A stretch of DNA of 64,000 bases. It comes from an uncultured Alphaproteobacteria bacterium. Its GTDB lineage: Bacteria; Pseudomonadota; Alphaproteobacteria; HIMB59; GCA-002718135. Below the pieces are notes generated by a model. That model had not been told where the DNA came from and did not search any database. It saw only the letters and a list, made by a program, of their open reading frames with translations. Each line of letters begins with the position of its first letter. The stretch's first letter is position 1. The DNA is taken from the NCBI GenBank assembly GCA_902615625.1, contig CACMPM010000001.1, positions 126,169-190,168 on the forward strand, written 5' to 3'. This document shows positions 1 to 64,000 of the stretch, in pieces. The position numbers were made by a program, and so were the translations under genes.

Positions 1-179
1 TAACTTCATATAAATTTAATACAATGATTGCTGAACATTTTTTTTGTAGGATTTGTGGTATATACACTCATCACAATAGGAGAAGTGATCCAAATGGTGC
101 TGCAGTAAACATAGGTTGCATAGATGCAATTGATCCTTTTGAATACAATGCTGATTTTATTGATATGAAAAATAAATAA
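1..179 (+). CDS. GFA-family protein (Mss4-like zinc fold), C-terminal fragment
   Basis: Only the last 58 codons are in the window, read in the frame that begins at base 3 and stops with TAA at 177-179. The visible tail has a CRICG zinc-ligand pair, then THHNRRSDPNG and VNIGCID, the usual ending of the glutathione-dependent formaldehyde-activating (GFA) / Mss4-like family. These proteins bind zinc, and some are linked to aldehyde-glutathione adducts, though many members have no proven activity. It ends 4 bp before iolC on the same strand, so it may belong to the same transcript. Family assignment is good; the substrate is unknown. Confidence 0.75.
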   Translation, partial: TSYKFNTMIAEHFFCRICGIYTHHNRRSDPNGAAVNIGCIDAIDPFEYNADFIDMKNK

Positions 180-183
180 TTCT

Positions 184-1170
184 ATGTCATTTGAATTTTT
201 AATTTCTAAAATTCAAAAAAATAATTTTTTACTTATAGGAAGAGCAGGAGTGGATATATACCCTGACCCACCAGGAACAAAAACTGAAAATGCTAAATCA
301 TTTGTTACTCATCTGGGAGGATCTTCTGCAAATATGGGTGTTCAATTAACTCTGTTTGGTGGTAATTGTAACTTACTCACCCGAGTCTCTGACGATGCTT
401 TAGGCAGATTTGCAATTAATCAACTAAATCATTATGGTGTTAAGAATAAATTAGTAAAATTTGAAAAAAATGAAACAAGAATTTCATTTGCTATAGTTGA
501 AACCACAGTTAAAGATCATCAATCAATTATTTACAGACATAAAGCTTCTGATTTATTTTTAAATAAAGATGATATTGAGAATGCTAATATACAAAACTTT
601 GATTGTCTATTAATTACCGGAACTTCTCTAGCAGCTGAACCTTCAAGGAGTGCTACTTTATATGCTTTAGATATAGCAAATAAAAATAATATTCCTGTAA
701 TTATGGATATTGATTATAGACCATATACTTGGGAATCATCAAATAAAGCAAAAGAAGTTTATAATTTAGCAGTAAATAAATGTAGTGGTGTAATTGGAAA
801 TGATGATGAGTTTGGAGTATTAGCTGGTGATTACAATAATGGTTTGGATCATGCTAAACAATTAGCAAAAAATGTAAGCTTAATTATTTATAAAAAAGGT
901 GAAAAAGGTTCTATTACTTTTGCAATGAATAAAGAAATAAAAAAAGGTATATTTCCCGTAAAACCTTTAAAACCAACTGGAGCTGGTGATGCATTTATGG
1001 GATCATTAATAGGATCAATGTTAAAGGCTAATGATTTAGAAAAATCTATAGAGATAGGTTCAGCCGCAGCAGCAATTGTAGTAACAAAAGTTGGTTGTGC
1101 ACCAGCAATGCCTAATTTGAATGAAATTTTGGAGTTTATCAAATATAATAAAATTAATGAAGGAGAATAA
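184..1170 (+). CDS. iolC: 5-dehydro-2-deoxygluconokinase-like PfkB sugar kinase
   Basis: A 328-residue PfkB/ribokinase-fold kinase. The N-terminal GRAGVDIYP (residues 19-27) is characteristic of IolC, which phosphorylates 2-deoxy-5-keto-gluconate in myo-inositol breakdown. The substrate-side GGSSAN (45-50) and the anion hole and catalytic-base motif GAGDAF (266-271) are intact. The ATG at 184 follows the GFA stop by 4 bp. It is the first complete gene of a tight operon with iolB and an IolJ-like aldolase 1 bp and 844 bp downstream. No iolD, iolE or iolG is next to it, so a complete inositol pathway cannot be shown from this window. Cytoplasmic. Confident for family, fairly confident for IolC. 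Confidence 0.83.
   Translation: MSFEFLISKIQKNNFLLIGRAGVDIYPDPPGTKTENAKSFVTHLGGSSANMGVQLTLFGGNCNLLTRVSDDALGRFAINQLNHYGVKNKLVKFEKNETRISFAIVETTVKDHQSIIYRHKASDLFLNKDDIENANIQNFDCLLITGTSLAAEPSRSATLYALDIANKNNIPVIMDIDYRPYTWESSNKAKEVYNLAVNKCSGVIGNDDEFGVLAGDYNNGLDHAKQLAKNVSLIIYKKGEKGSITFAMNKEIKKGIFPVKPLKPTGAGDAFMGSLIGSMLKANDLEKSIEIGSAAAAIVVTKVGCAPAMPNLNEILEFIKYNKINEGE
1161..1165 (+). promoter_or_regulatory. Ribosome binding site that fixes the iolB start
   Basis: AGGAG at 1161-1165 lies 6 bp before the ATG at 1172. An upstream in-frame ATG at 1121 is inside iolC and lacks such a site, so 1172 is chosen. The site itself lies in the last codons of iolC, which suggests translational coupling. Confidence 0.7.
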
Positions 1171-1171
1171 T

Positions 1172-2014
1172 ATGCATATTCCACCATTTGATAATAAGAA
1201 CAAGCCAATTGTAGATATTGAAGACAGTAGAGTTCCTTTAAATTATTTTAACATTGTAAAATTAAATAAAGATCAATCTTTTGAATATCAAACACCTGGT
1301 TATGAAACATGTATAGTGCCTGCTACTGGAACAATTAATGTAGAAATTGAAGGAATAAAAGTTGAGTCATTAGGCACTAGAACAGTTGATGTGTGGGATG
1401 GAGAACCAGAAGGTGTTTATGTTCCGTCTAACACAAAAGCTCAATTTACATCTTTAGTCGATAATTCAGAAATTTTTATTGCTGGTGCAAAGTATGATAA
1501 AACGCTGGAACCATTTGCTGTTCGAGCAAATGAAATTGATTTAGTTCAGTATGGCTCAGATGATACAAAAACTCATAGAAAAATTAAACATATTCTAGGT
1601 GCTAAGCATCACGATAAAGTTGGAAGATTGCTTTGTAATGAACTTTATACAGTGGGACAGGGAGGTTGGTCGGGGTTTCCACCTCATAAGCATGATACAG
1701 ATCGTCTGCCTGATGAAACTAGACACGATGAAACATATAATTACAGATTTAAACCTAATAATGGATTTGGTTTTCAGATGTTTCAGCAAGTTGATGATAA
1801 AGTTGGGAAAGCTGAACATATAATTGATGGCTCAACCATTATGATTAGAACGGGCTATCATCCTTGTGTTGTGGCACCAGGGTATGAGATGTATTATTTC
1901 ACAATTCTTGGCGGACTATCTCAAAGATCTCTTGTGCAATTTTTTCAACCTGAACATGCATATCAAGTTGAGACCATTCCTGGCATTAAAGATATGATTG
2001 CTAAATATAAATGA
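1172..2014 (+). CDS. iolB: 5-deoxy-glucuronate isomerase
   Basis: A 280-residue protein of the KduI/IolB cupin superfamily. In inositol catabolism IolB converts 5-deoxy-glucuronate to 2-deoxy-5-keto-gluconate, the substrate of the kinase encoded just upstream. The double-cupin family pattern is visible: SGFPPHKHD (metal-ligand histidines near 172-174), the DETYNYRF and GFGFQ segment, and TGYHPCVVAPGYEMYY near 228-242. The start at 1172 is set by an AGGAG 6 bp upstream. It overlaps the next gene by 4 bp (ATGA), which indicates translational coupling. Length matches the family (about 270). Confidence 0.85.
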   Translation: MHIPPFDNKNKPIVDIEDSRVPLNYFNIVKLNKDQSFEYQTPGYETCIVPATGTINVEIEGIKVESLGTRTVDVWDGEPEGVYVPSNTKAQFTSLVDNSEIFIAGAKYDKTLEPFAVRANEIDLVQYGSDDTKTHRKIKHILGAKHHDKVGRLLCNELYTVGQGGWSGFPPHKHDTDRLPDETRHDETYNYRFKPNNGFGFQMFQQVDDKVGKAEHIIDGSTIMIRTGYHPCVVAPGYEMYYFTILGGLSQRSLVQFFQPEHAYQVETIPGIKDMIAKYK

Positions 2015-2844
2015 CAGCAGTAAATTTAAAAACTTTACTAACTAAAGCTAATCGTAATAATTATTCTGTAGCTGGACTAGTTGTAATTTGTTGGGAAGAT
2101 GCTATTGCTTACACAGAGGCTGCACATGAAACAAAAATTCCAATTATTTTACAAGCAGGACCTTCTTGTAGACAATACACTCCTGTTTCTATTTTGGGAA
2201 AAATGTTTAGACATCTTGCTGAACAAACTAAAACGCCTATTTGTTGTCATTTAGATCATGGATTTTCATATGATGAATGTATCGAAGGAATAGAATCTGG
2301 TTTTACATCAGTAATGTTCGACGGATCAAAACTTCCATTAAATAAAAATATCAAAATTAGCTCTAAAATATCAAATATTGCTCATAAACATAATGTTTCA
2401 GTTGAGGGGGAGGTAGGTATAGTTGGCTATCATAATGGTAATAATTCTTTTGGGACAGATATTGAGGAAGCAAAAAAATATAGTTTAGAGAGTGGAGTCG
2501 ATGCTATGGCAATATCAGTTGGTAATACACATTTACAACAATCAAAGATAGCAAAAATAGATTATAATAAAATTTTAAAAATTCAAAAAATATCAAAACT
2601 ACCTTTAGTTTTACATGGTAGTAGTGGTATAAATTCTAATATGAGAAAAAAAATAGCAAGAAACACGAAAGTAGCTAAACTTAACATAGGAACCGAATTA
2701 AGAATAACAGCATGTAAAAGTTTAAGACAAAGTTATAATAAAAAAAAATCAAGTTTTGATAAAATAGAAATAATAAAACCTTCTATAATTGAATTGAAAA
2801 AACATACAAAAAAAATAATAAAAAATATTGGGCCAATATTATGA
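2011..2844 (+). CDS. iolJ: Class II ketose-bisphosphate aldolase, IolJ-like
   Basis: A 277-residue zinc aldolase of the fructose-bisphosphate / tagatose-bisphosphate / IolJ family. Visible motifs are HLDHG (80-84; catalytic Asp82 and zinc His83), EGEVGIVG (132-139), GNTH (171-174), LHGSSG (201-206) and the phosphate-binding NIGTEL (225-230). Next to iolC and iolB the natural role is cleavage of 2-deoxy-5-keto-gluconate 6-phosphate to dihydroxyacetone phosphate (DHAP) and malonate semialdehyde. It overlaps iolB and mtnP by 4 bp each. Sequence alone does not separate IolJ from other ketose-bisphosphate aldolases, so the symbol rests on context. Confidence 0.75.
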   Translation: MTAVNLKTLLTKANRNNYSVAGLVVICWEDAIAYTEAAHETKIPIILQAGPSCRQYTPVSILGKMFRHLAEQTKTPICCHLDHGFSYDECIEGIESGFTSVMFDGSKLPLNKNIKISSKISNIAHKHNVSVEGEVGIVGYHNGNNSFGTDIEEAKKYSLESGVDAMAISVGNTHLQQSKIAKIDYNKILKIQKISKLPLVLHGSSGINSNMRKKIARNTKVAKLNIGTELRITACKSLRQSYNKKKSSFDKIEIIKPSIIELKKHTKKIIKNIGPIL

Positions 2845-3725
2845 ATGTCTTAGGCTTTATTGGTGGAAGTGGAATTTATAAACTAGAATTTTTAACTGAA
2901 ATAAAAGAACATCAAATTAAATCTTCATTTGGCGAACCCTCAGGTCCAATTATTGAAGGTAAAATAGATAATAACACTGTATATTTTTTATCTCGTCATG
3001 GAGAAGGCCATACTTTGTCACCATCTTCCATTAACTATTGTGCTAATATTGATTGTTTAAAACAAGTTGGTGTAACCGATTTGATATCTCTTTCAGCTGT
3101 AGGTTCTTTAAAAGATAATTTAAAACCAGGTACATTTGTTATTGTTGATCAGTTTATAGATAGAACAATAAACAGAAAAAAAAGTTTTTTTGATAAAGGA
3201 ATAGTTGCTCATGTTCCTATGGCTCATCCAACATGTGAAGTTTTGATGAATTTGTCAAAAAATATATGTGAAAATATTAAAATCAATTACTCATTTGGTG
3301 GCACATATCTTGCAATGGAAGGACCTCAGTTTTCAACTTATGCTGAGTCAAATCTTTATATTGATTGGGGTTGTGATGTTGTAGGAATGACAAATATGCC
3401 AGAAGCAAAATTAGCAAGAGAAGCGGAAATTAGATATTGCTCTATTTCCATGGTTACGGATTATGATTGCTGGCATCCAGATCATGATAAAGTAGATTTA
3501 AGTATGATTATAAAAACCTTAAATGATAATGTTGATAATTCAAAAAATTTTATTAAAAATTTTAGCTCAAAATACTATGAAGGTGTATCTTTTGAAAATG
3601 ATAATACATCCAATATTTTAGATACATCTATAATTACAAAAAAAGAATTTTGGGATAAGAACTTAGAGAATAATTTATCCAATATATTAAAAAGATATAA
3701 GAAAAATTCTAATGCTAGTAAATGA
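2841..3725 (+). CDS. mtnP: S-methyl-5'-thioadenosine phosphorylase
   Basis: A 294-residue purine nucleoside phosphorylase of the MTAP class, which splits 5'-methylthioadenosine with phosphate into adenine and 5-methylthioribose 1-phosphate; the class can also take 5'-deoxyadenosine. Visible are the phosphate site GGSG (8-11), the SRHGEGHTLSP segment (51-61), SAVGSL (85-90), MEGPQFST (159-166), and TDYDCW (206-211), where two aspartates (207 and 209) mark preference for a 6-aminopurine over a 6-oxopurine. It overlaps the upstream aldolase by 4 bp and mtnA by 14 bp. Cytoplasmic. The family call is firm. Confidence 0.88.
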   Translation: MNVLGFIGGSGIYKLEFLTEIKEHQIKSSFGEPSGPIIEGKIDNNTVYFLSRHGEGHTLSPSSINYCANIDCLKQVGVTDLISLSAVGSLKDNLKPGTFVIVDQFIDRTINRKKSFFDKGIVAHVPMAHPTCEVLMNLSKNICENIKINYSFGGTYLAMEGPQFSTYAESNLYIDWGCDVVGMTNMPEAKLAREAEIRYCSISMVTDYDCWHPDHDKVDLSMIIKTLNDNVDNSKNFIKNFSSKYYEGVSFENDNTSNILDTSIITKKEFWDKNLENNLSNILKRYKKNSNASK

Positions 3726-4791
3726 TAAACATTTAACAACTATTTGGTATGATAAAGCTAGAGAAGTTGTAAAAATAATAGATCAAAGGCTTCTACCATT
3801 TGAATTAAAGATTGTAGAATTAAAAACATTAGAAGATTTTTGTTTTGCTATTAAAGAAATGCAAGTCAGGGGTGCTCCCCTAATAGGTGTCACTGCTGCA
3901 TATGGAATGTATGTAGCATCTAAAACTACTAAAAATTTTTCAGAATTAGAAAAAGCAGGTGATAGTCTTAAGTCAACGAGACCCACAGCAGTTAATTTAT
4001 CCTGGGCTGTAGATAAAATTATTACTAAGATTAAAGATATGGAAAAATCTAACTTTCAGGAAATAATTCTTTCAATTGCAAATGAGATCAGAGATCAAGA
4101 TATAGTCAATTGCAAAACTATAGGTGAAAATGGATCTAAACTTATTGAAAATATTTACAAAAAAACACAAAAAAAAGTAAATGTTTTGACTCACTGTAAT
4201 GCTGGGTGGTTAGCTGCTGTTGACTGGGGAACTGCATTAGCACCAATATTTATTGCAAATCAAAAAAAAATCCCAATACATGTTTGGATTGATGAAACCA
4301 GACCTAGAAATCAAGGTTTCAGTCTTACAGCTTGGGAATTAATGCATGAAAAGATAGAAAATTCATTAATCGTAGACAACGTTGGCGGTCATCTAATGCA
4401 AAATGGCATGATAGATCTTTGTATAACTGGAACAGACAGAACCTCTTTAAATGGTGATGTTTGCAATAAAATTGGCACATACTTAAAGGCTCTAGCTGCA
4501 AAAGATAATGATATTCCTTTTTACGTTGCAGCTCCAATTTCTAGTATAGATTTTAATATTAAAAACGGAGTAAAAGAAATACCTATAGAAGAAAGAGATC
4601 CAGACGAAGTATCCATTATTGAAGGTATTGACGAAAATAATAATAGAAAGAAAATTAAAATTATACCTGAAGGTTCAAACTGTAAAAACTATGCTTTTGA
4701 TATAACTCCAGCAAAATATATTACTAAATTGATTACAGAAAAAGGAGTTGTAGATAGCAATGAAGAATCTATAAGTGGATTAAAAAATTAA
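3712..4791 (+). CDS. mtnA: 5-methylthioribose-1-phosphate isomerase
   Basis: A 359-residue eIF2B-like aldose-ketose isomerase converting 5-methylthioribose 1-phosphate to 5-methylthioribulose 1-phosphate; homologues also isomerise 5-deoxyribose 1-phosphate. Key residues are present: RGAP (53-56), catalytic Cys162 in HCNAGW, ETRPRNQG (195-202), catalytic Asp242 in TGTDR, and NGDVCNKIGTY (247-257). The ATG at 3712 lies inside mtnP. The next gene starts 1 bp after the stop. No mtnB, mtnC or mtnD, which would complete the usual methionine salvage pathway, is in the window. Confidence 0.9.
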   Translation: MLVNDKHLTTIWYDKAREVVKIIDQRLLPFELKIVELKTLEDFCFAIKEMQVRGAPLIGVTAAYGMYVASKTTKNFSELEKAGDSLKSTRPTAVNLSWAVDKIITKIKDMEKSNFQEIILSIANEIRDQDIVNCKTIGENGSKLIENIYKKTQKKVNVLTHCNAGWLAAVDWGTALAPIFIANQKKIPIHVWIDETRPRNQGFSLTAWELMHEKIENSLIVDNVGGHLMQNGMIDLCITGTDRTSLNGDVCNKIGTYLKALAAKDNDIPFYVAAPISSIDFNIKNGVKEIPIEERDPDEVSIIEGIDENNNRKKIKIIPEGSNCKNYAFDITPAKYITKLITEKGVVDSNEESISGLKN

Positions 4792-4792
4792 T

Positions 4793-6805
4793 ATGAAAAA
4801 TGAGTGGAAAGAAAGTTTAGCTAAAAAATATATTAAAGAATATCAGTTAAAGAAAGTCAGAAAAGATTTAGCATTAAGAATATATTCAACGCATTTATTA
4901 GGTAATAATCCCGAACTTGTTTTACATGGAGGAGGCAATACATCTGTAAAATCAATTAAAAAAAATTTATTTGGAAAAGATAACGATGTACTTTTTGTAA
5001 AAGGAAGTGGATGGGATATGTCAAACCTAAGCGAAAGAGGATTGCCAGGTCTGTATCTTGATCCTTTACTTAAAACTCTATCTTTAAAAAAAATGAGTGA
5101 TGAAAAGATGGTTAATTATTTGAGATCTAACTTACTTGACTCCAGTTCTCCTAATCCATCAATTGAAACTCTTTTACATGCTTATTTACCATTTAAATAT
5201 GTAGATCATACACATTCAAATGCGATTTTAAGTTTAGTCAATCTAGATAATTCAAAAGAAATATTAAATAAAATTTATAAAGATAAAATAGCAATAGTTC
5301 CCTACGTAATGCCAGGATTTGAACTTGCTAAATTATGTCATATGGTAATTTCAAAAAATCATAAAGTTGAAGGATTAATACTTTTAAATCATGGCATTTT
5401 CACTTTTGGAAGTTCAGCAAAACAAAGTTATGATAGAATGATTAAGCTTGTAACATTAGCTGAAAATTTTTTAAATAAGCAAAAAAAATTAATAAAATAC
5501 AATATTTATAACAAAAAAATAAATATTACTGATGTTCAGCTATGTATTAGAAATTTATACCATTACTTTACAAACAAAAGATGGATAATTAAATTTAATA
5601 ATAATGTTGAAGATGTAAAATTTACAAATCGAAAAGATTTATTTAATTTATTTAATAAAGGACCTGTTACGCCTGATCATGTTATCAGAATAAAATCAGA
5701 ACCATTAATAATACCCAATAAACATTTATCATCTAGCAAAATGATATCTAATCATATTAATGTATATATTAAAAAATATAAAAATTATTTTAAAAAATAT
5801 AAAAAAAATATTACAAATTCCAAAATTGCTGATCCTTTACCAAGAATTATTATTTTAGAAGGAATAGGTTTTCTATCAATAGGTATTAATAAAAAAGAAA
5901 TGCAAGTTTCCTACGATATATTTGATGCAATGAAAAAAGTTATAATTAAAGCAAATTTAGTTTCAAAATTTAAATCAATTAACAATACAGATATTTTTAA
6001 AATGGAATACTGGCCATTAGAAAGAGCAAAATTGAATAATCAAAATACAAAAAAATTTAATGGAAATGTTGCAGTAATTACAGGTGGAGCTGGAAAAATT
6101 GGAAGTGCGATTGCAAATAAATTTATAAATGAAAATATTGAAGTTATACTTTTAGATAAAAACTTTAAAAATCTTGATATAAATATTAAAAAGAAATGTC
6201 TATGTATTGTATGTGATTTAACTAATAATTCTCAAATTAATAAAGCATTAAATAAGATATTAAAATTATTTGGCGGTATAGATATTCTAATTGCAAATTC
6301 TGGTGCTGCATTTCAAGGTAGTATGCTAAATGTAAAAAAAGATATTTTGGAAAAAAGTTTAGAGGTAAATTTTTATAGTCATCATAACATAGTTCAAAAA
6401 ATTGCAAATATTATGGTATCACAAGGTTTGGGAGGTTCCATTTCTCTTAATTTGTCAAAACAATCTATAAATCCTGGTAAGAATTTTGGACCATATGGTA
6501 TCGCAAAAGCTAGCTCATTATTTTCTATGAAACAATATGCTTTAGAATTTGGAAAATATAATATTCGGGTTAATGGAATTAATGCTGATCGTATAAAAAG
6601 TGGTTTATTAACTGATCAGTTTATTAAAGAAAGAGCAAAAGCTAGAAATATGTCTTCTACTGAATATTTAAATAATAATTTACTTCAAAAGCAAGTGACT
6701 GCAGAAGATGTTGCTGAAGCATTTTTTGCTCAATTATCCTTTGAAAAAACAACTGGGAATATTATTACTGTTGATGGAGGTAATATTGAGGCTAGTTTAA
6801 GATAG
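4793..6805 (+). CDS. Class II aldolase / short-chain dehydrogenase fusion (RhaD-ADH type)
   Basis: A 670-residue two-domain enzyme. Residues about 20-400 form a class II aldolase/adducin domain with GGGNTS (46-51), acidic Glu125, zinc ligands His139 and His141 in DHTHSNA, and His200 in LLNHGIF. Residues about 424-670 form a classical SDR with GGAGKIG (431-437), NSGAA (502-506), Ser555 and the YGIAK pair Tyr568/Lys572. The architecture matches the rhamnulose-1-phosphate aldolase/alcohol dehydrogenase fusion family. Placed directly after mtnP-mtnA, it may instead cleave 5-methylthioribulose (or 5-deoxyribulose) 1-phosphate to DHAP and an aldehyde that the SDR then converts. Domain calls are firm; substrate is inferred. 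Confidence 0.82.
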   Translation: MKNEWKESLAKKYIKEYQLKKVRKDLALRIYSTHLLGNNPELVLHGGGNTSVKSIKKNLFGKDNDVLFVKGSGWDMSNLSERGLPGLYLDPLLKTLSLKKMSDEKMVNYLRSNLLDSSSPNPSIETLLHAYLPFKYVDHTHSNAILSLVNLDNSKEILNKIYKDKIAIVPYVMPGFELAKLCHMVISKNHKVEGLILLNHGIFTFGSSAKQSYDRMIKLVTLAENFLNKQKKLIKYNIYNKKINITDVQLCIRNLYHYFTNKRWIIKFNNNVEDVKFTNRKDLFNLFNKGPVTPDHVIRIKSEPLIIPNKHLSSSKMISNHINVYIKKYKNYFKKYKKNITNSKIADPLPRIIILEGIGFLSIGINKKEMQVSYDIFDAMKKVIIKANLVSKFKSINNTDIFKMEYWPLERAKLNNQNTKKFNGNVAVITGGAGKIGSAIANKFINENIEVILLDKNFKNLDINIKKKCLCIVCDLTNNSQINKALNKILKLFGGIDILIANSGAAFQGSMLNVKKDILEKSLEVNFYSHHNIVQKIANIMVSQGLGGSISLNLSKQSINPGKNFGPYGIAKASSLFSMKQYALEFGKYNIRVNGINADRIKSGLLTDQFIKERAKARNMSSTEYLNNNLLQKQVTAEDVAEAFFAQLSFEKTTGNIITVDGGNIEASLR

Positions 6806-7222
6806 GTGTTATTAAAATTTTTAGAAAAACTTGGAAGAAAGAAAATTGTTCTAGATAGAGGACCATCTCATCCAGAATTTCATAAAGCAAAACCATGGAT
6901 GGAAAGATACTACCTATTATTTAGAAAAAGACCAAAATGGTTTCCATTTAATATCCTGATTCATAAAATGCTAGATGATGATCACGGTGAAGGAGTTCAT
7001 AACCATCTTTGTCCATATATTACAATTATTTTAAAAGGCGGTTATTGGGAAACAACAAAAAAAGGAAAATTTTGGAGATCCCCTGGATACATCGGTTTTA
7101 GGTCTGCAGATCATTTGCACAGAGTTGACTTAAAACCTAATACAAACACAATGACATTATTTATTCCCGGACCTTTTGGTTTTAGAAAAAATAAAAGAGC
7201 TGATTATAAAACAAAAATATAA
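6806..7222 (+). CDS. Small cupin-fold protein of unknown function
   Basis: 138 residues starting at a GTG that directly abuts the stop of the aldolase-dehydrogenase gene; there is no room for a separate ribosome site, so it is probably coupled. A single cupin-like barrel is suggested by HNHLCPYITIILKGGYWE (His65 and His67) and a later DHLHRVDL (His103, His105), giving a plausible metal site. The tail with TLFIPGPFGFRK resembles uncharacterised cupins that end in a TLV-x-G-P pattern. It is the last gene of the iol-mtn operon. It could be a dioxygenase, isomerase or binding protein for the pathway; it lacks the HxHxxxE pattern of acireductone dioxygenase. Confidence 0.7.
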   Translation: MLLKFLEKLGRKKIVLDRGPSHPEFHKAKPWMERYYLLFRKRPKWFPFNILIHKMLDDDHGEGVHNHLCPYITIILKGGYWETTKKGKFWRSPGYIGFRSADHLHRVDLKPNTNTMTLFIPGPFGFRKNKRADYKTKI

Positions 7223-7235
7223 TTGTTTATATAAA

Positions 7236-7970
7236 TTAAATTATTCCGTCATATATTAACTTACATCCACTCAAAAAAAGTAAAACATAAACAATATTGA
7301 AAAATAATTTTTCTGGAATTCTTTTTTGTAGAAAGTACCCAAGTAAAACACTAATAAAAGCTAGTGGCAGTAAATAGAGAGAAACCATAAGATTAGAAGG
7401 CGCTAATAATCCTACAAAATAATATGGAATTAATTTAACAAGATTTATAACCATAAATGCCAAGGTCATTGTTCCAATGAATGAAATTTTATCTAGCTTT
7501 AAAGGCAGCATATAAAAATTAATTGGTGGATTTCCTGCATGAATTAAAAAACTTGTATATCCAGCAATAGATGACCAAAAGTATCCTTTAAGTTTTGTTG
7601 GTTTAAGTAAATAATTATTTTTCTGAATAAATGAAACTAGAACAAAAATAATTGATATAACACCTACCATTATTCTTATCTGATCTTCGTTTGTAAACTC
7701 AAATGTTAATGTTCCAAATAAAATACCAATTATAGATGCTGGGATTATAATTTTTAAAATACTGTTTATCCATTTTTTCCAATACAAATAGATTGCCGAA
7801 AAATCCATTATTATTAAAAGTGGCAACAATATTCCTGCAGCTTGCAAAGGACTCATTGCAAACGACATTACTGGCACTGCTAGCATCGCGATAGGTCCTG
7901 GAACACCACCTTTAGATAAACCAAATACAAAAACTCCCATTGATGCAAAAATATAAAAATATAAATCCAT
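7236..7970 (-). CDS. TauE/SafE (DUF81) family membrane permease
   Basis: A 244-residue, mostly hydrophobic protein with about seven or eight predicted membrane spans. The N-terminal GLSKGGVPGP motif (about 18-27) and the second-half NPPINFYMLP stretch fit the TauE/SafE family, associated with export of sulfite, sulfoacetate or other small organosulfur anions. It starts directly at the metC stop (no gap), so the two are co-transcribed, and it converges on the iol-mtn operon with 13 bp between stops. The link to metC favours a sulfur-related substrate, but the ligand cannot be read from the sequence. Confidence 0.82.
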   Translation of the reverse strand: MDLYFYIFASMGVFVFGLSKGGVPGPIAMLAVPVMSFAMSPLQAAGILLPLLIIMDFSAIYLYWKKWINSILKIIIPASIIGILFGTLTFEFTNEDQIRIMVGVISIIFVLVSFIQKNNYLLKPTKLKGYFWSSIAGYTSFLIHAGNPPINFYMLPLKLDKISFIGTMTLAFMVINLVKLIPYYFVGLLAPSNLMVSLYLLPLAFISVLLGYFLQKRIPEKLFFNIVYVLLFLSGCKLIYDGII

Positions 7971-9137
7971 TTAATTGAAAATTTTTAATGCATTTTTAAT
8001 ATCTTTTATTTGATCATCAATGTCTTCCAATCCACAATATAATCTAATTAAAGTTCCAGAATTTCTATTTATAAACTCTCTTTTATCTAATGGAGGAAAG
8101 GTAATGAGACTATCAAATCCACCCCAACTGTATCCCAATTTGAATATTTTAAGTTTATTAAAAAATTTTTCAATTTGATTGTTTGAGTATTTCTTTTTCA
8201 GCATAAATGAAAATAAGCCTGTACTACCAGAGAAATCTCTTTTCCATATTTTATGATTTTTTGTATGCGGTAATGCTGGGTGGAAAACATCAGATACAAG
8301 ATCATGTTCTAATAAATATTTTGCCATTAACAATGCATTTTTTTCAATTTCTCTCATTCGAATTTCAAGTGTTGGCAATCCTCTAATTGCTAAATAAACT
8401 TCTTCCGAACCAGGACATATTCCTAAAGTTTTTGAAGATGCTCTTATTTTTTTGGAATATTTTTTATTAGAAGAAACGAAACCAATTAATACATCCGAGT
8501 GGCCGTTTATATATTTAGTTCCTGCATCTATAATAATATCAATACCTAATTTAATTGGATTACAAAATAAAGGTGAGGCCCAAGTATTGTCCATAACAGT
8601 TGGTATTTTATTTTTTTTAGCAATTTTTGTAATGAAAGGTATATCAATAATATCAAAAGTTGCTGTTCCCGGTGATTCTAAATAAATTAACTTTGTTTTA
8701 CTGTTAATTAATTTCTTAAAATTATTAATATTTTTAGTTGGATGAAAATATTTTATTTTAACATTATATTGTTTAAGGATGTTTTCACAAAAAGTTCTAG
8801 TAGGACTATAAACACTATCATTTATTAAAACCTCATCACCAGATTTTAAAAAGGTAAAAAAGGGAATTACTATAGAGGCTAATCCTGATGGTGATAGTAC
8901 TGTATCATTGCAGTTATATAAAAAAGAAATACTGTCTTCTAATTGCTTATGAAATGGATTTTTATTTATTCCATAAAATGTTGTTCTATCGTCAAAATTT
9001 TTAATATCGTTTAAGTAATCTTTAAATGTATTAAAGATCATTGTAGAGCCCTTATAGGTACCAGGATTGATAAACCCTTTTTGTTTAAAAGGATTTCTAC
9101 CTATTTTGGTTAATTTTGTTTTTATTTTCATAAACAA
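7971..9137 (-). CDS. metC: Cystathionine beta-lyase (Cys/Met metabolism PLP enzyme)
   Basis: A 388-residue member of the Cys/Met metabolism PLP family, fold type I. The aspartate that binds the cofactor ring nitrogen is in VMDNTWASPLF (Asp183), and the Schiff-base lysine is in DAGTKYINGHSD (Lys208). The alphaproteobacterial MetC branch uses this pattern for splitting cystathionine to homocysteine, pyruvate and ammonia. It is co-directional and abutting with a TauE/SafE permease. A second member of the superfamily at 53785-54945 is closer to the gamma-synthase/gamma-lyase type. MetC is most likely; methionine gamma-lyase or another C-S lyase activity is possible. Confidence 0.8.
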   Translation of the reverse strand: MFMKIKTKLTKIGRNPFKQKGFINPGTYKGSTMIFNTFKDYLNDIKNFDDRTTFYGINKNPFHKQLEDSISFLYNCNDTVLSPSGLASIVIPFFTFLKSGDEVLINDSVYSPTRTFCENILKQYNVKIKYFHPTKNINNFKKLINSKTKLIYLESPGTATFDIIDIPFITKIAKKNKIPTVMDNTWASPLFCNPIKLGIDIIIDAGTKYINGHSDVLIGFVSSNKKYSKKIRASSKTLGICPGSEEVYLAIRGLPTLEIRMREIEKNALLMAKYLLEHDLVSDVFHPALPHTKNHKIWKRDFSGSTGLFSFMLKKKYSNNQIEKFFNKLKIFKLGYSWGGFDSLITFPPLDKREFINRNSGTLIRLYCGLEDIDDQIKDIKNALKIFN

Positions 9138-9292
9138 CTAAATATTGTATAAGCCAAAATCTTTATACACAAATTATAGTAGGCAATTTTAAGCTTAACA
9201 AATCTATTATTGGGATTAACTTATTAATTTGTTATAGGGAAGCAATCTTTGAAAAAAGATATTTAAATAATTATTTAAACGGAGAAAATAAT
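9138..9292. promoter_or_regulatory. Divergent control region between metC and aapJ
   Basis: This 155-bp non-coding stretch separates divergent metC and aapJ. It holds an 8-bp inverted repeat, TAACAAAT at 9196-9203 and ATTTGTTA at 9227-9234, and a hairpin at 9245-9260 with a 6-bp stem (ATCTTT/AAAGAT) and a GAAA loop, in the probable aapJ leader. A GGAGA ribosome site lies at 9281-9285, 7 bp before the aapJ ATG. The repeats could be an operator or mRNA-stabilising structure; nothing identifies a regulator. Confidence 0.45.
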
Positions 9293-10297
9293 ATGAAAAA
9301 ACTATTATCTATCTTTGCAGTTGTAGCATTTGCTTTTTCAGCACATGCTGGAACTCTTGATGATGTTAAAAATAGAGGTTTTCTAAAATGTGGAGTAACA
9401 ACTGGTCTTGCTGGTTTTGCTGCTCCAGATGATAACGGTGAATGGGCTGGTCTTGATGCAGATATGTGTCGTGCAGTTGCTGTAGCTGTTTTTGGAGACC
9501 GTTCAAAAGTAGAATTTATTACTACTACTGGTAAATCTCGTTTCCCAACATTAGCTTCAGGTGAAGTCGATATGTTAGCGAGAAATACAACTTGGACAAT
9601 TAGCCGTGATGTTAATCTTGGTTTTGAGTTCGTAGGTGTAAACTTCTATGATGGACAAGGTTTCATGGTTCCATCTGCTCTTGGTGTATCAAGTGCAACT
9701 GAGCTTGATGGTGCTACTGTATGTATCCAAACTGGTACAACTACAGAGTTAAACCTTGCTGACTTCTTTAGATTAAATGGAATTAGCTACGAAGCACTTC
9801 CAATTGAAACTAATGATGAAGGTAAAGAAAACTTATTTGCTGGAAGATGTGATGTATACACAACTGACGCATCAGGACTTTCTTCAACAAGAGCTGCTGC
9901 TTCTAATCCAGATAAATGGGTTGTATTACCAGAAATTATTTCAAAAGAACCACTTGGTCCACTAGTAAGACATGGTGATCACCAGTGGGGTGACGTAGTT
10001 CGTTGGTCTTTAAATGCAATGATTATTGCTGAAGAACTAGGTATTACATCTGAAAACGTTGATGCTCAAACGAGCTCTAATGTTCCTGAAGTACTAAGAC
10101 TTCTTGGTGTTGAAGGTAACTATGGAGAAATGCTTGAGCTAAGTAACGATTGGGCTTACCAAATTATCAAACAAATTGGTAACTACTCTGAATCTTACGA
10201 AGCAAACGTAGGTCCAGACACACCTCTAGAAATTGCAAGAGGTTTAAATGCTTTATGGACTCAAGGTGGTATTTTATACGCACCTCCATTCAGATAA
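9293..10297 (+). CDS. aapJ: General L-amino acid ABC transporter, substrate-binding protein
   Basis: A 334-residue periplasmic binding protein with a clear Sec signal peptide (about residues 1-19, ending SAHA before GTLDD). The mature part opens with the DVKNRGFLKCGV pattern and includes GLDADMCRAVA, typical of AapJ/BztA, which binds many L-amino acids. It heads the aapJQMP operon. Its codons are visibly less AT-biased than those of neighbours (many C-ending codons), as expected for a very abundant binding protein in oligotrophs. A strong terminator follows the stop, which should leave more aapJ mRNA than permease mRNA. Confidence 0.93.
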   Translation: MKKLLSIFAVVAFAFSAHAGTLDDVKNRGFLKCGVTTGLAGFAAPDDNGEWAGLDADMCRAVAVAVFGDRSKVEFITTTGKSRFPTLASGEVDMLARNTTWTISRDVNLGFEFVGVNFYDGQGFMVPSALGVSSATELDGATVCIQTGTTTELNLADFFRLNGISYEALPIETNDEGKENLFAGRCDVYTTDASGLSSTRAAASNPDKWVVLPEIISKEPLGPLVRHGDHQWGDVVRWSLNAMIIAEELGITSENVDAQTSSNVPEVLRLLGVEGNYGEMLELSNDWAYQIIKQIGNYSESYEANVGPDTPLEIARGLNALWTQGGILYAPPFR

Positions 10298-10317
10298 ATC
10301 TTAATTAAATATAAAAC

Positions 10318-10345
10318 GGGGGGTTTTAAACCCCCCATTTTTTTT
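10318..10345 (+). terminator. Rho-independent terminator between aapJ and aapQ
   Basis: Six G (10318-10323), a TTTTAAA centre, six C (10331-10336), then A and eight T (10338-10345). It is the most GC-rich hairpin in this part of the window and lies inside the operon, 20 bp after the aapJ stop and just before aapQ. It probably acts as a partial terminator that sets the ratio of binding protein to permease. Confidence 0.9.
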
Positions 10346-10357
10346 GTATATAATAGT

Positions 10358-11521
10358 ATGCGATCTAACTTAGGTTTCTTTTCTGATGAAAAATTTAGAT
10401 CGATTTTTTTTCAAACTTTAGTTGTAGGTTTATTTGCGTTGGGTTTGTTCTTTGTAATAAGCACAACCTCTTACAACTTAGAAAAAAGAAATATCGCAAC
10501 TGGTTGGAGTTTTCTTCAAAATCCAGCTGGCTTTGATATAAGTTTTTCACCCTTCTTAGAATTTAAATCAACCGATACTCATTTAAAAGTTTATTTTGTT
10601 GGAGTCTTAAATACTCTTTTGGTATCAATTACAGGTTGTATAGCTGCTACCATTTTAGGTTTTATATTGGGCATAGTAAGACTATCTTCAAATTGGTTAT
10701 TAAGTCGACTAGTTTATATTTACGTTGAATTTTCAAGAAATGTACCCTTACTTCTTCAAATAATATTATGGTATAGTATTTTAATTCAACTTCCTCGTGT
10801 TAAGCAATCATTACAAGTTCTTGATGTATTTTATATTTCAAACAGAGGATTGTATTCTCCAAGACCAATATTTGAAAGTGGATTTTCATATGTATTAATT
10901 GCAATTGTATTGGCTTTAATTTCAAGTTTCTTAATAAATAGATGGGCAAAAAAAAGACAAGATAAGACAGGACAACAATTCCCAGTATTCTCAAGTTCAA
11001 TCGGATTAATATTCATTGTTCCATTAATTTTATTTTTTATTCTTGGCTCACCTTTGTCTTTTGAGCATCCAGAATTAAAAGGTTTTAACTTTAAAGGCGG
11101 TTTAGTAATTAGACCTGAATTTATAGCAATGTTTTTAGCATTATCAATTTACACTGCAGCCTTCATTTCTGAAATTGTTAGAGCAGGTATAATGTCTGTC
11201 TCAAAAGGACAAAGAGAGGCATCTGCTGCTATTGGCTTAAAACAAACATGGATAATGAGACTAATCATTATACCCCAAGCTCTTAGAGTGATTGTCCCTC
11301 CACTAACAAGTCAGTATCTAAATTTAACTAAAAATTCTTCTTTAGGAATTGCTGTCGGATATGCTGACCTTGTTCACGGTTTCGGAGGGATAAGTTTAAA
11401 TCAAACTGGTCAAGCTATTGAATGTATGGCAATTGTTATGGCAACTTATTTGTCAATTAGTCTGACAATATCTTTCTTTATGAACATTTATAATAGAAGT
11501 ATACAATTTAAGGAAAAGTAA
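10358..11521 (+). CDS. aapQ: General L-amino acid ABC transporter, permease AapQ
   Basis: A 387-residue inner-membrane protein of the HisMQ type with about eight membrane spans. The N-terminal region has a FFQTLVVGLF span, the core has YVEFSRNVPLLLQI and the ABC-docking EAA loop EASAAIGLKQTWIMRLIIIP near residues 287-306. Length agrees with AapQ/BztB (about 390-400), longer than ordinary HisQ. The ATG at 10358 comes only 13 bp after the terminator T-tract and has no clear ribosome site. Its stop shares one base with the aapM start (TAATG). Confidence 0.9.
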   Translation: MRSNLGFFSDEKFRSIFFQTLVVGLFALGLFFVISTTSYNLEKRNIATGWSFLQNPAGFDISFSPFLEFKSTDTHLKVYFVGVLNTLLVSITGCIAATILGFILGIVRLSSNWLLSRLVYIYVEFSRNVPLLLQIILWYSILIQLPRVKQSLQVLDVFYISNRGLYSPRPIFESGFSYVLIAIVLALISSFLINRWAKKRQDKTGQQFPVFSSSIGLIFIVPLILFFILGSPLSFEHPELKGFNFKGGLVIRPEFIAMFLALSIYTAAFISEIVRAGIMSVSKGQREASAAIGLKQTWIMRLIIIPQALRVIVPPLTSQYLNLTKNSSLGIAVGYADLVHGFGGISLNQTGQAIECMAIVMATYLSISLTISFFMNIYNRSIQFKEK

Positions 11522-12654
11522 TGAACGAAATGAATGAAGTTAGAAAACCACCAGTAGCAACAACAGGTATTATTGGTTGGTTACGAATAAATTTATTCTT
11601 CAATTGGACAAACTCATTAATAACTTTATTTGTTATTTATTGTTTGTATCAGTTTATTCCTTGGATTTTAGATTGGACAATATTTTCAGCTGACTTCAAA
11701 TATAATTATCTTGGTGAACAAATTACTAACCAAGAAATGTGTTCACGAAATTTAGATCCTGAAAATGGTGGAGCTTGTTGGGCAGTTATATATGTAAGGT
11801 TTTATCAATTCATTTATGGATTTTATCCAAAGGTTGAAGTTTGGAGAGTAAATATAGCTTATGCAATGTTAGCATTAGCATTGTTACCTCTTTTGTATGC
11901 AAAACTTCCATATAGAAAGTACTTCTTATATTTTACATACATTTTTCCTGTTATTGCTTATTTTTTACTTAATGGAGGATTAGGCTTTACTGAAGTCTCC
12001 ACTAACAAATGGGGCGGTCTTCTAGTAACACTCGTCCTAGGCTGTACTGGAATAGCTTTAGCTTTTCCTATTGGGATTATGCTCGCACTAGGGAGAAGAT
12101 CTAAATTACCAGTTATAAGCATGATGTGTACATTGTTTATTGAATTTATCAGAGGGGTTCCTCTAATTACCTTATTATTTTTTGGGATGGTAATGCTACC
12201 TTTATTTTTACCAGAAGGAATAGATATGGATGGTTTAGTAAGAGTGCTAGTAGCTGTTACATTATTCCAATCAGCTTATATGGCAGAAGTTATAAGAGGA
12301 GGGCTACAAGCAATACCTCCTGGTCAATATGAAGCTGCTAAATCACTAGGGATGTCTTATTGGAGAATGAATTTATTAATTATTCTTCCTCAAGCTATTA
12401 GAATTTCTATACCCCCAATTGTCAACACATCTATAGGTTTATTTAAGGACACAACTTTAGTTATAATTGTAGGAATATTAGATTTATTAGGTATTGGGAG
12501 AGGTACTTTAGCAGATACTAATTGGTTAGGCTTATCTTATGAAATTTACTTTTTTGTTAGTTTGGTATTTTTTATATTCACATTTGGAATGTCTAGATAC
12601 AGTTTGTATTTGGAAAAGAAATTAAAAACAGGTATTAATATGGGGGCTGATTAA
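11521..12654 (+). CDS. aapM: General L-amino acid ABC transporter, permease AapM
   Basis: A 377-residue polytopic permease, partner of AapQ. Recognisable segments are [22 protein letters not shown] and the EAA loop [22 protein letters not shown] near residues 266-287, which docks on the AapP ATPase. The N-terminal third carries extra spans and a periplasmic loop with paired cysteines, as usual for AapM/BztC. It overlaps aapQ by one base and is followed 1 bp later by aapP, so the permeases and ATPase are translated as a unit. Confidence 0.9.
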
Positions 12655-12655
12655 A

Positions 12656-13399
12656 ATGAGTGAAGAATCAATAATTTCATTAAAAAATGTTAACAAATGG
12701 TTTGGAGATTTTCATGTATTACAAGATGTAAATCTGGAAGTGAAGAAGAAAGAAAGAATCGTAGTTTGCGGCCCTTCTGGTTCTGGTAAATCTACAATGA
12801 TCAGATGTATTAATAGATTGGAAGAACATCAAGAAGGCTCAATAGTTGTTGATGGAATTGAGTTAACTGGAAATTTAAAAAATATTGATAATGTTAGGAA
12901 AGAAGTTGGAATGGTATTCCAGCAATTTAATTTATTCCCTCATTTATCTGTAAAAGAAAATATAACACTTGCTCCAATTTGGGTTAAAAAAATGCCAAAA
13001 GCAGAAGCAGAGGAACTGGCTATGAGACAGTTAGAAATAGTAAAAATTCCTGAACAGGCTAACAAATATCCTGGCCAATTATCTGGTGGTCAACAACAAA
13101 GAGTAGCAATTGCTAGATCTCTTGCAATGAATCCTAACATCATGCTTTTTGATGAACCAACTTCAGCTCTTGATCCTGAAATGATTAAAGAAGTTTTAGA
13201 TGTTATGGTTGATTTGGCAAACGGTGGAATGACTATGATTGTTGTTACGCATGAAATGGGTTTTGCTAAAACAGTTGCTGATAGAATGGTGTTTATGGAT
13301 GAAGGTAAAATTGTTGAGGAAGCTAGCCCAGATAAGTTTTTTAATAATCCAGAGAGTGATCGTACTAAGTTATTTTTAAGTCAAATTCTTCATCAGTAA
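12656..13399 (+). CDS. aapP: General L-amino acid ABC transporter, ATP-binding protein
   Basis: A 247-residue polar amino-acid ABC ATPase. Walker A is GPSGSGKST (about 39-47), the Q-loop lies in [11 protein letters not shown], the signature is LSGGQQQR (about 141-148), Walker B is [13 protein letters not shown], and the H-loop is VVTHEMGFA. It powers AapQM import of amino acids bound by AapJ. It ends 1 bp before the convergent alaX stop, so no intrinsic terminator fits between the two genes. Confidence 0.93.
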
Positions 13400-13400
13400 T

Positions 13401-14102
13401 TTAAGAAGATAACAATAAATTAACTCTTCTATTCATTTTACCTTTGTTTTCTATTTTGCCTATTTGAATTTTACCAATCTCATTAGTTGATTTCACATGT
13501 GTACCACCACAAGGTTGTAAATCAATATCACCAATTCTAATTAATCTTATTTTGCCATCTACTTGCGGAGGTTTTACTGACATAGTTCTGACTAGCTCAG
13601 GTTTTTCTTCCAATATACTACTTTCAATTACTTCACTAGTAACGGTATGATTATCTTCAACCAACAAATTTATTTTTTCTTCCAATTCTTCTTTATTTAT
13701 TTGTTTATCTGGATCATTAAAATCTAATCGACTTTTTTCATAACCAATTTGACCGCCAGTTACTCCTAAAGGTACTATAGAACACAACAAGTGCAGTGCA
13801 GTATGCATTCTCATATGTTTGTATCGTAAATCCCAATTTATTTTTCCAATTATATCAACATTCTCTTCAAGATCTTTGAGATCATCTACAATATTTATTA
13901 TTTTATTATTTTCTTTAATAGTATCTAAAACTTGTATTTTTATACTTTCAGCTTCTATTGCACCGGTGTCCCCAGGTTGACCACCACTTTTTGCATAAAA
14001 TGCTGTCTTATCTAACTCAATACGATTTTCTTCTTTCGCAATACCTATAATTTTTGCTTTAAATTCTTTAAGGTATGCATCATCTTCGAATAATTTTGTC
14101 AT
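13401..14102 (-). CDS. alaX: Alanyl-tRNA editing protein AlaX family
   Basis: A 233-residue stand-alone homologue of the alanyl-tRNA synthetase editing domain, which hydrolyses Ser-tRNA(Ala) or Gly-tRNA(Ala). The zinc ligands are seen as HTALH (about 98-102) and the Cys/His pair in PCGGTHV near the C-terminus. The N-terminal beta-barrel (TAFYAKSGGQPGDTG) shows it is the longer form, not the minimal AlaX-S. It is divergent from umuD; the spacer carries an SOS box, although alaX is not known to be an SOS gene. Confidence 0.85.
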   Translation of the reverse strand: MTKLFEDDAYLKEFKAKIIGIAKEENRIELDKTAFYAKSGGQPGDTGAIEAESIKIQVLDTIKENNKIINIVDDLKDLEENVDIIGKINWDLRYKHMRMHTALHLLCSIVPLGVTGGQIGYEKSRLDFNDPDKQINKEELEEKINLLVEDNHTVTSEVIESSILEEKPELVRTMSVKPPQVDGKIRLIRIGDIDLQPCGGTHVKSTNEIGKIQIGKIENKGKMNRRVNLLLSS

Positions 14103-14164
14103 AGCGTTTTTTAACAGTATTTTAAAAATATTATATTGACTTTTTTCTCATTCTGAATAAATTA

Positions 14165-14179
14165 GAACAAAAGTAGAAC
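14165..14179 (+). promoter_or_regulatory. LexA SOS box upstream of umuDC
   Basis: GAAC at 14165-14168, seven bases, GAAC at 14176-14179: an exact match to the alphaproteobacterial LexA direct repeat GTTC-N7-GTTC read on either strand. It lies 62 bp before the umuD ATG, inside the 139-bp spacer to alaX. LexA should repress umuDC until DNA damage. No lexA gene is in the window. Confidence 0.85.
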
Positions 14180-14241
14180 AAATAATTTTATAAATAATAT
14201 AATTATTATTTATCAATTATTTAAATATTTTTTCTAATATT

Positions 14242-14679
14242 ATGTCTAAAAAAATAGAAAATTTAATATTTAAAGCTGAATCCAAAGGAGATCAAATAAC
14301 TCCTTATTTTCTTGATACAGTATCTGCAGGTTTTCCATCTCCAGCTACTGATTATATGGAAAACAAACTTGATCTTAATGAATATTTGGTTCAACGTCCA
14401 ACAGCAACCTATATCGTTAAAGCTAATGGCCCTTCTATGACTGATGCAGGCATATTATCAGGTGATTTACTTATTGTTGATAGAAGTATTACACCTCGTA
14501 ACGACAATATTGTTATAGCCTCCATCTTTGGTGACCTAACAGTTAAAAAACTGAAAAAGAAAGATCAGTCACTATTTTTAATTTCTGCCAATAGTGAGTA
14601 TCCTAGTATTCAAGTTAAAGAAGAAATGGAGTGTTTTATATGGGGGGTAGTGACATATGTCATACACAAAACTACTTAA
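14242..14679 (+). CDS. umuD: Translesion polymerase accessory protein UmuD
   Basis: A 145-residue S24/LexA-like self-cleaving serine protease. Damage-activated RecA triggers cleavage in UmuD proteins; here the site is predicted between Ala29 and Gly30 just before FPSPATDY. The Ser/Lys dyad is Ser65 (GPSM) and Lys102 (TVKK). Length and motifs match E. coli UmuD (139). The processed form would join UmuC as DNA polymerase V. An SOS box upstream and a 23-bp overlap with umuC show a normal SOS mutagenesis operon. Confidence 0.93.
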   Translation: MSKKIENLIFKAESKGDQITPYFLDTVSAGFPSPATDYMENKLDLNEYLVQRPTATYIVKANGPSMTDAGILSGDLLIVDRSITPRNDNIVIASIFGDLTVKKLKKKDQSLFLISANSEYPSIQVKEEMECFIWGVVTYVIHKTT

Positions 14680-15961
14680 TAGAAATCATAACTCAGTAAA
14701 TCAATCTATAGCATTGATAGATTGCAATAATTTTTATGCCTCATGTGAAAGAATATTTAATCCAAAACTTATAGGAAAACCAATTGTTGTGCTTTCAAAT
14801 AATGATGGTTGTATTATTGCACGATCAAAAGAAGCAAAAAAATTAGGGATAAAAATGGGTGAACCTTATTTTAAAGCAAAAAATATTATTGATAAAAATG
14901 ATGTTAAAGTTTTTTCATCTAATTATTCTTTATATGGTGATATTTCTCAGAGAGTAATGGAGACTTTATCAAGTTTCTCTTCAGAGATAGAAATCTACTC
15001 TATAGATGAAGCATTTCTTGGTTTAAATGGTTTTGAGAACTATGAGTTAAACACTTATTGTAGGTATATTAGACAAACAATTAAGAGGTGGGTTGGTATT
15101 CCAGTTAGTATTGGAGTGGGCCCAACAAAAACACTATCAAAAATAGCTAATCATTTAGCAAAAAAACAACCAGACTATAAAGGTGTATGCATACTAAAAA
15201 ATAAAATAGAAATAAAAAAAGCATTAGAATTAACATCCATTGAAGAAGTATGGGGCATTGGAAGAAGATTATCTCTTTTCCTAAAAAAATATAATATTCA
15301 TAATGCTTATCAATTTTCACAAATGGACAGAGGATGGATAAGACAAAATATGGGTGTAGTGGGAGAGAAGACATACCTAGAATTAAATAGTGTATCGTGT
15401 TTAGACCTTGATTTGGTTCCAAGTGATAAACAAAGTTGCTGTGTTTCAAGATCATTTAGTCAGCCAATAGAAAAATTATTTGATTTGGAGGAATCAATAT
15501 CAACTTATGGATCAAGAGTATCAGAGAAGGTAAGGGAAGAGGGGTTAGTCGCTGAATCGATGAGTATTTTTGTTTTGACAAATCATTTTAATAGAAGAGA
15601 GAAACAATATTCAAATTCAATAAAACTACACTTACCTTTTCCAACAAATAATAGCATAAAAATTGTTAAAAGAGCTCTTGAAGGAATTAGAAAAATATAC
15701 CGACCAGGATTTCGTTATAAAAAAGCTGGAATAATATTATATGGTCTTAGCAGGCACAATGTAACTAGAGGATTGCTTGATTACGATCGTGATACATCGG
15801 ATAGAATAATGAATACTATTGATAATATTAATTCTAGATATGGAAGTTCAACGTTAAAGATAGCTTCTGAAGGTATAGAAAAAATATGGAAGATGAAAAG
15901 AGAGAATGTTTCTCCATGTTATACAACAAGATTTGATGATTTAGTTCAAGTCAAATGTTGA
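14657..15961 (+). CDS. umuC: Error-prone DNA polymerase V subunit UmuC
   Basis: A 434-residue Y-family polymerase. Catalytic acidic residues are Asp22 in ALIDCNNFYASCE and Asp117/Glu118 in YSIDEAF; the helix-hairpin region lies in EEVWGIGRRLS, and the little-finger domain follows. Length is close to E. coli UmuC (422). The ATG at 14657, preceded by a G-run (14642-14647), lies inside umuD; the first 16 residues extend beyond the E. coli start, and no later ATG fits. It is the SOS-induced translesion polymerase. Confidence 0.93.
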   Translation: MSYTKLLNRNHNSVNQSIALIDCNNFYASCERIFNPKLIGKPIVVLSNNDGCIIARSKEAKKLGIKMGEPYFKAKNIIDKNDVKVFSSNYSLYGDISQRVMETLSSFSSEIEIYSIDEAFLGLNGFENYELNTYCRYIRQTIKRWVGIPVSIGVGPTKTLSKIANHLAKKQPDYKGVCILKNKIEIKKALELTSIEEVWGIGRRLSLFLKKYNIHNAYQFSQMDRGWIRQNMGVVGEKTYLELNSVSCLDLDLVPSDKQSCCVSRSFSQPIEKLFDLEESISTYGSRVSEKVREEGLVAESMSIFVLTNHFNRREKQYSNSIKLHLPFPTNNSIKIVKRALEGIRKIYRPGFRYKKAGIILYGLSRHNVTRGLLDYDRDTSDRIMNTIDNINSRYGSSTLKIASEGIEKIWKMKRENVSPCYTTRFDDLVQVKC

Positions 15962-16045
15962 TTAAGCTAATAATTATATAGTAACAAAATATTATTATTG
16001 ATTGCTAATATTGTTGTTCAAAAAAAATTGTTATAAAATAAATTA

Positions 16046-17209
16046 ATGGAAAGAGTATTGGAAAATAAAGAATTAGTTATTTATTCAAAAGCAAAAGTTG
16101 CTTGCATGGTTGGAATTGCATTTCCATTGATGATGTGGGTATTCATGCTTGGACATATTCCGATTATTTATGAGAAACTCAATTTATCTGAAATAGGTTG
16201 GGGGTTCTTCTTGTTGATTTTTGGATCCACACAAATTTTAACTGGTCAAATATGCTCAAGATTATTTACTCCAAAATTTGGAACTAAATTAATGATGCTA
16301 TTAGGAATACTAATACTTTCAATAAGTTTTTTAATCATAATATTTGTTACAAATTATTTAACATTTTTGATAATTGCCAGTTTGTTTGGAATTTCGTTAG
16401 GCCTTATAATGCCTTCAGCAAACTCTCATTTAACTTTAATTGAAGAACAAACAAAAGAAATTTTACAACCAATTTTTTGGGCTTTTATGAGTTTAGGAGC
16501 TGTAATAGGAGCTTTCTTATCAATTTATTTATTGAGTTTAAATTTTGCAATAACATATTCTTTTCCTATAATTTTTATTATAGGTTTAATTGTAGCATAT
16601 ATTGTTTTTTCTTTTGGATTACCAATTAATAAAGACTATTTTGGAAAAGCAGAAAAATTTACATTACCTGATAAAAAAGTTTTAATTTTTGGTTTAATTC
16701 TATTTTTAGAATTTGGTACAGTTGGAATTATTATGGAGTGGTCACCCTTGTGGATGACGCAAGACTTAAATTCACCATTATACTTAGGCGCTCTTATTTT
16801 AATTTCTTTTCATTTAGGTGAAATTCCCTCAAGGTTATTTGGAGCAAATTTAATAAATTATTTTGGAGAAGTAAAAATTGGTTTTCATTTAGTATTGATT
16901 GGATGTTTTTGCTTATTGCTATCTTTATTAACAATGGATTACTATCTTATAGCATTAGGTGCTTTTTTATTTGGTTTTGCAACTGGAAACACTAATCCAA
17001 TAGTAATTCGACAAGCTATTAAATCAACATCTGAAAATATTCCTACGACAATAGCTAATCTAATGACATTAGCCTTTTCAGGATTAATGATAGGTCCCGG
17101 TTTAGTTGGAGTTTCAGCAAAATATTTAGGAATGACTTTTAATATGTATATGTTACCGATTATTTGGGCTTTGTGCGCATTTATTTTTATTAAAAATTTT
17201 AATAAATGA
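16046..17209 (+). CDS. MFS family transporter, YbjJ-like
   Basis: A 387-residue, 12-span major facilitator protein without a signal peptide. The fold is indicated by paired hydrophobic spans, a GTKLMMLLGILIL segment following a basic loop after TM2, and a long central loop near residues 195-210 between the two six-helix halves. The general pattern resembles the YbjJ / fucose-permease-like MFS branch, but no residue fixes the substrate. It stands alone: the umuC stop is 84 bp upstream and the tRNA-Asn gene is convergent 4 bp downstream. Confidence 0.75.
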   Translation: MERVLENKELVIYSKAKVACMVGIAFPLMMWVFMLGHIPIIYEKLNLSEIGWGFFLLIFGSTQILTGQICSRLFTPKFGTKLMMLLGILILSISFLIIIFVTNYLTFLIIASLFGISLGLIMPSANSHLTLIEEQTKEILQPIFWAFMSLGAVIGAFLSIYLLSLNFAITYSFPIIFIIGLIVAYIVFSFGLPINKDYFGKAEKFTLPDKKVLIFGLILFLEFGTVGIIMEWSPLWMTQDLNSPLYLGALILISFHLGEIPSRLFGANLINYFGEVKIGFHLVLIGCFCLLLSLLTMDYYLIALGAFLFGFATGNTNPIVIRQAIKSTSENIPTTIANLMTLAFSGLMIGPGLVGVSAKYLGMTFNMYMLPIIWALCAFIFIKNFNK

Positions 17210-17213
17210 ATAA

Positions 17214-17288
17214 TGGCTCCCCGGGCCGGGCTCGAACCAGCGACCGATCGGTTAACAGCCGATTGCTCTACCACTGAGCTACCGAGGA
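17214..17288 (-). tRNA. tRNA-Asn (anticodon GTT)
   Basis: A 75-nt cloverleaf on the minus strand. The acceptor arm TCCTCGG pairs with CCGGGGA with one G-U, the D-arm contains AGCTCAGTGGTAGAG, the anticodon arm is ATCGG-CTGTTAA-CCGAT with anticodon GTT, and the T-arm is GCTGG-TTCGAGC-CCGGC. CCA is encoded (17214-17216 read in reverse). Confidence 0.95.
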
Positions 17289-17336
17289 ACACAATTTTGT
17301 TGATAATAAAAAAAAAATTAAAAAACAAGAAAAATT

Positions 17337-17410
17337 TGGAGGCTCGGAGCGGAATCGAACCGCTGTGCAAGGCTTTGCAGGCCCCTACATCACCACTCTG
17401 CCACCGAGCC
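17337..17410 (-). tRNA. tRNA-Cys (anticodon GCA)
   Basis: A 74-nt cloverleaf on the minus strand, 48 bp upstream of tRNA-Asn in the direction of transcription. The acceptor GGCTCGG pairs with CCGAGCC, the anticodon loop is CTGCAAA (GCA), and the T-loop is TTCGATT. The anticodon stem has two G-U pairs. The discriminator base is T and CCA is encoded. The two tRNA genes probably form one transcript. Confidence 0.94.
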
Positions 17411-17533
17411 TAAAAAAAATGACAATTATCACTATATTATTTCTAGTCAATTAATGAAAAAAAATTCTAAAGATTAGTAATATAATTTAAATAATTTATT
17501 ATATAATGGTTTATATTAAGCATCCTTTAAGAA

Positions 17534-18193
17534 ATGAGTGAAACATTTGAAATTGCAAGAAAAAATATGGTTGCTAATCAGTTGAGACCAAACAAGATTA
17601 ATGAAGAAAATATCTTACAAATATTTGAAAATACTCCTAAAGAAAATTATTTAGATGTAAGCTTAGGTAAGAATTGTTACCTAGATAATAATTTAGATAT
17701 AACTGAGAAAAGAGGATATCTTAAAAATTTACACCTAGCTCAAATTATAAAATATTCGAAAATTTTACCTAATGATAAAGTATTGCACATAGGTGGCTTA
17801 ACGGGCTACTTTTCTGCGCTAATTAGTTCACTATGTAAAGAACTTCATGTTGTAGAAGAAAATAGAGAACTATTTAAATTATTAGAACAAAATATTAACA
17901 ATACTGATAATACTAATATTAGTTTATTTAATCATAATTTATTAGATGGATTATCTGATAAAGCTCCATTTAGTTTAATTATTATTGACGGACCTATATT
18001 TAAAATAACTGATAAGTTAAAGAATCAACTAGCAATGAATGGAGGAAGGTTAATATATATTAAAAAAATATATGATAATTTGGGTAAAGCTTATAAAATT
18101 ATAAGAAATGAAGATTTGTATTCATCTAAGTATTTATTTGATGTAATGAGTAGTTATCAAATTCAAGAACAACAAGAGGATTTTAAATTTTAA
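17534..18193 (+). CDS. PIMT-like methyltransferase, degenerate (protein-L-isoaspartate methyltransferase family)
   Basis: A 219-residue protein of the Pcm (L-isoaspartyl methyltransferase) family by its N-terminal helix ARKNMVANQLRP and a Rossmann-like core. The SAM-binding motif is degraded: the usual VLEIGTGSGY is VLHIGGLTGY (acidic residue replaced by His), and the active-site ISQP segment is replaced by ITEKRGYLKN. The copy at 40512-41138 keeps both motifs. It directly abuts the tolC gene, and pcm-like, tolC, DUF2497 and valS keep the order seen in other alphaproteobacteria. Activity as a repair enzyme is doubtful; a structural or altered role is possible. Confidence 0.75.
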   Translation: MSETFEIARKNMVANQLRPNKINEENILQIFENTPKENYLDVSLGKNCYLDNNLDITEKRGYLKNLHLAQIIKYSKILPNDKVLHIGGLTGYFSALISSLCKELHVVEENRELFKLLEQNINNTDNTNISLFNHNLLDGLSDKAPFSLIIIDGPIFKITDKLKNQLAMNGGRLIYIKKIYDNLGKAYKIIRNEDLYSSKYLFDVMSSYQIQEQQEDFKF

Positions 18194-19483
18194 ATGAGAT
18201 TATTTATATTATTATTATTATTACTTATTTATTCCAAATCTATATTTGCTCTATCGATTGATGATTCTGTAAAAAGTACGATTGAAAATAATTTGAAAGT
18301 AAAAATTGCTTTTGAAAAACTTAATGAAAGCAAAGAAACCATTGAGGTAGCTATAGGCAAAAAACTTCCAACAGTTACTGGCACAATTTCTGGTACATAT
18401 AGTAATAATGATACAACATCAGCAGCTGGTGTATCAACAACACCAGAGACTTTTACAGATAAATATAAAATTAGTATTACTCAAAATTTGTATGATGGCG
18501 GTGAAAAAAATTTAGAAATAGAAAGATCAAAAATTATTTACGAAAATGCAGTTATAAACTTTTATAAAACAGTTCAAGATTTATCGCTAACAGCTGTAGA
18601 AGGTTATTTAACCGTAATAAATTATGAAAAATCATTAGAGGCTTCTGAAAAAAATTTTGATTCTGTTTCTAGATTTTTAGAAGAAGTTAAATTAAAATAT
18701 GAATTGGGATCAGCAACCATAACTGAATTGAAAAATGCTGAGAGTGCTTTTTCAATTGCTGAAACAAATCTTTTTTCAGCCGAACAAAATTACAAAGTCA
18801 GTTTAAAAACATTTAAATCAATTGTTGGTAAAGAAGCTAATAATTTAGAAGATTATGTAAATATAGAAGAGGATTTGAATTTTGATAACATACTCTCTGA
18901 AATTTATAAGAATAATTTTAATATTTTAATTGCTCAAAATAATATTAAAATTAAAGAACTTGATCTCTCAAAAGAAAAAGGTTCTAATAGACCTACCTTA
19001 GATATAACAGCTTCGACTGAGTATTCGGACGGTTCACGAATAGATGCAGGAAGTGAAAATACCAATGCATCAATAGGCTTAACTTTAACAATTCCAATAT
19101 TTCAGCAAAACATTGATAAATCTGATATTAGAAAAATAAATTCTCAAATTTTACAAACTGAAATTGAGTTAGAGGATCTTAAAGAAAGTTTATATATTGA
19201 GGTATCAAACTATTATAAAAACTATTTAGTTAGTAAATCAAATTTAAATACATCCTTATTAACTATAGAGTATGCAAATACTCTCCTAGAAAGTACTCAG
19301 GAGGAATACAACCTTGGGACAAAATCTATCACTGATCTAATAGAAGCAGAAACTAATCTTTTAAACGTAAATGTGGAATATTTTAATGCAAATAAAAACT
19401 ATCTGATTAATTATTTTAATTTACTAGCTTTAGATACTTCACTGATTAAATTATTTGAGGAGTATCTTCCTAGCTATAATTAG
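18194..19483 (+). CDS. tolC: TolC-family outer membrane efflux protein
   Basis: A 429-residue protein with a Sec signal peptide (about residues 1-19, cut after IFA) and two repeated long alpha-helical segments with heptad character, the hallmark of TolC trimeric tunnels. Recognisable repeats include KYKISITQNLYDGGE and later ASIGLTLTIPIFQQ, plus ELKNAESAFSIAE in the first half and DLIEAETNLLNV in the second. It would form the outer-membrane exit duct for type I secretion and RND efflux. It starts one base after the preceding stop, a conserved alphaproteobacterial pairing. Confidence 0.88.
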   Translation: MRLFILLLLLLIYSKSIFALSIDDSVKSTIENNLKVKIAFEKLNESKETIEVAIGKKLPTVTGTISGTYSNNDTTSAAGVSTTPETFTDKYKISITQNLYDGGEKNLEIERSKIIYENAVINFYKTVQDLSLTAVEGYLTVINYEKSLEASEKNFDSVSRFLEEVKLKYELGSATITELKNAESAFSIAETNLFSAEQNYKVSLKTFKSIVGKEANNLEDYVNIEEDLNFDNILSEIYKNNFNILIAQNNIKIKELDLSKEKGSNRPTLDITASTEYSDGSRIDAGSENTNASIGLTLTIPIFQQNIDKSDIRKINSQILQTEIELEDLKESLYIEVSNYYKNYLVSKSNLNTSLLTIEYANTLLESTQEEYNLGTKSITDLIEAETNLLNVNVEYFNANKNYLINYFNLLALDTSLIKLFEEYLPSYN

Positions 19484-19520
19484 AGTTTTATTAATTTAAT
19501 TAAACATTTATAATACTTAT

Positions 19521-19805
19521 ATGAATACAAAAAATTCTATCAATGAATCTCTTGAAATCATACGAAGAGCACTAGAAGATGAAAAAAATGATTTAAATAA
19601 ACATTCTGGATCTAATATTTTAATACTTAATCAAAAGGTTAATAGTGATGGAACAATAAAATTACTTCAACAAGACGAAGATATAAATAATGAAATTAAT
19701 GATATTATAGAGCAAAAACTCTCCCATCTTGTAGAAAATAAAATTGAAAAAATACTTGATGAGAAAGTTCCAAAATTACTAAAAAATTATCTCGATTCAA
19801 AATAG
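19521..19805 (+). CDS. DUF2497 / PopZ-like polar organising protein
   Basis: A 94-residue, highly charged protein placed between tolC and valS, the position of popZ (DUF2497) in alphaproteobacteria. It has the expected pattern of a short N-terminal helix (SINESLEIIRRALED), a variable linker, and a C-terminal amphipathic helical region ending in KVPKLLKNYLDSK. In Caulobacter PopZ gathers ParB-parS at the cell pole. This version is much shorter than Caulobacter PopZ (177) because the acidic Pro-rich linker is almost gone. The assignment rests on synteny and end motifs. Confidence 0.68.
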   Translation: MNTKNSINESLEIIRRALEDEKNDLNKHSGSNILILNQKVNSDGTIKLLQQDEDINNEINDIIEQKLSHLVENKIEKILDEKVPKLLKNYLDSK

Positions 19806-19810
19806 TTACT

Positions 19811-22438
19811 ATGCAGCTTGATAAATTTTTTGATTTTTTAAAAGATGAAAAAAATCTTTATTCCCAATGGGAGCAATCAAATTGTTTTAAACCACAAAAA
19901 GGAGGTCAACCTTATTCTATAATGATGCCACCACCAAATGTTACAGGTAGCTTACATATGGGTCATGCTTTAACCTTCACAATTCAAGATATATTAATCA
20001 GATACCATAGAATGAAGGGTATGGAAGTGTTGTGGCAAGCAGGGACAGATCATGCAGGAATAGCTACTCAGATGGTTGTTGAAAGAAAATTAAGTGAGTC
20101 AAACCTAGATCGACGATCTCTAGGTAGAGAAAAGTTTATTGAAAAGGTATGGGAATGGAAAAAAGAGTCAGGTGATCAGATAATTAATCAATTAAGAAGA
20201 CTTGGTGCTTCTGCGGATTGGTCAAGAGAAAGATTTACTATGGATGAGGGTCTTTCTAATGCAGTTAAGAAAGTTTTTGTTAATTTATTTAATGATGGAA
20301 TTATTTATAAAGATAAGAGATTGGTGAATTGGGACCCAAAACTTTTAACGGCTATTTCTGATCTAGAAGTAGAGCAAAGAGATACTGAAGGAAGTTTATG
20401 GCATATTAAATATCCTATAGATGAAAATAATCATATTATAGTTGCAACAACACGACCTGAGACGATGTTAGGAGATTCTGCAGTTGCTGTTCATCCAGAT
20501 GATAAAAAATATAAAAATTTAATTGGTAAATTTTGTAACCTACCAATTTCAAATAAAAAAATACCAATCATTGCTGATGAATATGCAGATCCTGAAAAAG
20601 GTTCTGGGGCTGTGAAAATTACTCCTGCACATGACTTTAATGATTTTGAGGTAGGAAAAAGACATGATTTAGAATTTATTAATATTTTTGATGAAAATGC
20701 TAAACTCAACTCAAATGTGCCTGAAGAATTTCAAAATTTAGATCGATTTGAAGCAAGAAAACTAATTTTAAAAAAATTAGATGAAATGAATTTACTAATT
20801 AAAGAAGAAAAACAGCAAATGGTCATACCATATGGCGATAGATCAGGTGTCGTTATTGAACCATGGCTAACAGACCAATGGTTTTGTGATGCAAAAAAAT
20901 TATCAGTGGATCCAATATCTGCTGTTAAAGATAATAGGTCTAAATTTATTCCCAAACAATGGGAAAATACATTTTATAATTGGATGGAAAATATTCAACC
21001 GTGGTGTATTTCAAGACAGTTATGGTGGGGACATCAAATTCCTGCTTGGTATGGCCCTGATAATAAATATTTTGTTAGTGAAACTCTAGAAGGGGCGCAA
21101 AATCAAGCAAAAGAATTTTATAGAAAGGATGTTGAGCTTAGACAAGATGAAGATGTTCTAGATACTTGGTTTTCTTCTGCTCTATGGACATTCTCTACTT
21201 TAGATTGGCCAAATAAAACGTATGAATTAGATAAATTTTATCCTGGTAACGTTTTGGTTACTGGTTTTGATATCATATTTTTTTGGGTCGCCCGGATGAT
21301 GATGATGGGTTCTTATTTCATGAAGGAAACTCCATTTAAAGATATTTATATTCATCCTTTAATACGTGATGAAAAAGGACAAAAAATGTCTAAATCAAAA
21401 GGGAACATAATTGATCCTTTAGAGTTATTAGATAAATATGGTGCAGATACATTAAGATTTACACTAACAGCACTATTAAATCCTGGACGAGATGTAAAAT
21501 TATCTGAAGCTAGAGTTAAAGGATATAAATCATTCACAAATAAAATTTGGAATGCTGGAAAATTTTTACAATTGAATAATTCAATTTTTATAGATGATAT
21601 TTCAATTGATTCAATTATTTTTGATGCAAACAAATGGATAATAAAAGAATTGAATGATTTGAACACTCAACTTGATCAATTAACTAAAAAGTATTTGTTT
21701 CATGAAATAGCCAATAAAATTTATCATTTCGTTTGGCATACTTATTGTGATTGGTACATTGAAATTATTAAACAAAATTATGAAAATGAAAAATTTGCTG
21801 ATGAAATTAAAAAAGTTTCCGGATGGACATTTATTCAAGTTTTAAAGATAATACATCCCATTATGCCATATATAAGTGAAAAATTATGGAGATCTTTAGT
21901 TGACGATAAGTCATATTTAATGAACCAAGTTTTTCAAAATTATTCAACAAATAATTCTTTTAATAATTCTAAAAAAAACTTCGAAATATTTATTGAATTC
22001 ATAACATCTATTAGAAATTTGAGATCAGAACTAAATATACCCTATAAACAATTAATCAATATCTCCATAGAAGCAAAAAATGAAGAACTGAATAATTTTT
22101 TAATTGCCTATAAAAATGAAATAAGTAATTTTTTAAAAACTAAAGATATTAGTTTTGATAAAATTCAACCTAATAAGAATTCAGCTTTAATTGTATTAAC
22201 ATCATTATCAGTTTTAATCCCTTTGGATGGTATTATTGATTCAGAAGCAGAACTAAAAAAATTAAATAAGAAAAAGCAAGTTGAGCAAGAAAAATTTAAT
22301 AAAGTTAATGACAAATTAAACAATGATAACTTCATGAATAAAGCTTCAGAAGAAATTATTAATAAATTTAAAAATGAGGCAAATATTTATAAATCTTCTA
22401 TTGAAAAAATTGATCAAATAATAAATACTATCAAATAG
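19811..22438 (+). CDS. valS: Valyl-tRNA synthetase
   Basis: An 875-residue class I synthetase. The HIGH-type motif is HMGH in [15 protein letters not shown] (about 37-51) and KMSKS is in [12 protein letters not shown] (about 525-536). The editing CP1 domain with [10 protein letters not shown] and [10 protein letters not shown] is intact, so misacylated Thr-tRNA(Val) can be cleared. A C-terminal lysine-rich coiled coil (about 810-875) is the ValS tRNA-binding arm. It starts 5 bp after the PopZ-like stop and ends 1 bp before ilvD. Confidence 0.97.
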
Positions 22439-22439
22439 A

Positions 22440-24170
22440 ATGGAAGATAAGGGATCAAATAGAAAATCTAATCTACCTAGTAGATATGTTAGTGTAGGGC
22501 CTAAAAGTGCGCCTCATAGATCTTATTATTATGCTATGGGTTTGAAAGAACATGAAATTTATCAACCATTTGTTGGTGTTGTTAGCACCTGGAATGAATC
22601 AGCTCCTTGCAACATTACTCTTCAGGATCAAGCGCAACATGTGAAGACAGGTGTGAAAGATGCTGGAGGAACACCAAGAGAATTTACAACTATAACAGTA
22701 ACAGATGGAATTGCCATGGGCCATGAGGCAATGAAATCCTCTCTTATTAGTAGAGAAGTTATTGCAGATTCCATTGAATTATCTGTGAGAGGTCATTGTT
22801 ATGATGCAATAGTTGGACTTGCTGGCTGTGATAAATCTTTGCCAGGTTTAATGATGGCTATGGTTAGATTAAATGTACCATCTGTATTCATTTATGGGGG
22901 TTCAATATTACCAGGAAAATACAAGGGTAAAGATGTTACTGTTATTGATGTTTTTGAAGCAGTTGGAAAACATGCTGCCGGAACTATCTCAGATCAAGAT
23001 TTAAAAGATATTGAACAAGTTGCTTGCCCGTCTGCTGGATCGTGTGGAGGTCAGTTTACAGCAAATACAATGGCATGTATTTCTGAAGCAGTTGGTTTAG
23101 CTTTAACAAATTCAGCTATGCCACCAGCAGTAAATACTGAAGAAAGAAAAGCTTATGGTGAAAAGAGTGGTAAAGCTATAATGAATTTATTAGAAAAGAA
23201 TATAAGACCAAGGGACATAGTAACTATTGATTCATTAGTAAATGCTGCAAGAGTAGTTGCAGCTACTGGAGGTTCAACTAATGCAGCACTCCATCTTCCT
23301 GCAATAGCTAATGAAGCGGGTTTAAAATTTACATTAAGAGACGTTGTAGAAATTTATAATTCGACTCCCTATATCGGAGATATGCAACCAGGTGGAAAGT
23401 ACGTTGCTAAAGATTTATATGATGTAGGAGGTGTGCCAGTTGTTATAAAATCTTTATTAGATGGTGGTTATATAAACGGAGACTGCATAACTGTTACAGG
23501 AAAAACAATAGCTGAAAATCATAAAGAAGTAATATTCCCTACAAATCAAGATGTTGTTTATAAATGTGATAATCCAATTAGTGAAAATAGTTCAGTCGTA
23601 GGTTTGTGGGGCAATCTTGCACCAGATGGATGTATATCAAAAATCGCAGGTTTGAAAAATTTAACATTTAAAGGAAAAGCTAAATGTTTTGACTCAGAAG
23701 AAGACGCTTTAACTGCAGTTTTAAAAAATGAAATTAAAGCAGGAGATGCGGTAATAATCAGATATGAAGGCCCCAAAGGAGGACCTGGTATGCGTGAAAT
23801 GCTTTCAACAACAGGTGCAATATATGGGCAAGGGTTAGGTGAAACTGTTGCTTTAATTACAGACGGACGGTTTTCAGGCGGCACAAGAGGATTTTGCATT
23901 GGTCATGTAGGACCAGAAGCAGCTGTAGGAGGTATGATAGGCTTACTTAAAGATGGCGATGAGATTATTATCGATGCTGTTAAAGGCGAAATCAACGTTA
24001 CACTTTCAGATCAAGAAATAAAAAAGAGAAAAAAAGATTGGAAGCCAAGAAAAACTAATCATAATTCTGGATCTATATGGAAATATTCTCAAACTGTTGG
24101 GCCAGCTTACGAGGGTGCTGTTACTCAGCCAGGAGCAAAAGACGAAACGCATACATACGCTGATATTTAA
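22440..24170 (+). CDS. ilvD: Dihydroxy-acid dehydratase
   Basis: A 576-residue iron-sulfur enzyme of valine, leucine and isoleucine biosynthesis, dehydrating 2,3-dihydroxy-isovalerate and its methyl homologue. Cluster cysteines and family signatures are visible in GCDKSLPG and [16 protein letters not shown], with a third cysteine near APCN in the N-terminus, and the C-terminal [14 protein letters not shown] segment. Length is close to the sugar-acid-like IlvD branch (about 570-580). Placement one base after valS suggests co-transcription. It converges on xthA with 2 bp between stops. Confidence 0.94.
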
Positions 24171-24172
24171 TA

Positions 24173-24958
24173 TTAATTAACTAATTCAATTGTAACTGGT
24201 GTATGATCAGATGCCTTTTCCCATCCTCTTGGTTCACGATTAACATTAACTGATTTAATCAAATCAGTTACTTCTGGTGTAGTAAGAAAATGATCAATTC
24301 GTAGACCATTGCCTTTTTGCCAATTTCCACCTCTGTAACCCCAAAAGGTCCAGTTTGTATTTCCATCAACAAAGTATTTAACTGTATCAACGAAACCTAA
24401 ATTTAAAAGATTTCTAAATTTTTCTCTTGTTAATGGATGGGCACAAGCATCATTTTTAAAATTTTCTGGTGAATACACATCTTCATCATTAGGTATTACA
24501 TTAAAATCTCCACCTATAATTATTGGTTGATTATTATAAATTAATTCTTTGATATATTTATTAAAATTTATCATCCAATCAATTTTGTAATCAAATTTTT
24601 CTGTTTCAATTGGATTTCCATTTGGAAGATAAATATTTATTAATTTAATTTTATTTTTTATATTTTTTAAGGATATTTCTGTTTCAATAAATCTGGAATT
24701 TACATCTTGGTAATTAGGGATTTTTAAGTTTGAAATTTCAATACTTTCTTTGCTTAGTATGGCTACCCCATTCCAAGCTTTTTGCCCATTTACATAACAT
24801 TTATAATTAATATTTTCTAATTCCTCTTTTGGAAAGCTTTCATTTGTGCATTTTAATTCTTGAATTAAATATATATCTGATTGATCTTTTTTTATAAATT
24901 TTATTAAATGCTCTATCCTTGCATTAACTGAATTTACATTCCATGTAGTAATTTTCAT
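24173..24958 (-). CDS. xthA: Exodeoxyribonuclease III
   Basis: A 261-residue endonuclease/exonuclease/phosphatase-fold enzyme for base excision repair (AP endonuclease and 3'-exonuclease). Motifs are TWNVNSVNAR (start), QELKC (metal-binding Glu), GGDFNV (Asp/Asn pair) and the C-terminal SDHTPV (catalytic Asp-His). Length matches E. coli Xth (268). It lies immediately downstream of erpA (start codon next to the erpA stop), so the two form an operon. Confidence 0.95.
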   Translation of the reverse strand: MKITTWNVNSVNARIEHLIKFIKKDQSDIYLIQELKCTNESFPKEELENINYKCYVNGQKAWNGVAILSKESIEISNLKIPNYQDVNSRFIETEISLKNIKNKIKLINIYLPNGNPIETEKFDYKIDWMINFNKYIKELIYNNQPIIIGGDFNVIPNDEDVYSPENFKNDACAHPLTREKFRNLLNLGFVDTVKYFVDGNTNWTFWGYRGGNWQKGNGLRIDHFLTTPEVTDLIKSVNVNREPRGWEKASDHTPVTIELVN

Positions 24959-25285
24959 TTATATTGAAAAAGAAGTACCACATCCACATGATGAAGATGC
25001 TAGTGGATTAGAAATTTTAAATGACGATCCAATCAATTCATTAACATAATCAATTTTCGATCCTTTTATTAATTCAATTGAAGTTTTATCTATCAATACA
25101 TCAGCATTTTTATAATTAAAGATTAAATCATCGTCATTTGGTTTATCAGAAAAATCAAATTTATATTGAAATCCAGCACAACCACCACCTAGTACGGTAA
25201 TTCTGAAATATTTAGATTTTTCAGAGAGAAGTATCTTGTTGATATGATTCTGAGCACTTTCTGTTACTTCAATTATATTGTCCAT
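24959..25285 (-). CDS. erpA: Iron-sulfur cluster insertion protein ErpA/IscA family
   Basis: A 108-residue A-type carrier that delivers Fe-S clusters to apo-proteins. The three conserved cysteines are in GGGCAGFQY and the C-terminal SSCGCGTSF. Alphaproteobacterial members of this form next to dgt or xthA are usually called ErpA. It is divergent from dgt (54 bp between starts) and translationally abuts xthA. A possible client is IlvD nearby, but no direct evidence links them. Confidence 0.88.
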   Translation of the reverse strand: MDNIIEVTESAQNHINKILLSEKSKYFRITVLGGGCAGFQYKFDFSDKPNDDDLIFNYKNADVLIDKTSIELIKGSKIDYVNELIGSSFKISNPLASSSCGCGTSFSI

Positions 25286-25339
25286 TTATCTAAATATTGT
25301 TATTAGTTATTTTTTTACAACTATAATATAAATTTTCTT

Positions 25340-26458
25340 ATGTTCAAACATTTAGCTTCCAATCCAGATAATTCAAATGGAAGATTATATAATGAGCTAG
25401 ATGATGATTTGAGAAATCCATTTGAAAGAGATAGAGCTAGAGTTATTCACTCTAATTCTTTTAGAAAATTAAAACACAAAACCCAAGTTTTTATTGAAAG
25501 TGAGAGTGATTATTTTAGGACTAGACTAACTCATTCTTTGGAAGTTGCTCAAATATCAAGATCAATTTGTAGATTACTTGAATTAGATGAAGATCTAGGT
25601 GAAACAGTTGCTCTTGCACATGATTTAGGTCATCCTCCTTTTGGTCATATTGGCGAAGATGCACTTGATTATTCAATGAAAAAGTTTGGAGGTTTTAATC
25701 ATAATGATCAAACCTTGAGAGTTTTAACATTTATAGAAAAAAGACACCCTGATTTTGATGGATTAAATCTAACATGGGAGAGCTTAGAGGGAATAATAAA
25801 ACATAATGGAATTTTGAGTGATCATTTACCTTATCACTTAGATAATTATTCAAAATTACAAAATCTCAATCTAACTGATCAACCTTATTTAGAATCACAG
25901 ATAGCAAGTATATCTGATGATATTGCTTATAATAATCACGATGTAGAGGATGCTATTAGAGCAAACTTAATATCATTAGATGATATTGCAGAGTTAAGTT
26001 TTTTTGAAAAAATTATAATTGATTTAAGAGATCACTATAAAGATATTCCAAATAAACTTCTCGTGTATCAAGTTTTAAGAAATTCCATATCTAATATGAT
26101 AAATGATATATATGAGACTACAAAAAAAAATTTAATTGAAAATAATATTAATTCTATTGATGAAATACGTAAAAAAAATAATTTCGTTGTTTCATTTTCA
26201 AATGAAATGAAGAAAAATTGTGACATAATTAAAAAATTTTTATTTGATAAAGTTTATAATCACAGTCATTTATTAGATAAGAGACAGTATTCAAAAAAGG
26301 TTATATCTACTTTGTTTACTTATTTCGTAAAAAATAATAATAAACTACCTATAGATTGGAGAAATCAAAATATTGAAATTGAAAGATTAATTTGTGATTA
26401 TATTTCAGGAATGACTGATAGATTTGCTCTTAATTTATATAAGGAGATTAGTGAATAA
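25340..26458 (+). CDS. dgt: dGTP triphosphohydrolase-like HD-domain protein
   Basis: A 372-residue HD-superfamily phosphohydrolase. Metal ligands are RLTHSLEVAQ (His) and ALAHDLGHPPFGHIGE (His-Asp ... His), the strict pattern of dNTPases. The length corresponds to the short type-2 dGTPase-like branch rather than the 505-residue E. coli Dgt. It removes excess dNTPs as nucleoside plus triphosphate. The end overlaps argS by 8 bp, a linkage conserved in alphaproteobacteria. Confidence 0.9.
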   Translation: MFKHLASNPDNSNGRLYNELDDDLRNPFERDRARVIHSNSFRKLKHKTQVFIESESDYFRTRLTHSLEVAQISRSICRLLELDEDLGETVALAHDLGHPPFGHIGEDALDYSMKKFGGFNHNDQTLRVLTFIEKRHPDFDGLNLTWESLEGIIKHNGILSDHLPYHLDNYSKLQNLNLTDQPYLESQIASISDDIAYNNHDVEDAIRANLISLDDIAELSFFEKIIIDLRDHYKDIPNKLLVYQVLRNSISNMINDIYETTKKNLIENNINSIDEIRKKNNFVVSFSNEMKKNCDIIKKFLFDKVYNHSHLLDKRQYSKKVISTLFTYFVKNNNKLPIDWRNQNIEIERLICDYISGMTDRFALNLYKEISE

Positions 26459-28181
26459 TTTTATAAAAGACCTTTCAGATTTTTTATTTGATTTTACAGA
26501 TTTTTTAGAGAGTAACGAATTTATATCTCCAATCAATAAAAAACAGATTAGCATCGATTACTCTTCAAATAATAAACAAGGTGATTTAGCCACAAATTTT
26601 TATTTAATTGTTAAAAGAAAAATTATTAATCAAAATTTAAATATTGAAAAAGAACTAAATGATAGAATTGAATCAATTGAATTTATCGATCATTTTGTGG
26701 TTTCAAAAAATGGTTTTATAAATTTTTTTCTCAAAGATAAGTTTGTATTAAGAAGTTTAAATGAAATTTATAGTAAAAATTTTTTAGATTATATTAATTA
26801 TGGTGCAGGTAAAAAAATAAATGTTGAATTTGTTTCCGCTAATCCAACCGGACCATTACATATAGCCCATATAAGAGGGGCTGTATTCGGAGATGTATTA
26901 AGCTCTCTTTATACTAAAACAGGTTTTGATGTTACTAGAGAGTATTACGTAAATGATGCGGGTTCTCAAATTCATAAATTATCAAACTCTCTTTTGAAAC
27001 GATATTTACAATTATTTGATAAAAAAATTGAATTAGAAGAAGATGAGTATCCTGGTGAATACCTAAAAGATATTGCAAAAAAAATTAAAAATGAAGATGG
27101 TGATAAGTGGTTAAACTTTCAGCAAGAAGAAACTATTCAATATTTTAAAAATTTTGCGTTAAAAAATATACTTTTAAGCATAAAATCAGATTTAGAATTA
27201 ATAAATATAAGATTTGATAAATTTACTCATGAGAGTGAAATAGAAAAAAGTAAAATTATTGACGAACTTTTTTCAATTTTAGATGAAAAAAAATTACTAT
27301 ATGAAGGTATTTTAGAGAAACCAAAGGGTGATGATTCTGATTGGGAGCCAAGAGAGCAACTATTATTTAGATCCTCTAAATTATTAGACAATGAAGATCG
27401 AGCATTAAAAAAATCAAATGGTGAATGGACGTATTTTGCTAATGATGCAGCATATCATTTAGATAAATGTAAAAGAAATTTCGATAGATTAGTAAATATT
27501 TGGGGGTCTGATCATATTGGCTATATTCCAAGAATGAATTCGTTGATTAAAGCTATTAAAGATGATGAAACTTATTTAAACATTTTAACTTGTCAGATTG
27601 TAAGTTTAATTCAAAATAAACAAAAAATTAAAATGTCAAAAAGATCTGGAAATTTTGTGACATTAGCTAATGTTCATTCTAAGGTTGGAAAAGATCCTAT
27701 AAGGTACTACATGATTTCTACTAAAAATGAGACAGCAATTGACTTTGATTTAGATGCTGTTGTTGAAAAAAATAAAGATAACAAAGTTTTTTATTGTCAA
27801 TACGCACACGCTAGAGCTTCATCAGTAATTAATAAAGCAAACGAATTAGGTATAAAAATTAAAAAAGATTATAATTTTACTGAAATACAAAATCTATCTG
27901 ATGAGGAGGTAAAATTAATCAAAAAGTTAATTTGTTATCCTTATTTATTGTATCAATCATCATATTATAATGAACCACATAGACTAATCAATTACTTAGA
28001 AGAAATATCCTCTGATTTCCATTCAATTTGGAATAAAGGTAAAGATAATGAATCACTTCGTTTTATAGATGAAAAAAATATAGAAAAGACAATTTCAAAA
28101 ATATTTTGGTTGGAGTCATTTAGAGTTGTTTTAAAAGATATTTTTTCAATTATTGATATAAGCGCACCTGAAACAATGTAA
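26451..28181 (+). CDS. argS: Arginyl-tRNA synthetase
   Basis: A 576-residue class Ia synthetase. HIGH-type motif HIAH is in SANPTGPLHIAHIRGA (about 130-145), and the KMSKR variant is in KIKMSKRSGNFV. The N-terminal tRNA-recognition domain and C-terminal anticodon-binding DALR domain are present. The GTG at 26451 is chosen because AGGAG (26442-26446) lies 4 bp upstream; a longer reading from 26424 lies entirely inside dgt. The last base of its stop is the first base of the next gene. Confidence 0.95.
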   Translation: MNNFIKDLSDFLFDFTDFLESNEFISPINKKQISIDYSSNNKQGDLATNFYLIVKRKIINQNLNIEKELNDRIESIEFIDHFVVSKNGFINFFLKDKFVLRSLNEIYSKNFLDYINYGAGKKINVEFVSANPTGPLHIAHIRGAVFGDVLSSLYTKTGFDVTREYYVNDAGSQIHKLSNSLLKRYLQLFDKKIELEEDEYPGEYLKDIAKKIKNEDGDKWLNFQQEETIQYFKNFALKNILLSIKSDLELINIRFDKFTHESEIEKSKIIDELFSILDEKKLLYEGILEKPKGDDSDWEPREQLLFRSSKLLDNEDRALKKSNGEWTYFANDAAYHLDKCKRNFDRLVNIWGSDHIGYIPRMNSLIKAIKDDETYLNILTCQIVSLIQNKQKIKMSKRSGNFVTLANVHSKVGKDPIRYYMISTKNETAIDFDLDAVVEKNKDNKVFYCQYAHARASSVINKANELGIKIKKDYNFTEIQNLSDEEVKLIKKLICYPYLLYQSSYYNEPHRLINYLEEISSDFHSIWNKGKDNESLRFIDEKNIEKTISKIFWLESFRVVLKDIFSIIDISAPETM

Positions 28182-28693
28182 TGATTAAAAGAATTATTTT
28201 TAAAAGAAAAAATAATCACATTTTAAAATATTCTTTATTATTATTGCTATTTATTATTATTCTTTATCTTATCTCATTTTATTATTTTAGTAATAGGGAG
28301 TATTTTGTTATTCCTAAATTTACTGATAAATATTTTGTTATTCCTACTAATAAAGAAGGTGAGGTTGTTGATTATTTAGACAAGAAAAGTTTAAATAAAA
28401 TAGATAATGAAATTCAAGATTTTGATTTTAAAAATATAGACGAACTTGATTTTACAATTCAATTATATAGCAATGATAATTTTGAAGATATTAATAAATA
28501 CTTGTATAGTTTATTAGAAAATAAAAAAGAAATTATAGATCATGAAGATATTTTTGTTTTTTATAAAAAAACTGAAATAGGTACTCAATATTTTATTACC
28601 TATAAAAATTACATCTCTAAGAATAACGCTTCTGAAGCTTGCGATTTATTAACTATTGTTAAAAGTTGCATAATACTTAATTTACAAAATTAA
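28181..28693 (+). CDS. SPOR-like membrane protein between argS and scpA
   Basis: A 170-residue protein with an N-terminal basic stretch, one membrane span (about residues 17-37), and a periplasmic C-terminal part that fits a weak SPOR domain (DFTIQLYSNDNFEDINKYL and YFITYKNYISKNNASEACDLL). SPOR domains bind denuded peptidoglycan at the division site. In many alphaproteobacteria the argS-scpA interval holds a SPOR protein followed by nagZ; here nagZ is absent. Start ATG overlaps the argS stop by one base. Sequence is divergent, so the SPOR call relies partly on synteny. Confidence 0.65.
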   Translation: MIKRIIFKRKNNHILKYSLLLLLFIIILYLISFYYFSNREYFVIPKFTDKYFVIPTNKEGEVVDYLDKKSLNKIDNEIQDFDFKNIDELDFTIQLYSNDNFEDINKYLYSLLENKKEIIDHEDIFVFYKKTEIGTQYFITYKNYISKNNASEACDLLTIVKSCIILNLQN

Positions 28694-28697
28694 TAAT

Positions 28698-28714
28698 ATT
28701 GAGAGAATCTCAAT
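28698..28714 (+). other. Short hairpin between the SPOR-like gene and scpA
   Basis: ATTGAGA (28698-28704), loop GAA, TCTCAAT (28708-28714), followed by AATTTTAT. It could be a weak terminator or mRNA end signal; the T-run is poor. It lies in a 39-bp spacer. Confidence 0.4.
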
Positions 28715-28732
28715 AATTTTATATAAAAAATT

Positions 28733-29500
28733 GTGTTAAATGTTTCAGATACAGAAATAAAAGAAGGTCAATTTAACCTATTATTAGGCAACTTTGAGGG
28801 CCCGATAGACCTTTTGTTGGTTTTGGCTAGATCACAGAAGGTTGATTTATCTGATATATCTATATCCGAATTAGCTGATCAATATATTAATTTTATAAAT
28901 CAATATAGAAATATTCATATTGAAATAGCTGCTGATTATTTAGTGATGGCAGCATGGCTAACATATTTGAAATCAAGATTACTACTACCAAAAGAAGAAA
29001 AAACAGATGAATATACAGCCGATGAGTTAGAAGAGGCTTTAAAATATCAATTACAGAGACTAGAGGCTTTTCAAAATATTTCTAAAATCATATATTCAAG
29101 ACCTCTTGTTAATAGAGATGTATTTTATGGTGGGTCATCTGAAGGTCTCAAAGTTAAATATAATATTAATTATACTTCTAATTTATATGACTTACTAAAA
29201 TCATATAGTCAAATACTTAAATCGAATGACCAGGTAAAACAATTAACTATTGAGTATTCAGAACTTTATTCAGTTGATCAAGCAGTTAAAAGATTAAAAG
29301 GTATTTTTGGAAATATTACAGAATGGACTAATTTTTTAAATGTAATTCCAAATTTGATTAAAGCTAATAAGACAATTAATAAATCAATTATTTCATCTAA
29401 CTTTGTTGCTTCTTTAGAATTATCAAAAAATGGCTTTATTGATTTAAAACAAGATGAAAGTTTTGGTAATATTTATATAAAATTTAATCAAAATGGATAA
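28733..29500 (+). CDS. scpA: Segregation and condensation protein A
   Basis: A 255-residue kleisin subunit of the SMC-ScpAB condensin. The N-terminal SMC-neck binding region has the family signature NFEGPIDLLLVLARSQKVDL (about residues 19-38), and the middle has AADYLVMAAWLTYLKSRLLLP. It bridges SMC heads and binds ScpB. A GTG at 28733 is used; no ATG fits, and no clear ribosome site is seen. It overlaps scpB by 8 bp. Confidence 0.92.
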   Translation: MLNVSDTEIKEGQFNLLLGNFEGPIDLLLVLARSQKVDLSDISISELADQYINFINQYRNIHIEIAADYLVMAAWLTYLKSRLLLPKEEKTDEYTADELEEALKYQLQRLEAFQNISKIIYSRPLVNRDVFYGGSSEGLKVKYNINYTSNLYDLLKSYSQILKSNDQVKQLTIEYSELYSVDQAVKRLKGIFGNITEWTNFLNVIPNLIKANKTINKSIISSNFVASLELSKNGFIDLKQDESFGNIYIKFNQNG

Positions 29501-30128
29501 TAAAGATATTAAAATTTTAGAAGCAATATTATTTGCATCAGGAGAGCCACTTGATGAAAATGATTTAAAAGAAAAAATTAAAGATACAAATAATATAAGT
29601 AAGCTATTACTAGAAATTAAAGATTTTTATAAAAATAGAGGTATTAATTTAATAAAAACTGGCAACAAATGGTCTTTTAGAACTGCTGAAGATCTCAGTG
29701 ATGAATTAACTATTTTTAAAACACAGAAAAGAAAATTATCAAGAGCAGCACTTGAAACATTATCTATAATTGCTTACCAACAACCAATAACAAGATCAGA
29801 AATTGAAAATATTAGAGGTGTTCAAATGGGTAGAGGCTCTTTAGATCATTTAATGGAAATAGGATGGATACGTCCTTCAGGTAGGAAAAGTATACCTGGT
29901 AAACCTACATTATGGTCTACCACAGATTTGTTTGTTGAACATTTTGGATTGAATAGTTTATCCGATTTACCTAATAAAGAGGAGCTAAAGGCAAGTGGTT
30001 TTCTAGATAAACGTGCTGCGATTGCAACTATAAGTGATATTGCCAAAAATGAAGAAAATTTACAAAGTAATGATAATTTAGAACAGGATGATGAAAATAA
30101 TATTGATGATTTTATTTCAAATAATTAA
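29493..30128 (+). CDS. scpB: Segregation and condensation protein B
   Basis: A 211-residue protein with two winged-helix domains. Family signatures are ILEAILFASGEPL at the N-terminus, LSRAALETLSIIAYQQPITRSEIENIRG (about 83-110) and IRPSGRKSIPGKPTLWSTT. It dimerises and regulates the ScpA-SMC ring. The acidic C-terminal tail is low complexity. It is the last gene of the conserved block before the sugar island; normally tatA would follow closely. Confidence 0.93.
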   Translation: MDNKDIKILEAILFASGEPLDENDLKEKIKDTNNISKLLLEIKDFYKNRGINLIKTGNKWSFRTAEDLSDELTIFKTQKRKLSRAALETLSIIAYQQPITRSEIENIRGVQMGRGSLDHLMEIGWIRPSGRKSIPGKPTLWSTTDLFVEHFGLNSLSDLPNKEELKASGFLDKRAAIATISDIAKNEENLQSNDNLEQDDENNIDDFISNN

Positions 30129-30162
30129 TTAATTCTTTTATTTTGTAAAATTTAACAAAAAA

Positions 30163-30984
30163 TTATCTAAAATGATTCTGAACATAATTAAAACTTCTTA
30201 AAGCACCATCAAATGGATCATCCCACGCATCAAGCTCATTTGTAATCCAACCTTTAAAGTTTATTTTTTTCAGAGTATCTATAACTTTTGAATTGTCTAG
30301 TTCACCTTCATCTAGAGGTGTAAATGAAAAAGGATTATTTTGAAATCCTTTTAGATGAACATAAGAAACTTTATCTTTTAAATCTAATATTAATTTACTA
30401 GGATCACCTCCTGCGGCGTATAAATGTGCTGTATCGGGACAGAAATTGATAGAAGTTAAATTAAAAATTTTTTTTACTTCATCTGGTCCTTCTACAATAG
30501 TAGATAAATGTGGATGATAATGTCCTTCAAGATCACTTTTCTCACATAATAAATCAATTTTATTTAATGAGTCTGCAAGTTTGTTATAATCATCATCATT
30601 TGTGCCATTAGATTTTTTTGCACCTCCACCAACAACAAAATGAATAGCTCCAAGTTCTTTAGAAATGTCTATAGATTTTTTGATTTTATCAATTTCTTCA
30701 TTTAAAATGTCATTAAATATTAAATTGCCACCGGAATAACTTGCAATTAACTTTAATCCAGAATTTGATAACATTGTCTTTAATTCACTTAATCTATCTT
30801 TATATTCAAACAAATTACCATCAAAAATTTCTATGCCTGTATAACCTGCTTTTGCAATATCTGTGAGTGGATCTTCTAATTTGCAGAAAGTCATATATGT
30901 TAGTTGAGTTATAGAAGTAACACCTACTGCATTACCTCCTAAATGACCCCAACAATTTGCGTGATATGCTAATTTTTCATACAT
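30163..30984 (-). CDS. Sugar phosphate isomerase/epimerase-like TIM-barrel enzyme
   Basis: A 273-residue AP-endonuclease-2 / xylose-isomerase-like TIM barrel. Metal-site motifs are HYHPH (155-159), CPDTAH (182-187), VHLKG (209-213) and a late Glu near TNELDAW. The family includes IolE, hydroxypyruvate isomerase, 3-keto-sugar epimerases and the beta-eliminating or hydrating partners of glycoside 3-dehydrogenases (LgdB and CarB/C types). It is divergently transcribed from an RbsB-type binding protein and a Gfo/Idh/MocA dehydrogenase, which favours a step after C3-oxidation of a sugar. No signal peptide; cytoplasmic. Confidence 0.8.
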   Translation of the reverse strand: MYEKLAYHANCWGHLGGNAVGVTSITQLTYMTFCKLEDPLTDIAKAGYTGIEIFDGNLFEYKDRLSELKTMLSNSGLKLIASYSGGNLIFNDILNEEIDKIKKSIDISKELGAIHFVVGGGAKKSNGTNDDDYNKLADSLNKIDLLCEKSDLEGHYHPHLSTIVEGPDEVKKIFNLTSINFCPDTAHLYAAGGDPSKLILDLKDKVSYVHLKGFQNNPFSFTPLDEGELDNSKVIDTLKKINFKGWITNELDAWDDPFDGALRSFNYVQNHFR

Positions 30985-31194
30985 TTTATGAAATTTAAAG
31001 TAACTTAAATATTACTCTGATGTTTATATAAATATTATCTATAAAAATTATATATAAAATTGAAAAAAACTATTTTTTTTAATGAAAAAAAGTAAATCAA
31101 AAATTTTAATAATTTTTTTATAAAATTTTTTTTCAGAATATTTTTATTTAAAACATGTATATTTATTACATTAAAAAATTATAGGGAGTATTAA
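30985..31194. promoter_or_regulatory. Divergent promoter region of the sugar island
   Basis: A 210-bp, extremely AT-rich spacer between the divergent epimerase-like gene and the sugar-binding-protein gene. It holds poly-A/T tracts (31063-31140) that should be curved, a small inverted repeat ATGTA-N7-TACAT at 31155-31171 just before the downstream start (possible operator), and an AGGGAG ribosome site at 31182-31187. No known operator could be recognised. The wHTH gene at 36168 is the obvious candidate regulator. Confidence 0.45.
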
Positions 31195-32319
31195 ATGTTA
31201 TATAATTACAAAAAATTCTTATTATTACCTCTTTTAATAATAATAAGTTTTTCATTTACAAAAATTAGTTATGCTATTGATCCAGATCAAGCACTAATTG
31301 ATTTACAGAAAACAACTTTAAGTTCTGGACCTCAGGGAGAAAGTCCAGTTTCTGCATCAGAAATTAATTTAACTGATGATGAGATTGCTAAAATTAAATC
31401 TATGAACGCAACTGCTGTTATTCCCATGCACATTATGAGTGGTGATTGGAGTCAAGCGCAAATCAATGGTTTAAAATATCAATTTGAAATTATGGGAGTG
31501 GAAGTTTTAGCTGTAACGGATGCAGGATTTAAAGCTGAAAAACAAGTTTCTGATATTGAAACTCTACTTGCCAAAAATCCTGATATATTAGTGTCAATTC
31601 CAACTGATCCTACTGCAACAGCTCCAGCTTATAGAAAAGCTGCAGAGCAAGGAGTGATTTTAGTATTTATGGATAATGTACCTTATGGTTTTGAGGCTGG
31701 TAAAGATTATATTTCCGCAGTTTCTGCAGATAACATGGGTAATGGAGTAGCTTCAGCACATCTAATGGCTAAAGCATTAAATCAAAAAGGTGAAATAGGA
31801 ATTGTTTTTCACGCTGCTGATTTCTTTGTTACTGCTCAACGTTATGAAGGTTTCAAAAAAACAATAAATGAAAACTATCCTGATATCAAAATAGTTGCAG
31901 AACAAGGAATAGGTGGACCTGATTTTCCAGGTGATGCTGAAAAAGCTGCTTCAGCAATGATTGTATCTAATCCAAATTTAGATGGAATTTGGGCAGTTTG
32001 GGATCAACCAGCAGAAGGTGTAATGGAGGCCGCAAGAGCAAATGGTAAAGATGACCTAATTATTACAACTATAGACTTAGGAGAAAATGTTGCGATATCT
32101 ATTGCAAAAGGTGGACCTGTTTATGGCTTAGGTGCGCAAAGACCATTTGATCAAGGTGTTACAGAGGCAAAATTAGCAGGATATGGGTTATTAGGTAAAG
32201 AAGCTCCTCCTTATGTAGCTTTACCAGCTCTACCTGTTGAAAAAGACAACATTTTAGATGCTTGGAATGCTGTTTATTATCAAGATGCTCCTGAAAGCAT
32301 CGTAAAATCTTTGGATTAA
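31195..32319 (+). CDS. Sugar ABC transporter substrate-binding protein, RbsB-like
   Basis: A 374-residue periplasmic binding protein of the type-I (PBP1, RbsB-like) fold. The signal peptide covers about residues 1-27, ending KISYA before IDPDQ. The core has TAVIPMHIMSGDWSQAQINGL, DIETLLAKNPDILVSIPTDP and the second-lobe GIWAVWDQPAEGV, typical for cyclic-sugar or polyol ligands. It is first in an operon with dehydrogenase, RbsA-like ATPase and RbsC-like permease. A stable hairpin follows the gene and should favour its mRNA. Ligand not determined by sequence. Confidence 0.88.
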   Translation: MLYNYKKFLLLPLLIIISFSFTKISYAIDPDQALIDLQKTTLSSGPQGESPVSASEINLTDDEIAKIKSMNATAVIPMHIMSGDWSQAQINGLKYQFEIMGVEVLAVTDAGFKAEKQVSDIETLLAKNPDILVSIPTDPTATAPAYRKAAEQGVILVFMDNVPYGFEAGKDYISAVSADNMGNGVASAHLMAKALNQKGEIGIVFHAADFFVTAQRYEGFKKTINENYPDIKIVAEQGIGGPDFPGDAEKAASAMIVSNPNLDGIWAVWDQPAEGVMEAARANGKDDLIITTIDLGENVAISIAKGGPVYGLGAQRPFDQGVTEAKLAGYGLLGKEAPPYVALPALPVEKDNILDAWNAVYYQDAPESIVKSLD

Positions 32320-32333
32320 GATTTTATATTTCT

Positions 32334-32362
32334 ATTAAGGTGAAGTTTATCTTCACCTTAAT
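32334..32362 (+). other. Stable hairpin after the sugar-binding-protein gene
   Basis: A perfect 12-bp stem, ATTAAGGTGAAG (32334-32345) with CTTCACCTTAAT (32351-32362), and a TTTAT loop. The trailing sequence is only weakly T-rich, so it is more likely an mRNA 3'-end protector or partial attenuator than a full terminator. It separates the binding protein from the rest of the operon. Confidence 0.75.
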
Positions 32363-32383
32363 TTCTAATTCTTGGAGGATAAA

Positions 32384-33544
32384 ATGAAAAAATTAAATGT
32401 CGCAGTAATCGGTGGTGGATTTATGGCAAAAGCACACTCAATGGCTTATGCTTGTATGCCAATGTTTTTTTGGCCAGCACCTGCAATTCCAATTCGTAAA
32501 GTAATAGTTGATATTAATGATAAAGCAGCTGAAGAAGCAAAGAACAAATTAGGATTTGAAAGCTATTCTTCTAATTGGAAAGAGGTCATAAATAATAAAG
32601 ATGTTGACGTAGTTGATATCTGCACACCAAATGACACTCATCTACCTATGGCTATAGAAGCTGCAAAAGCAGGTAAACATATTATCTGTGAAAAACCATT
32701 GGCTAGAAATTCTAATGAAGCTAAAGAAATGTATGAAGCTGTAAAAAATAATAATATTATTCATATGGTAGCATTTAATTATAGAAGGACACCTGCAGTT
32801 GCTTTGGCAAAAAAAATTATTTCTGAAAAGAAAATAGGAAAGATTTTAAATTTTCGAGGTACTTATTTACAGGATTGGCCAGCTGATCCAAATGGCCCTC
32901 TTTCTTGGAGATTTCAAAAAGAGATATCGGGATCTGGTACTTTGGGAGATATAGGCACACATGTTATTGATTTTGCGAGATATTTAGTAGGTGAAATTTC
33001 AAGTGTAAATTCAATTGCTAAAACATATGTGGAAACTCGTCCTGTTCAGCAAAGTGACAATGATACAATGGATATTAGAGTTGGTAATTCTGATGCAGAA
33101 AGAGCAAAGGTAGATGTAGATGACGAAATAATCACTATGTTAAAGTTTTCAAATGGAGCGGTTGGTAGTATTGAGGCAACAAGGAATGGTTATGGACGAA
33201 ACAATTACTTAACCTTTGAAATACATGGTACAGAAGGTTCAATCTGTTTTAATTATGAAAGAAGAGATGAGCTAAAAGTAATGTTTGCTAATATGCCAAG
33301 TGAAACAAGAGGATTTCAAACTATTTACACAGGACCAGCTCATCCTTATGGAGAAGGATTATGGCCAATACCAGGTCTTGGTATAGGTTATGGTGAGACA
33401 AAGATAATTGAGTGTTTTGATTTCTTTACTGCTATTAAAGAAAATCAACAACCTTCACCTAATTTCGAAGATGGGTATATTATTGCAAAAATTGCTGACT
33501 CAATAATAGAATCTAGTAATAAAGGAGAATGGATCCAAATTTAA
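32384..33544 (+). CDS. Gfo/Idh/MocA dehydrogenase resembling levoglucosan dehydrogenase (LgdA)
   Basis: A 386-residue NAD(P)-dependent sugar dehydrogenase. The Rossmann fingerprint is GGGFMAKAH (10-18), the CEKPLA catalytic-lysine motif is at 102-107 (Lys104), and GDIGTHVID (188-196) supplies Asp189 and His193. The unusual MPMFFWPAP segment (26-33) after the fingerprint, FNYRRTPA, TYLQDWPADP and the GPAHPYGEGLWPIPG stretch match, as I recall them, levoglucosan 3-dehydrogenase and its close relatives. Start at 32384 is set by GGAGG at 32374-32378; a TTG at 32372 overlaps that site. It overlaps the ATPase gene by 16 bp. Substrate is inferred. Confidence 0.82.
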   Translation: MKKLNVAVIGGGFMAKAHSMAYACMPMFFWPAPAIPIRKVIVDINDKAAEEAKNKLGFESYSSNWKEVINNKDVDVVDICTPNDTHLPMAIEAAKAGKHIICEKPLARNSNEAKEMYEAVKNNNIIHMVAFNYRRTPAVALAKKIISEKKIGKILNFRGTYLQDWPADPNGPLSWRFQKEISGSGTLGDIGTHVIDFARYLVGEISSVNSIAKTYVETRPVQQSDNDTMDIRVGNSDAERAKVDVDDEIITMLKFSNGAVGSIEATRNGYGRNNYLTFEIHGTEGSICFNYERRDELKVMFANMPSETRGFQTIYTGPAHPYGEGLWPIPGLGIGYGETKIIECFDFFTAIKENQQPSPNFEDGYIIAKIADSIIESSNKGEWIQI

Positions 33545-35112
33545 AAAATACTAATCTAGTTTCCAAAATAGCAGTTGAAATGCAAAATATTTCAAAGAGT
33601 TTTGGAGGAATAAAAGCTCTTGATAACGTAAACATTTCTTTTGGTTATGGTAAAATACATGCTTTACTTGGAGAAAATGGCGCAGGTAAATCTACTATTT
33701 TAAAAATACTGAGAGGTATTTATTCACCTAATCATGGAAAAATAATAGTTGATAATAATCTATTAGAAAATTTGACACCTCAATCTGCTAAAAAATTTGG
33801 AATAGGTATGATTTTTCAAGAAATGAGCTTAGTGCAATCTTTGACAGTTGCTCAAAATATTTATTTAGGTAATGAGCCATCAAAGAAATTTGGTTTTATT
33901 AATGATAATTTATTGATTAAAAATTCAAATAAAATTTTTGAATCAATGGGTATTAATATTGATGGAAAAGAAAAATTAGAAAACTTATCTACAGGCCAAC
34001 AACAACTTGTAGAAATTGCCAAAGCAATATCACAGGAAGCAAAGATTTTGGTATTAGATGAACCCACCTCTGCCTTAACATCTTCAGAAGTCAAAATATT
34101 ATTTAAATTGTTAATTAAGCTTAAGTCTGAGGGAAAATGTATTGTTTATGTATCTCATAGAATGGAGGAAATTTTTCAAATATCTGATCTAATAACAGTA
34201 TTAAGAGATGGCAAGATAATTAATACAAAAAAAATAATTGATTATAACTTAAAAACATTAATTTCAGATATAATGGGTAAGGATACTCGTAATCTATCCG
34301 ATATTAATAAGCAAAATAATATAAAATCTTCAAATATTTTAGAAGTTAAAAATTTATCTAGTTTTTCAAAAGGAGGAAACTATAATTTTAAACTTCGTAA
34401 AGGTGAAGTTCTTGGCATAGCGGGATTATTAGGTTCAGGAAGAAGTAGAATTGCAAGACTTCTTTTTGGGATAGAGCCCATAGGTTCAGGTAATATTAAA
34501 TATAATGGTAAAAAAATTAAAATTAAAAATACTTCAGACTCTAAAAAACTGAAAATTGCTTTAGTTCCTGAAGATAGGAGATTGCAAGGCTTAATACTTA
34601 ATCATTCAATAAAAAGTAATATAGAACTGCCTAATTTAAATTTTTATACAAATTATTTATTTTTGAATGATTATAAATCTAAAAAAGATGCACAAAAAGT
34701 TATTGATGATCTTAATATTAAGACTTTAAATAAAAATGATATTGTAACAACTCTATCAGGAGGTAATCAGCAAAAAGTAGTTATAGGAAAATGGAACATT
34801 TCAGAACCAGATATTTTAATATTAGATGAGGCTACAGCTGGGATTGACATCGGATCAAAGGGTGAAATTCTAGAATTAATTAATTCTTTGTCCAAAAAAG
34901 GAAAATCTATTATTTTTATTTCTTCTGAATTAACAGAACTCATTGCAATAAGTGACCGTATTGCAATAGTTTCAAACGGTGAAATTAATAAAATAATAAA
35001 TAAAAAAGATCTTCTTTCTAACAAAAGAGAAGATGATACTACTGAACAGTATTTGCAATTTCTAATACAAACTAATAGTGGAAGCTTAAATGAGAATTAT
35101 GAATATAATTAG
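33529..35112 (+). CDS. Sugar ABC transporter ATP-binding protein, RbsA-like (two ATPase domains)
   Basis: A 527-residue fused ATPase. The first domain has Walker A GENGAGKST (about 46-54), LSTGQQQLVE and VLDEPTSAL. The second has a degenerate Walker A (GLLGSGRSR) with LSGGNQQKV and ILDEATAGID, the normal RbsA asymmetry. It drives uptake through the RbsC-like permease. The ATG at 33529 lies only 2 bp from a GGAG and may not be the true start; Met18 (33580) is an alternative. It overlaps the dehydrogenase by 16 bp and the permease by about 23 bp. Confidence 0.9.
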   Translation: MDPNLKNTNLVSKIAVEMQNISKSFGGIKALDNVNISFGYGKIHALLGENGAGKSTILKILRGIYSPNHGKIIVDNNLLENLTPQSAKKFGIGMIFQEMSLVQSLTVAQNIYLGNEPSKKFGFINDNLLIKNSNKIFESMGINIDGKEKLENLSTGQQQLVEIAKAISQEAKILVLDEPTSALTSSEVKILFKLLIKLKSEGKCIVYVSHRMEEIFQISDLITVLRDGKIINTKKIIDYNLKTLISDIMGKDTRNLSDINKQNNIKSSNILEVKNLSSFSKGGNYNFKLRKGEVLGIAGLLGSGRSRIARLLFGIEPIGSGNIKYNGKKIKIKNTSDSKKLKIALVPEDRRLQGLILNHSIKSNIELPNLNFYTNYLFLNDYKSKKDAQKVIDDLNIKTLNKNDIVTTLSGGNQQKVVIGKWNISEPDILILDEATAGIDIGSKGEILELINSLSKKGKSIIFISSELTELIAISDRIAIVSNGEINKIINKKDLLSNKREDDTTEQYLQFLIQTNSGSLNENYEYN

Positions 35113-36061
35113 TCAAATATTTACAAATTTTAAAAAAACTTGGAGACAAAATATTATTTATATTGGTTTTATTTGTGTTTTCTTATTTTTTTCTATTACT
35201 TTATACGATAGCGGCTTTCTCAGTACAAATAATCTACTAAATATTGGCAGACAAACTGCCATTATAGCTATTATGGCAGTTGCAATGACTTTAGTGTTAT
35301 CTTGTGGTGAAATTGATCTTTCAGTAGGTTCTGTTGCAGGCTTAGCTTCAGTGACAACTGCTCTGGCCATTAAATATTATGGTATTTTCATTGGAATTTC
35401 AGTTGGTTTAAGTACAGGATTGATTATTGGAATATTGAATGGATTGATATCTACAAGGTTAATGGTTCCAACATTCTTAACTACTTTAGCAATGATGGGT
35501 ATTGCTAAGGGTGTTTCAATGTGGATTTCAGGAACCCGGTCAATATCAATAATCGATGACTCATATACAAATTTTTTTGGGTCTGGTGATTTATTTGGTT
35601 TGCCAAGTTTATTATTTTGGATGTTAATAATTGGTCTAATTGGACATTTTGTTTATAGACATACAAAATTTGGAAGGCAAATATTAGCAGTTGGGGGAAA
35701 TGTTGTTTCAGCAAATTACAGTGGGATAAATACTAATAAAATAAAATTTTATGTATTAATTATTTCATCACTTATGGCTTCACTTGCTGGCATGTTATAT
35801 GCTGGTAGATTGCATACTGGAAGATTTCAATTAGGTGAAGGTGATGAACTTTCTGTAATAGCTGCTGCGGTACTTGGTGGAACTAGTTTGTTTGGAGGCA
35901 AGGGAACTGTTATTGGTTCAATTATAGGTGCTCTAATGATAGGGGTAATTAATAATGGATTAATTTTAATGGGTTTAGAATATCCACAGCAACTTATAGC
36001 TAGAGGATCAATAATTATTTTAGCAGTTGCAATTAGTGAATCTGGTAAAAATAAACGTTAA
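35090..36061 (+). CDS. Sugar ABC transporter permease, RbsC-like
   Basis: A 323-residue inner-membrane protein with about nine or ten spans. Typical RbsC patterns are CGEIDLSVGSVAGLASV (about 67-83), VPTFLTTLAMMGIAKG, and AAVLGGTSLFGGKGTVIGSIIGA near the C-terminus. It forms the channel for the island's sugar importer. Two in-frame starts (35090 and 35099) both lie inside the ATPase gene; the sequence does not decide between them. Confidence 0.9.
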   Translation: MRIMNIISQIFTNFKKTWRQNIIYIGFICVFLFFSITLYDSGFLSTNNLLNIGRQTAIIAIMAVAMTLVLSCGEIDLSVGSVAGLASVTTALAIKYYGIFIGISVGLSTGLIIGILNGLISTRLMVPTFLTTLAMMGIAKGVSMWISGTRSISIIDDSYTNFFGSGDLFGLPSLLFWMLIIGLIGHFVYRHTKFGRQILAVGGNVVSANYSGINTNKIKFYVLIISSLMASLAGMLYAGRLHTGRFQLGEGDELSVIAAAVLGGTSLFGGKGTVIGSIIGALMIGVINNGLILMGLEYPQQLIARGSIIILAVAISESGKNKR

Positions 36062-36167
36062 GCTTGTTGAATATTAAATTACGATTTTATTAATTAAAAA
36101 AATTCTTATAACGTAATATCTTTTTTAATTATTTCTATATTATATTTAATATATAATAATAAAATAT
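36062..36167. promoter_or_regulatory. Spacer before the island regulator
   Basis: 106 bp of AT-rich non-coding sequence. It has an inverted repeat ATTACG / CGTAAT (about 36080-36115) and a TATATTATATTTAATATATAAT tract near 36137-36158 that could serve as a promoter or autoregulatory operator. No terminator is evident. Confidence 0.35.
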
Positions 36168-36542
36168 ATGGCTTTGCTAAATAAAAATGAATGTGAAAAA
36201 TATGTTTCATCATTTATTGATATGATTGATTATAGGCAATCAAATAAAACATTTAAACATATAACTAGAAATAATGATTATTGGAAAATGATTAATTATA
36301 TTATGTTAGATTACTATACTGGCAAAAATACAAGTGAGTATGAACTAATTAAGAAGCTTAATTGTTCTACAATGACAGCTAATAACTATATTTATGATTT
36401 GGTTGAATCAAAATTAATATTTAAAAAACCTAATAAGCAAGATTTAAGGAAAATTCATTTAGTCCCAACCAAAATACTAATTGAACACATGTCCGAATAT
36501 ATAAAAAGATTTAAAGAATTTTATGCTCAAACAAAATTTTAA
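36168..36542 (+). CDS. Small winged-helix transcriptional regulator, MarR-like
   Basis: A 124-residue protein with no signal peptide. The middle shows a helix-turn-helix pattern (TSEYELIKKLNCSTMTANNYIYDLVESKLIFKK, about 55-88) followed by a beta-wing (NKQDLRKIHLVPT), and the C-terminal helix resembles the MarR dimerisation helix. It lies 9 bp before the GH32-like gene in the same direction, and after the transporter operon, so it is the likely local sugar-responsive regulator. Sequence identity to a named family is weak. Confidence 0.65.
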   Translation: MALLNKNECEKYVSSFIDMIDYRQSNKTFKHITRNNDYWKMINYIMLDYYTGKNTSEYELIKKLNCSTMTANNYIYDLVESKLIFKKPNKQDLRKIHLVPTKILIEHMSEYIKRFKEFYAQTKF

Positions 36543-36551
36543 TTTATAATA

Positions 36552-37907
36552 ATGTATAGACCCAAGTTTCATATTACTACTAAAAGTTTTCTACAAAACT
36601 CTATGCTTACTTTTTATAATAAAGAGTATCATATTTTTTTTCTGACTCCAGATAGATTAAGAGAAACAAATTATCATGCATGGGGTCATGTAAGATCAAA
36701 AGATTTAATTAATTGGAAGGAAGAAACCATAGCAATAAATCCAGATAAAGAATACGATAAGTATGGATGTTGGAATGGTAGTGTAATCGTTAGTAATGAT
36801 ATTCCATACTTATTTTATACTGGTATTAATCCTGAATCTCAGTGTTTAGCTGTAGGAGATAAAAATTTTAAAAATTTTGAAAAATATGAACAGAATCCAA
36901 TTATTAAAAATAGACCTGAAGAATTAAATATTACTGGTTTCAGAGATCCCTTTGTATGGCTCGATAAAGATAATAAATGGAAAATGATTTTAGGTTGTGG
37001 AATTCATGGCATTATAGGTACTCATTATTCAGGTGGCGGTATATTAATATATGAATCAACTAATTTATATTCATGGGAATATAAAGGAGTGATGTTTAAA
37101 AGAAGTTTAGCAGAGGGTGGTTTTTATTTTGAGACTCCAAACTTTGCAAATATAGGAGAATTAGATATTTTAATGGTTTCACCAAACTCACCAGTCATAT
37201 ACTGGTTGGGAGAGTTTTCAAATAATAATTTTGAATCTAAGACTTCAGCTAAAAGATTAGATTTTGGTGATTGTTTTTACGCACCTAGTATTTTTAAAGA
37301 TAATTTACAAAATCGAACTTTGTTATCAGGGTGGATAACTGAAGCAGGTGAAAATCATAGACAAAAAAACTTTGGTTGTATTGCTATTCCAAAAGAGATT
37401 AGTTTAATAGAAAATTTAAAACTAAAAATAGTTCCTGCTCACGAATTAAAAAATTTAAGAAGTGAATGCATTATTAATAAAAAAATAATAATTGGATCAA
37501 AAAAAAATTATTTAAAAAATTTTGAAAGTAATACTTTTGAAATACAATTATCTTTTAACGGAAATAATAAAGGAAAGATAAATTTTAATTTTTGCAAAAA
37601 TCCAAAAACAGATGAAAAAACAACCATATTAATTGATTTTAATAATAATAAATTTGAATTAAACAGATCTTTGTCATCAAAAAAAGAGGGTTCTGATTTA
37701 TCCTTGATTGAAACAAAAATATCTACCTCGAAATTAATGGTGCATATGTTCGTTGATGTTTCTGTAATTGAAATTTTTCTCAATTATGAAAGAGTTATTA
37801 CTAGCAGGATCTACCCAAGTCCAAATTCTAAAAAATTAGAATTATTCTCATTAAATGATAATATAGAAGCAGATATTAAATTATGGGATCTAGTAAGGTA
37901 TAAATAA
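36552..37907 (+). CDS. GH32-like five-blade beta-propeller protein lacking the canonical nucleophile
   Basis: A 451-residue, cytoplasmic (no signal peptide) protein of glycoside hydrolase family 32 (beta-fructosidases). Matching parts are RPKFH at the start, AWGHVRSKDLINW (44-56), WNGS (74-77), the transition-state motif FRDPF (Asp132), the acid/base Glu194 in FETPNF, and a C-terminal beta-sandwich. The nucleophile motif, normally WMNDPNG, reads FLQNSML (13-19): the catalytic Asp is not there. The rest is well preserved and the frame is intact, so decay is unlikely. It may bind rather than hydrolyse sugars, or use another mechanism. Confidence 0.75.
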   Translation: MYRPKFHITTKSFLQNSMLTFYNKEYHIFFLTPDRLRETNYHAWGHVRSKDLINWKEETIAINPDKEYDKYGCWNGSVIVSNDIPYLFYTGINPESQCLAVGDKNFKNFEKYEQNPIIKNRPEELNITGFRDPFVWLDKDNKWKMILGCGIHGIIGTHYSGGGILIYESTNLYSWEYKGVMFKRSLAEGGFYFETPNFANIGELDILMVSPNSPVIYWLGEFSNNNFESKTSAKRLDFGDCFYAPSIFKDNLQNRTLLSGWITEAGENHRQKNFGCIAIPKEISLIENLKLKIVPAHELKNLRSECIINKKIIIGSKKNYLKNFESNTFEIQLSFNGNNKGKINFNFCKNPKTDEKTTILIDFNNNKFELNRSLSSKKEGSDLSLIETKISTSKLMVHMFVDVSVIEIFLNYERVITSRIYPSPNSKKLELFSLNDNIEADIKLWDLVRYK

Positions 37908-37973
37908 TTGCACAAATATTAAATTAATTCTTATAATTCTTGTTTTTTTCCATAGTTTCCGTATAAGCCATTT

Positions 37974-38159
37974 ATGACACCTAGTATTTGGCAATTATTA
38001 ATTGTACTCGTTATAGTTCTACTTCTTTTCGGTAGAGGTAAGATACCTCAACTAATGGGTGATATGGCAAAAGGGATCAAATCATTCAAGAGAGGAATGT
38101 CTGACGAAGAAAAAAAAGAAGATAAAAATTTAGAGAATAAAAACGACGAAGAAAAGTAA
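37974..38159 (+). CDS. tatA: Twin-arginine translocase subunit TatA
   Basis: A 61-residue protein with one N-terminal membrane span (about 6-20), then the [23 protein letters not shown] amphipathic helix that defines TatA, and an acidic/lysine tail. It forms the pore that exports folded proteins. First gene of tatABC-serS-pcm; the sugar island ends 66 bp upstream. Length is normal for the alphaproteobacterial form (about 60-90). Confidence 0.93.
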
Positions 38160-38164
38160 ATATA

Positions 38165-38479
38165 ATGTTTACTTTTGGTTGGAGTGAAATTTTCTTAATT
38201 GGAATAATCGTTGTAGTAGTAATTGGCCCTAAAGATCTACCAAAATTCATTAAACAGGTCGGATCCCTTTCTAAATATATCAAAAAAATTTCAACAGAAT
38301 TTAAATCTTCTTTAAATGAAATTGCAGACGAAGAAGAAATTAAAGAATTAGCAAAATCTGTTAAAGAAGTTAAAAAAATTAAAGATGGTATTAATATCAA
38401 AAAAAATTTTGAAAACGAAATTAAAGAAGTTCAGAAAACAGTAAAAATGACTGAGGATGAATTTTCAAATAAAAAATAA
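38165..38479 (+). CDS. tatB: Twin-arginine translocase subunit TatB
   Basis: A 104-residue protein with a short N-terminal span and the TatB signature GPKDLPKFIKQVG (about 21-33), followed by a long charged amphipathic helix predicted as coiled coil. With TatC it forms the signal-peptide receptor. It starts 5 bp after the tatA stop. The length is shorter than E. coli TatB (171) but common in streamlined genomes. Confidence 0.9.
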   Translation: MFTFGWSEIFLIGIIVVVVIGPKDLPKFIKQVGSLSKYIKKISTEFKSSLNEIADEEEIKELAKSVKEVKKIKDGINIKKNFENEIKEVQKTVKMTEDEFSNKK

Positions 38480-38494
38480 CTTATAGATTTTATA

Positions 38495-39250
38495 ATGGCA
38501 GAAGAAAAATTTGAAGAAATGTCTCTTATAGGACATCTTACTGAGTTACGAAAAAGACTTTTGTGGAGTTTTTTATATATTTTACTAATTTTTATTGTTT
38601 GTTTTTATTTTGCAGATGAATTATTTGCTTTTTTAGCTAGTCCTCTTGTGGAGTTATTTGATAAAGATAAAGGTCAAGGATTTATATATACTGCTTTACA
38701 AGAAGCTTTTTTTACAGAATTAAAAATAGCATTTTTCTTTGCTTTATTTTTTTCATTCCCATTAATTGCAATACAAATATGGAGATTTATTGCACCCGGA
38801 TTATACAAAAAGGAGAAGAGAGCTTTTTTACCATACTTAGTTGCGACTCCAATTTTATTTTTTGCAGGTGGCTCAATGGTTTATTATATTATCGCACCTT
38901 TGGCATGGTCTTTTTTCTTATCATATCAAAATCTCGGATCTAGTGGAGTTCCTATTCGATTAGAAGCTAAAATGGGAGAATATTTATCTCTAATGATGAG
39001 ATTTATTTTTGCTTTTGGTTTAGCATTTCAACTACCAGTTGTTTTATCTTTAATGGCAAGAGTAGGTATGGTTACTTATGAGTCTCTAAAAAAATTTAGA
39101 AAATATGCAATTGTGTTAGCATTTTTGTCGGCTGCTTTTCTAACACCGCCTGATCCATTTAGTCAAATTAGTTTAGCATTACCAATTATATTTTTATACG
39201 AAGTTTCAATTTATATTGCAAAACTAATTCAAAAAAATAAAGATAAGTAA
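38495..39250 (+). CDS. tatC: Twin-arginine translocase subunit TatC
   Basis: A 251-residue protein with six predicted membrane spans. Family motifs include HLTELRKRLLWS near residue 14 (the cytoplasmic N-terminal signal-peptide-binding region) and PLIAIQIWRFIAPGLYKKEKR (about 88-108). It recognises twin-arginine signals. The ATG of serS shares the last base of its stop codon. Confidence 0.96.
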   Translation: MAEEKFEEMSLIGHLTELRKRLLWSFLYILLIFIVCFYFADELFAFLASPLVELFDKDKGQGFIYTALQEAFFTELKIAFFFALFFSFPLIAIQIWRFIAPGLYKKEKRAFLPYLVATPILFFAGGSMVYYIIAPLAWSFFLSYQNLGSSGVPIRLEAKMGEYLSLMMRFIFAFGLAFQLPVVLSLMARVGMVTYESLKKFRKYAIVLAFLSAAFLTPPDPFSQISLALPIIFLYEVSIYIAKLIQKNKDK

Positions 39251-40512
39251 TGCATAATATTAATTTCATTAGAGAAAATCCTACTGAGTTTGACAACTAT
39301 ATGAAACAAAGGGGGGAAAAACCAATATCAAATAAAATTTTAGAACTAGATAAAGTTAAAAGAGAGACTCAGACTGTACTTCAGAACCTTTTAGCTGAAA
39401 GAAACTCTATTTCAAAAAGTATCGGTAAACTTAAAAGTGAAAATAAAGATGCTTCATCAGAAATGGGTAAAGTTGATGAAATTAAAAATAAAATTAATAA
39501 TTTAAAGGAACTTGAGACAATTAAAGACGAGGAGCTAAAAACTATCCTCTCAAGACTTCCAAATATAGCTGATAAGACTGTACCTATAGGAAGCAATGAA
39601 GCAGACAATACAAAATATAGAGAATGGGGTGCAAAACCAGGATTTGATTTTAATCCTAAAACACATTTTGAATTAGGGGAAAATTTAGGTTTAATGAATT
39701 TTGAAACTGCATCTAAATTATCAGGATCCAGATTTGTATTATTAAAAAATCAACTTTCTAAACTGGAAAGAGCAATAGCAAATTTTATGTTAGATAAGCA
39801 TACGAATGATAATGGTTACATTGAGATGCATGTTCCTTATTTAGTAAAAGCAGATACGTTATACGGGACCGGTCAATTACCTAAGTTTGCAGAAGACTTG
39901 TTTACCGCAGGTGATGACCACTGGCTAATACCCACAGCTGAAATTCCGTTGACCGCCCTGCATAGTAATGAAATACTAAATATTAATCAGCTCCCATTGC
40001 GTGTTACTTCTTATACACCATGTTTTAGATCTGAAGCAGGTGCAGCTGGAAAAGATACTAGAGGTATGCTTAGACAACATCAATTTACCAAAGTTGAATT
40101 AGTATCACTAGTGGAGCCAGAGCACTCAAATGATGAGCTTGAGAGAATGTTAAGTTGTGCTGAAGGAATTCTTCAAGACTTAAATCTTCACTATAGAGTA
40201 ATGACTTTATGTACAGGTGATATGGGTTTTAATGCTAATAAAACTTATGACATAGAGGTATGGCTTCCCGGTGAAGATAAATATAGAGAAATATCAAGTT
40301 GTTCAAATTGCGGTGATTTTCAAGCTAGAAGAATGAATACTAGATATAAATTAGAAAATAAAAATGTTTTTGTTCATACACTTAATGGATCTGGGTTAGC
40401 AGTAGGAAGAACACTTATTGCTATTCTTGAAAATTATCAAATGAAAGATGGAAATATTAAAATTCCAGAAGTTTTGAAAAAATATTTCAATAATTCTGAT
40501 ACTCTTATCTAG
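39250..40512 (+). CDS. serS: Seryl-tRNA synthetase
   Basis: A 420-residue class II synthetase. An N-terminal antiparallel coiled coil (about 25-100) binds the long variable arm of tRNA-Ser. Class II motif 2 is in FRSEAGAAGKDTRGMLRQHQFTKVE (about 258-282) and motif 3 in NGSGLAVGRTLIAILENYQ (about 380-398). Length is normal. It shares its stop base with the following GTG of pcm and starts at the final base of tatC. Confidence 0.97.
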   Translation: MHNINFIRENPTEFDNYMKQRGEKPISNKILELDKVKRETQTVLQNLLAERNSISKSIGKLKSENKDASSEMGKVDEIKNKINNLKELETIKDEELKTILSRLPNIADKTVPIGSNEADNTKYREWGAKPGFDFNPKTHFELGENLGLMNFETASKLSGSRFVLLKNQLSKLERAIANFMLDKHTNDNGYIEMHVPYLVKADTLYGTGQLPKFAEDLFTAGDDHWLIPTAEIPLTALHSNEILNINQLPLRVTSYTPCFRSEAGAAGKDTRGMLRQHQFTKVELVSLVEPEHSNDELERMLSCAEGILQDLNLHYRVMTLCTGDMGFNANKTYDIEVWLPGEDKYREISSCSNCGDFQARRMNTRYKLENKNVFVHTLNGSGLAVGRTLIAILENYQMKDGNIKIPEVLKKYFNNSDTLI

Positions 40513-41138
40513 TGCTTGATGTAAGAAAAATAAGATTGATACTTGAGTTACGAGAGTCTGGAATTAGTAATGCTGAAGTTCTCTCTGCAATAGAAAAAAT
40601 TCCAAGAGAAAAGTTTATTAGTGAAGCTTACAGAAATCAAGCTTATGAAAATATAGCTTTACCAATTGAAAATAATCAAACAATTAGTCAACCCTACGTT
40701 GTAGCAAGGATGACTGAATTACTTGATGTTAAAAGTAACCACAAAGTGTTAGAAATAGGCACTGGTAGTGGATATCAGTGTGCAGTGTTATCAATCTTGG
40801 CACGACGTGTATATACGATTGAAAGAATTAAAAATTTACATGAAGGCTCCAATAATATTTTTGAAAAATTAAAATTAACTAATATTGTTTCAAAATATGA
40901 AGATGGTAATAATGGTTGGATTGAACAAATACCTTTTGATAGAATAATATTTACAGCAGCATCAAAAAAAATAAATAATGAAATTTTTTCTCATATTGAA
41001 AATGAAGGAATTATTGTTTGTCCTATTGTTAAAAATAATAAGCAAATACTTGTAAAATATATAAAACAAAATAATAAAATTATTTCTGAAGAATATGATG
41101 ATGTTTTATTTGTTCCAAATCTTCAAGGTGTAGTATAG
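40512..41138 (+). CDS. pcm: Protein-L-isoaspartate O-methyltransferase
   Basis: A 208-residue SAM-dependent repair enzyme that methylates isoaspartyl residues. The active-site and substrate segment NNQTISQPYVVARM (about 54-67) and SAM motif VLEIGTGSGYQCAVL (about 80-94) are both canonical, unlike the copy at 17534. It begins with a GTG that overlaps the serS stop by one base. The alphaproteobacterial surE gene that often sits between serS and pcm is missing. It overlaps the convergent MATE gene by 16 bp. Confidence 0.93.
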   Translation: MLDVRKIRLILELRESGISNAEVLSAIEKIPREKFISEAYRNQAYENIALPIENNQTISQPYVVARMTELLDVKSNHKVLEIGTGSGYQCAVLSILARRVYTIERIKNLHEGSNNIFEKLKLTNIVSKYEDGNNGWIEQIPFDRIIFTAASKKINNEIFSHIENEGIIVCPIVKNNKQILVKYIKQNNKIISEEYDDVLFVPNLQGVV

Positions 41139-42496
41139 CTACTTTGAATATTTCGAATTTTATTTGAAGAATAAAAATAATATAAGATACCAATTATCCA
41201 ATGAACAAGAGTTAATGCAATAAACATATAGATATAGTTTTCTTCTATAAAATTATTTACAAATAATATTACAATTATAGGTACTAATACAAACCTAAGT
41301 ATGGCCATATACATTACTATTATTGCTTTTTTAAGCCCTTGGAATGAAGCATTAGAAATAAAGAAGAATGGAAAAGCGGGAAAACCTAGTGCGTATATTT
41401 TAAGATATATTGATCCATAGTAAATTACTTCTTTATCATCAGTAAATAATCTCATGGAATCTTCTGCAGTTATAAATAAAATTAATCCTGCTATAGTTAA
41501 TATTAATACACCAGTAATCATAGCTTTATTGTAAGTTTCTAAAATTCTTTCATAGTTTTTAGCGCCAAAATTTTGACCCACAATTGCGGTTACTGCTGTA
41601 CTTAATCCTAACAAGGGTAAGAAAAGCAGTTGTTCGTATCTTCCAGCTGAGGAAAAACCTGCAATTGCATCATTACCAAAACGACTGACAAAAAATAATA
41701 ATATATATGATCCAAGAGCAATCATCATCAATCCTAATGCTGCTGGAATAGCCTGAAATGAAATTTCCTTAATTAAACTTAATTTGGGCATTAAATAATT
41801 ATTTTTAAAATTTTCAAAAATCTCTGTTTTATAAATTTTATATAGTAAATATAACAGACCAATTATTTGAGATAGTATGGTAGCTATTGCTATTCCAGTT
41901 ATACCCATTGGGGCAAATAATTCAAAATTAATTATTTTTCCTGTGATTAATATTGGATTTAAAATTATATTAAGAAAAAAACTAAAAATTAAAACATTTC
42001 TATAACTTTTAGTATCTCCTTGAGCAGATAAACAAGAATTACATATCATGAGTAAAAGAATTATGACTGATCCAAAATAAATTACGTTCATATATAATGA
42101 TGAAAGTTTAAGGGTTTTTGGATCATCATTTATAGATTCTAAAATTATGTTTCCAAAATAAAGTCCAAAAATAGTTATACCTAAGCCCACTAAAATTGTT
42201 ACGACAAAAGATTGTGTAAATACATGACTTGCTTTTTTAATATTTTTTTCTCCTAAAGAATTTGCAACATTACTTGTTGTAGCTATGCTTAGCCCTATTC
42301 CAAGTGCAATAATTATAAAATATACAGGAAATGTTTGACCAATAGCTGCTAAAGCTGTTTCAGAAATCATTCTACCTGCAAAAATAGTATCAACTAAAGA
42401 ATAAAGATTGTTAAATATAGTTCCAATTGAGGCTGGCAAAGCAATTTTTATAAATAGCTTGTAGATATCTTCATCAAGTAAATTAATTTTTTTCAT
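41123..42496 (-). CDS. MATE-family efflux transporter
   Basis: A 457-residue, 12-span inner-membrane protein of the multidrug and toxic compound extrusion family. The opening IALPASIGTIFNNLYSLVDTIFAGRMISETALAAIG fits MATE TM1-TM2, and the second half repeats the pattern at GLMMIALGSYILLFFVSRFGNDAIAGFSSAGR. Sodium- or proton-driven export of organic cations is usual. It is 2 bp downstream of rlmJ on the same strand and overlaps pcm tail to tail. Substrate unknown. Confidence 0.88.
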   Translation of the reverse strand: MKKINLLDEDIYKLFIKIALPASIGTIFNNLYSLVDTIFAGRMISETALAAIGQTFPVYFIIIALGIGLSIATTSNVANSLGEKNIKKASHVFTQSFVVTILVGLGITIFGLYFGNIILESINDDPKTLKLSSLYMNVIYFGSVIILLLMICNSCLSAQGDTKSYRNVLIFSFFLNIILNPILITGKIINFELFAPMGITGIAIATILSQIIGLLYLLYKIYKTEIFENFKNNYLMPKLSLIKEISFQAIPAALGLMMIALGSYILLFFVSRFGNDAIAGFSSAGRYEQLLFLPLLGLSTAVTAIVGQNFGAKNYERILETYNKAMITGVLILTIAGLILFITAEDSMRLFTDDKEVIYYGSIYLKIYALGFPAFPFFFISNASFQGLKKAIIVMYMAILRFVLVPIIVILFVNNFIEENYIYMFIALTLVHWIIGILYYFYSSNKIRNIQSSYTTP

Positions 42497-42498
42497 AT

Positions 42499-43329
42499 TT
42501 ATAAATACCTTAATTTAAACCTAGTACTATTTTCATCTTGCTTTAAAATATTTTGAATTTCGTGCATTACCTCTTTGAGATTTTTTATTATGGATCTATT
42601 TGAAAAATTTATTAATAATAAGCCACTTCCTTGCATTCCAACATTGTCTCCATATTTCATAATAGGAACTTCAACATTGATAATATTACTTATACCTTTT
42701 TTTCTAATATTCTGAATAAAGGAATCATTTTCCAAAATATTTAAAACTGGATACCATATGATGATTTTAGATTTTGAAAATAAATTATCTATATTATTTA
42801 GTATCTCTTCTACCTTTTCAAAATCATCCTTTATTTCATATGATGGATCTATAAATACAAAATAATTCTTCTCATTATTAACTTTTTTAAAAATAAAATG
42901 AAATCCATCAGCATTTAAAATTTTACAATTTGTATATTTGTTTAAGTTTTTTTTTAATAATTCATATTCATTATTATGTAGTTCACAAAAAAATAATTTA
43001 TCTTTTTCATTAGCTATGGACGAAATAAATACGGGTGATCCAGGATAAAAATTATTTTTTCCAGTAATTTTTGAAATAGTTGAAAGATAATTTTTAATTA
43101 AAATATTATTACCTTTGTAATTCTGTATCTTTTTAATTCCTTGTTTATATTCTTTATTTTTATCCATATACTTTGATATGTATTTGTAAATTCCATTACC
43201 CGAATGGGTATCAATATAACTTATTGAATTATTTACCTTTTTTTCAAGATTATATAAGTAAAGTATTATAATGTGTTTCATAACATCTGCATGATTTCCG
43301 GCATGATATCCGTGTTTATAGCTAAGCAT
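42499..43329 (-). CDS. rlmJ: 23S rRNA (adenine2030-N6)-methyltransferase
   Basis: A 276-residue methyltransferase. The N-terminal MLSYKHGYHAGNHADVMKH is the diagnostic RlmJ start, ending in a helix unique to the family. The catalytic DPPY-type motif is a DPSYE variant (about 164-168) and the SAM-side YIDTHSGNGIYKY is clear. It modifies A2030 in 23S rRNA. In E. coli it is linked to use of extracellular DNA, but nothing here supports that. Confidence 0.92.
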   Translation of the reverse strand: MLSYKHGYHAGNHADVMKHIIILYLYNLEKKVNNSISYIDTHSGNGIYKYISKYMDKNKEYKQGIKKIQNYKGNNILIKNYLSTISKITGKNNFYPGSPVFISSIANEKDKLFFCELHNNEYELLKKNLNKYTNCKILNADGFHFIFKKVNNEKNYFVFIDPSYEIKDDFEKVEEILNNIDNLFSKSKIIIWYPVLNILENDSFIQNIRKKGISNIINVEVPIMKYGDNVGMQGSGLLLINFSNRSIIKNLKEVMHEIQNILKQDENSTRFKLRYL

Positions 43330-43455
43330 AAAAATAAAAAAAATTGTTGAAATTAATTTCTTATTAGTTATTTAAAGTATTAAATTAATCAATATACAAT
43401 ATTAATATAAGTTAAATAAATTTAATCCCCCAACAATAAACAAGGAGAATACAAT
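43330..43455. promoter_or_regulatory. Divergent spacer rlmJ-cspA with cspA leader
   Basis: 126 bp of AT-rich sequence. An AAGGAG ribosome site at 43442-43447 precedes the cspA ATG (43456) by 8 bp. A CCCCC-poor leader follows TTAATCCCCCAACAATAAAC. The tract 43380-43420 has several TATAAT-like words but no convincing -35. Cold-shock mRNAs often have long leaders; at most 120 nt is available here. Confidence 0.35.
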
Positions 43456-43659
43456 ATGCCAAGTGGTAAAATTAAATGGTTTAATCCGACCAAAGGTTAT
43501 GGATTTATAGAAAATGATGATGGAGGAAAAGATGTTTTTCTTCATGTCTCAGCTTTAGAAGCTGCTGGTATTGATACTTTAGAAGAAGGTATGCCAGTTG
43601 AATTTGAAATCGGTGAAAACCGTGGAAAAGAAAACGCTGTTAATATCAAGAAAAAATAA
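43456..43659 (+). CDS. cspA: Cold-shock-domain RNA chaperone
   Basis: A 67-residue single cold-shock domain. RNP1 is GYGFIEN (about 14-20) and RNP2 is VFLHVSAL (about 27-34), with the leading [11 protein letters not shown]. It melts RNA structure. The codons are less AT-biased than in neighbours, indicating high expression. Strong AAGGAG ribosome site. Start of a chain of four small, overlapping genes to 45838. Confidence 0.96.
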
Positions 43660-43666
43660 TATTTAA

Positions 43667-43894
43667 TTGAATTCAAACAAACTTTTAGAATGGATTGGCG
43701 TAACAACAGCCATCCTTTATTCCCTTCTAGTTGCATTTAACATTGGATTAGAATTTATTGGCTTTTCATTATTATTGCTATCAGCATTATTAATCGGAGT
43801 CTGGGCTTATAAATTAAAACACAATGGAATATTGTTTTTACAATTCTTCTACGCTGGTGCAGGTATAATAGGAATGTATAGATGGTTTGGATAA
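43667..43894 (+). CDS. Small integral membrane protein, PnuC/SWEET-like size
   Basis: A 75-residue protein almost wholly hydrophobic with about three spans (about 8-24, 28-46, 54-72) and a conserved-looking ending GAGIIGMYRWFG. Such small proteins with LLEWIGVTTAILYS and a GIIG-x-x-RW end occur in marine bacteria and resemble a half of PnuC/SWEET-type carriers. It probably starts at a TTG (43667), 7 bp after the cspA stop, and overlaps the EF-hand gene by 13 bp. Function unknown. Confidence 0.6.
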   Translation: MNSNKLLEWIGVTTAILYSLLVAFNIGLEFIGFSLLLLSALLIGVWAYKLKHNGILFLQFFYAGAGIIGMYRWFG

Positions 43895-44130
43895 AAATAT
43901 TTTTTTTATTTATACTTTTACATTCTTCAATTGCATATTCTACTGAATTAAATGAAGAAGAAGAAATGTACTTTAATTTTGTTGATTTAAATAATGATGG
44001 AGTTATTTCTTATGAAGAAATTGAACAATCAATAAATCTACTCTTTCAAATTATAGATCTGAATCAGGATAATAAAATTTCTCAAAATGAGATAAATGAA
44101 TTAAAAGGTATAATTGATTCTTTAAAATGA
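43882..44130 (+). CDS. Small secreted EF-hand protein
   Basis: An 82-residue protein with a signal peptide (about residues 1-19) and two adjacent EF-hand loops: DLNNDGVISYEE (about 35-46) and DLNQDNKISQNE (about 59-70). Both have Asp at positions 1 and Glu at 12, so calcium binding in the periplasm is likely; the second loop has Asn/Lys where Gly is usual. It is translationally nested between a membrane protein (13-bp overlap) and a DnaJ-like gene (4-bp overlap). Bacterial role unknown; calcium sensing or buffering is a guess. Confidence 0.78.
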   Translation: MVWIKIFFLFILLHSSIAYSTELNEEEEMYFNFVDLNNDGVISYEEIEQSINLLFQIIDLNQDNKISQNEINELKGIIDSLK

Positions 44131-44870
44131 GTATTTGGGGAAGAGTTATAGGCGGAGCAGCAGGATTTGCTTTAGGCGGACCTATAGGAGCTATATTAGG
44201 TGTAATGGCTGGTGGCGCTTTTGACAGAAGATCTAAATCAAAATCATCATTTAACTTTAATCGAATAAATAATAATCAAAAACAACAAATTTTTACATTA
44301 AGTTTTATTATTTTAGCTGCAAAATTAGCTAAGTCAGATGGAATTGTATCAGATGATGAAATTAGGGCATTTAAAGAAAAATTTAAAGTCCCAAAATCTG
44401 AAATTTCTAAAGTTGCAAAAATATTCAATGAGGCAAAAAAAGATACGTATGGTTATAAACAAATAGCAAATCAAGTAGGGGATTTATTTTCCGCTAATAA
44501 AATTTTATTGGAAGAATTATTAAATAATTTATTTTATATTGCTGCATCTGATGGAAAGGTATCTATTAGCGAAATAGATTTTTTAAGATCAATTTCTAAA
44601 TCGTTTAAATTTAGTGAAAAAGATTTCCAAAGAATTTTCCAATCAAATTTAAAAAACAGTGAATCTGACCCTTACAAAATATTGGGTGTGAATAGATCGA
44701 GCACTGATAATGAGATAAGAAAAAAATGGATAAAATTAAATAAAGAACATCACCCAGATAATTTAATTGCAAAAGGTATGCCGAAAGAATTTATTAAACA
44801 ATCTAATAAAGAGTTAGCGGCTATTAATATTGCTTATGATAAAATTAAAGAAATTAGAGGAATTTCTTGA
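44127..44870 (+). CDS. djlA: DjlA-like co-chaperone (TerB domain plus J-domain)
   Basis: A 247-residue protein. The N-terminal glycine-rich stretch (GGAAGFALGGPIGAILG) may insert in the membrane, a TerB-like helical domain spans about 50-165 (AAKLAKSDGIVSDDEI ... IAASDGKVSISEI), and a C-terminal J-domain spans about 180-245 with HHPDN, containing the HPD motif that stimulates DnaK. This is the DjlA layout, a membrane-linked DnaK partner. It overlaps neighbours by 4 bp on each side. Confidence 0.85.
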   Translation: MSIWGRVIGGAAGFALGGPIGAILGVMAGGAFDRRSKSKSSFNFNRINNNQKQQIFTLSFIILAAKLAKSDGIVSDDEIRAFKEKFKVPKSEISKVAKIFNEAKKDTYGYKQIANQVGDLFSANKILLEELLNNLFYIAASDGKVSISEIDFLRSISKSFKFSEKDFQRIFQSNLKNSESDPYKILGVNRSSTDNEIRKKWIKLNKEHHPDNLIAKGMPKEFIKQSNKELAAINIAYDKIKEIRGIS

Positions 44871-45838
44871 TACCTAAAGATTTATCTGTCGATAATATTA
44901 GTAAAATTTATAAAAAAATTAGACCATTTATTAATCAAACACCTTTTTTAAAGTGTTCTGATGATATTGATAATTATTTTTCTACTAATTTATTTTTTAA
45001 ATGCGAATTTTTACAAAAATCTGGTTCATTTAAGGCAAGAGGTGCTATTAATAATATAATTTCTCAAGATCAGAATAAATTTAACAAAGGAATTACAGCA
45101 GTTAGTGCTGGAAATCATGCAATCGCTGCTTCATTTGTGGCCAATCAATTTAAATTGAAAAATAAAATTTTCCTATACGAAAGTGCAAATAAATATAGAG
45201 TTCAAACTTGTAAAAATTATGGTGCTAACATTATTTTTACAAACCCAAAACAAGCTTTTCTTGATGCTGAAAATGCTAAAAATGAAGGTTACTATTTTAT
45301 TCACCCTTTTGACGGGCCATTGACATTACAAGGTAGTGCTACCTTGGGGTTAGAAATTGTAGAATATTTAAAATCAATTAATACTAAAATTGACAATTTA
45401 TTAATTTCAGTTGGAGGAGGGGGATTGATAAGTGGTGTTTCATCGTATGTAAAACAATTTTATCCAAAAATTAAAATTATTGGTGTTGAACCTGAAAATG
45501 CTAATGGTTTAAATCAAAGTTTTAGAGCTAAAAAACCACTAAATAATATTAATGTAAATAGTATTGCTGACAGCCTTTCAGCACCTTTACATATGGAATA
45601 TTCTTTTAATGTAGCAAAAGAAGTAATTGATGAAATGGTAACCGTTTCTGATGATCAAATGAAAAAATTTATGGTTTTTTGTTATAAAAAATTTAAGTTA
45701 TTTCTTGAACCCGCATGTGTTGCTGGTCTTGCTGCTTTAAAATATAAAATCAATAATAAGCTTATTGGCAAAAATACAATGGTGATATTGTGTGGCTCAA
45801 ATATTGATAAAAAAACATGGTCAGATTTAACTAATTAA
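44867..45838 (+). CDS. Threonine/serine dehydratase, PLP fold type II
   Basis: A 323-residue enzyme without the ACT regulatory domain. The Schiff-base lysine is in KSGSFKARGA (about 49-58), the phosphate-binding loop is SVGGGGLISG (about 185-194), and SAGNHA binds substrate. It deaminates threonine or serine; members of this size may be catabolic threonine dehydratase or serine racemase. The start is a TTG at 44867 that shares bases with the DjlA stop. It converges on anmK with a 4-bp overlap. Confidence 0.85.
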   Translation: MIPKDLSVDNISKIYKKIRPFINQTPFLKCSDDIDNYFSTNLFFKCEFLQKSGSFKARGAINNIISQDQNKFNKGITAVSAGNHAIAASFVANQFKLKNKIFLYESANKYRVQTCKNYGANIIFTNPKQAFLDAENAKNEGYYFIHPFDGPLTLQGSATLGLEIVEYLKSINTKIDNLLISVGGGGLISGVSSYVKQFYPKIKIIGVEPENANGLNQSFRAKKPLNNINVNSIADSLSAPLHMEYSFNVAKEVIDEMVTVSDDQMKKFMVFCYKKFKLFLEPACVAGLAALKYKINNKLIGKNTMVILCGSNIDKKTWSDLTN

Positions 45839-46941
45839 TCTGGAAAATATAAAATACCACCACTTAAATTTTTTTTCACACCTGTAGTATTTATATTACT
45901 TATTTCTAAATTTTTAAATGATCTCATGCCAATATACGCAAACATTTGAGCTTCTACTAAATCACCATTTATTTTATATTTATCAATAAGTTCAATTTTT
46001 TTATTCAGTTTATTTTTTAATATTTCTTTGAGTAATTTATTTTTTCTGCCTCCTCCAGTAAGTAAAATTCTTTCAATCTTAAATTTTTTATTTTTTAATA
46101 ATTCTTTAAATCCAATATAAGTCATGTAGTTAGCAGTCATTAGCGCATCATATTTGTTCAATTTAATTAGCTTATTAAAATAATTTCTAAAATAATTTCT
46201 ATCTAATGATTTTGGGAACTTTTTCTTAAAGAATTTATCTTTTTTGAATTTTTCAATTAATTTATTATCAATCTTACCTTTTCTTGCATAATTTCCATCA
46301 TTATCAAATTTTTTTTTAAAAAAATAATTGCAAAGATCATCACTTAAGCAATTTGCAGGCCCTATGTCCGATGATAATAATGTTCTTGAAATTACAGTTG
46401 AAAAATTTGCTATACCTCCAAGGTTCACTATAATTACTTTTTCCTTAAATTTTTGTATTAAAAACTTATGATAATATGACCCAATTGGAGCTCCCTGACC
46501 ACCATTTTTAATATCATTATCTCTTAAATTACTTATAGTTTTAACTTTAAGATTTTTTGCAATTTTGTTTCCATTCCCTAATTGTATAGATATTTTATTT
46601 GATGGGTCGTGGTAAACAGTCTGTCCACTAATTGATATTAAATCAATATTTTTTTTATTAATTTTATTTTGTTTTAGAAATAAAATTATTTTTTTTTCTA
46701 AAATATCTGTAACGTAATCATCTTTTTTTAAAAAATATTCTTTAATTTTATTATTAGTTTTTGGTTTATTTAATATCAGATTGTTTATTATTTTTTGATA
46801 ATTTTGATCAAATTTATATGATTTTTCACATTTAATTTTTACAAAATCAGTCCCATTTGTATTAATCAAACTTATATCAACGCCATCCATTGAAGTACCT
46901 GTCATAACTCCTAAGACATTAAGTTTTGATTTTTTACTCAT
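45835..46941 (-). CDS. anmK: Anhydro-N-acetylmuramic acid kinase
   Basis: A 368-residue ASKHA-fold kinase that phosphorylates and opens 1,6-anhydro-N-acetylmuramate during cell-wall recycling. The N-terminal phosphate loop is GVMTGTSMDGVDISLI (about 11-26), and the later NLGGIANFS and LTGGGRKN motifs match the family. Length is normal. It is interesting that nagZ, the partner glycosidase, is absent from its usual position before scpA. Confidence 0.93.
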   Translation of the reverse strand: MSKKSKLNVLGVMTGTSMDGVDISLINTNGTDFVKIKCEKSYKFDQNYQKIINNLILNKPKTNNKIKEYFLKKDDYVTDILEKKIILFLKQNKINKKNIDLISISGQTVYHDPSNKISIQLGNGNKIAKNLKVKTISNLRDNDIKNGGQGAPIGSYYHKFLIQKFKEKVIIVNLGGIANFSTVISRTLLSSDIGPANCLSDDLCNYFFKKKFDNDGNYARKGKIDNKLIEKFKKDKFFKKKFPKSLDRNYFRNYFNKLIKLNKYDALMTANYMTYIGFKELLKNKKFKIERILLTGGGRKNKLLKEILKNKLNKKIELIDKYKINGDLVEAQMFAYIGMRSFKNLEISNINTTGVKKNLSGGILYFPD

Positions 46942-47026
46942 TTTTAATCAAATTTAATTATGCACATTTTATTAACAAACATATCAACAAAAAAAGATTA
47001 TTAATTTTTAAAAATACATTTTTTTA
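46942..47026. other. Non-coding AT-rich spacer upstream of anmK
   Basis: About 85 bp of A/T-rich sequence between anmK and the promoter-like elements at 47027. It must hold the anmK promoter. Nothing else is recognisable. Confidence 0.3.
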
Positions 47027-47055
47027 TTGATTGATAAATAATAAATAGATAAATT
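47027..47055 (+). promoter_or_regulatory. Putative sigma-70 promoter of the structured RNA
   Basis: TTGATT (47027-47032), 17 bp, TAAATT (47050-47055). This spacing fits a vegetative promoter with start near 47062. In DNA this rich in A and T the match may be coincidental; it gains weight from the terminated RNA just downstream. Confidence 0.45.
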
Positions 47056-47061
47056 ATTTTT

Positions 47062-47177
47062 AATTATTACACGCAAAGGTAATAATCAATTTAATAAGAG
47101 GAAACGATTATTAAATTGTATCGGGAGGAAATGCACGATACACAAAAGGGACCTAGCTTGCTGGGTCCTTTTTTTTT
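47062..47177 (+). ncRNA. Structured small RNA or leader RNA with intrinsic terminator
   Basis: An approximately 115-nt element between anmK and a deaminase gene. It has three hairpins: CAATTTAATAA / TTATTAAATTG (11 bp) with loop GAGGAAACGA; GTATCG / CGATAC (6 bp) with loop GGAGGAAATGCA; and the terminator hairpin. Both loops show GAGGAAA. It does not match glycine, SAM, purine, TPP or guanidine riboswitch consensus that I can recall. It could be a free sRNA, or an attenuator controlling the deaminase 45 bp later. A 21-codon reading frame beginning at ATG 47131 exists, but the purine run before it is only 2 bp away. Confidence 0.6.
47149..47177 (+). terminator. Rho-independent terminator of the structured RNA
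   Basis: Stem GGACCTAG (47149-47156), loop CTTG, CTGGGTCC (47161-47168) with one G-U pair, and a run of nine T (47169-47177). A classical strong terminator placed 45 bp before the next start. Confidence 0.92.
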
Positions 47178-47221
47178 GTTTTATGGACAAATCTAATAAA
47201 TAAAGTATCAGGCATTTCATA

Positions 47222-47794
47222 ATGATAACAAATTATGAAAGAATCTTAAATATTATTTTAGATGATCTTATACCATTAACAAAAATTTCTATTAATGAAG
47301 GAAATAAAATATTTGGCGGATTTATTGTTAAAAAATCTGACCTAAGTCTTGTTTGTCTAGGTACAAACCAGGAAATCAAAAATCCTTTATTTCATGGGGA
47401 AATTTCAACTCTTTTTAATTTATTTGAAAAAAAACTGTTTAATACAAAAGATTATTATTTCATAAGTACACATCAGCCTTGTTCTATGTGTTTATCAGCT
47501 ATAACCTGGGCCGGATTTGATAATTTTTATTATTTTTTTTCTTATACTGACACAAAAGAAGGTTTTCATATTCCGCACGATCTTAAAATTTTGATAGAGG
47601 TGTTTAAGATCAAAGATGGTAAATACAATATTAATAATGATTATTGGGAGAGTTACTCAATTTTATCAGAAATTAAAAGATTAGGCATAGAGGACTCATT
47701 ATTAGATAAAATTTATCAGATCAAAGAAGAGTACCAAAAAATGTCAGAAATTTATCAAAAATCAAAAATCGATAATAAAATACCTCTAAATTAA
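47222..47794 (+). CDS. Cytidine/deoxycytidylate-type nucleoside deaminase family protein
   Basis: A 190-residue zinc deaminase. The zinc and proton-shuttle motif is HGE (about 59-61) and the second ligand pair is PCSMC (about 83-87), in the TadA / guanine deaminase-like arrangement. The following FDNFYYFFSYTDT segment and long C-terminal helix do not match bona fide TadA, so the substrate is open: free nucleobase, nucleoside or something else. It is preceded by a terminated structured RNA and followed by the glycine riboswitch, so it is probably monocistronic. Confidence 0.75.
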   Translation: MITNYERILNIILDDLIPLTKISINEGNKIFGGFIVKKSDLSLVCLGTNQEIKNPLFHGEISTLFNLFEKKLFNTKDYYFISTHQPCSMCLSAITWAGFDNFYYFFSYTDTKEGFHIPHDLKILIEVFKIKDGKYNINNDYWESYSILSEIKRLGIEDSLLDKIYQIKEEYQKMSEIYQKSKIDNKIPLN

Positions 47795-47829
47795 TTGTTA
47801 AAATATAAAAAAAAGTATACAAATAATTA

Positions 47830-47967
47830 ACGGGAGATACTGAAATTTCAGAGCCGAAGGAGCAACGACCCGGAAACTCTCAGGCACAATGGACCGTTAA
47901 AAAAAAACTCTGGAAAAGAGCATTTAGCTCTACCGAAGGTGAAAAGCTCTCAGGTAAAAAGACAGAG
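47830..47967 (+). promoter_or_regulatory. Tandem glycine riboswitch
   Basis: Two aptamers in a row. The first (47830-47897) closes with ACGG/CCGT and contains GAGCCGAAGGAGCAA and ACTCTCAGGCAC. The second (47908-47967) closes with CTCTG/CAGAG and contains CTACCGAAGGTGAAAAG and GCTCTCAGGTA. The GCCGAAGG and CTCTCAGG words are the glycine-aptamer hallmarks. It precedes gcvT. No terminator hairpin follows, so control probably acts on translation of gcvT or by another route; high glycine should turn expression on. Confidence 0.95.
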
Positions 47968-47987
47968 GGGTAGCTTGGAGAATTTAT

Positions 47988-49112
47988 TTGAACCAGTTGC
48001 CGATAGACATTCCGCTGAAAAATTTTCATCAAAATAATGGTGCAAAGATATTGCCATTTGCAGGTTTTAATATGCCTATTAATTATAAAACTGGAATAAT
48101 TAATGAACACAAAAACGTTAGAAATCATTCTGGTATTTTTGATGTTAGTCATATGGGGCAAATTTTAATAGAAAATAATGAATCTTATTTACATAAATTA
48201 GAAAAATATATTCCATTACAATTAAAAAAATTAACTAAAAATAGATCGCATTATTCATTTTTGCTCAATAAAGATGGAGGTGTTATTGATGATCTAATTA
48301 TTTCAAATATTGATATTAAAGATAAGTCATATTTGTATATTGTTTATAATGCATCTCGAAAAAAAGAAGACGAAGAAATATTTATTTCTTGTGCTCCTAA
48401 TGCAGAAAAAATTTATGAAAAAAATTGTTTATTTGCAATCCAAGGACCTGATTCTATTAATGTTTTAAAAAATATTATTGATATTCCAAATAATATGAAT
48501 TTTTTTGATATTTTAATAAGTAAATACGATAATAATGAAATAATAGTAAGTAGATCAGGTTATACCGGTGAAGATGGTTTTGAACTTTCTATTCCAAATG
48601 AAAGTGCAGAAAATTTAATTAATCTTTTACTTAAAAATGAAAATACAATGCTTTGTGGGTTAGGTTCTAGAGATTCATTAAGACTCGAAGCTGGATTAAG
48701 TTTATATGGTCATGAATTAAGTGAAAAAATTACACCAATTGAAGCTGGTTTATCATGGGCTTTAGACAAAGAAAGATTAGAAGATGAAAATTTAAATGGA
48801 AATAAAGTTTTATCCGATCAATTAAAAAATAAACTATCTAATAAAAAAATAGGTTTAATTTCTACCAGTAAATCAATGTTAAGAGATGGAATGACATTAT
48901 TCGATAACAATAATAATGAAATTGGCAAAATCACAAGTGGATGTTTTTCTCCAAATCTAAACAAATCTATTGCTATTGGTTATATAATATCTGAATTCAA
49001 TACTGATAATCCAATTTTTTGTGAAATTAGAAAAAAATTCGAATTAGTAAAGATTAATAATCTACCTTTTGTAAAAAAAAATTATAAAAAAAATGGGAGC
49101 ATATATGAGTGA
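47988..49112 (+). CDS. gcvT: Glycine cleavage system T protein (aminomethyltransferase)
   Basis: A 374-residue tetrahydrofolate-dependent enzyme that transfers the methylene group of aminomethyl-lipoyl-GcvH. Characteristic parts are SHMGQ in FDVSHMGQI (about 49-57), FAIQGPDS, the SRSGYTGEDGFELS folate/substrate region (about 191-204), and GLGSRDSLRLEAGL. It begins with TTG at 47988, preceded by GGAG at 47977-47980. Controlled by the glycine riboswitch. Overlaps gcvH by 8 bp. Confidence 0.94.
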   Translation: MNQLPIDIPLKNFHQNNGAKILPFAGFNMPINYKTGIINEHKNVRNHSGIFDVSHMGQILIENNESYLHKLEKYIPLQLKKLTKNRSHYSFLLNKDGGVIDDLIISNIDIKDKSYLYIVYNASRKKEDEEIFISCAPNAEKIYEKNCLFAIQGPDSINVLKNIIDIPNNMNFFDILISKYDNNEIIVSRSGYTGEDGFELSIPNESAENLINLLLKNENTMLCGLGSRDSLRLEAGLSLYGHELSEKITPIEAGLSWALDKERLEDENLNGNKVLSDQLKNKLSNKKIGLISTSKSMLRDGMTLFDNNNNEIGKITSGCFSPNLNKSIAIGYIISEFNTDNPIFCEIRKKFELVKINNLPFVKKNYKKNGSIYE

Positions 49113-49476
49113 AAAAAAATACACAAAAGATCATGAATGGGTTTCAATTGAAAATGAAATTGCTACAATTGGTATTAGCAATCATGCCCAAGAATCTCTT
49201 GGAGATATTGTATTTATTGAATTACCATCAGTTGGAAATTCGGTAAAAGCAAAAGATGAAATATGCGTCGTTGAATCTGTAAAAGCAGCTTCTGATATTT
49301 ATGCTCCAATAGATGGTGAAATAATTGAAGTTAATAATAATCTAGAAAATGATGCTGCTATTATTAATAAAGATGCAGAAAATGAGGGATGGATTTTTAA
49401 AATGAAAATTTCTGATTCAAGTCAATATTCTGAACTTATGTCAGAAGATGAGTATAAACAATTTTTGGAACAATAG
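49105..49476 (+). CDS. gcvH: Glycine cleavage system H protein
   Basis: A 123-residue lipoyl carrier. The lipoylated lysine is in VESVKAASDIYAPIDG (about 59-61), and the start KKYTKDHEWV is diagnostic. Start at 49105 is supported by GGGAG at 49095-49099 and by family length; an upstream ATG at 49093 lacks a site. It shuttles the aminomethyl group from GcvP to GcvT. Directly abuts gcvP. Confidence 0.95.
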   Translation: MSEKKYTKDHEWVSIENEIATIGISNHAQESLGDIVFIELPSVGNSVKAKDEICVVESVKAASDIYAPIDGEIIEVNNNLENDAAIINKDAENEGWIFKMKISDSSQYSELMSEDEYKQFLEQ

Positions 49477-52329
49477 ATGATTGAAATAGATAAATTTGTT
49501 AGCAGACATATAGGGCCAAGAAATGAAGATATTGAAGAAATGCTCAAATTAATAAATTGCTCTTCATTAGATGAATTAATTGAAAAAACTGTACCTAATC
49601 ATATCATTTTTAAAGATAAACTTAAATTTAGACCTGGTATGTCTGAGGAGTTTAATAAAATTAATACTCAACTTTTATCTTTAAAAAATAATTTCAAAAA
49701 AACTTATATTGGTATGGGTTATTATAATACCATTACACCTAGTGTTATTTTAAGAAATATTCTTGAAAATCCGGGATGGTATACTGCTTATACACCTTAT
49801 CAACCAGAAGTAAGTCAGGGTAGGTTGGAAATGTTAATGAACTTTCAACAAATGATAATTGATTTGACTGGAATGGATATTGCAAATGCATCATTACTTG
49901 ATGAAAGTACTGCGGCAGCTGAGGCTATGATGATGGCTTTTAAAATTAAAAAAAGTGCAAAATTTACTTTTTGTGTTCAAAATACATGTCATCCACAAAC
50001 ACTATCTGTTTTAAAAACAAGAGCTAAGCCTTTAGGTATAAAAATTATATTTGATAATCCAGATAATGATACATTTGGTTGTTTAATTCAAAATCCAGAT
50101 ACATACGGAGAAATTGCAAATCTCAAAGATTTAATAAATATAAATAAATCACACGATGCGTTATCAATCATAGCAGCTGATATAATGAGTTTGGTCGTTA
50201 TGAAATCACCAAAAGATTTTGGTGCTGATATAGTTGTTGGGAGTACGCAAAGGTTTGGAGTTCCGATGGGTCTGGGAGGCCCTCACGCAGCATATTTTGC
50301 AACATTAGATGAATACAAAAGAATGATACCTGGAAGACTAATTGGTGTTTCAGTTGATCGTACTAATAAAAGATCTTATAGAATGGCTCTTCAAACGCGT
50401 GAGCAACATATTAGAAGGGAAAAAGCTACAAGTAATATATGTACTGCACAGGCCTTATTAGCAATTATATCTGCTTCATATGCAATATATCATGGCCCAA
50501 CTAGATTAAAAAATATTGCTAATGACATTCACTATAAGTCTAGATATCTAAAAAAATCATTAGAGATATTAAATTTTGATGTAAAATCTAAAAATTATTT
50601 TGATACCTTATTAGTAAAAGATTCAAAATCAAAATACTGGGTAAATAAATCTATAGATAATGGTATCAATTTTAGATTTGTAAATGATGATTATTTTACA
50701 ATTTCCTTAGATGAAACTACATCACTTCAAGATGTAGATAATTTAATTAAATTTTTTAATGAAAATAATATTGAAATATATGCTGAAGAGATCGAGGGTA
50801 AAATTGAAAATTCAATTTTCAAAAGTGATTTAGAAAGAAAAGACAATATCTTAACTCATCCAGTATTTAATATCTATCATTCTGAAACAGAAATGATGAG
50901 ATATTTAAAAAAACTAGAAAACAAAGACGTGGCTTTAAATAGATCAATGATACCTCTTGGATCTTGTACCATGAAATTAAATGCGGCATCTGAAATGCTT
51001 CCAATTACTTTACCAGGTTTTTCAAATGCACATCCATTCTTAGAGCCCCATCAACGTGAGGGATATAATGAAATGATGAGTGAATTAATATCTATGTTAA
51101 AAGATATTACTGGTTTTGATGCAGTTTCACTTCAACCTAATGCAGGAGCACAAGGTGAGTTTGCTGGTTTATTAGCTATTCAAAAATACCATGAAAAAAA
51201 TTCAGATACTAAAAGAAACATTTGTATAATTCCAAAAAGTGCTCATGGAACCAATCCAGCCAGTGCACAGATGTGTGGTATGGATATTTTAATAGTAAAC
51301 TGTGATGATAAAGGTAACGTTGACTTAACTCACTTAGATAAAAAAATTGAAGAAGCAGGAGATAAATTATCTGCTTTAATGATTACATACCCATCAACAC
51401 ATGGTGTATTTGAAGAAAGTATTGTTGAGATTTGTAAAAAAATTCATGATGCTGGAGGACAAGTGTATCTTGATGGCGCTAATTATAATGCAATGGTTGG
51501 TGTAGCTAAACCAGGTAAATTTGGACCTGATGTATGTCATATGAATCTGCATAAGACATTTTGTATACCTCATGGAGGAGGTGGGCCTGGAGTTGGAGCT
51601 ATAGGATTAAAAAAACATTTATCAGATTTTGCTCCTGGACACCCCATGTTTAAAAATGAAATTGGTTTAACAACTCAAGAGGCAGTTTCTGCAGCTCCTT
51701 GGGGTAGCGCATCTATTTTGCCTATTTCATATTCCTATATTTCTATGATGGGTGATGATGGTTTAAAATTAGCAACTCAAGTTGCAATTTTAAATGCTAA
51801 TTATATTAAAGAAAGATTAAAAAATTATTATCCTATTTTATATACTGGTAAGAATAATATGGTGGCACACGAATTTATTATTGATATTAGACCATTTAAA
51901 CAAGAATTAAATATTTCAGACGAAGATATTGCTAAAAGACTAATCGATTATGGATTTCATGCGCCCACAATGTCTTTTCCTGTTCCCGGCACTCTGATGA
52001 TTGAGCCTACTGAAAGTGAATCAAAGGAGGAACTAGATAGATTTTGTGAGGCAATGATTTCTATTCACAATGAAATTACTATGATTAGAGATGGTAAATT
52101 TGATAAAGTAGACAATCCTATAAAAAATGCCCCTCATACCATTGAAGAAGTATCTTCTGACAATTGGGATCACAAATATTCCCGAAAAGATGCTGCCTAC
52201 CCGCATGCTTATTTGATAAATAATAAATACTGGAGTCCAGTTAGTAGAATTGATAATGTATACGGTGATAGAAATTTATTTTGTGTTTGTCCTCCAATTG
52301 ATGAATATGAAGAGGTTAAAACAGGATAA
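49477..52329 (+). CDS. gcvP: Glycine dehydrogenase (decarboxylating), single-chain P protein
   Basis: A 950-residue fused P protein with both alpha- and beta-type halves, as in most Proteobacteria. FVSRHIGPR opens the chain; the PLP lysine lies in HMNLHKTFCIPHGGGGPG (about 688-705), preceded by YLDGANYNAM. It decarboxylates glycine and loads GcvH. Length is normal for the single-chain form. It starts one base after gcvH. With gcvT and gcvH it makes 5,10-methylene-THF from glycine. gcvL (lpd) is not in the window. Confidence 0.97.
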   Translation: MIEIDKFVSRHIGPRNEDIEEMLKLINCSSLDELIEKTVPNHIIFKDKLKFRPGMSEEFNKINTQLLSLKNNFKKTYIGMGYYNTITPSVILRNILENPGWYTAYTPYQPEVSQGRLEMLMNFQQMIIDLTGMDIANASLLDESTAAAEAMMMAFKIKKSAKFTFCVQNTCHPQTLSVLKTRAKPLGIKIIFDNPDNDTFGCLIQNPDTYGEIANLKDLININKSHDALSIIAADIMSLVVMKSPKDFGADIVVGSTQRFGVPMGLGGPHAAYFATLDEYKRMIPGRLIGVSVDRTNKRSYRMALQTREQHIRREKATSNICTAQALLAIISASYAIYHGPTRLKNIANDIHYKSRYLKKSLEILNFDVKSKNYFDTLLVKDSKSKYWVNKSIDNGINFRFVNDDYFTISLDETTSLQDVDNLIKFFNENNIEIYAEEIEGKIENSIFKSDLERKDNILTHPVFNIYHSETEMMRYLKKLENKDVALNRSMIPLGSCTMKLNAASEMLPITLPGFSNAHPFLEPHQREGYNEMMSELISMLKDITGFDAVSLQPNAGAQGEFAGLLAIQKYHEKNSDTKRNICIIPKSAHGTNPASAQMCGMDILIVNCDDKGNVDLTHLDKKIEEAGDKLSALMITYPSTHGVFEESIVEICKKIHDAGGQVYLDGANYNAMVGVAKPGKFGPDVCHMNLHKTFCIPHGGGGPGVGAIGLKKHLSDFAPGHPMFKNEIGLTTQEAVSAAPWGSASILPISYSYISMMGDDGLKLATQVAILNANYIKERLKNYYPILYTGKNNMVAHEFIIDIRPFKQELNISDEDIAKRLIDYGFHAPTMSFPVPGTLMIEPTESESKEELDRFCEAMISIHNEITMIRDGKFDKVDNPIKNAPHTIEEVSSDNWDHKYSRKDAAYPHAYLINNKYWSPVSRIDNVYGDRNLFCVCPPIDEYEEVKTG

Positions 52330-52372
52330 TTGCTATTTATCAATTATTTAAAATATTAATTTAATAATAAGT

Positions 52373-53401
52373 ATGATTTATATTAATCTTATTTTAGTTT
52401 TTTTAGTGCTTGTCGCAATACATGAGTATGGTCATTATATAGTTGCGAGATTGTTTAAAGCTGAAGTTACTGATTTCTCAATTGGATTTGGTAAGCCCCT
52501 TTTAAAATATACAGATAGAAATGGCACTACGTGGAAATTATCTCCAATTCCATTGGGTGGATATGTTAAAATCAAAGGTCTTGATAATATATTTTCTCCA
52601 AACCCTAATGATGAACTAGGATCCTTTCAATCCCTTACACTTTTTCAAAAGATATTAGTACTTTTGGCAGGAAGTATTTTTAATATTCTTAGTGCCTGGT
52701 TTGCTCTTTTCTGCATATTTTTCTTTTTTGGAATTGTTAGCTTAATGCCAATTATTGGATCAGTTAGTGAAAATTCATCAGCATTTGAAAATGATCTTAG
52801 AGAAGGAGATAGAATACTTGAAATAAATAATATTAGTATTGAAGAGTTTTCTGATATCCCAAAAGCAATTGCAAATAACCAAAGTATAAATATCTTGGTA
52901 GAAAGAAATAATCAGATAATCGAAAAAAAATTTGATCTAAAATTTAATGAAGAATTAAATAGGTACATCATCGGAATATCTTCACCTGAAAATCCTATTA
53001 TTGATAAGTATAATTTAATTGATTCAATTAAAAACTCATCTTTATTTATACCTACATATTATGCTGCTTCTTTTGCATTTCTTCAACAATCTTATAAAGA
53101 AAATACATTAGGAGATCAGTTAGCTGGACCAATAGGGATCGTTAAAAATGCTGATCAAATGATGCTAGATCAGGTTAGAGGAGTTCTATTTTTATTTATT
53201 ATTATTTCTTTGTTTGTGGGGTTATTTAATTTGCTTCCTATTCCTCTTTTAGATGGTGGTCATATAATGTATTTTATTATTAGAAGAATTTTTTCAAACT
53301 CTCTTCCTGAGTTTATTACAAGAGTTTATTTGGCTGTGGGGATAACAATAATATCTTTTCTCTTTATAGTTGTGACTTACAACGATATTTTTTATAAATA
53401 A
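52373..53401 (+). CDS. rseP: RIP intramembrane metalloprotease RseP (site-2 protease)
   Basis: A 342-residue M50 protease with about four spans. The active site is HEYGH (18-22) in the first span and the third ligand is in PIPLLDGGH (about 298-306). One PDZ domain (about 130-190) is present where E. coli RseP has two, as often in shorter alphaproteobacterial forms. It cuts anti-sigma factors and spent signal peptides in the membrane. Unusually it stands apart from the dxr-bamA-lpx cluster where rseP often sits. Confidence 0.92.
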   Translation: MIYINLILVFLVLVAIHEYGHYIVARLFKAEVTDFSIGFGKPLLKYTDRNGTTWKLSPIPLGGYVKIKGLDNIFSPNPNDELGSFQSLTLFQKILVLLAGSIFNILSAWFALFCIFFFFGIVSLMPIIGSVSENSSAFENDLREGDRILEINNISIEEFSDIPKAIANNQSINILVERNNQIIEKKFDLKFNEELNRYIIGISSPENPIIDKYNLIDSIKNSSLFIPTYYAASFAFLQQSYKENTLGDQLAGPIGIVKNADQMMLDQVRGVLFLFIIISLFVGLFNLLPIPLLDGGHIMYFIIRRIFSNSLPEFITRVYLAVGITIISFLFIVVTYNDIFYK

Positions 53402-53419
53402 ATATTATTGGGAGATAAA

Positions 53420-53788
53420 ATGACAAATTTTGAAAAAGTAAAAGAATTTATGACAACTTTTGGTCAAGAAGTAAAAACTAGTGCCGAATTTCCAGAAAAT
53501 AGAATTGTTGAATTAAGAAAAAAATTGATTGATGAAGAATTTAATGAATTAAAAGATGCAATTAATGATAATGATATCGTTGAAGTTGCTGATGCATTAA
53601 CTGATATTTTAGTTGTAACATACGGTGCCGGTGCTGCTTTTGGTATAGATCTAGATAAATGTTTTAACGAAGTTCATCGTAGTAATATGAGCAAACTTTC
53701 AGAGGAAGGCAAGCCAATTTATAATGAATTTGGTAAGGTTATGAAGGGTCCTAATTATTCACCTCCAGATTTGAAAAAAATAATTTAA
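53420..53788 (+). CDS. MazG/HisE-like NTP pyrophosphohydrolase
   Basis: A 122-residue all-alpha NTP-PPase. The metal-binding EEFNELKDA (about 38-46) and EVADALTDILVVTYGAG (about 54-70) give the EExxE and ExxD pattern of MazG-like enzymes; the end HRSNMSKLSEEGKPI resembles the phosphoribosyl-ATP pyrophosphohydrolase-like subgroup. It likely cleans non-canonical nucleotides. Start at 53420 fits GGGAG at 53410-53414; a TTG at 53408 is less likely. It overlaps metB tail to tail by 4 bp. Confidence 0.83.
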   Translation: MTNFEKVKEFMTTFGQEVKTSAEFPENRIVELRKKLIDEEFNELKDAINDNDIVEVADALTDILVVTYGAGAAFGIDLDKCFNEVHRSNMSKLSEEGKPIYNEFGKVMKGPNYSPPDLKKII

Positions 53789-54945
53789 ATATTTTTTAGA
53801 GCATCATCTAAAGATTTCTTTAAGTCTGAAATATCTTCAATCCCAATTGAAAGTCTTATTAGTGTATCAGAAATTCCTAATTCATCTCTAATTTTTTTAT
53901 CTATTGATGCATGTGTCATTATAGCTGGATGCTCAATTAAACTTTCAACACCACCCAAACTTTCTGCCAGAGTAAATATTTGAATTGTTTCAAGAAATTT
54001 TTTTGCTGAATTAATATCACCCATTAATTCAATTGATAATATTCCTCCAAATCCAGTCATTTGCTTTTTTGCAATTTCATAACTAGGGTTATTTTCCAAT
54101 CCAGGATAAAAAACGTTTTTAATTTTAGGATGTTTTAATAAATAATTAGCAATTTCTAAGGCGTTATTATTGTGCCTCTCCATTCTTACTGCAAGTGTCT
54201 TAATTGATCGAATAAGTAAATAGCAATCGAAGGGACTGGGAACAGCGCCAACTGCATTTTGAATATATTTAATTTTATCAGCTAAAATTTTATTATCATT
54301 TATAATTAATGCGCCACCAATTATGTCAGAATGCCCACCAAGGTATTTAGTTGACGAATGTATAATAACATCAGCTCCATTGTTTAATGGTTGCTGATTG
54401 TAGGGTGATGCAAAAGTATTATCACAAACAACAATAATATTATCATCCTTTAGGCTTTCTCTAATTTTTTTTATATCTATAATTTTTAATAATGGGTTAG
54501 AGGGTGTCTCAACCCAAATCATTTTGGTATTTTCTTTTAGATGACCTTGCCAATTATTTTCTTTACTAAGATCGGCATATGTTACTTCCACATCTTGATT
54601 TACTGTTTTGATTTTGTCAAAAATTCTTCTTGTTCCACCATAAACATCATCGCTACAAATAATTGAATAATTTTTACCTAAAGCATCTGATAATGCAGAA
54701 ATTGCAGCCATTCCTGAGCTAAAAGCATAAGCAAATTTACCATCTTCTAATTCAACTAATAACTTTTCTAATATATCTCTTGTTGGGTTTCCTGTTCTTG
54801 CATATTCATAAGTAAAGTCACCAGGAGAATTTTGCTTAAAAGTCGATGAAAGATGAATAGGGGGCATTACTGCACCTGTAGTTTCATCAGCGCCATGACC
54901 TGAATGAATTACTTTAGAATTAAATTTTTTATCTTTAGTATTCAT
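53785..54945 (-). CDS. metB: Cystathionine gamma-synthase/gamma-lyase-type PLP enzyme
   Basis: A 386-residue Cys/Met metabolism PLP enzyme. The PLP lysine is in IHSSTKYLGGHSDIIGG, the ring-nitrogen Asp in VVCDNTFASPYNQQP, and TYEYARTGNPTRD with SSGMAAISA is typical of the MetB / CTH group. The ATG at 54945 is preferred over an upstream TTG at 54957 that overlaps cysK. In an operon after cysE and cysK, it may use O-acetylserine-derived cysteine for cystathionine (forward) or make cysteine from cystathionine (reverse); sequence does not settle the direction. Confidence 0.83.
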   Translation of the reverse strand: MNTKDKKFNSKVIHSGHGADETTGAVMPPIHLSSTFKQNSPGDFTYEYARTGNPTRDILEKLLVELEDGKFAYAFSSGMAAISALSDALGKNYSIICSDDVYGGTRRIFDKIKTVNQDVEVTYADLSKENNWQGHLKENTKMIWVETPSNPLLKIIDIKKIRESLKDDNIIVVCDNTFASPYNQQPLNNGADVIIHSSTKYLGGHSDIIGGALIINDNKILADKIKYIQNAVGAVPSPFDCYLLIRSIKTLAVRMERHNNNALEIANYLLKHPKIKNVFYPGLENNPSYEIAKKQMTGFGGILSIELMGDINSAKKFLETIQIFTLAESLGGVESLIEHPAIMTHASIDKKIRDELGISDTLIRLSIGIEDISDLKKSLDDALKNI

Positions 54946-54947
54946 AA

Positions 54948-55949
54948 TTACATCCAATCAGCATAAGGTAAATTTCTGGATAATAAGTATTCTTTATTAA
55001 ACATTTTATCATAATATTTATTTGCATCATCACAAAGTATTGTTACTATTTTTTTACCTGTACCCATTGATTTTGCCAATTTTACTGCACCACATATATT
55101 TACCCCAGAACTTAATCCTAGAAATAATCCATCTGTTTTCATAATTTTAAATAGCATTTCCATACATTCTTGATCAGAAACATAAAAAGATTGATCTACA
55201 TTACAATTTTCTAAATTTTTTGTTACTCTAGCCTGTCCGATCCCCTCTGTTATGGATTCTTCACCTTTTTTTTCTGGTTTACCATTAGTAAAATAATTAA
55301 ACATTGATGATCCTTGTGAGTCTGTACAAGCGATAATAATATCTTTATTTTTTGATTTTAACCCAACACTAACACCAGTTAAAGTTCCTCCAGTTCCAAT
55401 TGCACATGTGAAACCATCTATTTTACCATCTGTTTGTTTAAATATTTCTGCAGATGTTGTTTTCTCATGAAACTTGTAGTTTGCTAAATTTTCAAACTGA
55501 CCAGCCCAAAAAGTTTTTTTACCTGTTTGTTTTTCAATATCTTTAGCTAATTGCTTTGAGACTTTTTGATAATTTCCAGGATCGGAATATGGTTTTGCAT
55601 CAACTAAATGAAGCTTTGCTCCCATATTTTTAAGTATATCTCTTTTAGATTGAACGGTTATGTTAGGCATTACAATTTCTAGATTATAATTTTTTGCATT
55701 ACAAACTAATGCTAAGCCTATACCTGTGTTCCCAAAAGTGCCTTCAACGACAGTTCCACCTGGTTCCAATAATTTTTTTTCTTCTGCATCCTCGATAATA
55801 CCAAGTGCTGTTCTATCTTTTACTGAACCAGCTGGATTCATAAATTCAGCCTTACCATATATTTCACAACCTGAAATTTCTGAGGGGTATTTTAATTTTA
55901 TTAAAGGAGTGTTACCAATTAATTCAGTAACATTATTTGTTATCATCAA
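54948..55949 (-). CDS. cysK: Cysteine synthase (O-acetylserine sulfhydrylase)
   Basis: A 333-residue fold type II PLP enzyme. The lysine is in [12 protein letters not shown] (about 38-49), and the phosphate loop is GTGGTLTG (about 187-194). The substrate loop reads [12 protein letters not shown] where CysK usually has TSGNTG, hence T-F-G-N-T-G. Alternatively cystathionine beta-synthase-like. It lies between cysE and metB and overlaps cysE by 17 bp, which supports use of O-acetylserine and sulfide to make cysteine. Confidence 0.88.
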
Positions 55950-56511
55950 TATCTCTTACACCATATGGGTTGAATGATGTATCTTTATTAATATTAATGT
56001 TTTTAACAGGATTACCTACCATTGTTGCATAAGGAGGAACATCTTTTAATACCACAGTATTAGCTCCAACTCTTGCGCAACTTCCAATATTAATTGGACC
56101 AAGAATACTTGCACCACAACCAATAATTACATTATCCTCAATTGTTGGATGTCTTTTTGTATCTCTTTGATCTTTCGAATTTTCAGCAGGACTGATACCT
56201 CCTAATGTTACGCCATGATAAAGTGTAACATTATCACCGATTTCACTTGTTTCACCAATTACAGTTCCCATCCCATGATCTATAAAAAGATTTTTACCTA
56301 TCTTTGCAGCTGGGTGAATTTCAATTCCAGTTAAGAAACGACTAAATTGAGATATTATTCTTGCAAGAGTGTACAAATTTAAATTCCATAATTGATTTGC
56401 TATTTTATGAAAAAAAACAGATTTTACACCAGGATAAGTTAATATTATGCTTAGTTTACTTCTAGCTGCAGGATCTCTTTTAATTATTGATTCTAAATAA
56501 CTATCCATCAT
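55933..56511 (-). CDS. cysE: Serine O-acetyltransferase
   Basis: A 192-residue left-handed parallel beta-helix acetyltransferase. Hexapeptide repeats run from about residue 62 ([43 protein letters not shown]) to 170. The catalytic His is in FIDHGMG and a second in LYHGVTLGG. It lacks the long N-terminal domain of E. coli CysE, as in many short forms. The C-terminus is not the usual cysteine-synthase-complex GI/DI-type end; it ends in DDNK. Feeds O-acetylserine to the overlapping cysK. Confidence 0.93.
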
Positions 56512-56591
56512 GTGAATAAGTAGTCATTAAAATCTTTATTTCAATCACCTTAATTCTCTTTTAAGCTCTTAAATTTAATAAAAAACGTAGG

Positions 56592-58535
56592 TTATATATT
56601 AAAAAGTACAACACTTATCGAGTGCGGTGGTAGTATTAAAAATCCTTTACTTGTTTTTAAGGAATTTTTTTTGATCTTAACCCTTGAAGTGTTTTCATAA
56701 GTATTAAGGTCAACTTTATTAGATCCTTCAATACAATAATTTTCAGCAATCCTATCTAGATATGGAACTTTTAAAAGTATTTTCTCTGAACTTGATTTAT
56801 TAACTACAGACATACACATATGTTTTCCATTCATTGTTACTGCAGAGTCAATGAGTTTATTATTTTTATATTCAGGCTGTTTACCTAATTTAAAAGAAAC
56901 AAAATTTGAAGAATTAACAACTGATTTTAAAATTTTACCTTTATGAAATTTTGTATAAAGTTCTAAAACAAGTGTTGTTGGAGTTTTCCAAATTTTCTTT
57001 TTTTCTATTCGGTAATTACCCATTACATTTATCAAATGATAAATGCCAGTGTTGGTTATTATATCCCCTCTATTTATACATGCGTTAAGAAGTGAAGCAG
57101 CATAAATTGCATCAGCAATATTATAATTCTCAATAAAATAAGGTGGAGTTGCTTCTACATAAGTGTTCCATTCATCAAAGGCTATTTTAATATTCTTATT
57201 GGAATATTTTTTTATTTCTCTTATCGTTCTATCTAACATTAATCTTACTTCTGTTGCGGCAGCAACCGTTGGAATATAACGTGTTTTATAATCTGGATGT
57301 TTTTTATCTTTCTCGGTTCTTATAGAATAATAATGGACACTCAATTCATCAATTTTTTCTTTAATATTTTTTAATACATACTCATTCCAATGACCAAAAT
57401 GATCTGAACAGGCACCAACTGCAATAAATCGTAATTTTTTATTTAATTTTTTTAACTCTTTTACAAAAGAATTATATTTATTTGCATAAGTAATTGGATC
57501 TGTATGACCAATTTGCCATCCTCCAAACATTTCATTTCCTATGAATATCGTTTGCAATTCATAAGGATTTTTTCTACCGTTTTTATATCTTAATTTTCCA
57601 TATTTTGTATTAATTGAACCAATCATATACTCGATCCAATTTTTTGCCTGTTCGATAGTACCATCACCAGTATTGATTGTAATCATTGGTTCGCTTCCAA
57701 TATATTCACACCATTTCATAAATTCATCTGTACCTACATCGTTATACTCCCATTGATACCAAGCATGATCGTAGTAGGGAAGGCGATAATCTTTTTTTCC
57801 AACTCCATTCTGCCAATTATAACCTGAAAGAAAATTCCCTCCAGGCCAACGAATATAACTTGGCTTCCATTCTTTAATCATTTCTGTGATATCTTTTCTA
57901 AATCCAAAAATTGTATTTTTTGGCATTAATGAACAGTTTGCAATAAAAATTGTTCCAGACTTAATAGAGATAGATAGGGTTTTGAGGCTATTACTTTTTT
58001 TAAAAGTAAATGTTTTTTTAATTTTTTTCCAATTTTTATTTGCATTAAATGTAAAATTTATTTCTCCAATATTTATAAATACTTTCTGATTTTCACCTTT
58101 GAAATAAATACTGAATTCGTATTCATCTTTTGAGTCAATAATATTAATCTTTTGCTTAATACCTCTTTGTATTTTTGATTTTTCTCGAATAGTAATTTGT
58201 TGAGATTGTTTGCCACTCCCGTATCTACTAATAATCTCTTCACCTTTTACAATATATTCTGAGTTAGAATGTGCGTACATAACGTGTTTTGCAGAAGCGT
58301 TATAACCTTTCCAAGGCTGTACAATGCCAAAATCTAAGTGATCATTTTCTAAACCATTGTTCCAAACTAATTTATCAGGACCACAAAATTTTCTATTTTC
58401 TACTACTTCTGCCCAAATTCCATTTCTATAAATTGCATCTCCAATATGTTCCAGATTAGTTCCAAACATATGTTTTGAAAGTTTTGATAGTATATTATTT
58501 TTTGAAAAAGAAATTGTTGCAATATTTTTATTCAT
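56592..58535 (-). CDS. abfA: GH51-family alpha-L-arabinofuranosidase
   Basis: A 647-residue intracellular (no signal peptide) glycoside hydrolase. Catalytic motifs are RWPGGNF (229-235), the acid/base GNE (333-335, Glu335) in IGNEMFGGW, and the nucleophile Glu455 in AFDEWNTY, all intact. An inserted carbohydrate-binding-like beta-sandwich lies at about 90-205, before the TIM barrel, followed by a C-terminal beta-domain. It removes terminal alpha-L-arabinofuranose from imported oligosaccharides. It overlaps the ATPase gene of a YnjBCD-like ABC importer by 8 bp, so the transporter probably brings its substrate. Confidence 0.87.
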   Translation of the reverse strand: MNKNIATISFSKNNILSKLSKHMFGTNLEHIGDAIYRNGIWAEVVENRKFCGPDKLVWNNGLENDHLDFGIVQPWKGYNASAKHVMYAHSNSEYIVKGEEIISRYGSGKQSQQITIREKSKIQRGIKQKINIIDSKDEYEFSIYFKGENQKVFINIGEINFTFNANKNWKKIKKTFTFKKSNSLKTLSISIKSGTIFIANCSLMPKNTIFGFRKDITEMIKEWKPSYIRWPGGNFLSGYNWQNGVGKKDYRLPYYDHAWYQWEYNDVGTDEFMKWCEYIGSEPMITINTGDGTIEQAKNWIEYMIGSINTKYGKLRYKNGRKNPYELQTIFIGNEMFGGWQIGHTDPITYANKYNSFVKELKKLNKKLRFIAVGACSDHFGHWNEYVLKNIKEKIDELSVHYYSIRTEKDKKHPDYKTRYIPTVAAATEVRLMLDRTIREIKKYSNKNIKIAFDEWNTYVEATPPYFIENYNIADAIYAASLLNACINRGDIITNTGIYHLINVMGNYRIEKKKIWKTPTTLVLELYTKFHKGKILKSVVNSSNFVSFKLGKQPEYKNNKLIDSAVTMNGKHMCMSVVNKSSSEKILLKVPYLDRIAENYCIEGSNKVDLNTYENTSRVKIKKNSLKTSKGFLILPPHSISVVLFNI

Positions 58536-59583
58536 TCATCGCCCATATTTTATCACTGGGTAAATGAACATAAATTGTATCATCTGTTTTTATGTCTTGT
58601 AATCCTACAGATTGTAATGAGCATTCTAATTCTAAATCGTTTACTATAATTTTGTATCTAGTATGCGTTCCTGAAAATATAACTGATTTAATTAAGCCTT
58701 TGAATGAATTATCATTGAAATCATTATTTTTACTTAACTTTATATTTTCGGGTCTAATAGTTATTATATTATCTTCATTTAAATCTGTATAATTTTCACC
58801 TTTGTAATGAACTGTTCCAATATTAGTAGATAGATTATGATTATCTTTCTTTGCATTAATAAAATTAACTCCACCAAAAAATTTTGCAGCTTTTATATTT
58901 TTTGGTTTTTCATAATAATTTTTTGGAGAAGTAAAATTTTGTAGTTCGCCATCAAAAATTAAAGCTATCTTATCTGCTAGAAGAACCGCCTCTTCTTGAT
59001 CATGTGTTACAAATATTGTTGTTACTTTTAATTTTTGTTGAATAGTCACAATTAGATCTCGCATTTCATCTCTTAAATGCGCGTCAAGATTACTTAATGG
59101 TTCATCTAGAAGCAATATTCTAGGATTAGATATCAATGCTCTGGCTAGCGCAACTCTTTGTTGTTGTCCTCCAGAAAGCTGTTTTGGCTTTCTTAATCCA
59201 ATATCTGGTAATTTTACCAATTCTAACATTTCTTTTACTTTTTGATCTATTATATTTTTATCTACACCTTTCATTTTTAATGCAAATCCAACATTTTCAT
59301 TTACATTCATATAAGGGAACAAAAGATAATTTTGGAAAACCATAACTACCCCTCTTTTTTCAGTTGGAATTTTTAATAGTGATTGCTCATCAAGAATAAT
59401 ATCTCCACTATCAGGTTGAAACAATCCTGTGATCATTTTCAAAATAGTTGTTTTACCGCAACCTGAAGGTCCGAGAAATGCAACTAGCTCTCCACTTTCA
59501 ATATCTAAATTTACATTATTTACTGCTGGTCTATCCATGCTAGGAAAACTTTTAATTAAATTTTTAATATTTAATTTACTCAT
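58528..59583 (-). CDS. ynjD: ABC transporter ATP-binding protein, YnjD/PotA-like
   Basis: A 351-residue importer ATPase. Walker A is GPSGCGKTT (about 38-46), signature LSGGQQQR (about 137-144), Walker B ILLLDEPLSNLD, H-loop FVTHDQEEA. The C-terminal ~110 residues carry a TOBE-type domain that YnjD usually lacks, closer to PotA/UgpC. It pairs with two YnjC-like permeases and a YnjB-like binding protein. Start codon lies 2 bp downstream of the permease stop. Confidence 0.85.
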   Translation of the reverse strand: MSKLNIKNLIKSFPSMDRPAVNNVNLDIESGELVAFLGPSGCGKTTILKMITGLFQPDSGDIILDEQSLLKIPTEKRGVVMVFQNYLLFPYMNVNENVGFALKMKGVDKNIIDQKVKEMLELVKLPDIGLRKPKQLSGGQQQRVALARALISNPRILLLDEPLSNLDAHLRDEMRDLIVTIQQKLKVTTIFVTHDQEEAVLLADKIALIFDGELQNFTSPKNYYEKPKNIKAAKFFGGVNFINAKKDNHNLSTNIGTVHYKGENYTDLNEDNIITIRPENIKLSKNNDFNDNSFKGLIKSVIFSGTHTRYKIIVNDLELECSLQSVGLQDIKTDDTIYVHLPSDKIWAMNE

Positions 59584-59585
59584 TC

Positions 59586-60449
59586 TTATATTTTCCCAAA
59601 TCCACTAGTAGCTCCAGATTCACCAGAAACAAATTTGGATGTAAAAAATAATATCAATATAGCAGGAAAAATAAATATAATTGATATTGCAGCTGTTAAA
59701 GCTGGATTACCTGATGAGGCAGTTGAAAAAACAAGTAGTGGTAGTGTCATAACTTTTCCCGCACCAATTAAAAATGTTAAAAGATACTGACTCCATGAAA
59801 CTAAAAATGCAAATAATGCCGCAACAACCATTCCTGGAGCTATAGCAGGTAAAGTAATTAATAAAAATGTTCTAGTTTTATTTGCACCTAAAGTTCTTGC
59901 CTGATGTTCAAAGTCAGGGTTATAGTTTGCAAATATTCCAGTCATAGTAAGAACTACGTATGGCATAATAGGTACTAAATGCACTAAACATACTCCAAAA
60001 TAATTACCTGAAAAACCCCATGATATAAAATTGATATTCAGTCCTAAAACAAAAGCTATTGGGGGAAGTATAGTGGGCGAGACCATTATAAAAATAATTA
60101 ATTTTTTAAATCTAAAATTTAATAAACCCAGAACTCTTGCAGCAGGTAATGCAATTATTATTGAAACAATTGTCACTAAGAAACCAATACTTAAACTATT
60201 TAATAATGCTTTGATAACTGTAGGATTAGAAGCCCAAAGTTCTATAAAGCCTTCGAAAGATCTTTGACCAGGTTTAGGTATTAATTTTAATCTTACCCAA
60301 GCTTGTAGACTTAACTCTTTTGGAATAACTTGAGGATAAAACCATCTAAAAGAAAATGCATTAATAAAGAAGGCTATAAGAGGTAATATTAAGATAATTG
60401 CGCCTAAATAAATTGCATATATATTTATTTTTTTTAAATTATTATTCAT
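59586..60449 (-). CDS. ABC transporter permease, YnjC/PotC-like (second permease)
   Basis: A 287-residue permease with about six spans. The ABC-docking EAA loop reads EHQARTLGANKTRTFLLITLPAIAPG (about 181-206). A MetI-like fold is clear. It overlaps the upstream permease gene by one base, and both are needed for a heterodimeric channel. In E. coli ynjC is one long fused gene; here it is two. Confidence 0.85.
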   Translation of the reverse strand: MNNNLKKINIYAIYLGAIILILPLIAFFINAFSFRWFYPQVIPKELSLQAWVRLKLIPKPGQRSFEGFIELWASNPTVIKALLNSLSIGFLVTIVSIIIALPAARVLGLLNFRFKKLIIFIMVSPTILPPIAFVLGLNINFISWGFSGNYFGVCLVHLVPIMPYVVLTMTGIFANYNPDFEHQARTLGANKTRTFLLITLPAIAPGMVVAALFAFLVSWSQYLLTFLIGAGKVMTLPLLVFSTASSGNPALTAAISIIFIFPAILILFFTSKFVSGESGATSGFGKI

Positions 60450-61324
60450 TAATCCTTCCTAATTTTTGCCTGAGTTAACCAAAAATAAAATACAACTAAT
60501 ATCATTACTATTATTGCAATAATAATGCTTAATGCCATCCCTTCACTTCTTGCATTAAGATCAGGGTTCAAGAAAAATTCAAATGCCATAACCGGTAACA
60601 TTTGAGGATAAATTACACCTAGCAAGGCTGGAACTTCATATGCACCAAAACTAAAAGCAAATACTATTATTGATGCAGAAAATAGATTTGGCATAACTAA
60701 AGGTAAAATAACATATCGAAATCTTTGCCATCTATTTGCTCCTAAGCTTTGAGCAAGTTCTTCAAAATTTTCTCCTAAAGATTGTAATACTGACATTAAA
60801 ATTATAAAAAAGAATGCTGCTTCTTTCCAAATATAAGCAAGAATAATACCTAAACCATATTTATCTTTAACTAATACGGGAAAATCTCCAGGACTCCCAA
60901 TTAATCCAATTTGAGATGCTAAACGAGCTAATAAACCACTTTGAGAAAATACGAATATAATGCCAACTGCTACAACTAAATGAGGCATTGGCAAGTTTAA
61001 TGAATATATAAAATTACAAATTGTTTTTGCAAAAAATGTTTTTCTTATTGCTAGAGCACCAAACAAAGCAAAAACTGCTGCTAAAAAAGTACTAGCAAAA
61101 CTTACCCATAAATTTAATCCTAAGCCAGTCCAAAATAATTTTGCATATCTTTCGGAAAACATAACATTGTAATACGCTGAAAAATTTATTTCATATTTTC
61201 CAATTGCTGGTTGGTACCCTAAGCTTTGTAAAAATCCATAAAAAATTCCTCCAAAAAAAAGAGTAAAAATAATTAAAAGGGGCGGAGTTAAAGATAAGAT
61301 AATTTTTAATCTTTCTCCGCCCAT
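60449..61324 (-). CDS. ABC transporter permease, YnjC/PotB-like (first permease)
   Basis: A 291-residue permease with about six spans. The EAA loop is EELAQSLGANRWQRFRYVILPLVMP (about 186-210). It lies between the binding-protein gene (20-bp gap) and the second permease (1-bp overlap). The short N-terminal cytoplasmic tail begins MGGERLK. Forms the importer with YnjB- and YnjD-like proteins. Confidence 0.85.
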   Translation of the reverse strand: MGGERLKIILSLTPPLLIIFTLFFGGIFYGFLQSLGYQPAIGKYEINFSAYYNVMFSERYAKLFWTGLGLNLWVSFASTFLAAVFALFGALAIRKTFFAKTICNFIYSLNLPMPHLVVAVGIIFVFSQSGLLARLASQIGLIGSPGDFPVLVKDKYGLGIILAYIWKEAAFFFIILMSVLQSLGENFEELAQSLGANRWQRFRYVILPLVMPNLFSASIIVFAFSFGAYEVPALLGVIYPQMLPVMAFEFFLNPDLNARSEGMALSIIIAIIVMILVVFYFWLTQAKIRKD

Positions 61325-61344
61325 TTTCTTATTAAAATATTATT

Positions 61345-62595
61345 TTATTTTAAAAGTACGTTTGCTTCCCAATCAGCTTCAATTAAATCTTGATATTCTG
61401 CAGCAATGTCAGAAACAAGAGCCTTCGCAAGGATGTCTTGATCCTCAGCGGCATCTCCAAGATTATTTTGAGCTTCAGCTATTGCAGCTTTTCCAGCAGC
61501 ATCTGTAACTTTAGCCGTGCTAATACCCCAACCACAGCAGAAACCATTTGCTGGTTGTACTTGAGCAGCTTGTAGTTCAGGTTCTAATACTAGGTTTGCA
61601 TATACTAGTGCAGCAGCTTTGTTAGGAGCGTTATAAGGAATAGCCCAATAATTGAAATCTCCGATCATATTTTCATAAAAAGCAAATGCTCTTGATGTTG
61701 GAGGTGTTGTTCCGGCAGTATTTGTAGGTCCAGCACCTCTTGGAGATTGTGTAAAGTCTAAATCAACTTCACCATTAGCAAATAGACTATGCATTTCTGC
61801 ATTATCTTTTGGATAAGTTTCTCCACTTCTCCAAAGATCTTTTTCCCAAGAATTTAATAATTTCCAAACTTCTGGAGCCCACTTATCATATAATTCTTGA
61901 TTGAATGGACCTACCCACTGCGCGTGTCCACCACTTAGCTCAAAGAAAATTTGTTTTACAAATCTAGTACCAACAAATCCACCTTTACCAGGTCTTATGT
62001 AAGTAAATCTTCCAGGGTTTTCTGCTATCCAATTACTTAATTCAGCATAACTACGAGGCATATCATCATAATTATTTCTTGCTGAGTCATACATAAAGTG
62101 GAACTGAGCACTAGACCATGGACTTTCCATACCTTCGACAGGTCTTCCAAAGTCTAAGTTTACTGCTGGATTGTCCCATGCAACAAATTCACTGTTAGGT
62201 AAACCAGCAGCGAATGGTCCATAAAGAAGATTAGCTTGTTTTAATGTCCAGAAATTTTCTCCATTAATCCAAATCAAATCAATATTTCCATTATCGCCAG
62301 TTACTCCAGCTTCTTTCTCACTTAGTACTTGGTTCACAGCGTCAACTGTTCCTTTTAAAGGAACTCTGTTCAAAGTTATGTTATATTTTTCTTTTAATGG
62401 AACTCCATAAAAGTCATCAACAAAACCATTGATAGCGTCTGATCCACCCCACATGTACACATTTACCTGTCCGCCATCAGCTGCTTTAACAACATCATCC
62501 CATGAATTAAATCCAGGTGCAGTTTCAGCAAATACTAATTTTGAAAAAAATAAACTTATAAATGTTAAGGTAAGAAATTTAAGTTTAATTTTCAT
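61345..62595 (-). CDS. ynjB: ABC transporter substrate-binding protein, YnjB-like
   Basis: A 416-residue periplasmic binding protein with a signal peptide (about 1-23, ending LVFA). The mature part matches the YnjB family by NVYMWGGSDAINGFVDDFY, KEKYNITLNRVP and NIDLIWINGENFWTLKQANLL, followed by ESPWSSAQFHFMYD. A strong GGAGG lies 6 bp upstream of the ATG. Codon use is less AT-biased, indicating high expression. YnjB ligands are not established; here the gene is tied to an arabinofuranosidase and a fucose/arabinose isomerase-type gene, which points to an arabinoside or related oligosaccharide. Confidence 0.8.
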   Translation of the reverse strand: MKIKLKFLTLTFISLFFSKLVFAETAPGFNSWDDVVKAADGGQVNVYMWGGSDAINGFVDDFYGVPLKEKYNITLNRVPLKGTVDAVNQVLSEKEAGVTGDNGNIDLIWINGENFWTLKQANLLYGPFAAGLPNSEFVAWDNPAVNLDFGRPVEGMESPWSSAQFHFMYDSARNNYDDMPRSYAELSNWIAENPGRFTYIRPGKGGFVGTRFVKQIFFELSGGHAQWVGPFNQELYDKWAPEVWKLLNSWEKDLWRSGETYPKDNAEMHSLFANGEVDLDFTQSPRGAGPTNTAGTTPPTSRAFAFYENMIGDFNYWAIPYNAPNKAAALVYANLVLEPELQAAQVQPANGFCCGWGISTAKVTDAAGKAAIAEAQNNLGDAAEDQDILAKALVSDIAAEYQDLIEADWEANVLLK

Positions 62596-62628
62596 CTTTC
62601 CTCCTAATATATAGAATCAAATAATAAT

Positions 62629-64000
62629 TTAATTTGATTCATTATCCTTTGGTGAAATATAATCTACTAAAGGAATCTCGTCTACAAGCTTTAAATCATT
62701 CCAAGCTGCAAATTCTAATAATTCTTTACTATAATCTCCTTGACCCACAGCATAATGATGTTCATGTCCAATAATATTTAGAGTATTTATCAGGTTTTCT
62801 GCCGAAATATGAGATCTGTTTAATTTTGTTTCTTTAAACCATCCTCTTGTTCCATCAAAACCTTTATTATTATGTTCAAAAATTTCTGAATTTATAATTA
62901 ATATTCTTTCAGCATTATTTCCTAAGTATGTTGTTGTAGATTTTTGAGCTTTAAATACTTGATCTCCAGCAACGCCATATTTTTTATCTGTTTTTCTTCC
63001 TAACGTACTATGATCAACCCATTTTATTCCATCTTCATTCGCAAAATGTCTTGGCGACACTCCGCAGTGCCACATTAATACGGCATCAGCTTTAGTATCA
63101 AATGTTGCAAGATCTAAAAGTGTAGATGATTTATCACTACTTGATATGTAATTTAATAATAGCATGCTTAATGAACCTTGAACATCTCCTTCACAAGATA
63201 CCGCAATACCATCTTCGCTACCGATCCAACCATATGCCATGCAAGGAGCAATTCCATATAATTCTTGAAATTGAGACCAACATTGGACTGCCATAGAGTC
63301 CCAGTCATTTTCATGCCTCATTTTTTTTAATGCAAAATATACTCTTGTTACTTTATTAAATGATTCTTCATCTGATACTGAGATTGAAGATGCAGCATTT
63401 TTTATTTTTTTTATTTCTTGATCAATTAATGATTGATCAAAACTTTTTGCTAAAGAAATTAATTCTTTAATTGTTGTTTCTTCAATTGTTGATCCAATAT
63501 TTTGTTTTATTTTTTTATTATCGACAATCATATTGTCAAAACCTGGAGATATACCACCAACTAATCCTATTTTTGATTGTTTAATTTTTTTATCTGCTAC
63601 CAATGATCTTAAAGTAATCAAAAACTTGTTTTTAAATTCATCAGTATCACCATAATTATAAAACCATTTAGTTTTAATTTTTTTTTCATGAAGTATTTTT
63701 TTAATTATTCCTAAATAATGACTTACTGAAACTAAAGAGTGTAATTTTACATCACCTTCTTTTTCAAGATCTGGAACTGCCCATAAACCCATCTTATTTG
63801 TAATATTACAAAGAGGGTATAATTGTTCTCCTGAACTGCATGAACTTGTTTGTAATATTAAAAAATCAATTTTGTTTTTAAAAAAAAATTTTTCTGCCTC
63901 CACTGAGTCCTCTTTAGAAAATATAGTTTTATGGAAACAAATTAATTTAGCGTCATATTCTGCAATGATTTTTTTTAGATGATTTTCGGATTTTATTCTT
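62629..64000 (-). CDS. L-fucose/L-arabinose isomerase-family protein, N-terminus cut by window edge
   Basis: At least 457 codons are visible and the frame stays open to base 64000 on the minus strand, so the true start lies outside; a GTG at 63903 is internal. The C-terminal domain shows SCEGDVQGSLSMLLLNYIS, ADAVLMWHCGVSPRH and EHHYAVGQGDY, typical of the L-fucose isomerase / L-arabinose isomerase superfamily, with Glu and His as metal ligands. First gene of the transporter and GH51 operon as seen. It probably isomerises the released aldose to a ketose; arabinose fits the GH51 enzyme, but the family also includes fucose isomerases. Confidence 0.78.
   Translation of the reverse strand, partial: RIKSENHLKKIIAEYDAKLICFHKTIFSKEDSVEAEKFFFKNKIDFLILQTSSCSSGEQLYPLCNITNKMGLWAVPDLEKEGDVKLHSLVSVSHYLGIIKKILHEKKIKTKWFYNYGDTDEFKNKFLITLRSLVADKKIKQSKIGLVGGISPGFDNMIVDNKKIKQNIGSTIEETTIKELISLAKSFDQSLIDQEIKKIKNAASSISVSDEESFNKVTRVYFALKKMRHENDWDSMAVQCWSQFQELYGIAPCMAYGWIGSEDGIAVSCEGDVQGSLSMLLLNYISSSDKSSTLLDLATFDTKADAVLMWHCGVSPRHFANEDGIKWVDHSTLGRKTDKKYGVAGDQVFKAQKSTTTYLGNNAERILIINSEIFEHNNKGFDGTRGWFKETKLNRSHISAENLINTLNIIGHEHHYAVGQGDYSKELLEFAAWNDLKLVDEIPLVDYISPKDNESN

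Follow-up and report, generated by a model that had tools for sequence, protein, structure and literature searches.

The genes of myo-inositol catabolism (iolG, iolE, iolD, iolB, iolC, iolJ, and iolA) form one of the described systems closest to the locus analyzed here. In the DHAP shunt, or 5-deoxyribose salvage, MtnK or MtnP acts together with MtnA and Ald2/DrdA, and the accessible portions of the relevant reports also place such clusters in genomes without the rest of methionine salvage (PMC6079011, PMC10986504, PMC12632272). In RhaEW, an aldolase and an NAD-dependent lactaldehyde dehydrogenase are joined in one protein, which, according to the available text, forms DHAP and then oxidizes the aldehyde (PMC3870299). 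Lastly, the accessible text on the HIMB59 order describes replacement flexible genomic islands for phosphate and phosphonate genes (PMC10734472).

The window (the whole stretch of 64,000 nucleotides that was analyzed) contains a gene cluster that resembles each of these systems in part. Like the DHAP shunt, as far as its available descriptions go, the cluster unites a phosphorylase, an isomerase, and an Aldolase_II-family enzyme; however, here a RhaE-like aldolase domain shares one protein with a short-chain dehydrogenase/reductase (SDR), in place of a stand-alone FucA-like protein, and the module lies within an inositol operon. The fusion shares its domain order with RhaEW as outlined in the accessible text, but it belongs to a separate clade, has Glu for Asp in the motif S-[IV]-[ED]-T, and has mtnA rather than rhaI as its partner. 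As in the islands of the HIMB59 order, to which the window probably belongs, alternative gene sets of related function occupy one position, whereas the main text of that report is without the words inositol and methionine (PMC10734472). Gene content, cassette exchange, and the association with mtnA come directly from computation, and we consider it likely that the locus is a two-pathway operon, in which an inositol module is joined to an exchangeable DHAP shunt that would dispose of methylthioadenosine (MTA) and 5'-deoxyadenosine via the aldolase/SDR fusion. New here are the fused aldolase-dehydrogenase variant of the DHAP shunt and its cassette exchange; a literature search, for which subscription journals were mostly outside the scope, returned no account of such an operon, nor of aldolase/SDR fusions acting in the disposal of MTA or 5-deoxyribose.

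Gene layout and the inositol module

The features of the locus are as follows:

1 to 179 (tail 3-179), + strand: 3' part of a gene of the GFA family (PF04828), ending 4 bp before iolC
184 to 1170, + strand: iolC, 5-dehydro-2-deoxygluconokinase (TIGR04382, 302.2 bits, cut-off 300; PF00294)
1157 to 2014, + strand: iolB-like gene, 5-deoxyglucuronate isomerase (PF04962, 253 bits; TIGR04378, 168.9, cut-off 205)
2011 to 2844, + strand: class II FBA-type aldolase (PF01116; aldolase tree, DNA breakpoint)
2841 to 3725, + strand: mtnP, S-methyl-5'-thioadenosine phosphorylase (TIGR01694, 275.8 bits, cut-off 274.85)
3712 to 4791, + strand: mtnA, S-methyl-5-thioribose-1-phosphate isomerase (TIGR00512, 413.1 bits, cut-off 279)
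4793 to 6805, + strand: aldolase/SDR fusion (NF006192, 767.7 bits, cut-off 639)
6806 to 7222, + strand: last gene, a 138-aa protein with a GTG start and no family match
2011 to 6811, + strand: exchangeable cassette of aldolase, mtnP, mtnA, and fusion (DNA identity falls at 2011; alignment restarts at 6812)

This order, proposed in an earlier sequence-only reading together with tight packing (gaps of at most 1 bp), is confirmed: all seven genes lie on the + strand, with overlaps of 4, 4, and 14 bp and gaps of 1 and 0 bp. For iolB, start codons are possible at 1121, 1157, and 1172. Because the order is identical through the last gene at 14 further loci, and is the same at three additional loci up to a contig end inside the fusion, it reflects neither chance nor assembly error. 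The GFA-family gene, seen whole at 18007-18348 of locus L061 and shared by all 14 of the further loci that are complete and of type A, is probably the first gene of the unit, which would then begin upstream of the start previously given. The operon consists of two modules, the inositol genes iolC-iolB-aldolase and mtnP-mtnA-fusion. Promoter- and terminator-like sites occur at the same frequency as in shuffled sequence; the seven genes are presumed to share one transcript.

We read iolC, iolB, and the FBA-type aldolase as the lower inositol pathway, which would lead to DHAP and malonic semialdehyde, with IolD encoded elsewhere. The aldolase is probably IolJ, with these same products presumed for it; it matches PF01116, no NCBIfam model scores above cut-off, and no IolJ-specific model is among its matches. 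The iolB of the window is the sole PF04962 match found in the genome. As in myo-inositol catabolism, iolC, iolB, and the aldolase stand together and iolD is in the genome (above cut-off at G000:C12:10555-12378, away from the operon and close to a Gfo/Idh protein). Different from that system, the genes of the window genome are spread over several places, and no IolE match above cut-off was found in this genome (G000, 88% complete); 48 of the 61 genomes searched have one, and in relatives iolE is located away from the operon.

Link of the fusion to mtnA across Alphaproteobacteria

Fusions of at least 38% identity are present in 70 of 385 alphaproteobacterial genomes, and mtnA accompanies them in 66 of the 70 versus 116 of the other 315 (Fisher 2.9e-20, genomes counted without regard to kinship). 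Distant copies (28-34% identity) occur in 13 genomes; three have mtnA, two of which also have a close copy. Positions of mtnA are listed for 51 genomes besides that of the window. In 21 of these, mtnA has the same orientation as the fusion and ends less than 200 bp upstream of it, and in four more it is within 3 kb; from the 14 genomes outside the listing, locus L217 (G298) adds a further mtnA-fusion pair. At L218 and L220, mtnP directly adjoins the fusion. Half of the located fusions among the matches listed (26 of 52) are not near mtnA; G408 and G421, in which the fusion is split, each count once, with the second piece set aside. The gene mtnK (TIGR01767, 479 bits) stands upstream of mtnA-fusion at L047, and the closest fusion in a plasmid search, from Rhizobium sp. 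BG4, has an mtnK-like frame about 4 kb away; the next closest, from Sinorhizobium sp. C101, has none of the query genes within 6 kb.

Seven loci with a frame of about 210 aa behind mtnA (L159-L165) were chosen for scanning, L166-L168 being left out, and all seven carry a FucA-like Aldolase_II protein 3' of mtnA. FucA-type models score best for these proteins, none above cut-off, with the MtnB model at 64-76 bits versus 137; petABC-like genes, read by eye, precede mtnP in five of the loci. At L154 and L155, the fusion occupies the place where the FucA-like aldolase stands in loci of this type.

Cassette exchange within the inositol operon

Across the genus, the aldolase and mtnP-mtnA(-fusion) are swapped together, with near-identical neighbors on either side, and the set that takes their place is a different aldolase plus a short nucleosidase-like gene. 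Of 11 mtnA genomes, 10 have a fusion of at least 50% identity, compared with none of 16 short-nucleosidase genomes (Fisher 1.3e-6), and both alleles together were found in no genome of the genus examined. The boundary falls within the iol genes, with DNA identity dropping at 2011, the aldolase start. The module label changes once on the aldolase tree versus 8 times on the iolB tree and 9 times on that of iolC, the iolB count being soft as no branch of its tree has an SH-aLRT of 95 or more, and 41 alignment positions set the two aldolase alleles apart. The FBA-type aldolase is thus inherited with the MTA genes and not with iolB, a real link between the two halves. This exchange may be one between a version that keeps the sugar after cleavage (mtnP-mtnA-fusion) and one that discards it, in which the short nucleosidase-like gene would account for the loss.

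Inheritance with mtnP-mtnA means that the FBA-type aldolase could itself cleave the MtnA product, perhaps besides the inositol intermediate, with the fusion serving another sugar. Consistent with this, four loci (L096-L099) carry the cassette aldolase-mtnP-mtnA without the fusion, and in one of their genomes (G036, 84% complete) no fusion was found elsewhere either. However, four of five shorter-cassette genomes carry a fusion at another place (G001, G011, G015, and G035; the mtnA of G011 and the fusion of G035 are cut by contig ends), and both the direct succession of mtnA and fusion in other genomes and the substitution of the fusion for a FucA-like aldolase argue for the fusion as the cleaving enzyme. 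FBA-type enzymes, moreover, give a configuration other than 3R,4R. In the accessible text, Ald2 and DrdA as published resemble FucA, and a 3R,4R product is deduced for DrdA (PMC6079011). We regard cleavage by the FBA-type aldolase as unlikely, and prefer the fusion in this role.

The previous proposal was that the seven genes form a single deoxy-sugar pathway, for which tight packing, a cassette boundary inside the iol genes, and the prospect of DHAP plus an aldehyde from both branches (the established chemistry of both families) would speak. Either half is nevertheless found without the other in relatives: mtnA-fusion or mtnP-mtnA-fusion without iolB at L046-L048, L055, and L154-L158, and iolC-iolB-aldolase with the short nucleosidase-like gene at ten loci. 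As the modules are separable and iolD (and, in relatives, iolE) lies elsewhere, a combined pathway is not supported, and we judge it quite improbable beside an operon of two pathways.

The last gene, labeled a cupin in the sequence-only reading, has not borne out that label, with no match in Pfam or NCBIfam, nothing usable from a PDB sequence search, and a poor predicted model (pLDDT 42). A place for it in the MTA pathway, e.g., as a methanethiol-releasing cupin, is not supported, since it follows either cassette allele and, in G355 and G266, lies within an unrelated gene group; it is probably unrelated to MTA disposal.

The fusion enzyme and its proposed role

The fusion comprises an Aldolase_II domain at about residues 1-228 (PF00596, 69.5 bits, cut-off 22.2) and an SDR domain at about 419-667. 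Residues H139, H141, H200, Y568, and K572 are invariant in 25 aligned rows, and E125 is kept in aligned rows other than rhaI-type ones; we take E125 to be the acidic residue and H139/H141/H200 the metal histidines of the aldolase domain, the roles of Y568 and K572 being likewise presumed. The predicted model (pLDDT 89.5) matches 3m4r (Z 32.4 over 212 residues) and SDR chains (Z about 32). SDR chains stand almost alone among the best 50 matches of the PDB fold search; the absence of FucA, RhaD, and DrdA entries from those 50 has no bearing on kinship.

Among 107 full-length rows (rows and not genomes, as some genomes appear under several locus ids), the motif reads S[IV]ET in all 93 close rows that have it and S[IV]DT in all 11 distant ones; the remaining three read SVEA. 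On a tree of 56 of these rows, a set of seven with the rhaI-linked fusions is split from the other 49 (SH-aLRT 100); the mtnA-linked rows are not one clade, requiring 11 changes. Eight further close fusions score above the NF006192 and below the TIGR02632 cut-off, with the reverse for two rhaI-linked fusions.

That the fusion is instead a rhamnulose 1-phosphate aldolase/lactaldehyde dehydrogenase, beside mtnA by coincidence, is scarcely credible: it shares a two-domain plan with RhaEW, a known rhamnose enzyme by the available text (PMC3870299), matches TIGR02632 at 411 bits, and comes from a bacterial group for which the accessible part of a published paper reports rhamnose transporters, but those 411 bits fall below the cut-off of 567.75, no RhaI (TIGR02629) match was found in the window genome (G000, 88% complete), and its clade, its active-site residue, and the class-wide link to mtnA are those of another type, such that a rhamnose role was rejected. 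Near full-length RhaI matches, all below cut-off, do occur in seven of 61 genomes, the seventh of which (G029) has no full-length fusion. Canonical methionine salvage was likewise rejected, as MtnB is above cut-off in none of the 61 genomes (weaker matches in 16, the window genome not among them) and MtnD had no match in any of the 61. With MtnB, MtnD, and RhaI thus not detected in the window genome, and the fusion placed in the mtnA-associated clade, none of the refuting findings named in the sequence-only reading turned up in these searches, and the reading of mtnP-mtnA-fusion as a DHAP shunt has gained support.

In the shunt proposed here, MtnP would convert MTA or 5'-deoxyadenosine to adenine and a 1-phosphate sugar, which MtnA would turn into the ribulose 1-phosphate form. 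The aldolase domain would split this product into DHAP plus an aldehyde, either 2-(methylthio)acetaldehyde or acetaldehyde, and the SDR domain, by analogy with RhaEW, would oxidize the aldehyde to (methylthio)acetate or acetate, the bifunctional protein taking the place of the usual stand-alone FucA-like Ald2. All substrates of both modules, and the oxidative direction of the SDR step, are presumptive. For the clade as a whole, we lean toward fusions that are mainly 5-methylthioribulose/5-deoxyribulose 1-phosphate aldolase-dehydrogenases of an oxidative DHAP shunt with (methylthio)acetate and acetate as end products, swapped through recombination against a sugar-dropping nucleosidase version within the inositol operon of ocean bacteria.

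Databases name the fusion family, which is large, without a substrate. If correct, this proposal would supply one and extend the bacterial disposal of S-adenosylmethionine by-products by an oxidative branch, which matters for the fate of methylthio carbon in the sea, be it methylthioacetate, methylthioethanol, or methanethiol. A natural experiment would also be at hand in close relatives, some keeping and others dropping the nucleoside sugar. The substrate can shift, since two subclades of the same superclade, both above the NF006192 cut-off, adjoin other sugar genes, one in an FGGY kinase operon (L062, L065, L067) and the other in a DhaK/Gfo-Idh operon (L063, L064, L108, L116); the near-complete genome G037 has such an other-sugar fusion and no mtnA.

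The host group consists of ocean bacteria with small genomes. MtnP scores barely above the TIGR01694 cut-off, an observation that counts against the shunt reading. A second nucleoside phosphorylase of the genome (L111) was rejected as another MtnP, with 24% identity to MtnP; it adjoins cytidine-deaminase-like and thymidine-phosphorylase-like frames, as read by eye.

A probable methylthioadenosine branch and its aldolase/dehydrogenase fusion

The window, i.e., bases 126169–190168 of contig C1 in a 1.31-Mb genome (32 contigs, 88% complete), contains the following unit:

184–7222, + strand: iolC, iolB, FBA-type class II aldolase, mtnP, mtnA, fusion gene, and last gene
2011–6811, + strand: type A cassette (aldolase-mtnP-mtnA-fusion)
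4793–6805, + strand: fusion gene
6806–7222, + strand: last gene, encoding 138 aa

The seven-gene order and tight packing described in the sequence-only reading are borne out: some neighbouring genes overlap (by 4, 4, and 14 bp), and others are 0 or 1 bp apart. A GFA-family gene lies 4 bp upstream of iolC. The search for the same order in relatives, proposed in that reading, recovered it complete through the last gene in 15 loci (window included), with 3 more cut by a contig end inside the fusion.

MtnP and MtnA both score above their cut-offs. A complete mtnB/C/D set together with a complete rhamnose pathway was named beforehand as evidence against the combined deoxy-sugar disposal system, of which methylthioadenosine (MTA) salvage is one branch. 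MtnB was above cut-off in 0/61 genomes searched (weaker matches occur in 16, the window genome not among these), and MtnD gave no match in any of the 61. The fusion comprises Aldolase_II and SDR domains. In its predicted model (pLDDT 89.5, good), the N-terminal part lies near the Thermoplasma aldolase domain 3m4r (Z 32.4, 212 residues, rmsd 1.5), and the C-terminal region matches many SDRs in a fold search. NCBI models assign the protein to NF006192, a family name without substrate, and it falls under the cut-off of the rhamnulose model. In the RhaEW study, the aldol step is coupled to NAD-dependent aldehyde oxidation (PMC3870299); by analogy, the SDR domain of the window fusion would carry out NAD-dependent oxidation of the aldehyde following the aldol step.

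Among 385 genomes of the class searched for both genes, the fusion (≥38% identity) is present in 70, 66 of which also have mtnA, compared with 116 of the 315 remaining genomes (Fisher 2.9e-20, kinship ignored). Distant copies (28–34%) occur in 13 genomes, with mtnA in 3, two of which also have a close copy. For the 51 other genomes with listed positions (14 are not among these), mtnA is directly upstream of the fusion in 21 (same strand, gap <200 bp), within 3 kb in 4, and far away or on a different contig in 26. One locus (L217) contains mtnP, mtnA, and the fusion; in two others (L218, L220), mtnP adjoins the fusion. A single stretch (L047) combines mtnK, a nucleoside-hydrolase-like gene on the opposite strand, an ABC transporter, mtnA, and the fusion, which suggests uptake and cleavage of outside nucleosides; the hydrolase-like protein (4739–5683 of that locus) is a weak RihC match at 47 bits.

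According to two reports, a FucA-like aldolase performs the aldol step of the published DHAP shunt (PMC6079011, PMC10986504). Such an aldolase follows mtnA in seven loci (L159–L165); FucA-type models give these proteins their best scores, though still below the respective cut-offs, and the MtnB score falls far short of its threshold. Upstream of mtnP, five of the seven have genes that are petABC-like by eye. Two further loci (L154, L155) have the same upstream genes, but with the fusion in place of the FucA-like aldolase; the fusion can thus replace the aldol-step enzyme of the published shunt.

Within the open literature searched, both the FucA-like-aldolase version of the shunt and the rhamnose fusion are already known; no description was found there of an aldolase/SDR fusion in MTA disposal or of the window operon. 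Read as a DHAP shunt, the window module would be a new form of an established pathway, placed in an operon of unusual make-up, and it lets a definite function be predicted for a large enzyme family.

Alternative substrates and enzymes

The FBA-type cassette aldolase may itself perform MTA cleavage in some genomes; one genome (G036) has mtnP-mtnA, with no fusion found. Counting against an MTA role for the fusion itself, two fusion subclades adjoin other sugar genes: (i) those beside an FGGY kinase and a glycerol-1-phosphate-dehydrogenase-like protein (L062, L065, L067), and (ii) those beside DhaK, Gfo/Idh, and sugar-kinase genes (L063, L064, L108, L116). Where scanned, these also exceed the NF006192 cut-off, and membership in that family is therefore not informative on substrate. 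A nearly complete, single-contig genome of 1.41 Mb (G037) has a sugar-gene-type fusion and lacks mtnA. Half of the located fusions, by listed positions, are away from mtnA, and mtnA-linked copies are dispersed over their part of the fusion tree.

In the first subclade, L062 (10674–18916) and L065 (10094–16031) have an operon of SDR, FGGY kinase, glycerol-1-phosphate-dehydrogenase-like protein, ABC ATPase, and a same-superclade fusion. In one genome (G032), the FGGY-kinase operon, with its kinase in two overlapping frames, adjoins the last gene at the place of the window's MTA cassette. In the second, L063 (2980–12206) encodes DhaK, DhaL-like, RpiB-like, two Gfo/Idh-like dehydrogenases, a sugar-isomerase-like protein, a PfkB-type kinase, and the fusion (some labels by eye); together these genes probably serve another sugar pathway.

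A rhamnose enzyme is very unlikely in view of the tree split, the distant type of the RhaI-linked copies, the motif, and the model cut-offs. In a tree of 56 of the 107 fusions, four rhaI-linked copies and three others are separated from the remaining 49 by a long branch (SH-aLRT 100), and the window protein groups with the mtnA-linked L046–L048. Seven genomes of the order have RhaI matches that are close to full length but do not reach the curated cut-off; six of these genomes have a fusion of the 33–35% type, and the seventh (G029) has no full-length fusion. Around an acidic residue that is probably catalytic, by analogy with FucA and RhaD, the motif is S[IV]ET in 93/93 close and S[IV]DT in 11/11 distant sequences, with SVEA in three more. 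Eight further close fusions are above the NF006192 and below the TIGR02632 cut-off; two rhaI-linked fusions show the reverse.

An exchangeable cassette beside the inositol genes

At the same place, same-genus relatives have iolC-iolB, another aldolase (62–66% identical protein), a short protein, and then the same last gene (type B). The short protein (175–176 aa, phosphorylase superfamily) is MTA-nucleosidase-like but under all their cut-offs. In the eight closest type B loci, iolB is 98–100% and the last gene 93–96% identical to the window. Among 37 genomes of the genus, 11 have mtnA, 16 the short gene, none both, and 10 neither as far as found; fusions of at least 50% occur in 10/11 mtnA genomes (in 4 of these 10 the copy is outside the cassette) and 0/16 short-gene genomes. 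Window DNA matches four type B loci at 87–98% in blocks as far as the iolB end, then at 60–78% from base 2011 onward, and alignment returns at 6812 (~95%); against a type A locus (L036), 91–98% is held throughout the aldolase. Module type changes once on the aldolase tree, compared with 8 times for iolB (weakly supported tree), 9 for iolC, and 4 for the last gene. The aldolase and MTA genes thus move as one block. Four loci (L096–L099) show a third form, in which aldolase-mtnP-mtnA is not followed by the fusion.

IolC exceeds its curated cut-off by a narrow margin, no PF04962 match other than the IolB-like protein was found in the window genome, and the following aldolase is of FBA type. IolD lies elsewhere in this genome (C12:10555–12378), and IolE gave no match above cut-off in its 88% complete assembly; each is above cut-off in 48/61 genomes searched. 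Since iolD lies elsewhere and G037 (L106) has iolC-iolB-aldolase without adjoining MTA genes, the inositol half is best read as an ordinary lower inositol pathway, dispersed over the chromosome.

The last gene, called a cupin and counted in one acting unit in the sequence-only reading, does not keep that place: its product matches no family, it is found downstream of either allele, and in two genomes (G355, G266) it sits within an unrelated gene group. Matches occur in 8/385 genomes, window genome included, three only at E about 1e-5. It is not counted into the mechanism.

In the main text of two HIMB59-group papers, the words inositol and methionine are absent; one reports rhamnose transporters, and one exchangeable islands (PMC10734472). 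In the other family of the order, mtnP-mtnA (G045, L107 8186–10118) or the nucleosidase-like gene (G055, L112 7498–8094) likewise lies within a few kb of this position, which hints at a comparable exchange there. At the end of contig C14 of G028 (L029/L059), the fusion gene is broken into two parts, one on each strand, probably because single-cell amplification produced a chimera. Immediately before the window, L061 (12277–17773) has several extra genes between acyl-CoA-type genes and the GFA gene, one carbamoyltransferase-like by eye; L031 instead has a 206-aa gene on the opposite strand. Elsewhere in the window, an IMES-4 RNA (47063–47142, 100.4 bits) is followed ~700 bp beyond by a glycine riboswitch (47821–47906, 61.4 bits).

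Follow-up and report, generated by a model that had tools for sequence, protein, structure and literature searches.

A candidate levoglucosan island in a HIMB59-type alphaproteobacterium and an unlinked hydratase–reductase pair in the same genome

Levoglucosan is the sugar left by burning wood. It is used as a marker of biomass burning, and an estimated 0.7 million tonnes are deposited per year (PMC10066097). The order of the reactions by which it is degraded has been established in Bacillus smithii (PMC7676230), and degradation has also been reported for Shinella sumterensis (PMC10066097). In the dehydrogenase LgdA, residues E103 and H193 have been proposed as catalytic, and LgdB1, a protein of ∼275 aa, is present in 253 of 265 LgdA neighbourhoods (PMC10066097). 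About half of the published LgdA loci have no LgdC nearby, and published lgd loci are often without a hydratase or a reductase, the whereabouts of these enzymes being an open point (PMC10066097). In a related system the hydratase AtHYD, the evidence for whose hydration activity is called preliminary, acts with a Gfo reductase that turns 3-keto-glucose back into glucose (PMC10628242). We find this lgd gene set grouped in Alphaproteobacteria, Gammaproteobacteria, Actinobacteria and Deinococcus, and some of it in Bacilli; cassette order is identical in Boseongicola, Paracoccus and Agrobacterium, and Shinella carries lgdB1, the binding protein gene and lgdA, in that order.

Here we compare with these systems a gene block from an uncultured HIMB59-type alphaproteobacterium, contained in a 64,000-nucleotide stretch of DNA (the window) with a GC content of 28.5%. 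The genome amounts to 1.31 Mb, within a genus whose genomes are mostly 0.9–1.6 Mb, and its size and GC fit the marine type. The assembly is a draft of 32 contigs, 88% complete, and the block lies within a contig of 192.5 kb. An earlier note on this DNA had proposed an LgdA-like dehydrogenase with a divergent TIM-barrel partner and an RbsBAC-type importer, acting on levoglucosan or another glycoside. Its five genes are where it placed them, with frames intact, and the identities it gave them are borne out below; the limits it set, 30163–36061, enclose those five genes and fall short of the block, which reaches ∼30129–37924 and includes two more. The note recognized neither the insertion nor the GH32-like gene as part of it, and it did not remark that enzymes for hydration and reduction are missing from the cassette and encoded at another place in the genome.

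The dehydrogenase, its TIM-barrel partner and the importer

The dehydrogenase gene (32384..33544, + strand; 386 aa) is best started at the ATG at 32384, which has GGAGG just before it. Its product scored 691.3 bits (E = 2.5e-208, model positions 2–386) against NF052479, the NCBIfam equivalog for levoglucosan dehydrogenase, and thus lies above the curated cut-off of 650 bits over its full length, while other named NCBIfam families trail by more than 500 bits. As controls, LgdA proteins of annotated lgd clusters scored 724–749 bits, a sister subfamily protein from Sinorhizobium, 54% identical to the window protein, fell below the cut-off at 559.7 bits and other Gfo/Idh/MocA proteins stayed under 140 bits. 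A search of the PDB placed the levoglucosan dehydrogenase LGDH (6a3f) at the top with 590 bits (E = 1.3e-176), the next chain reaching 297 bits. The two proteins are 65% identical over 383 columns, and the segments MPMFFWPAP and GPAHPYGEGLWPIPG picked out in the earlier note are present and align near residue for residue with the crystallised enzyme. Both proposed catalytic residues, E103 and H193, are conserved with identical numbering. Closer matches to inositol, glucose–fructose or Gal-type dehydrogenases were looked for and none was found (691 bits as against 151 for IolG); inositol, glucose–fructose and Gal80-type identities are ruled out by score.

Eighteen LgdA proteins of lgd clusters share 164 invariant columns, of which the window protein keeps 154 and deviates in 10, and at 32 of the 35 positions that distinguish the lgd clade from the 54% sister subfamily the residue is of the lgd type. 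The split between these two groups has 100/100 support in our tree, with the window protein inside the lgd group. It sits there on a long branch (0.9) without close kin, its placement within the group not being settled by the tree, and its NF052479 score is the lowest among the lgd-type LgdA proteins tested with hmmscan. Some drift in substrate is therefore possible on this reading of the sequence.

The divergent gene beside the importer (30163..30984, − strand) encodes a 273-aa TIM barrel (Pfam PF01261) of the LgdB1 type, a putative 3-keto-levoglucosan β-eliminase, and its length agrees with that described for LgdB1. It is 52–56% identical to the TIM barrels adjoining lgdA in alphaproteobacterial clusters and 40–45% identical to the counterparts in Arthrobacter, Metabacillus, Klebsiella and Deinococcus, and it keeps 61 of 64 invariant residues. 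A good AF2 model (pLDDT 89) has IolE as its nearest fold, and other high-ranking matches include YcjR, a 3-keto-glucoside epimerase, and 2-hydroxy-3-keto-glucal hydratase; the modelled fold by itself would not be decisive for the reaction. The solved O-glycoside eliminase gave no match to the barrel at E 0.001.

A dedicated sugar importer adjoins LgdA and is of the type found in other lgd clusters. The periplasmic sugar-binding protein (31195..32319, + strand; 374 aa; PF13407) is 57–74% identical to those of most other lgd clusters and 40% identical to that of Bauldia, and none of the named NCBIfam sugar binders matched it over cut-off. It is followed, after lgdA, by a two-domain CUT2-type (Rbs-type) ATPase (33529..35112, + strand; 527 aa; PF00005), whose gene adjoins lgdA in most other lgd clusters as well, and by a CUT2-type permease (35090..36061, + strand; 323 aa; PF02653) 63–68% identical to the permeases of the Boseongicola and Roseiarcus lgd clusters. 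The families of these parts and the conservation of the catalytic residues are established at the level of sequence.

Insertion between scpB and tatA

The block, 7.8 kb long, is inserted between scpB and tatA. At each edge lies one copy of an imperfect direct repeat of 26 nt (family D6; the copies are 85% identical, with a spacing of 7,795), the left at 30118..30143 (+ strand) and the right at 37913..37938 (+ strand); in one congener (G021) the site is empty and holds a single copy of the repeat. Among the 30 genomes with a readable scpB locus the site is empty in 20, the tat genes following scpB within the locus, and twelve of the empty-site genomes belong to close relatives whose tatC is 98–100% identical. 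Other congeners carry different inserts at this site: glutamate-synthase-like and glutamine-synthetase-like genes, an Mrr-type nuclease, or an exonuclease.

LgdA was found in one of the 162 genomes searched in the order, being absent from the other 161, and scans of IMG/VR returned no phage-borne copies. In GC and GC3 the block does not differ from its flanks (GC3 0.12–0.18), so that composition does not signal a foreign origin and the case for transfer rests on the distribution and the empty site only. Judged by these comparisons, the block is a gain by this lineage, and a recent one when set against congeners whose flanks are almost the same. Since the insertion is recent and yet shares the AT-rich composition of its host, the donor was probably another AT-rich genome; if so, there would be an unsampled reservoir of lgd islands.

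Two further genes fall inside the inserted stretch (∼30129–37924), and the empty site and the repeat bounds make them part of the insertion. The first (36168..36542, + strand; 124 aa) encodes a small winged-helix-like protein, a possible regulator of the island, with weak MarR/HTH matches below cut-off, no plasmid match and no convincing PDB match. The second (36552..37907, + strand; 451 aa; PF00251, PF08244) encodes a GH32-like protein that has FLQN--SML at the place of the WMNDPNGL of its homologues and so is without the nucleophile aspartate of the WMNDPNG motif, while retaining RDP and an acid-bearing ECP-type motif. Among solved structures it comes closest to sucrose-6-phosphate hydrolase and β-fructosidase, and because the nucleophile is absent, ordinary hydrolysis by this protein appears doubtful from its sequence. 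No counterpart was seen in the other annotated lgd clusters. Among congeners there is a single, distant homologue (30% identity), and the nearest plasmid homologues by score are haloarchaeal (∼31%), keep NDPNG and lie beside other transporters. An AF2 prediction, made from a two-row alignment only, reached a pLDDT of 34, too low for the fold to serve as evidence. The block lacks the usual ROK or LacI regulator and carries an unrelated regulator-like gene as well as this GH32-like gene.

Back-end enzymes and the proposed pathway

After the permease, annotated alphaproteobacterial lgd clusters encode another TIM barrel and another Gfo enzyme. The block in the window has neither the hydratase nor the 3-keto-glucose reductase. 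When the whole genome was searched, the two turned up side by side, as in lgd clusters, on another contig (C5 of genome G000) and unlinked to the block. The predicted 2-hydroxy-3-keto-glucal hydratase (G000:C5:91827-92879) matches 8ro4, the solved A. tumefaciens protein of that name, with 560 bits and 65% identity, and is 70% identical to the hydratase of the Agrobacterium lgd cluster. Its neighbour (G000:C5:90687-91817), a predicted LgdC-type glucose 3-dehydrogenase of the Gfo/Idh/MocA reductases, scored 432 bits against a model of the LgdC-position enzymes and is 44–47% identical to these (47% for Rhodobacteraceae SC52), the exception being that of Arthrobacter at 28%. The same genome has a weak glucokinase match. 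That the back end is present, and how widely, can be read directly from the genomes: the hydratase occurs in 72 of the 101 genomes of the genus, which are of mixed completeness, and 19 of the 20 loci read have the reductase next to it. Because the pair is unlinked to the block and occurs in congeners without LgdA, it probably serves some other 3-keto-sugar in everyday use. The last two steps of the pathway would probably be carried out by enzymes already in most members of the genus.

The B. smithii reaction order may be carried over to the window proteins on the strength of family identity. The ABC importer would bring levoglucosan into the cytoplasm, where LgdA with NAD would oxidize its C3 hydroxyl to give 3-keto-levoglucosan. 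β-Elimination by the LgdB1-type barrel would then open the 1,6-anhydro bridge to yield 2-hydroxy-3-keto-glucal, from which the C5 hydratase would form 3-keto-glucose and the C5 Gfo/Idh/MocA reductase, with NADH, glucose. In such a scheme an acquired levoglucosan front end would feed a core 3-keto-glucose back end. The substrate, the direction of the reactions and the joint working of the two loci we infer; between levoglucosan and another glycoside the sequence evidence favours levoglucosan, and we regard its use by this route as likely. Weighing against it are the long branch and low model score of LgdA, a back end that is separate from the block and also present where LgdA is absent, the unusual regulator-like and GH32-like genes, and a genome that is 88% complete.

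The same machinery could instead oxidize and cleave by elimination some other 3-oxidisable sugar, such as mannosan, galactosan, a small glucoside or a marine glycoside. The long LgdA branch with its 10 deviations in 164 invariant columns would accommodate this, as would the GH32-like gene, which the other lgd clusters read do not have, the further Gfo/Idh/MocA and ThuA modules in the genome and the existence of operons of the same logic that cleave phlorizin and puerarin (PMC10628242). We nevertheless judge it unlikely, given that LgdA passes the NF052479 cut-off with 32 of 35 LgdA-specific positions kept, that the binding protein is so close (57–74%) to those of most known lgd clusters and that the TIM barrel does not match the solved O-glycoside eliminase. 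A more speculative proposal makes the nucleophile-less GH32-like protein a working part of the island, with a role in oxidation–elimination as a binder or a 3-keto-glycoside lyase; the block would then handle a fructosyl or other glycoside besides or instead of levoglucosan, and the back end of the genus would serve as a shared docking point for interchangeable front ends of this kind. We give this little credence.

Identical Pfam folds, the weak matches to IolG (150.8 bits) and IolE (89.9 bits) and an iolC/iolB-like cluster at 184–2844 of the window might suggest that the block encodes an inositol dehydrogenase, an inosose dehydratase and an inositol importer. Both scores however fall far short of the thresholds set by NCBIfam (355 and 290 bits, respectively) and the levoglucosan model is ahead by 540 bits, which makes this assignment highly improbable. 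Equally remote is an artefactual origin of the block in a chimeric contig or a mis-binned fragment: its occurrence in one of 162 genomes and the 32-contig draft would be compatible with such an error, but it lies inside the 192.5 kb contig with congener flanks at both sides, matches those flanks in GC and GC3 and occupies a site at which congeners have other inserts.

Relation to described lgd and glycoside systems

The pathway and its protein families are already known. What is new is the host lineage, the clean insertion, the split layout in which the missing steps could be covered by an unlinked pair and the commonness of the hydratase in the genus. Literature searches found no report of levoglucosan use by SAR11/HIMB59-type plankton. 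Reading levoglucosan as a marker in water and sediment presumes that it persists, and streamlined plankton equipped with an importer and a pathway for it would constitute a sink. Moreover, this one genome supplies candidates for both the hydratase and the reductase, away from the lgd block, and the first of these is frequent in the genus, so that the gap in enzymes at lgd loci becomes directly testable.

The closest solved dehydrogenase, LGDH of Pseudarthrobacter phenanthrenivorans (PDB 6a3f, 6a3g, 6a3i, 6a3j), shares its catalytic residues and 65% identity with the window LgdA, although it is actinobacterial and the window protein forms a long branch of its own. With the lgd cluster of B. smithii S-2701M (LgdA, LgdB1, LgdB2, LgdC; PMC7676230) the block has in common the LgdA and LgdB1 types and a sugar ABC importer, and the full enzyme set is in this genome too, but with the back-end genes on another contig; the block also differs in having one permease rather than two, LgdB1 on the opposite strand and no LacI regulator. 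In the lgd clusters of Paracoccus, Agrobacterium and Boseongicola, binding protein, LgdA, ATPase and permease are ordered as in the window, and LgdB1 is likewise at the binding-protein end. In Paracoccus and Agrobacterium the permease is followed by the second TIM barrel and second Gfo enzyme, with a divergent ROK regulator, all absent from the window, where the winged-helix and GH32-like genes follow instead. The AtOGE/AtHYD/Gfo glycoside operon of A. tumefaciens (PMC10628242; PDB 8ro4) has a front end made up of GlycDH and an eliminase that shows no sequence match to the window LgdB1, and acts on phlorizin, whereas the front end in the window is LgdA and LgdB1; its hydratase, in contrast, is 65% identical to that of the genus core, with a Gfo reductase adjoining.

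The scpB-tatA gap

The gap between scpB and tatA (30129-37924 in the window; loci L018-L046 and L055-L062) is an insertion hotspot in the genus. It carries no insert in 20 of the 30 genomes with a readable site, and the cargo of filled gaps differs. The lgd block is one such cargo; the others are glutamate-synthase-like together with glutamine-synthetase-like genes, an Mrr-type nuclease, and an exonuclease. Those inserts that were read showed no integrase.

The spacing from scpB to the tat genes is ∼1.1 kb in the congeners G037 and G083 (loci L028, L034 and L057), the insert in G037 encoding a 257-residue RNase T/exonuclease-family protein. Within the lgd block, the GH32-like protein (36552-37907) has lost the WMNDPNG nucleophile motif, with FLQN--SML in its place, while retaining the RDP and acid motifs; this loss is unusual among aligned homologues.

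Hydratase and LgdC-like genes on other contigs

On contig C5 of the source genome, a predicted 2-hydroxy-3-keto-glucal hydratase adjoins an LgdC-like reductase (L072:10673-12880). The C5-type hydratase is present in 72 of the 101 genomes of the genus, only one of which, the source genome itself, has LgdA. A second LgdC-like reductase (369 bits), on contig C16 (L073:206-1396), is flanked by genes for an SDR and for an altronate-dehydratase-like protein.

Other sugar-catabolic loci

Two further Gfo/Idh/MocA dehydrogenases, each adjoining a ThuA-family protein and with sugar importer genes nearby (L107:10848-12717 and L074:474-2316), are probably additional sugar-oxidation modules in this small genome. 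Genes for an iolC-like kinase (barely above cut-off), an iolB-like isomerase (below cut-off) and a class II aldolase lie consecutively at window positions 184-2844, and represent probable inositol catabolism, apart from the lgd block.
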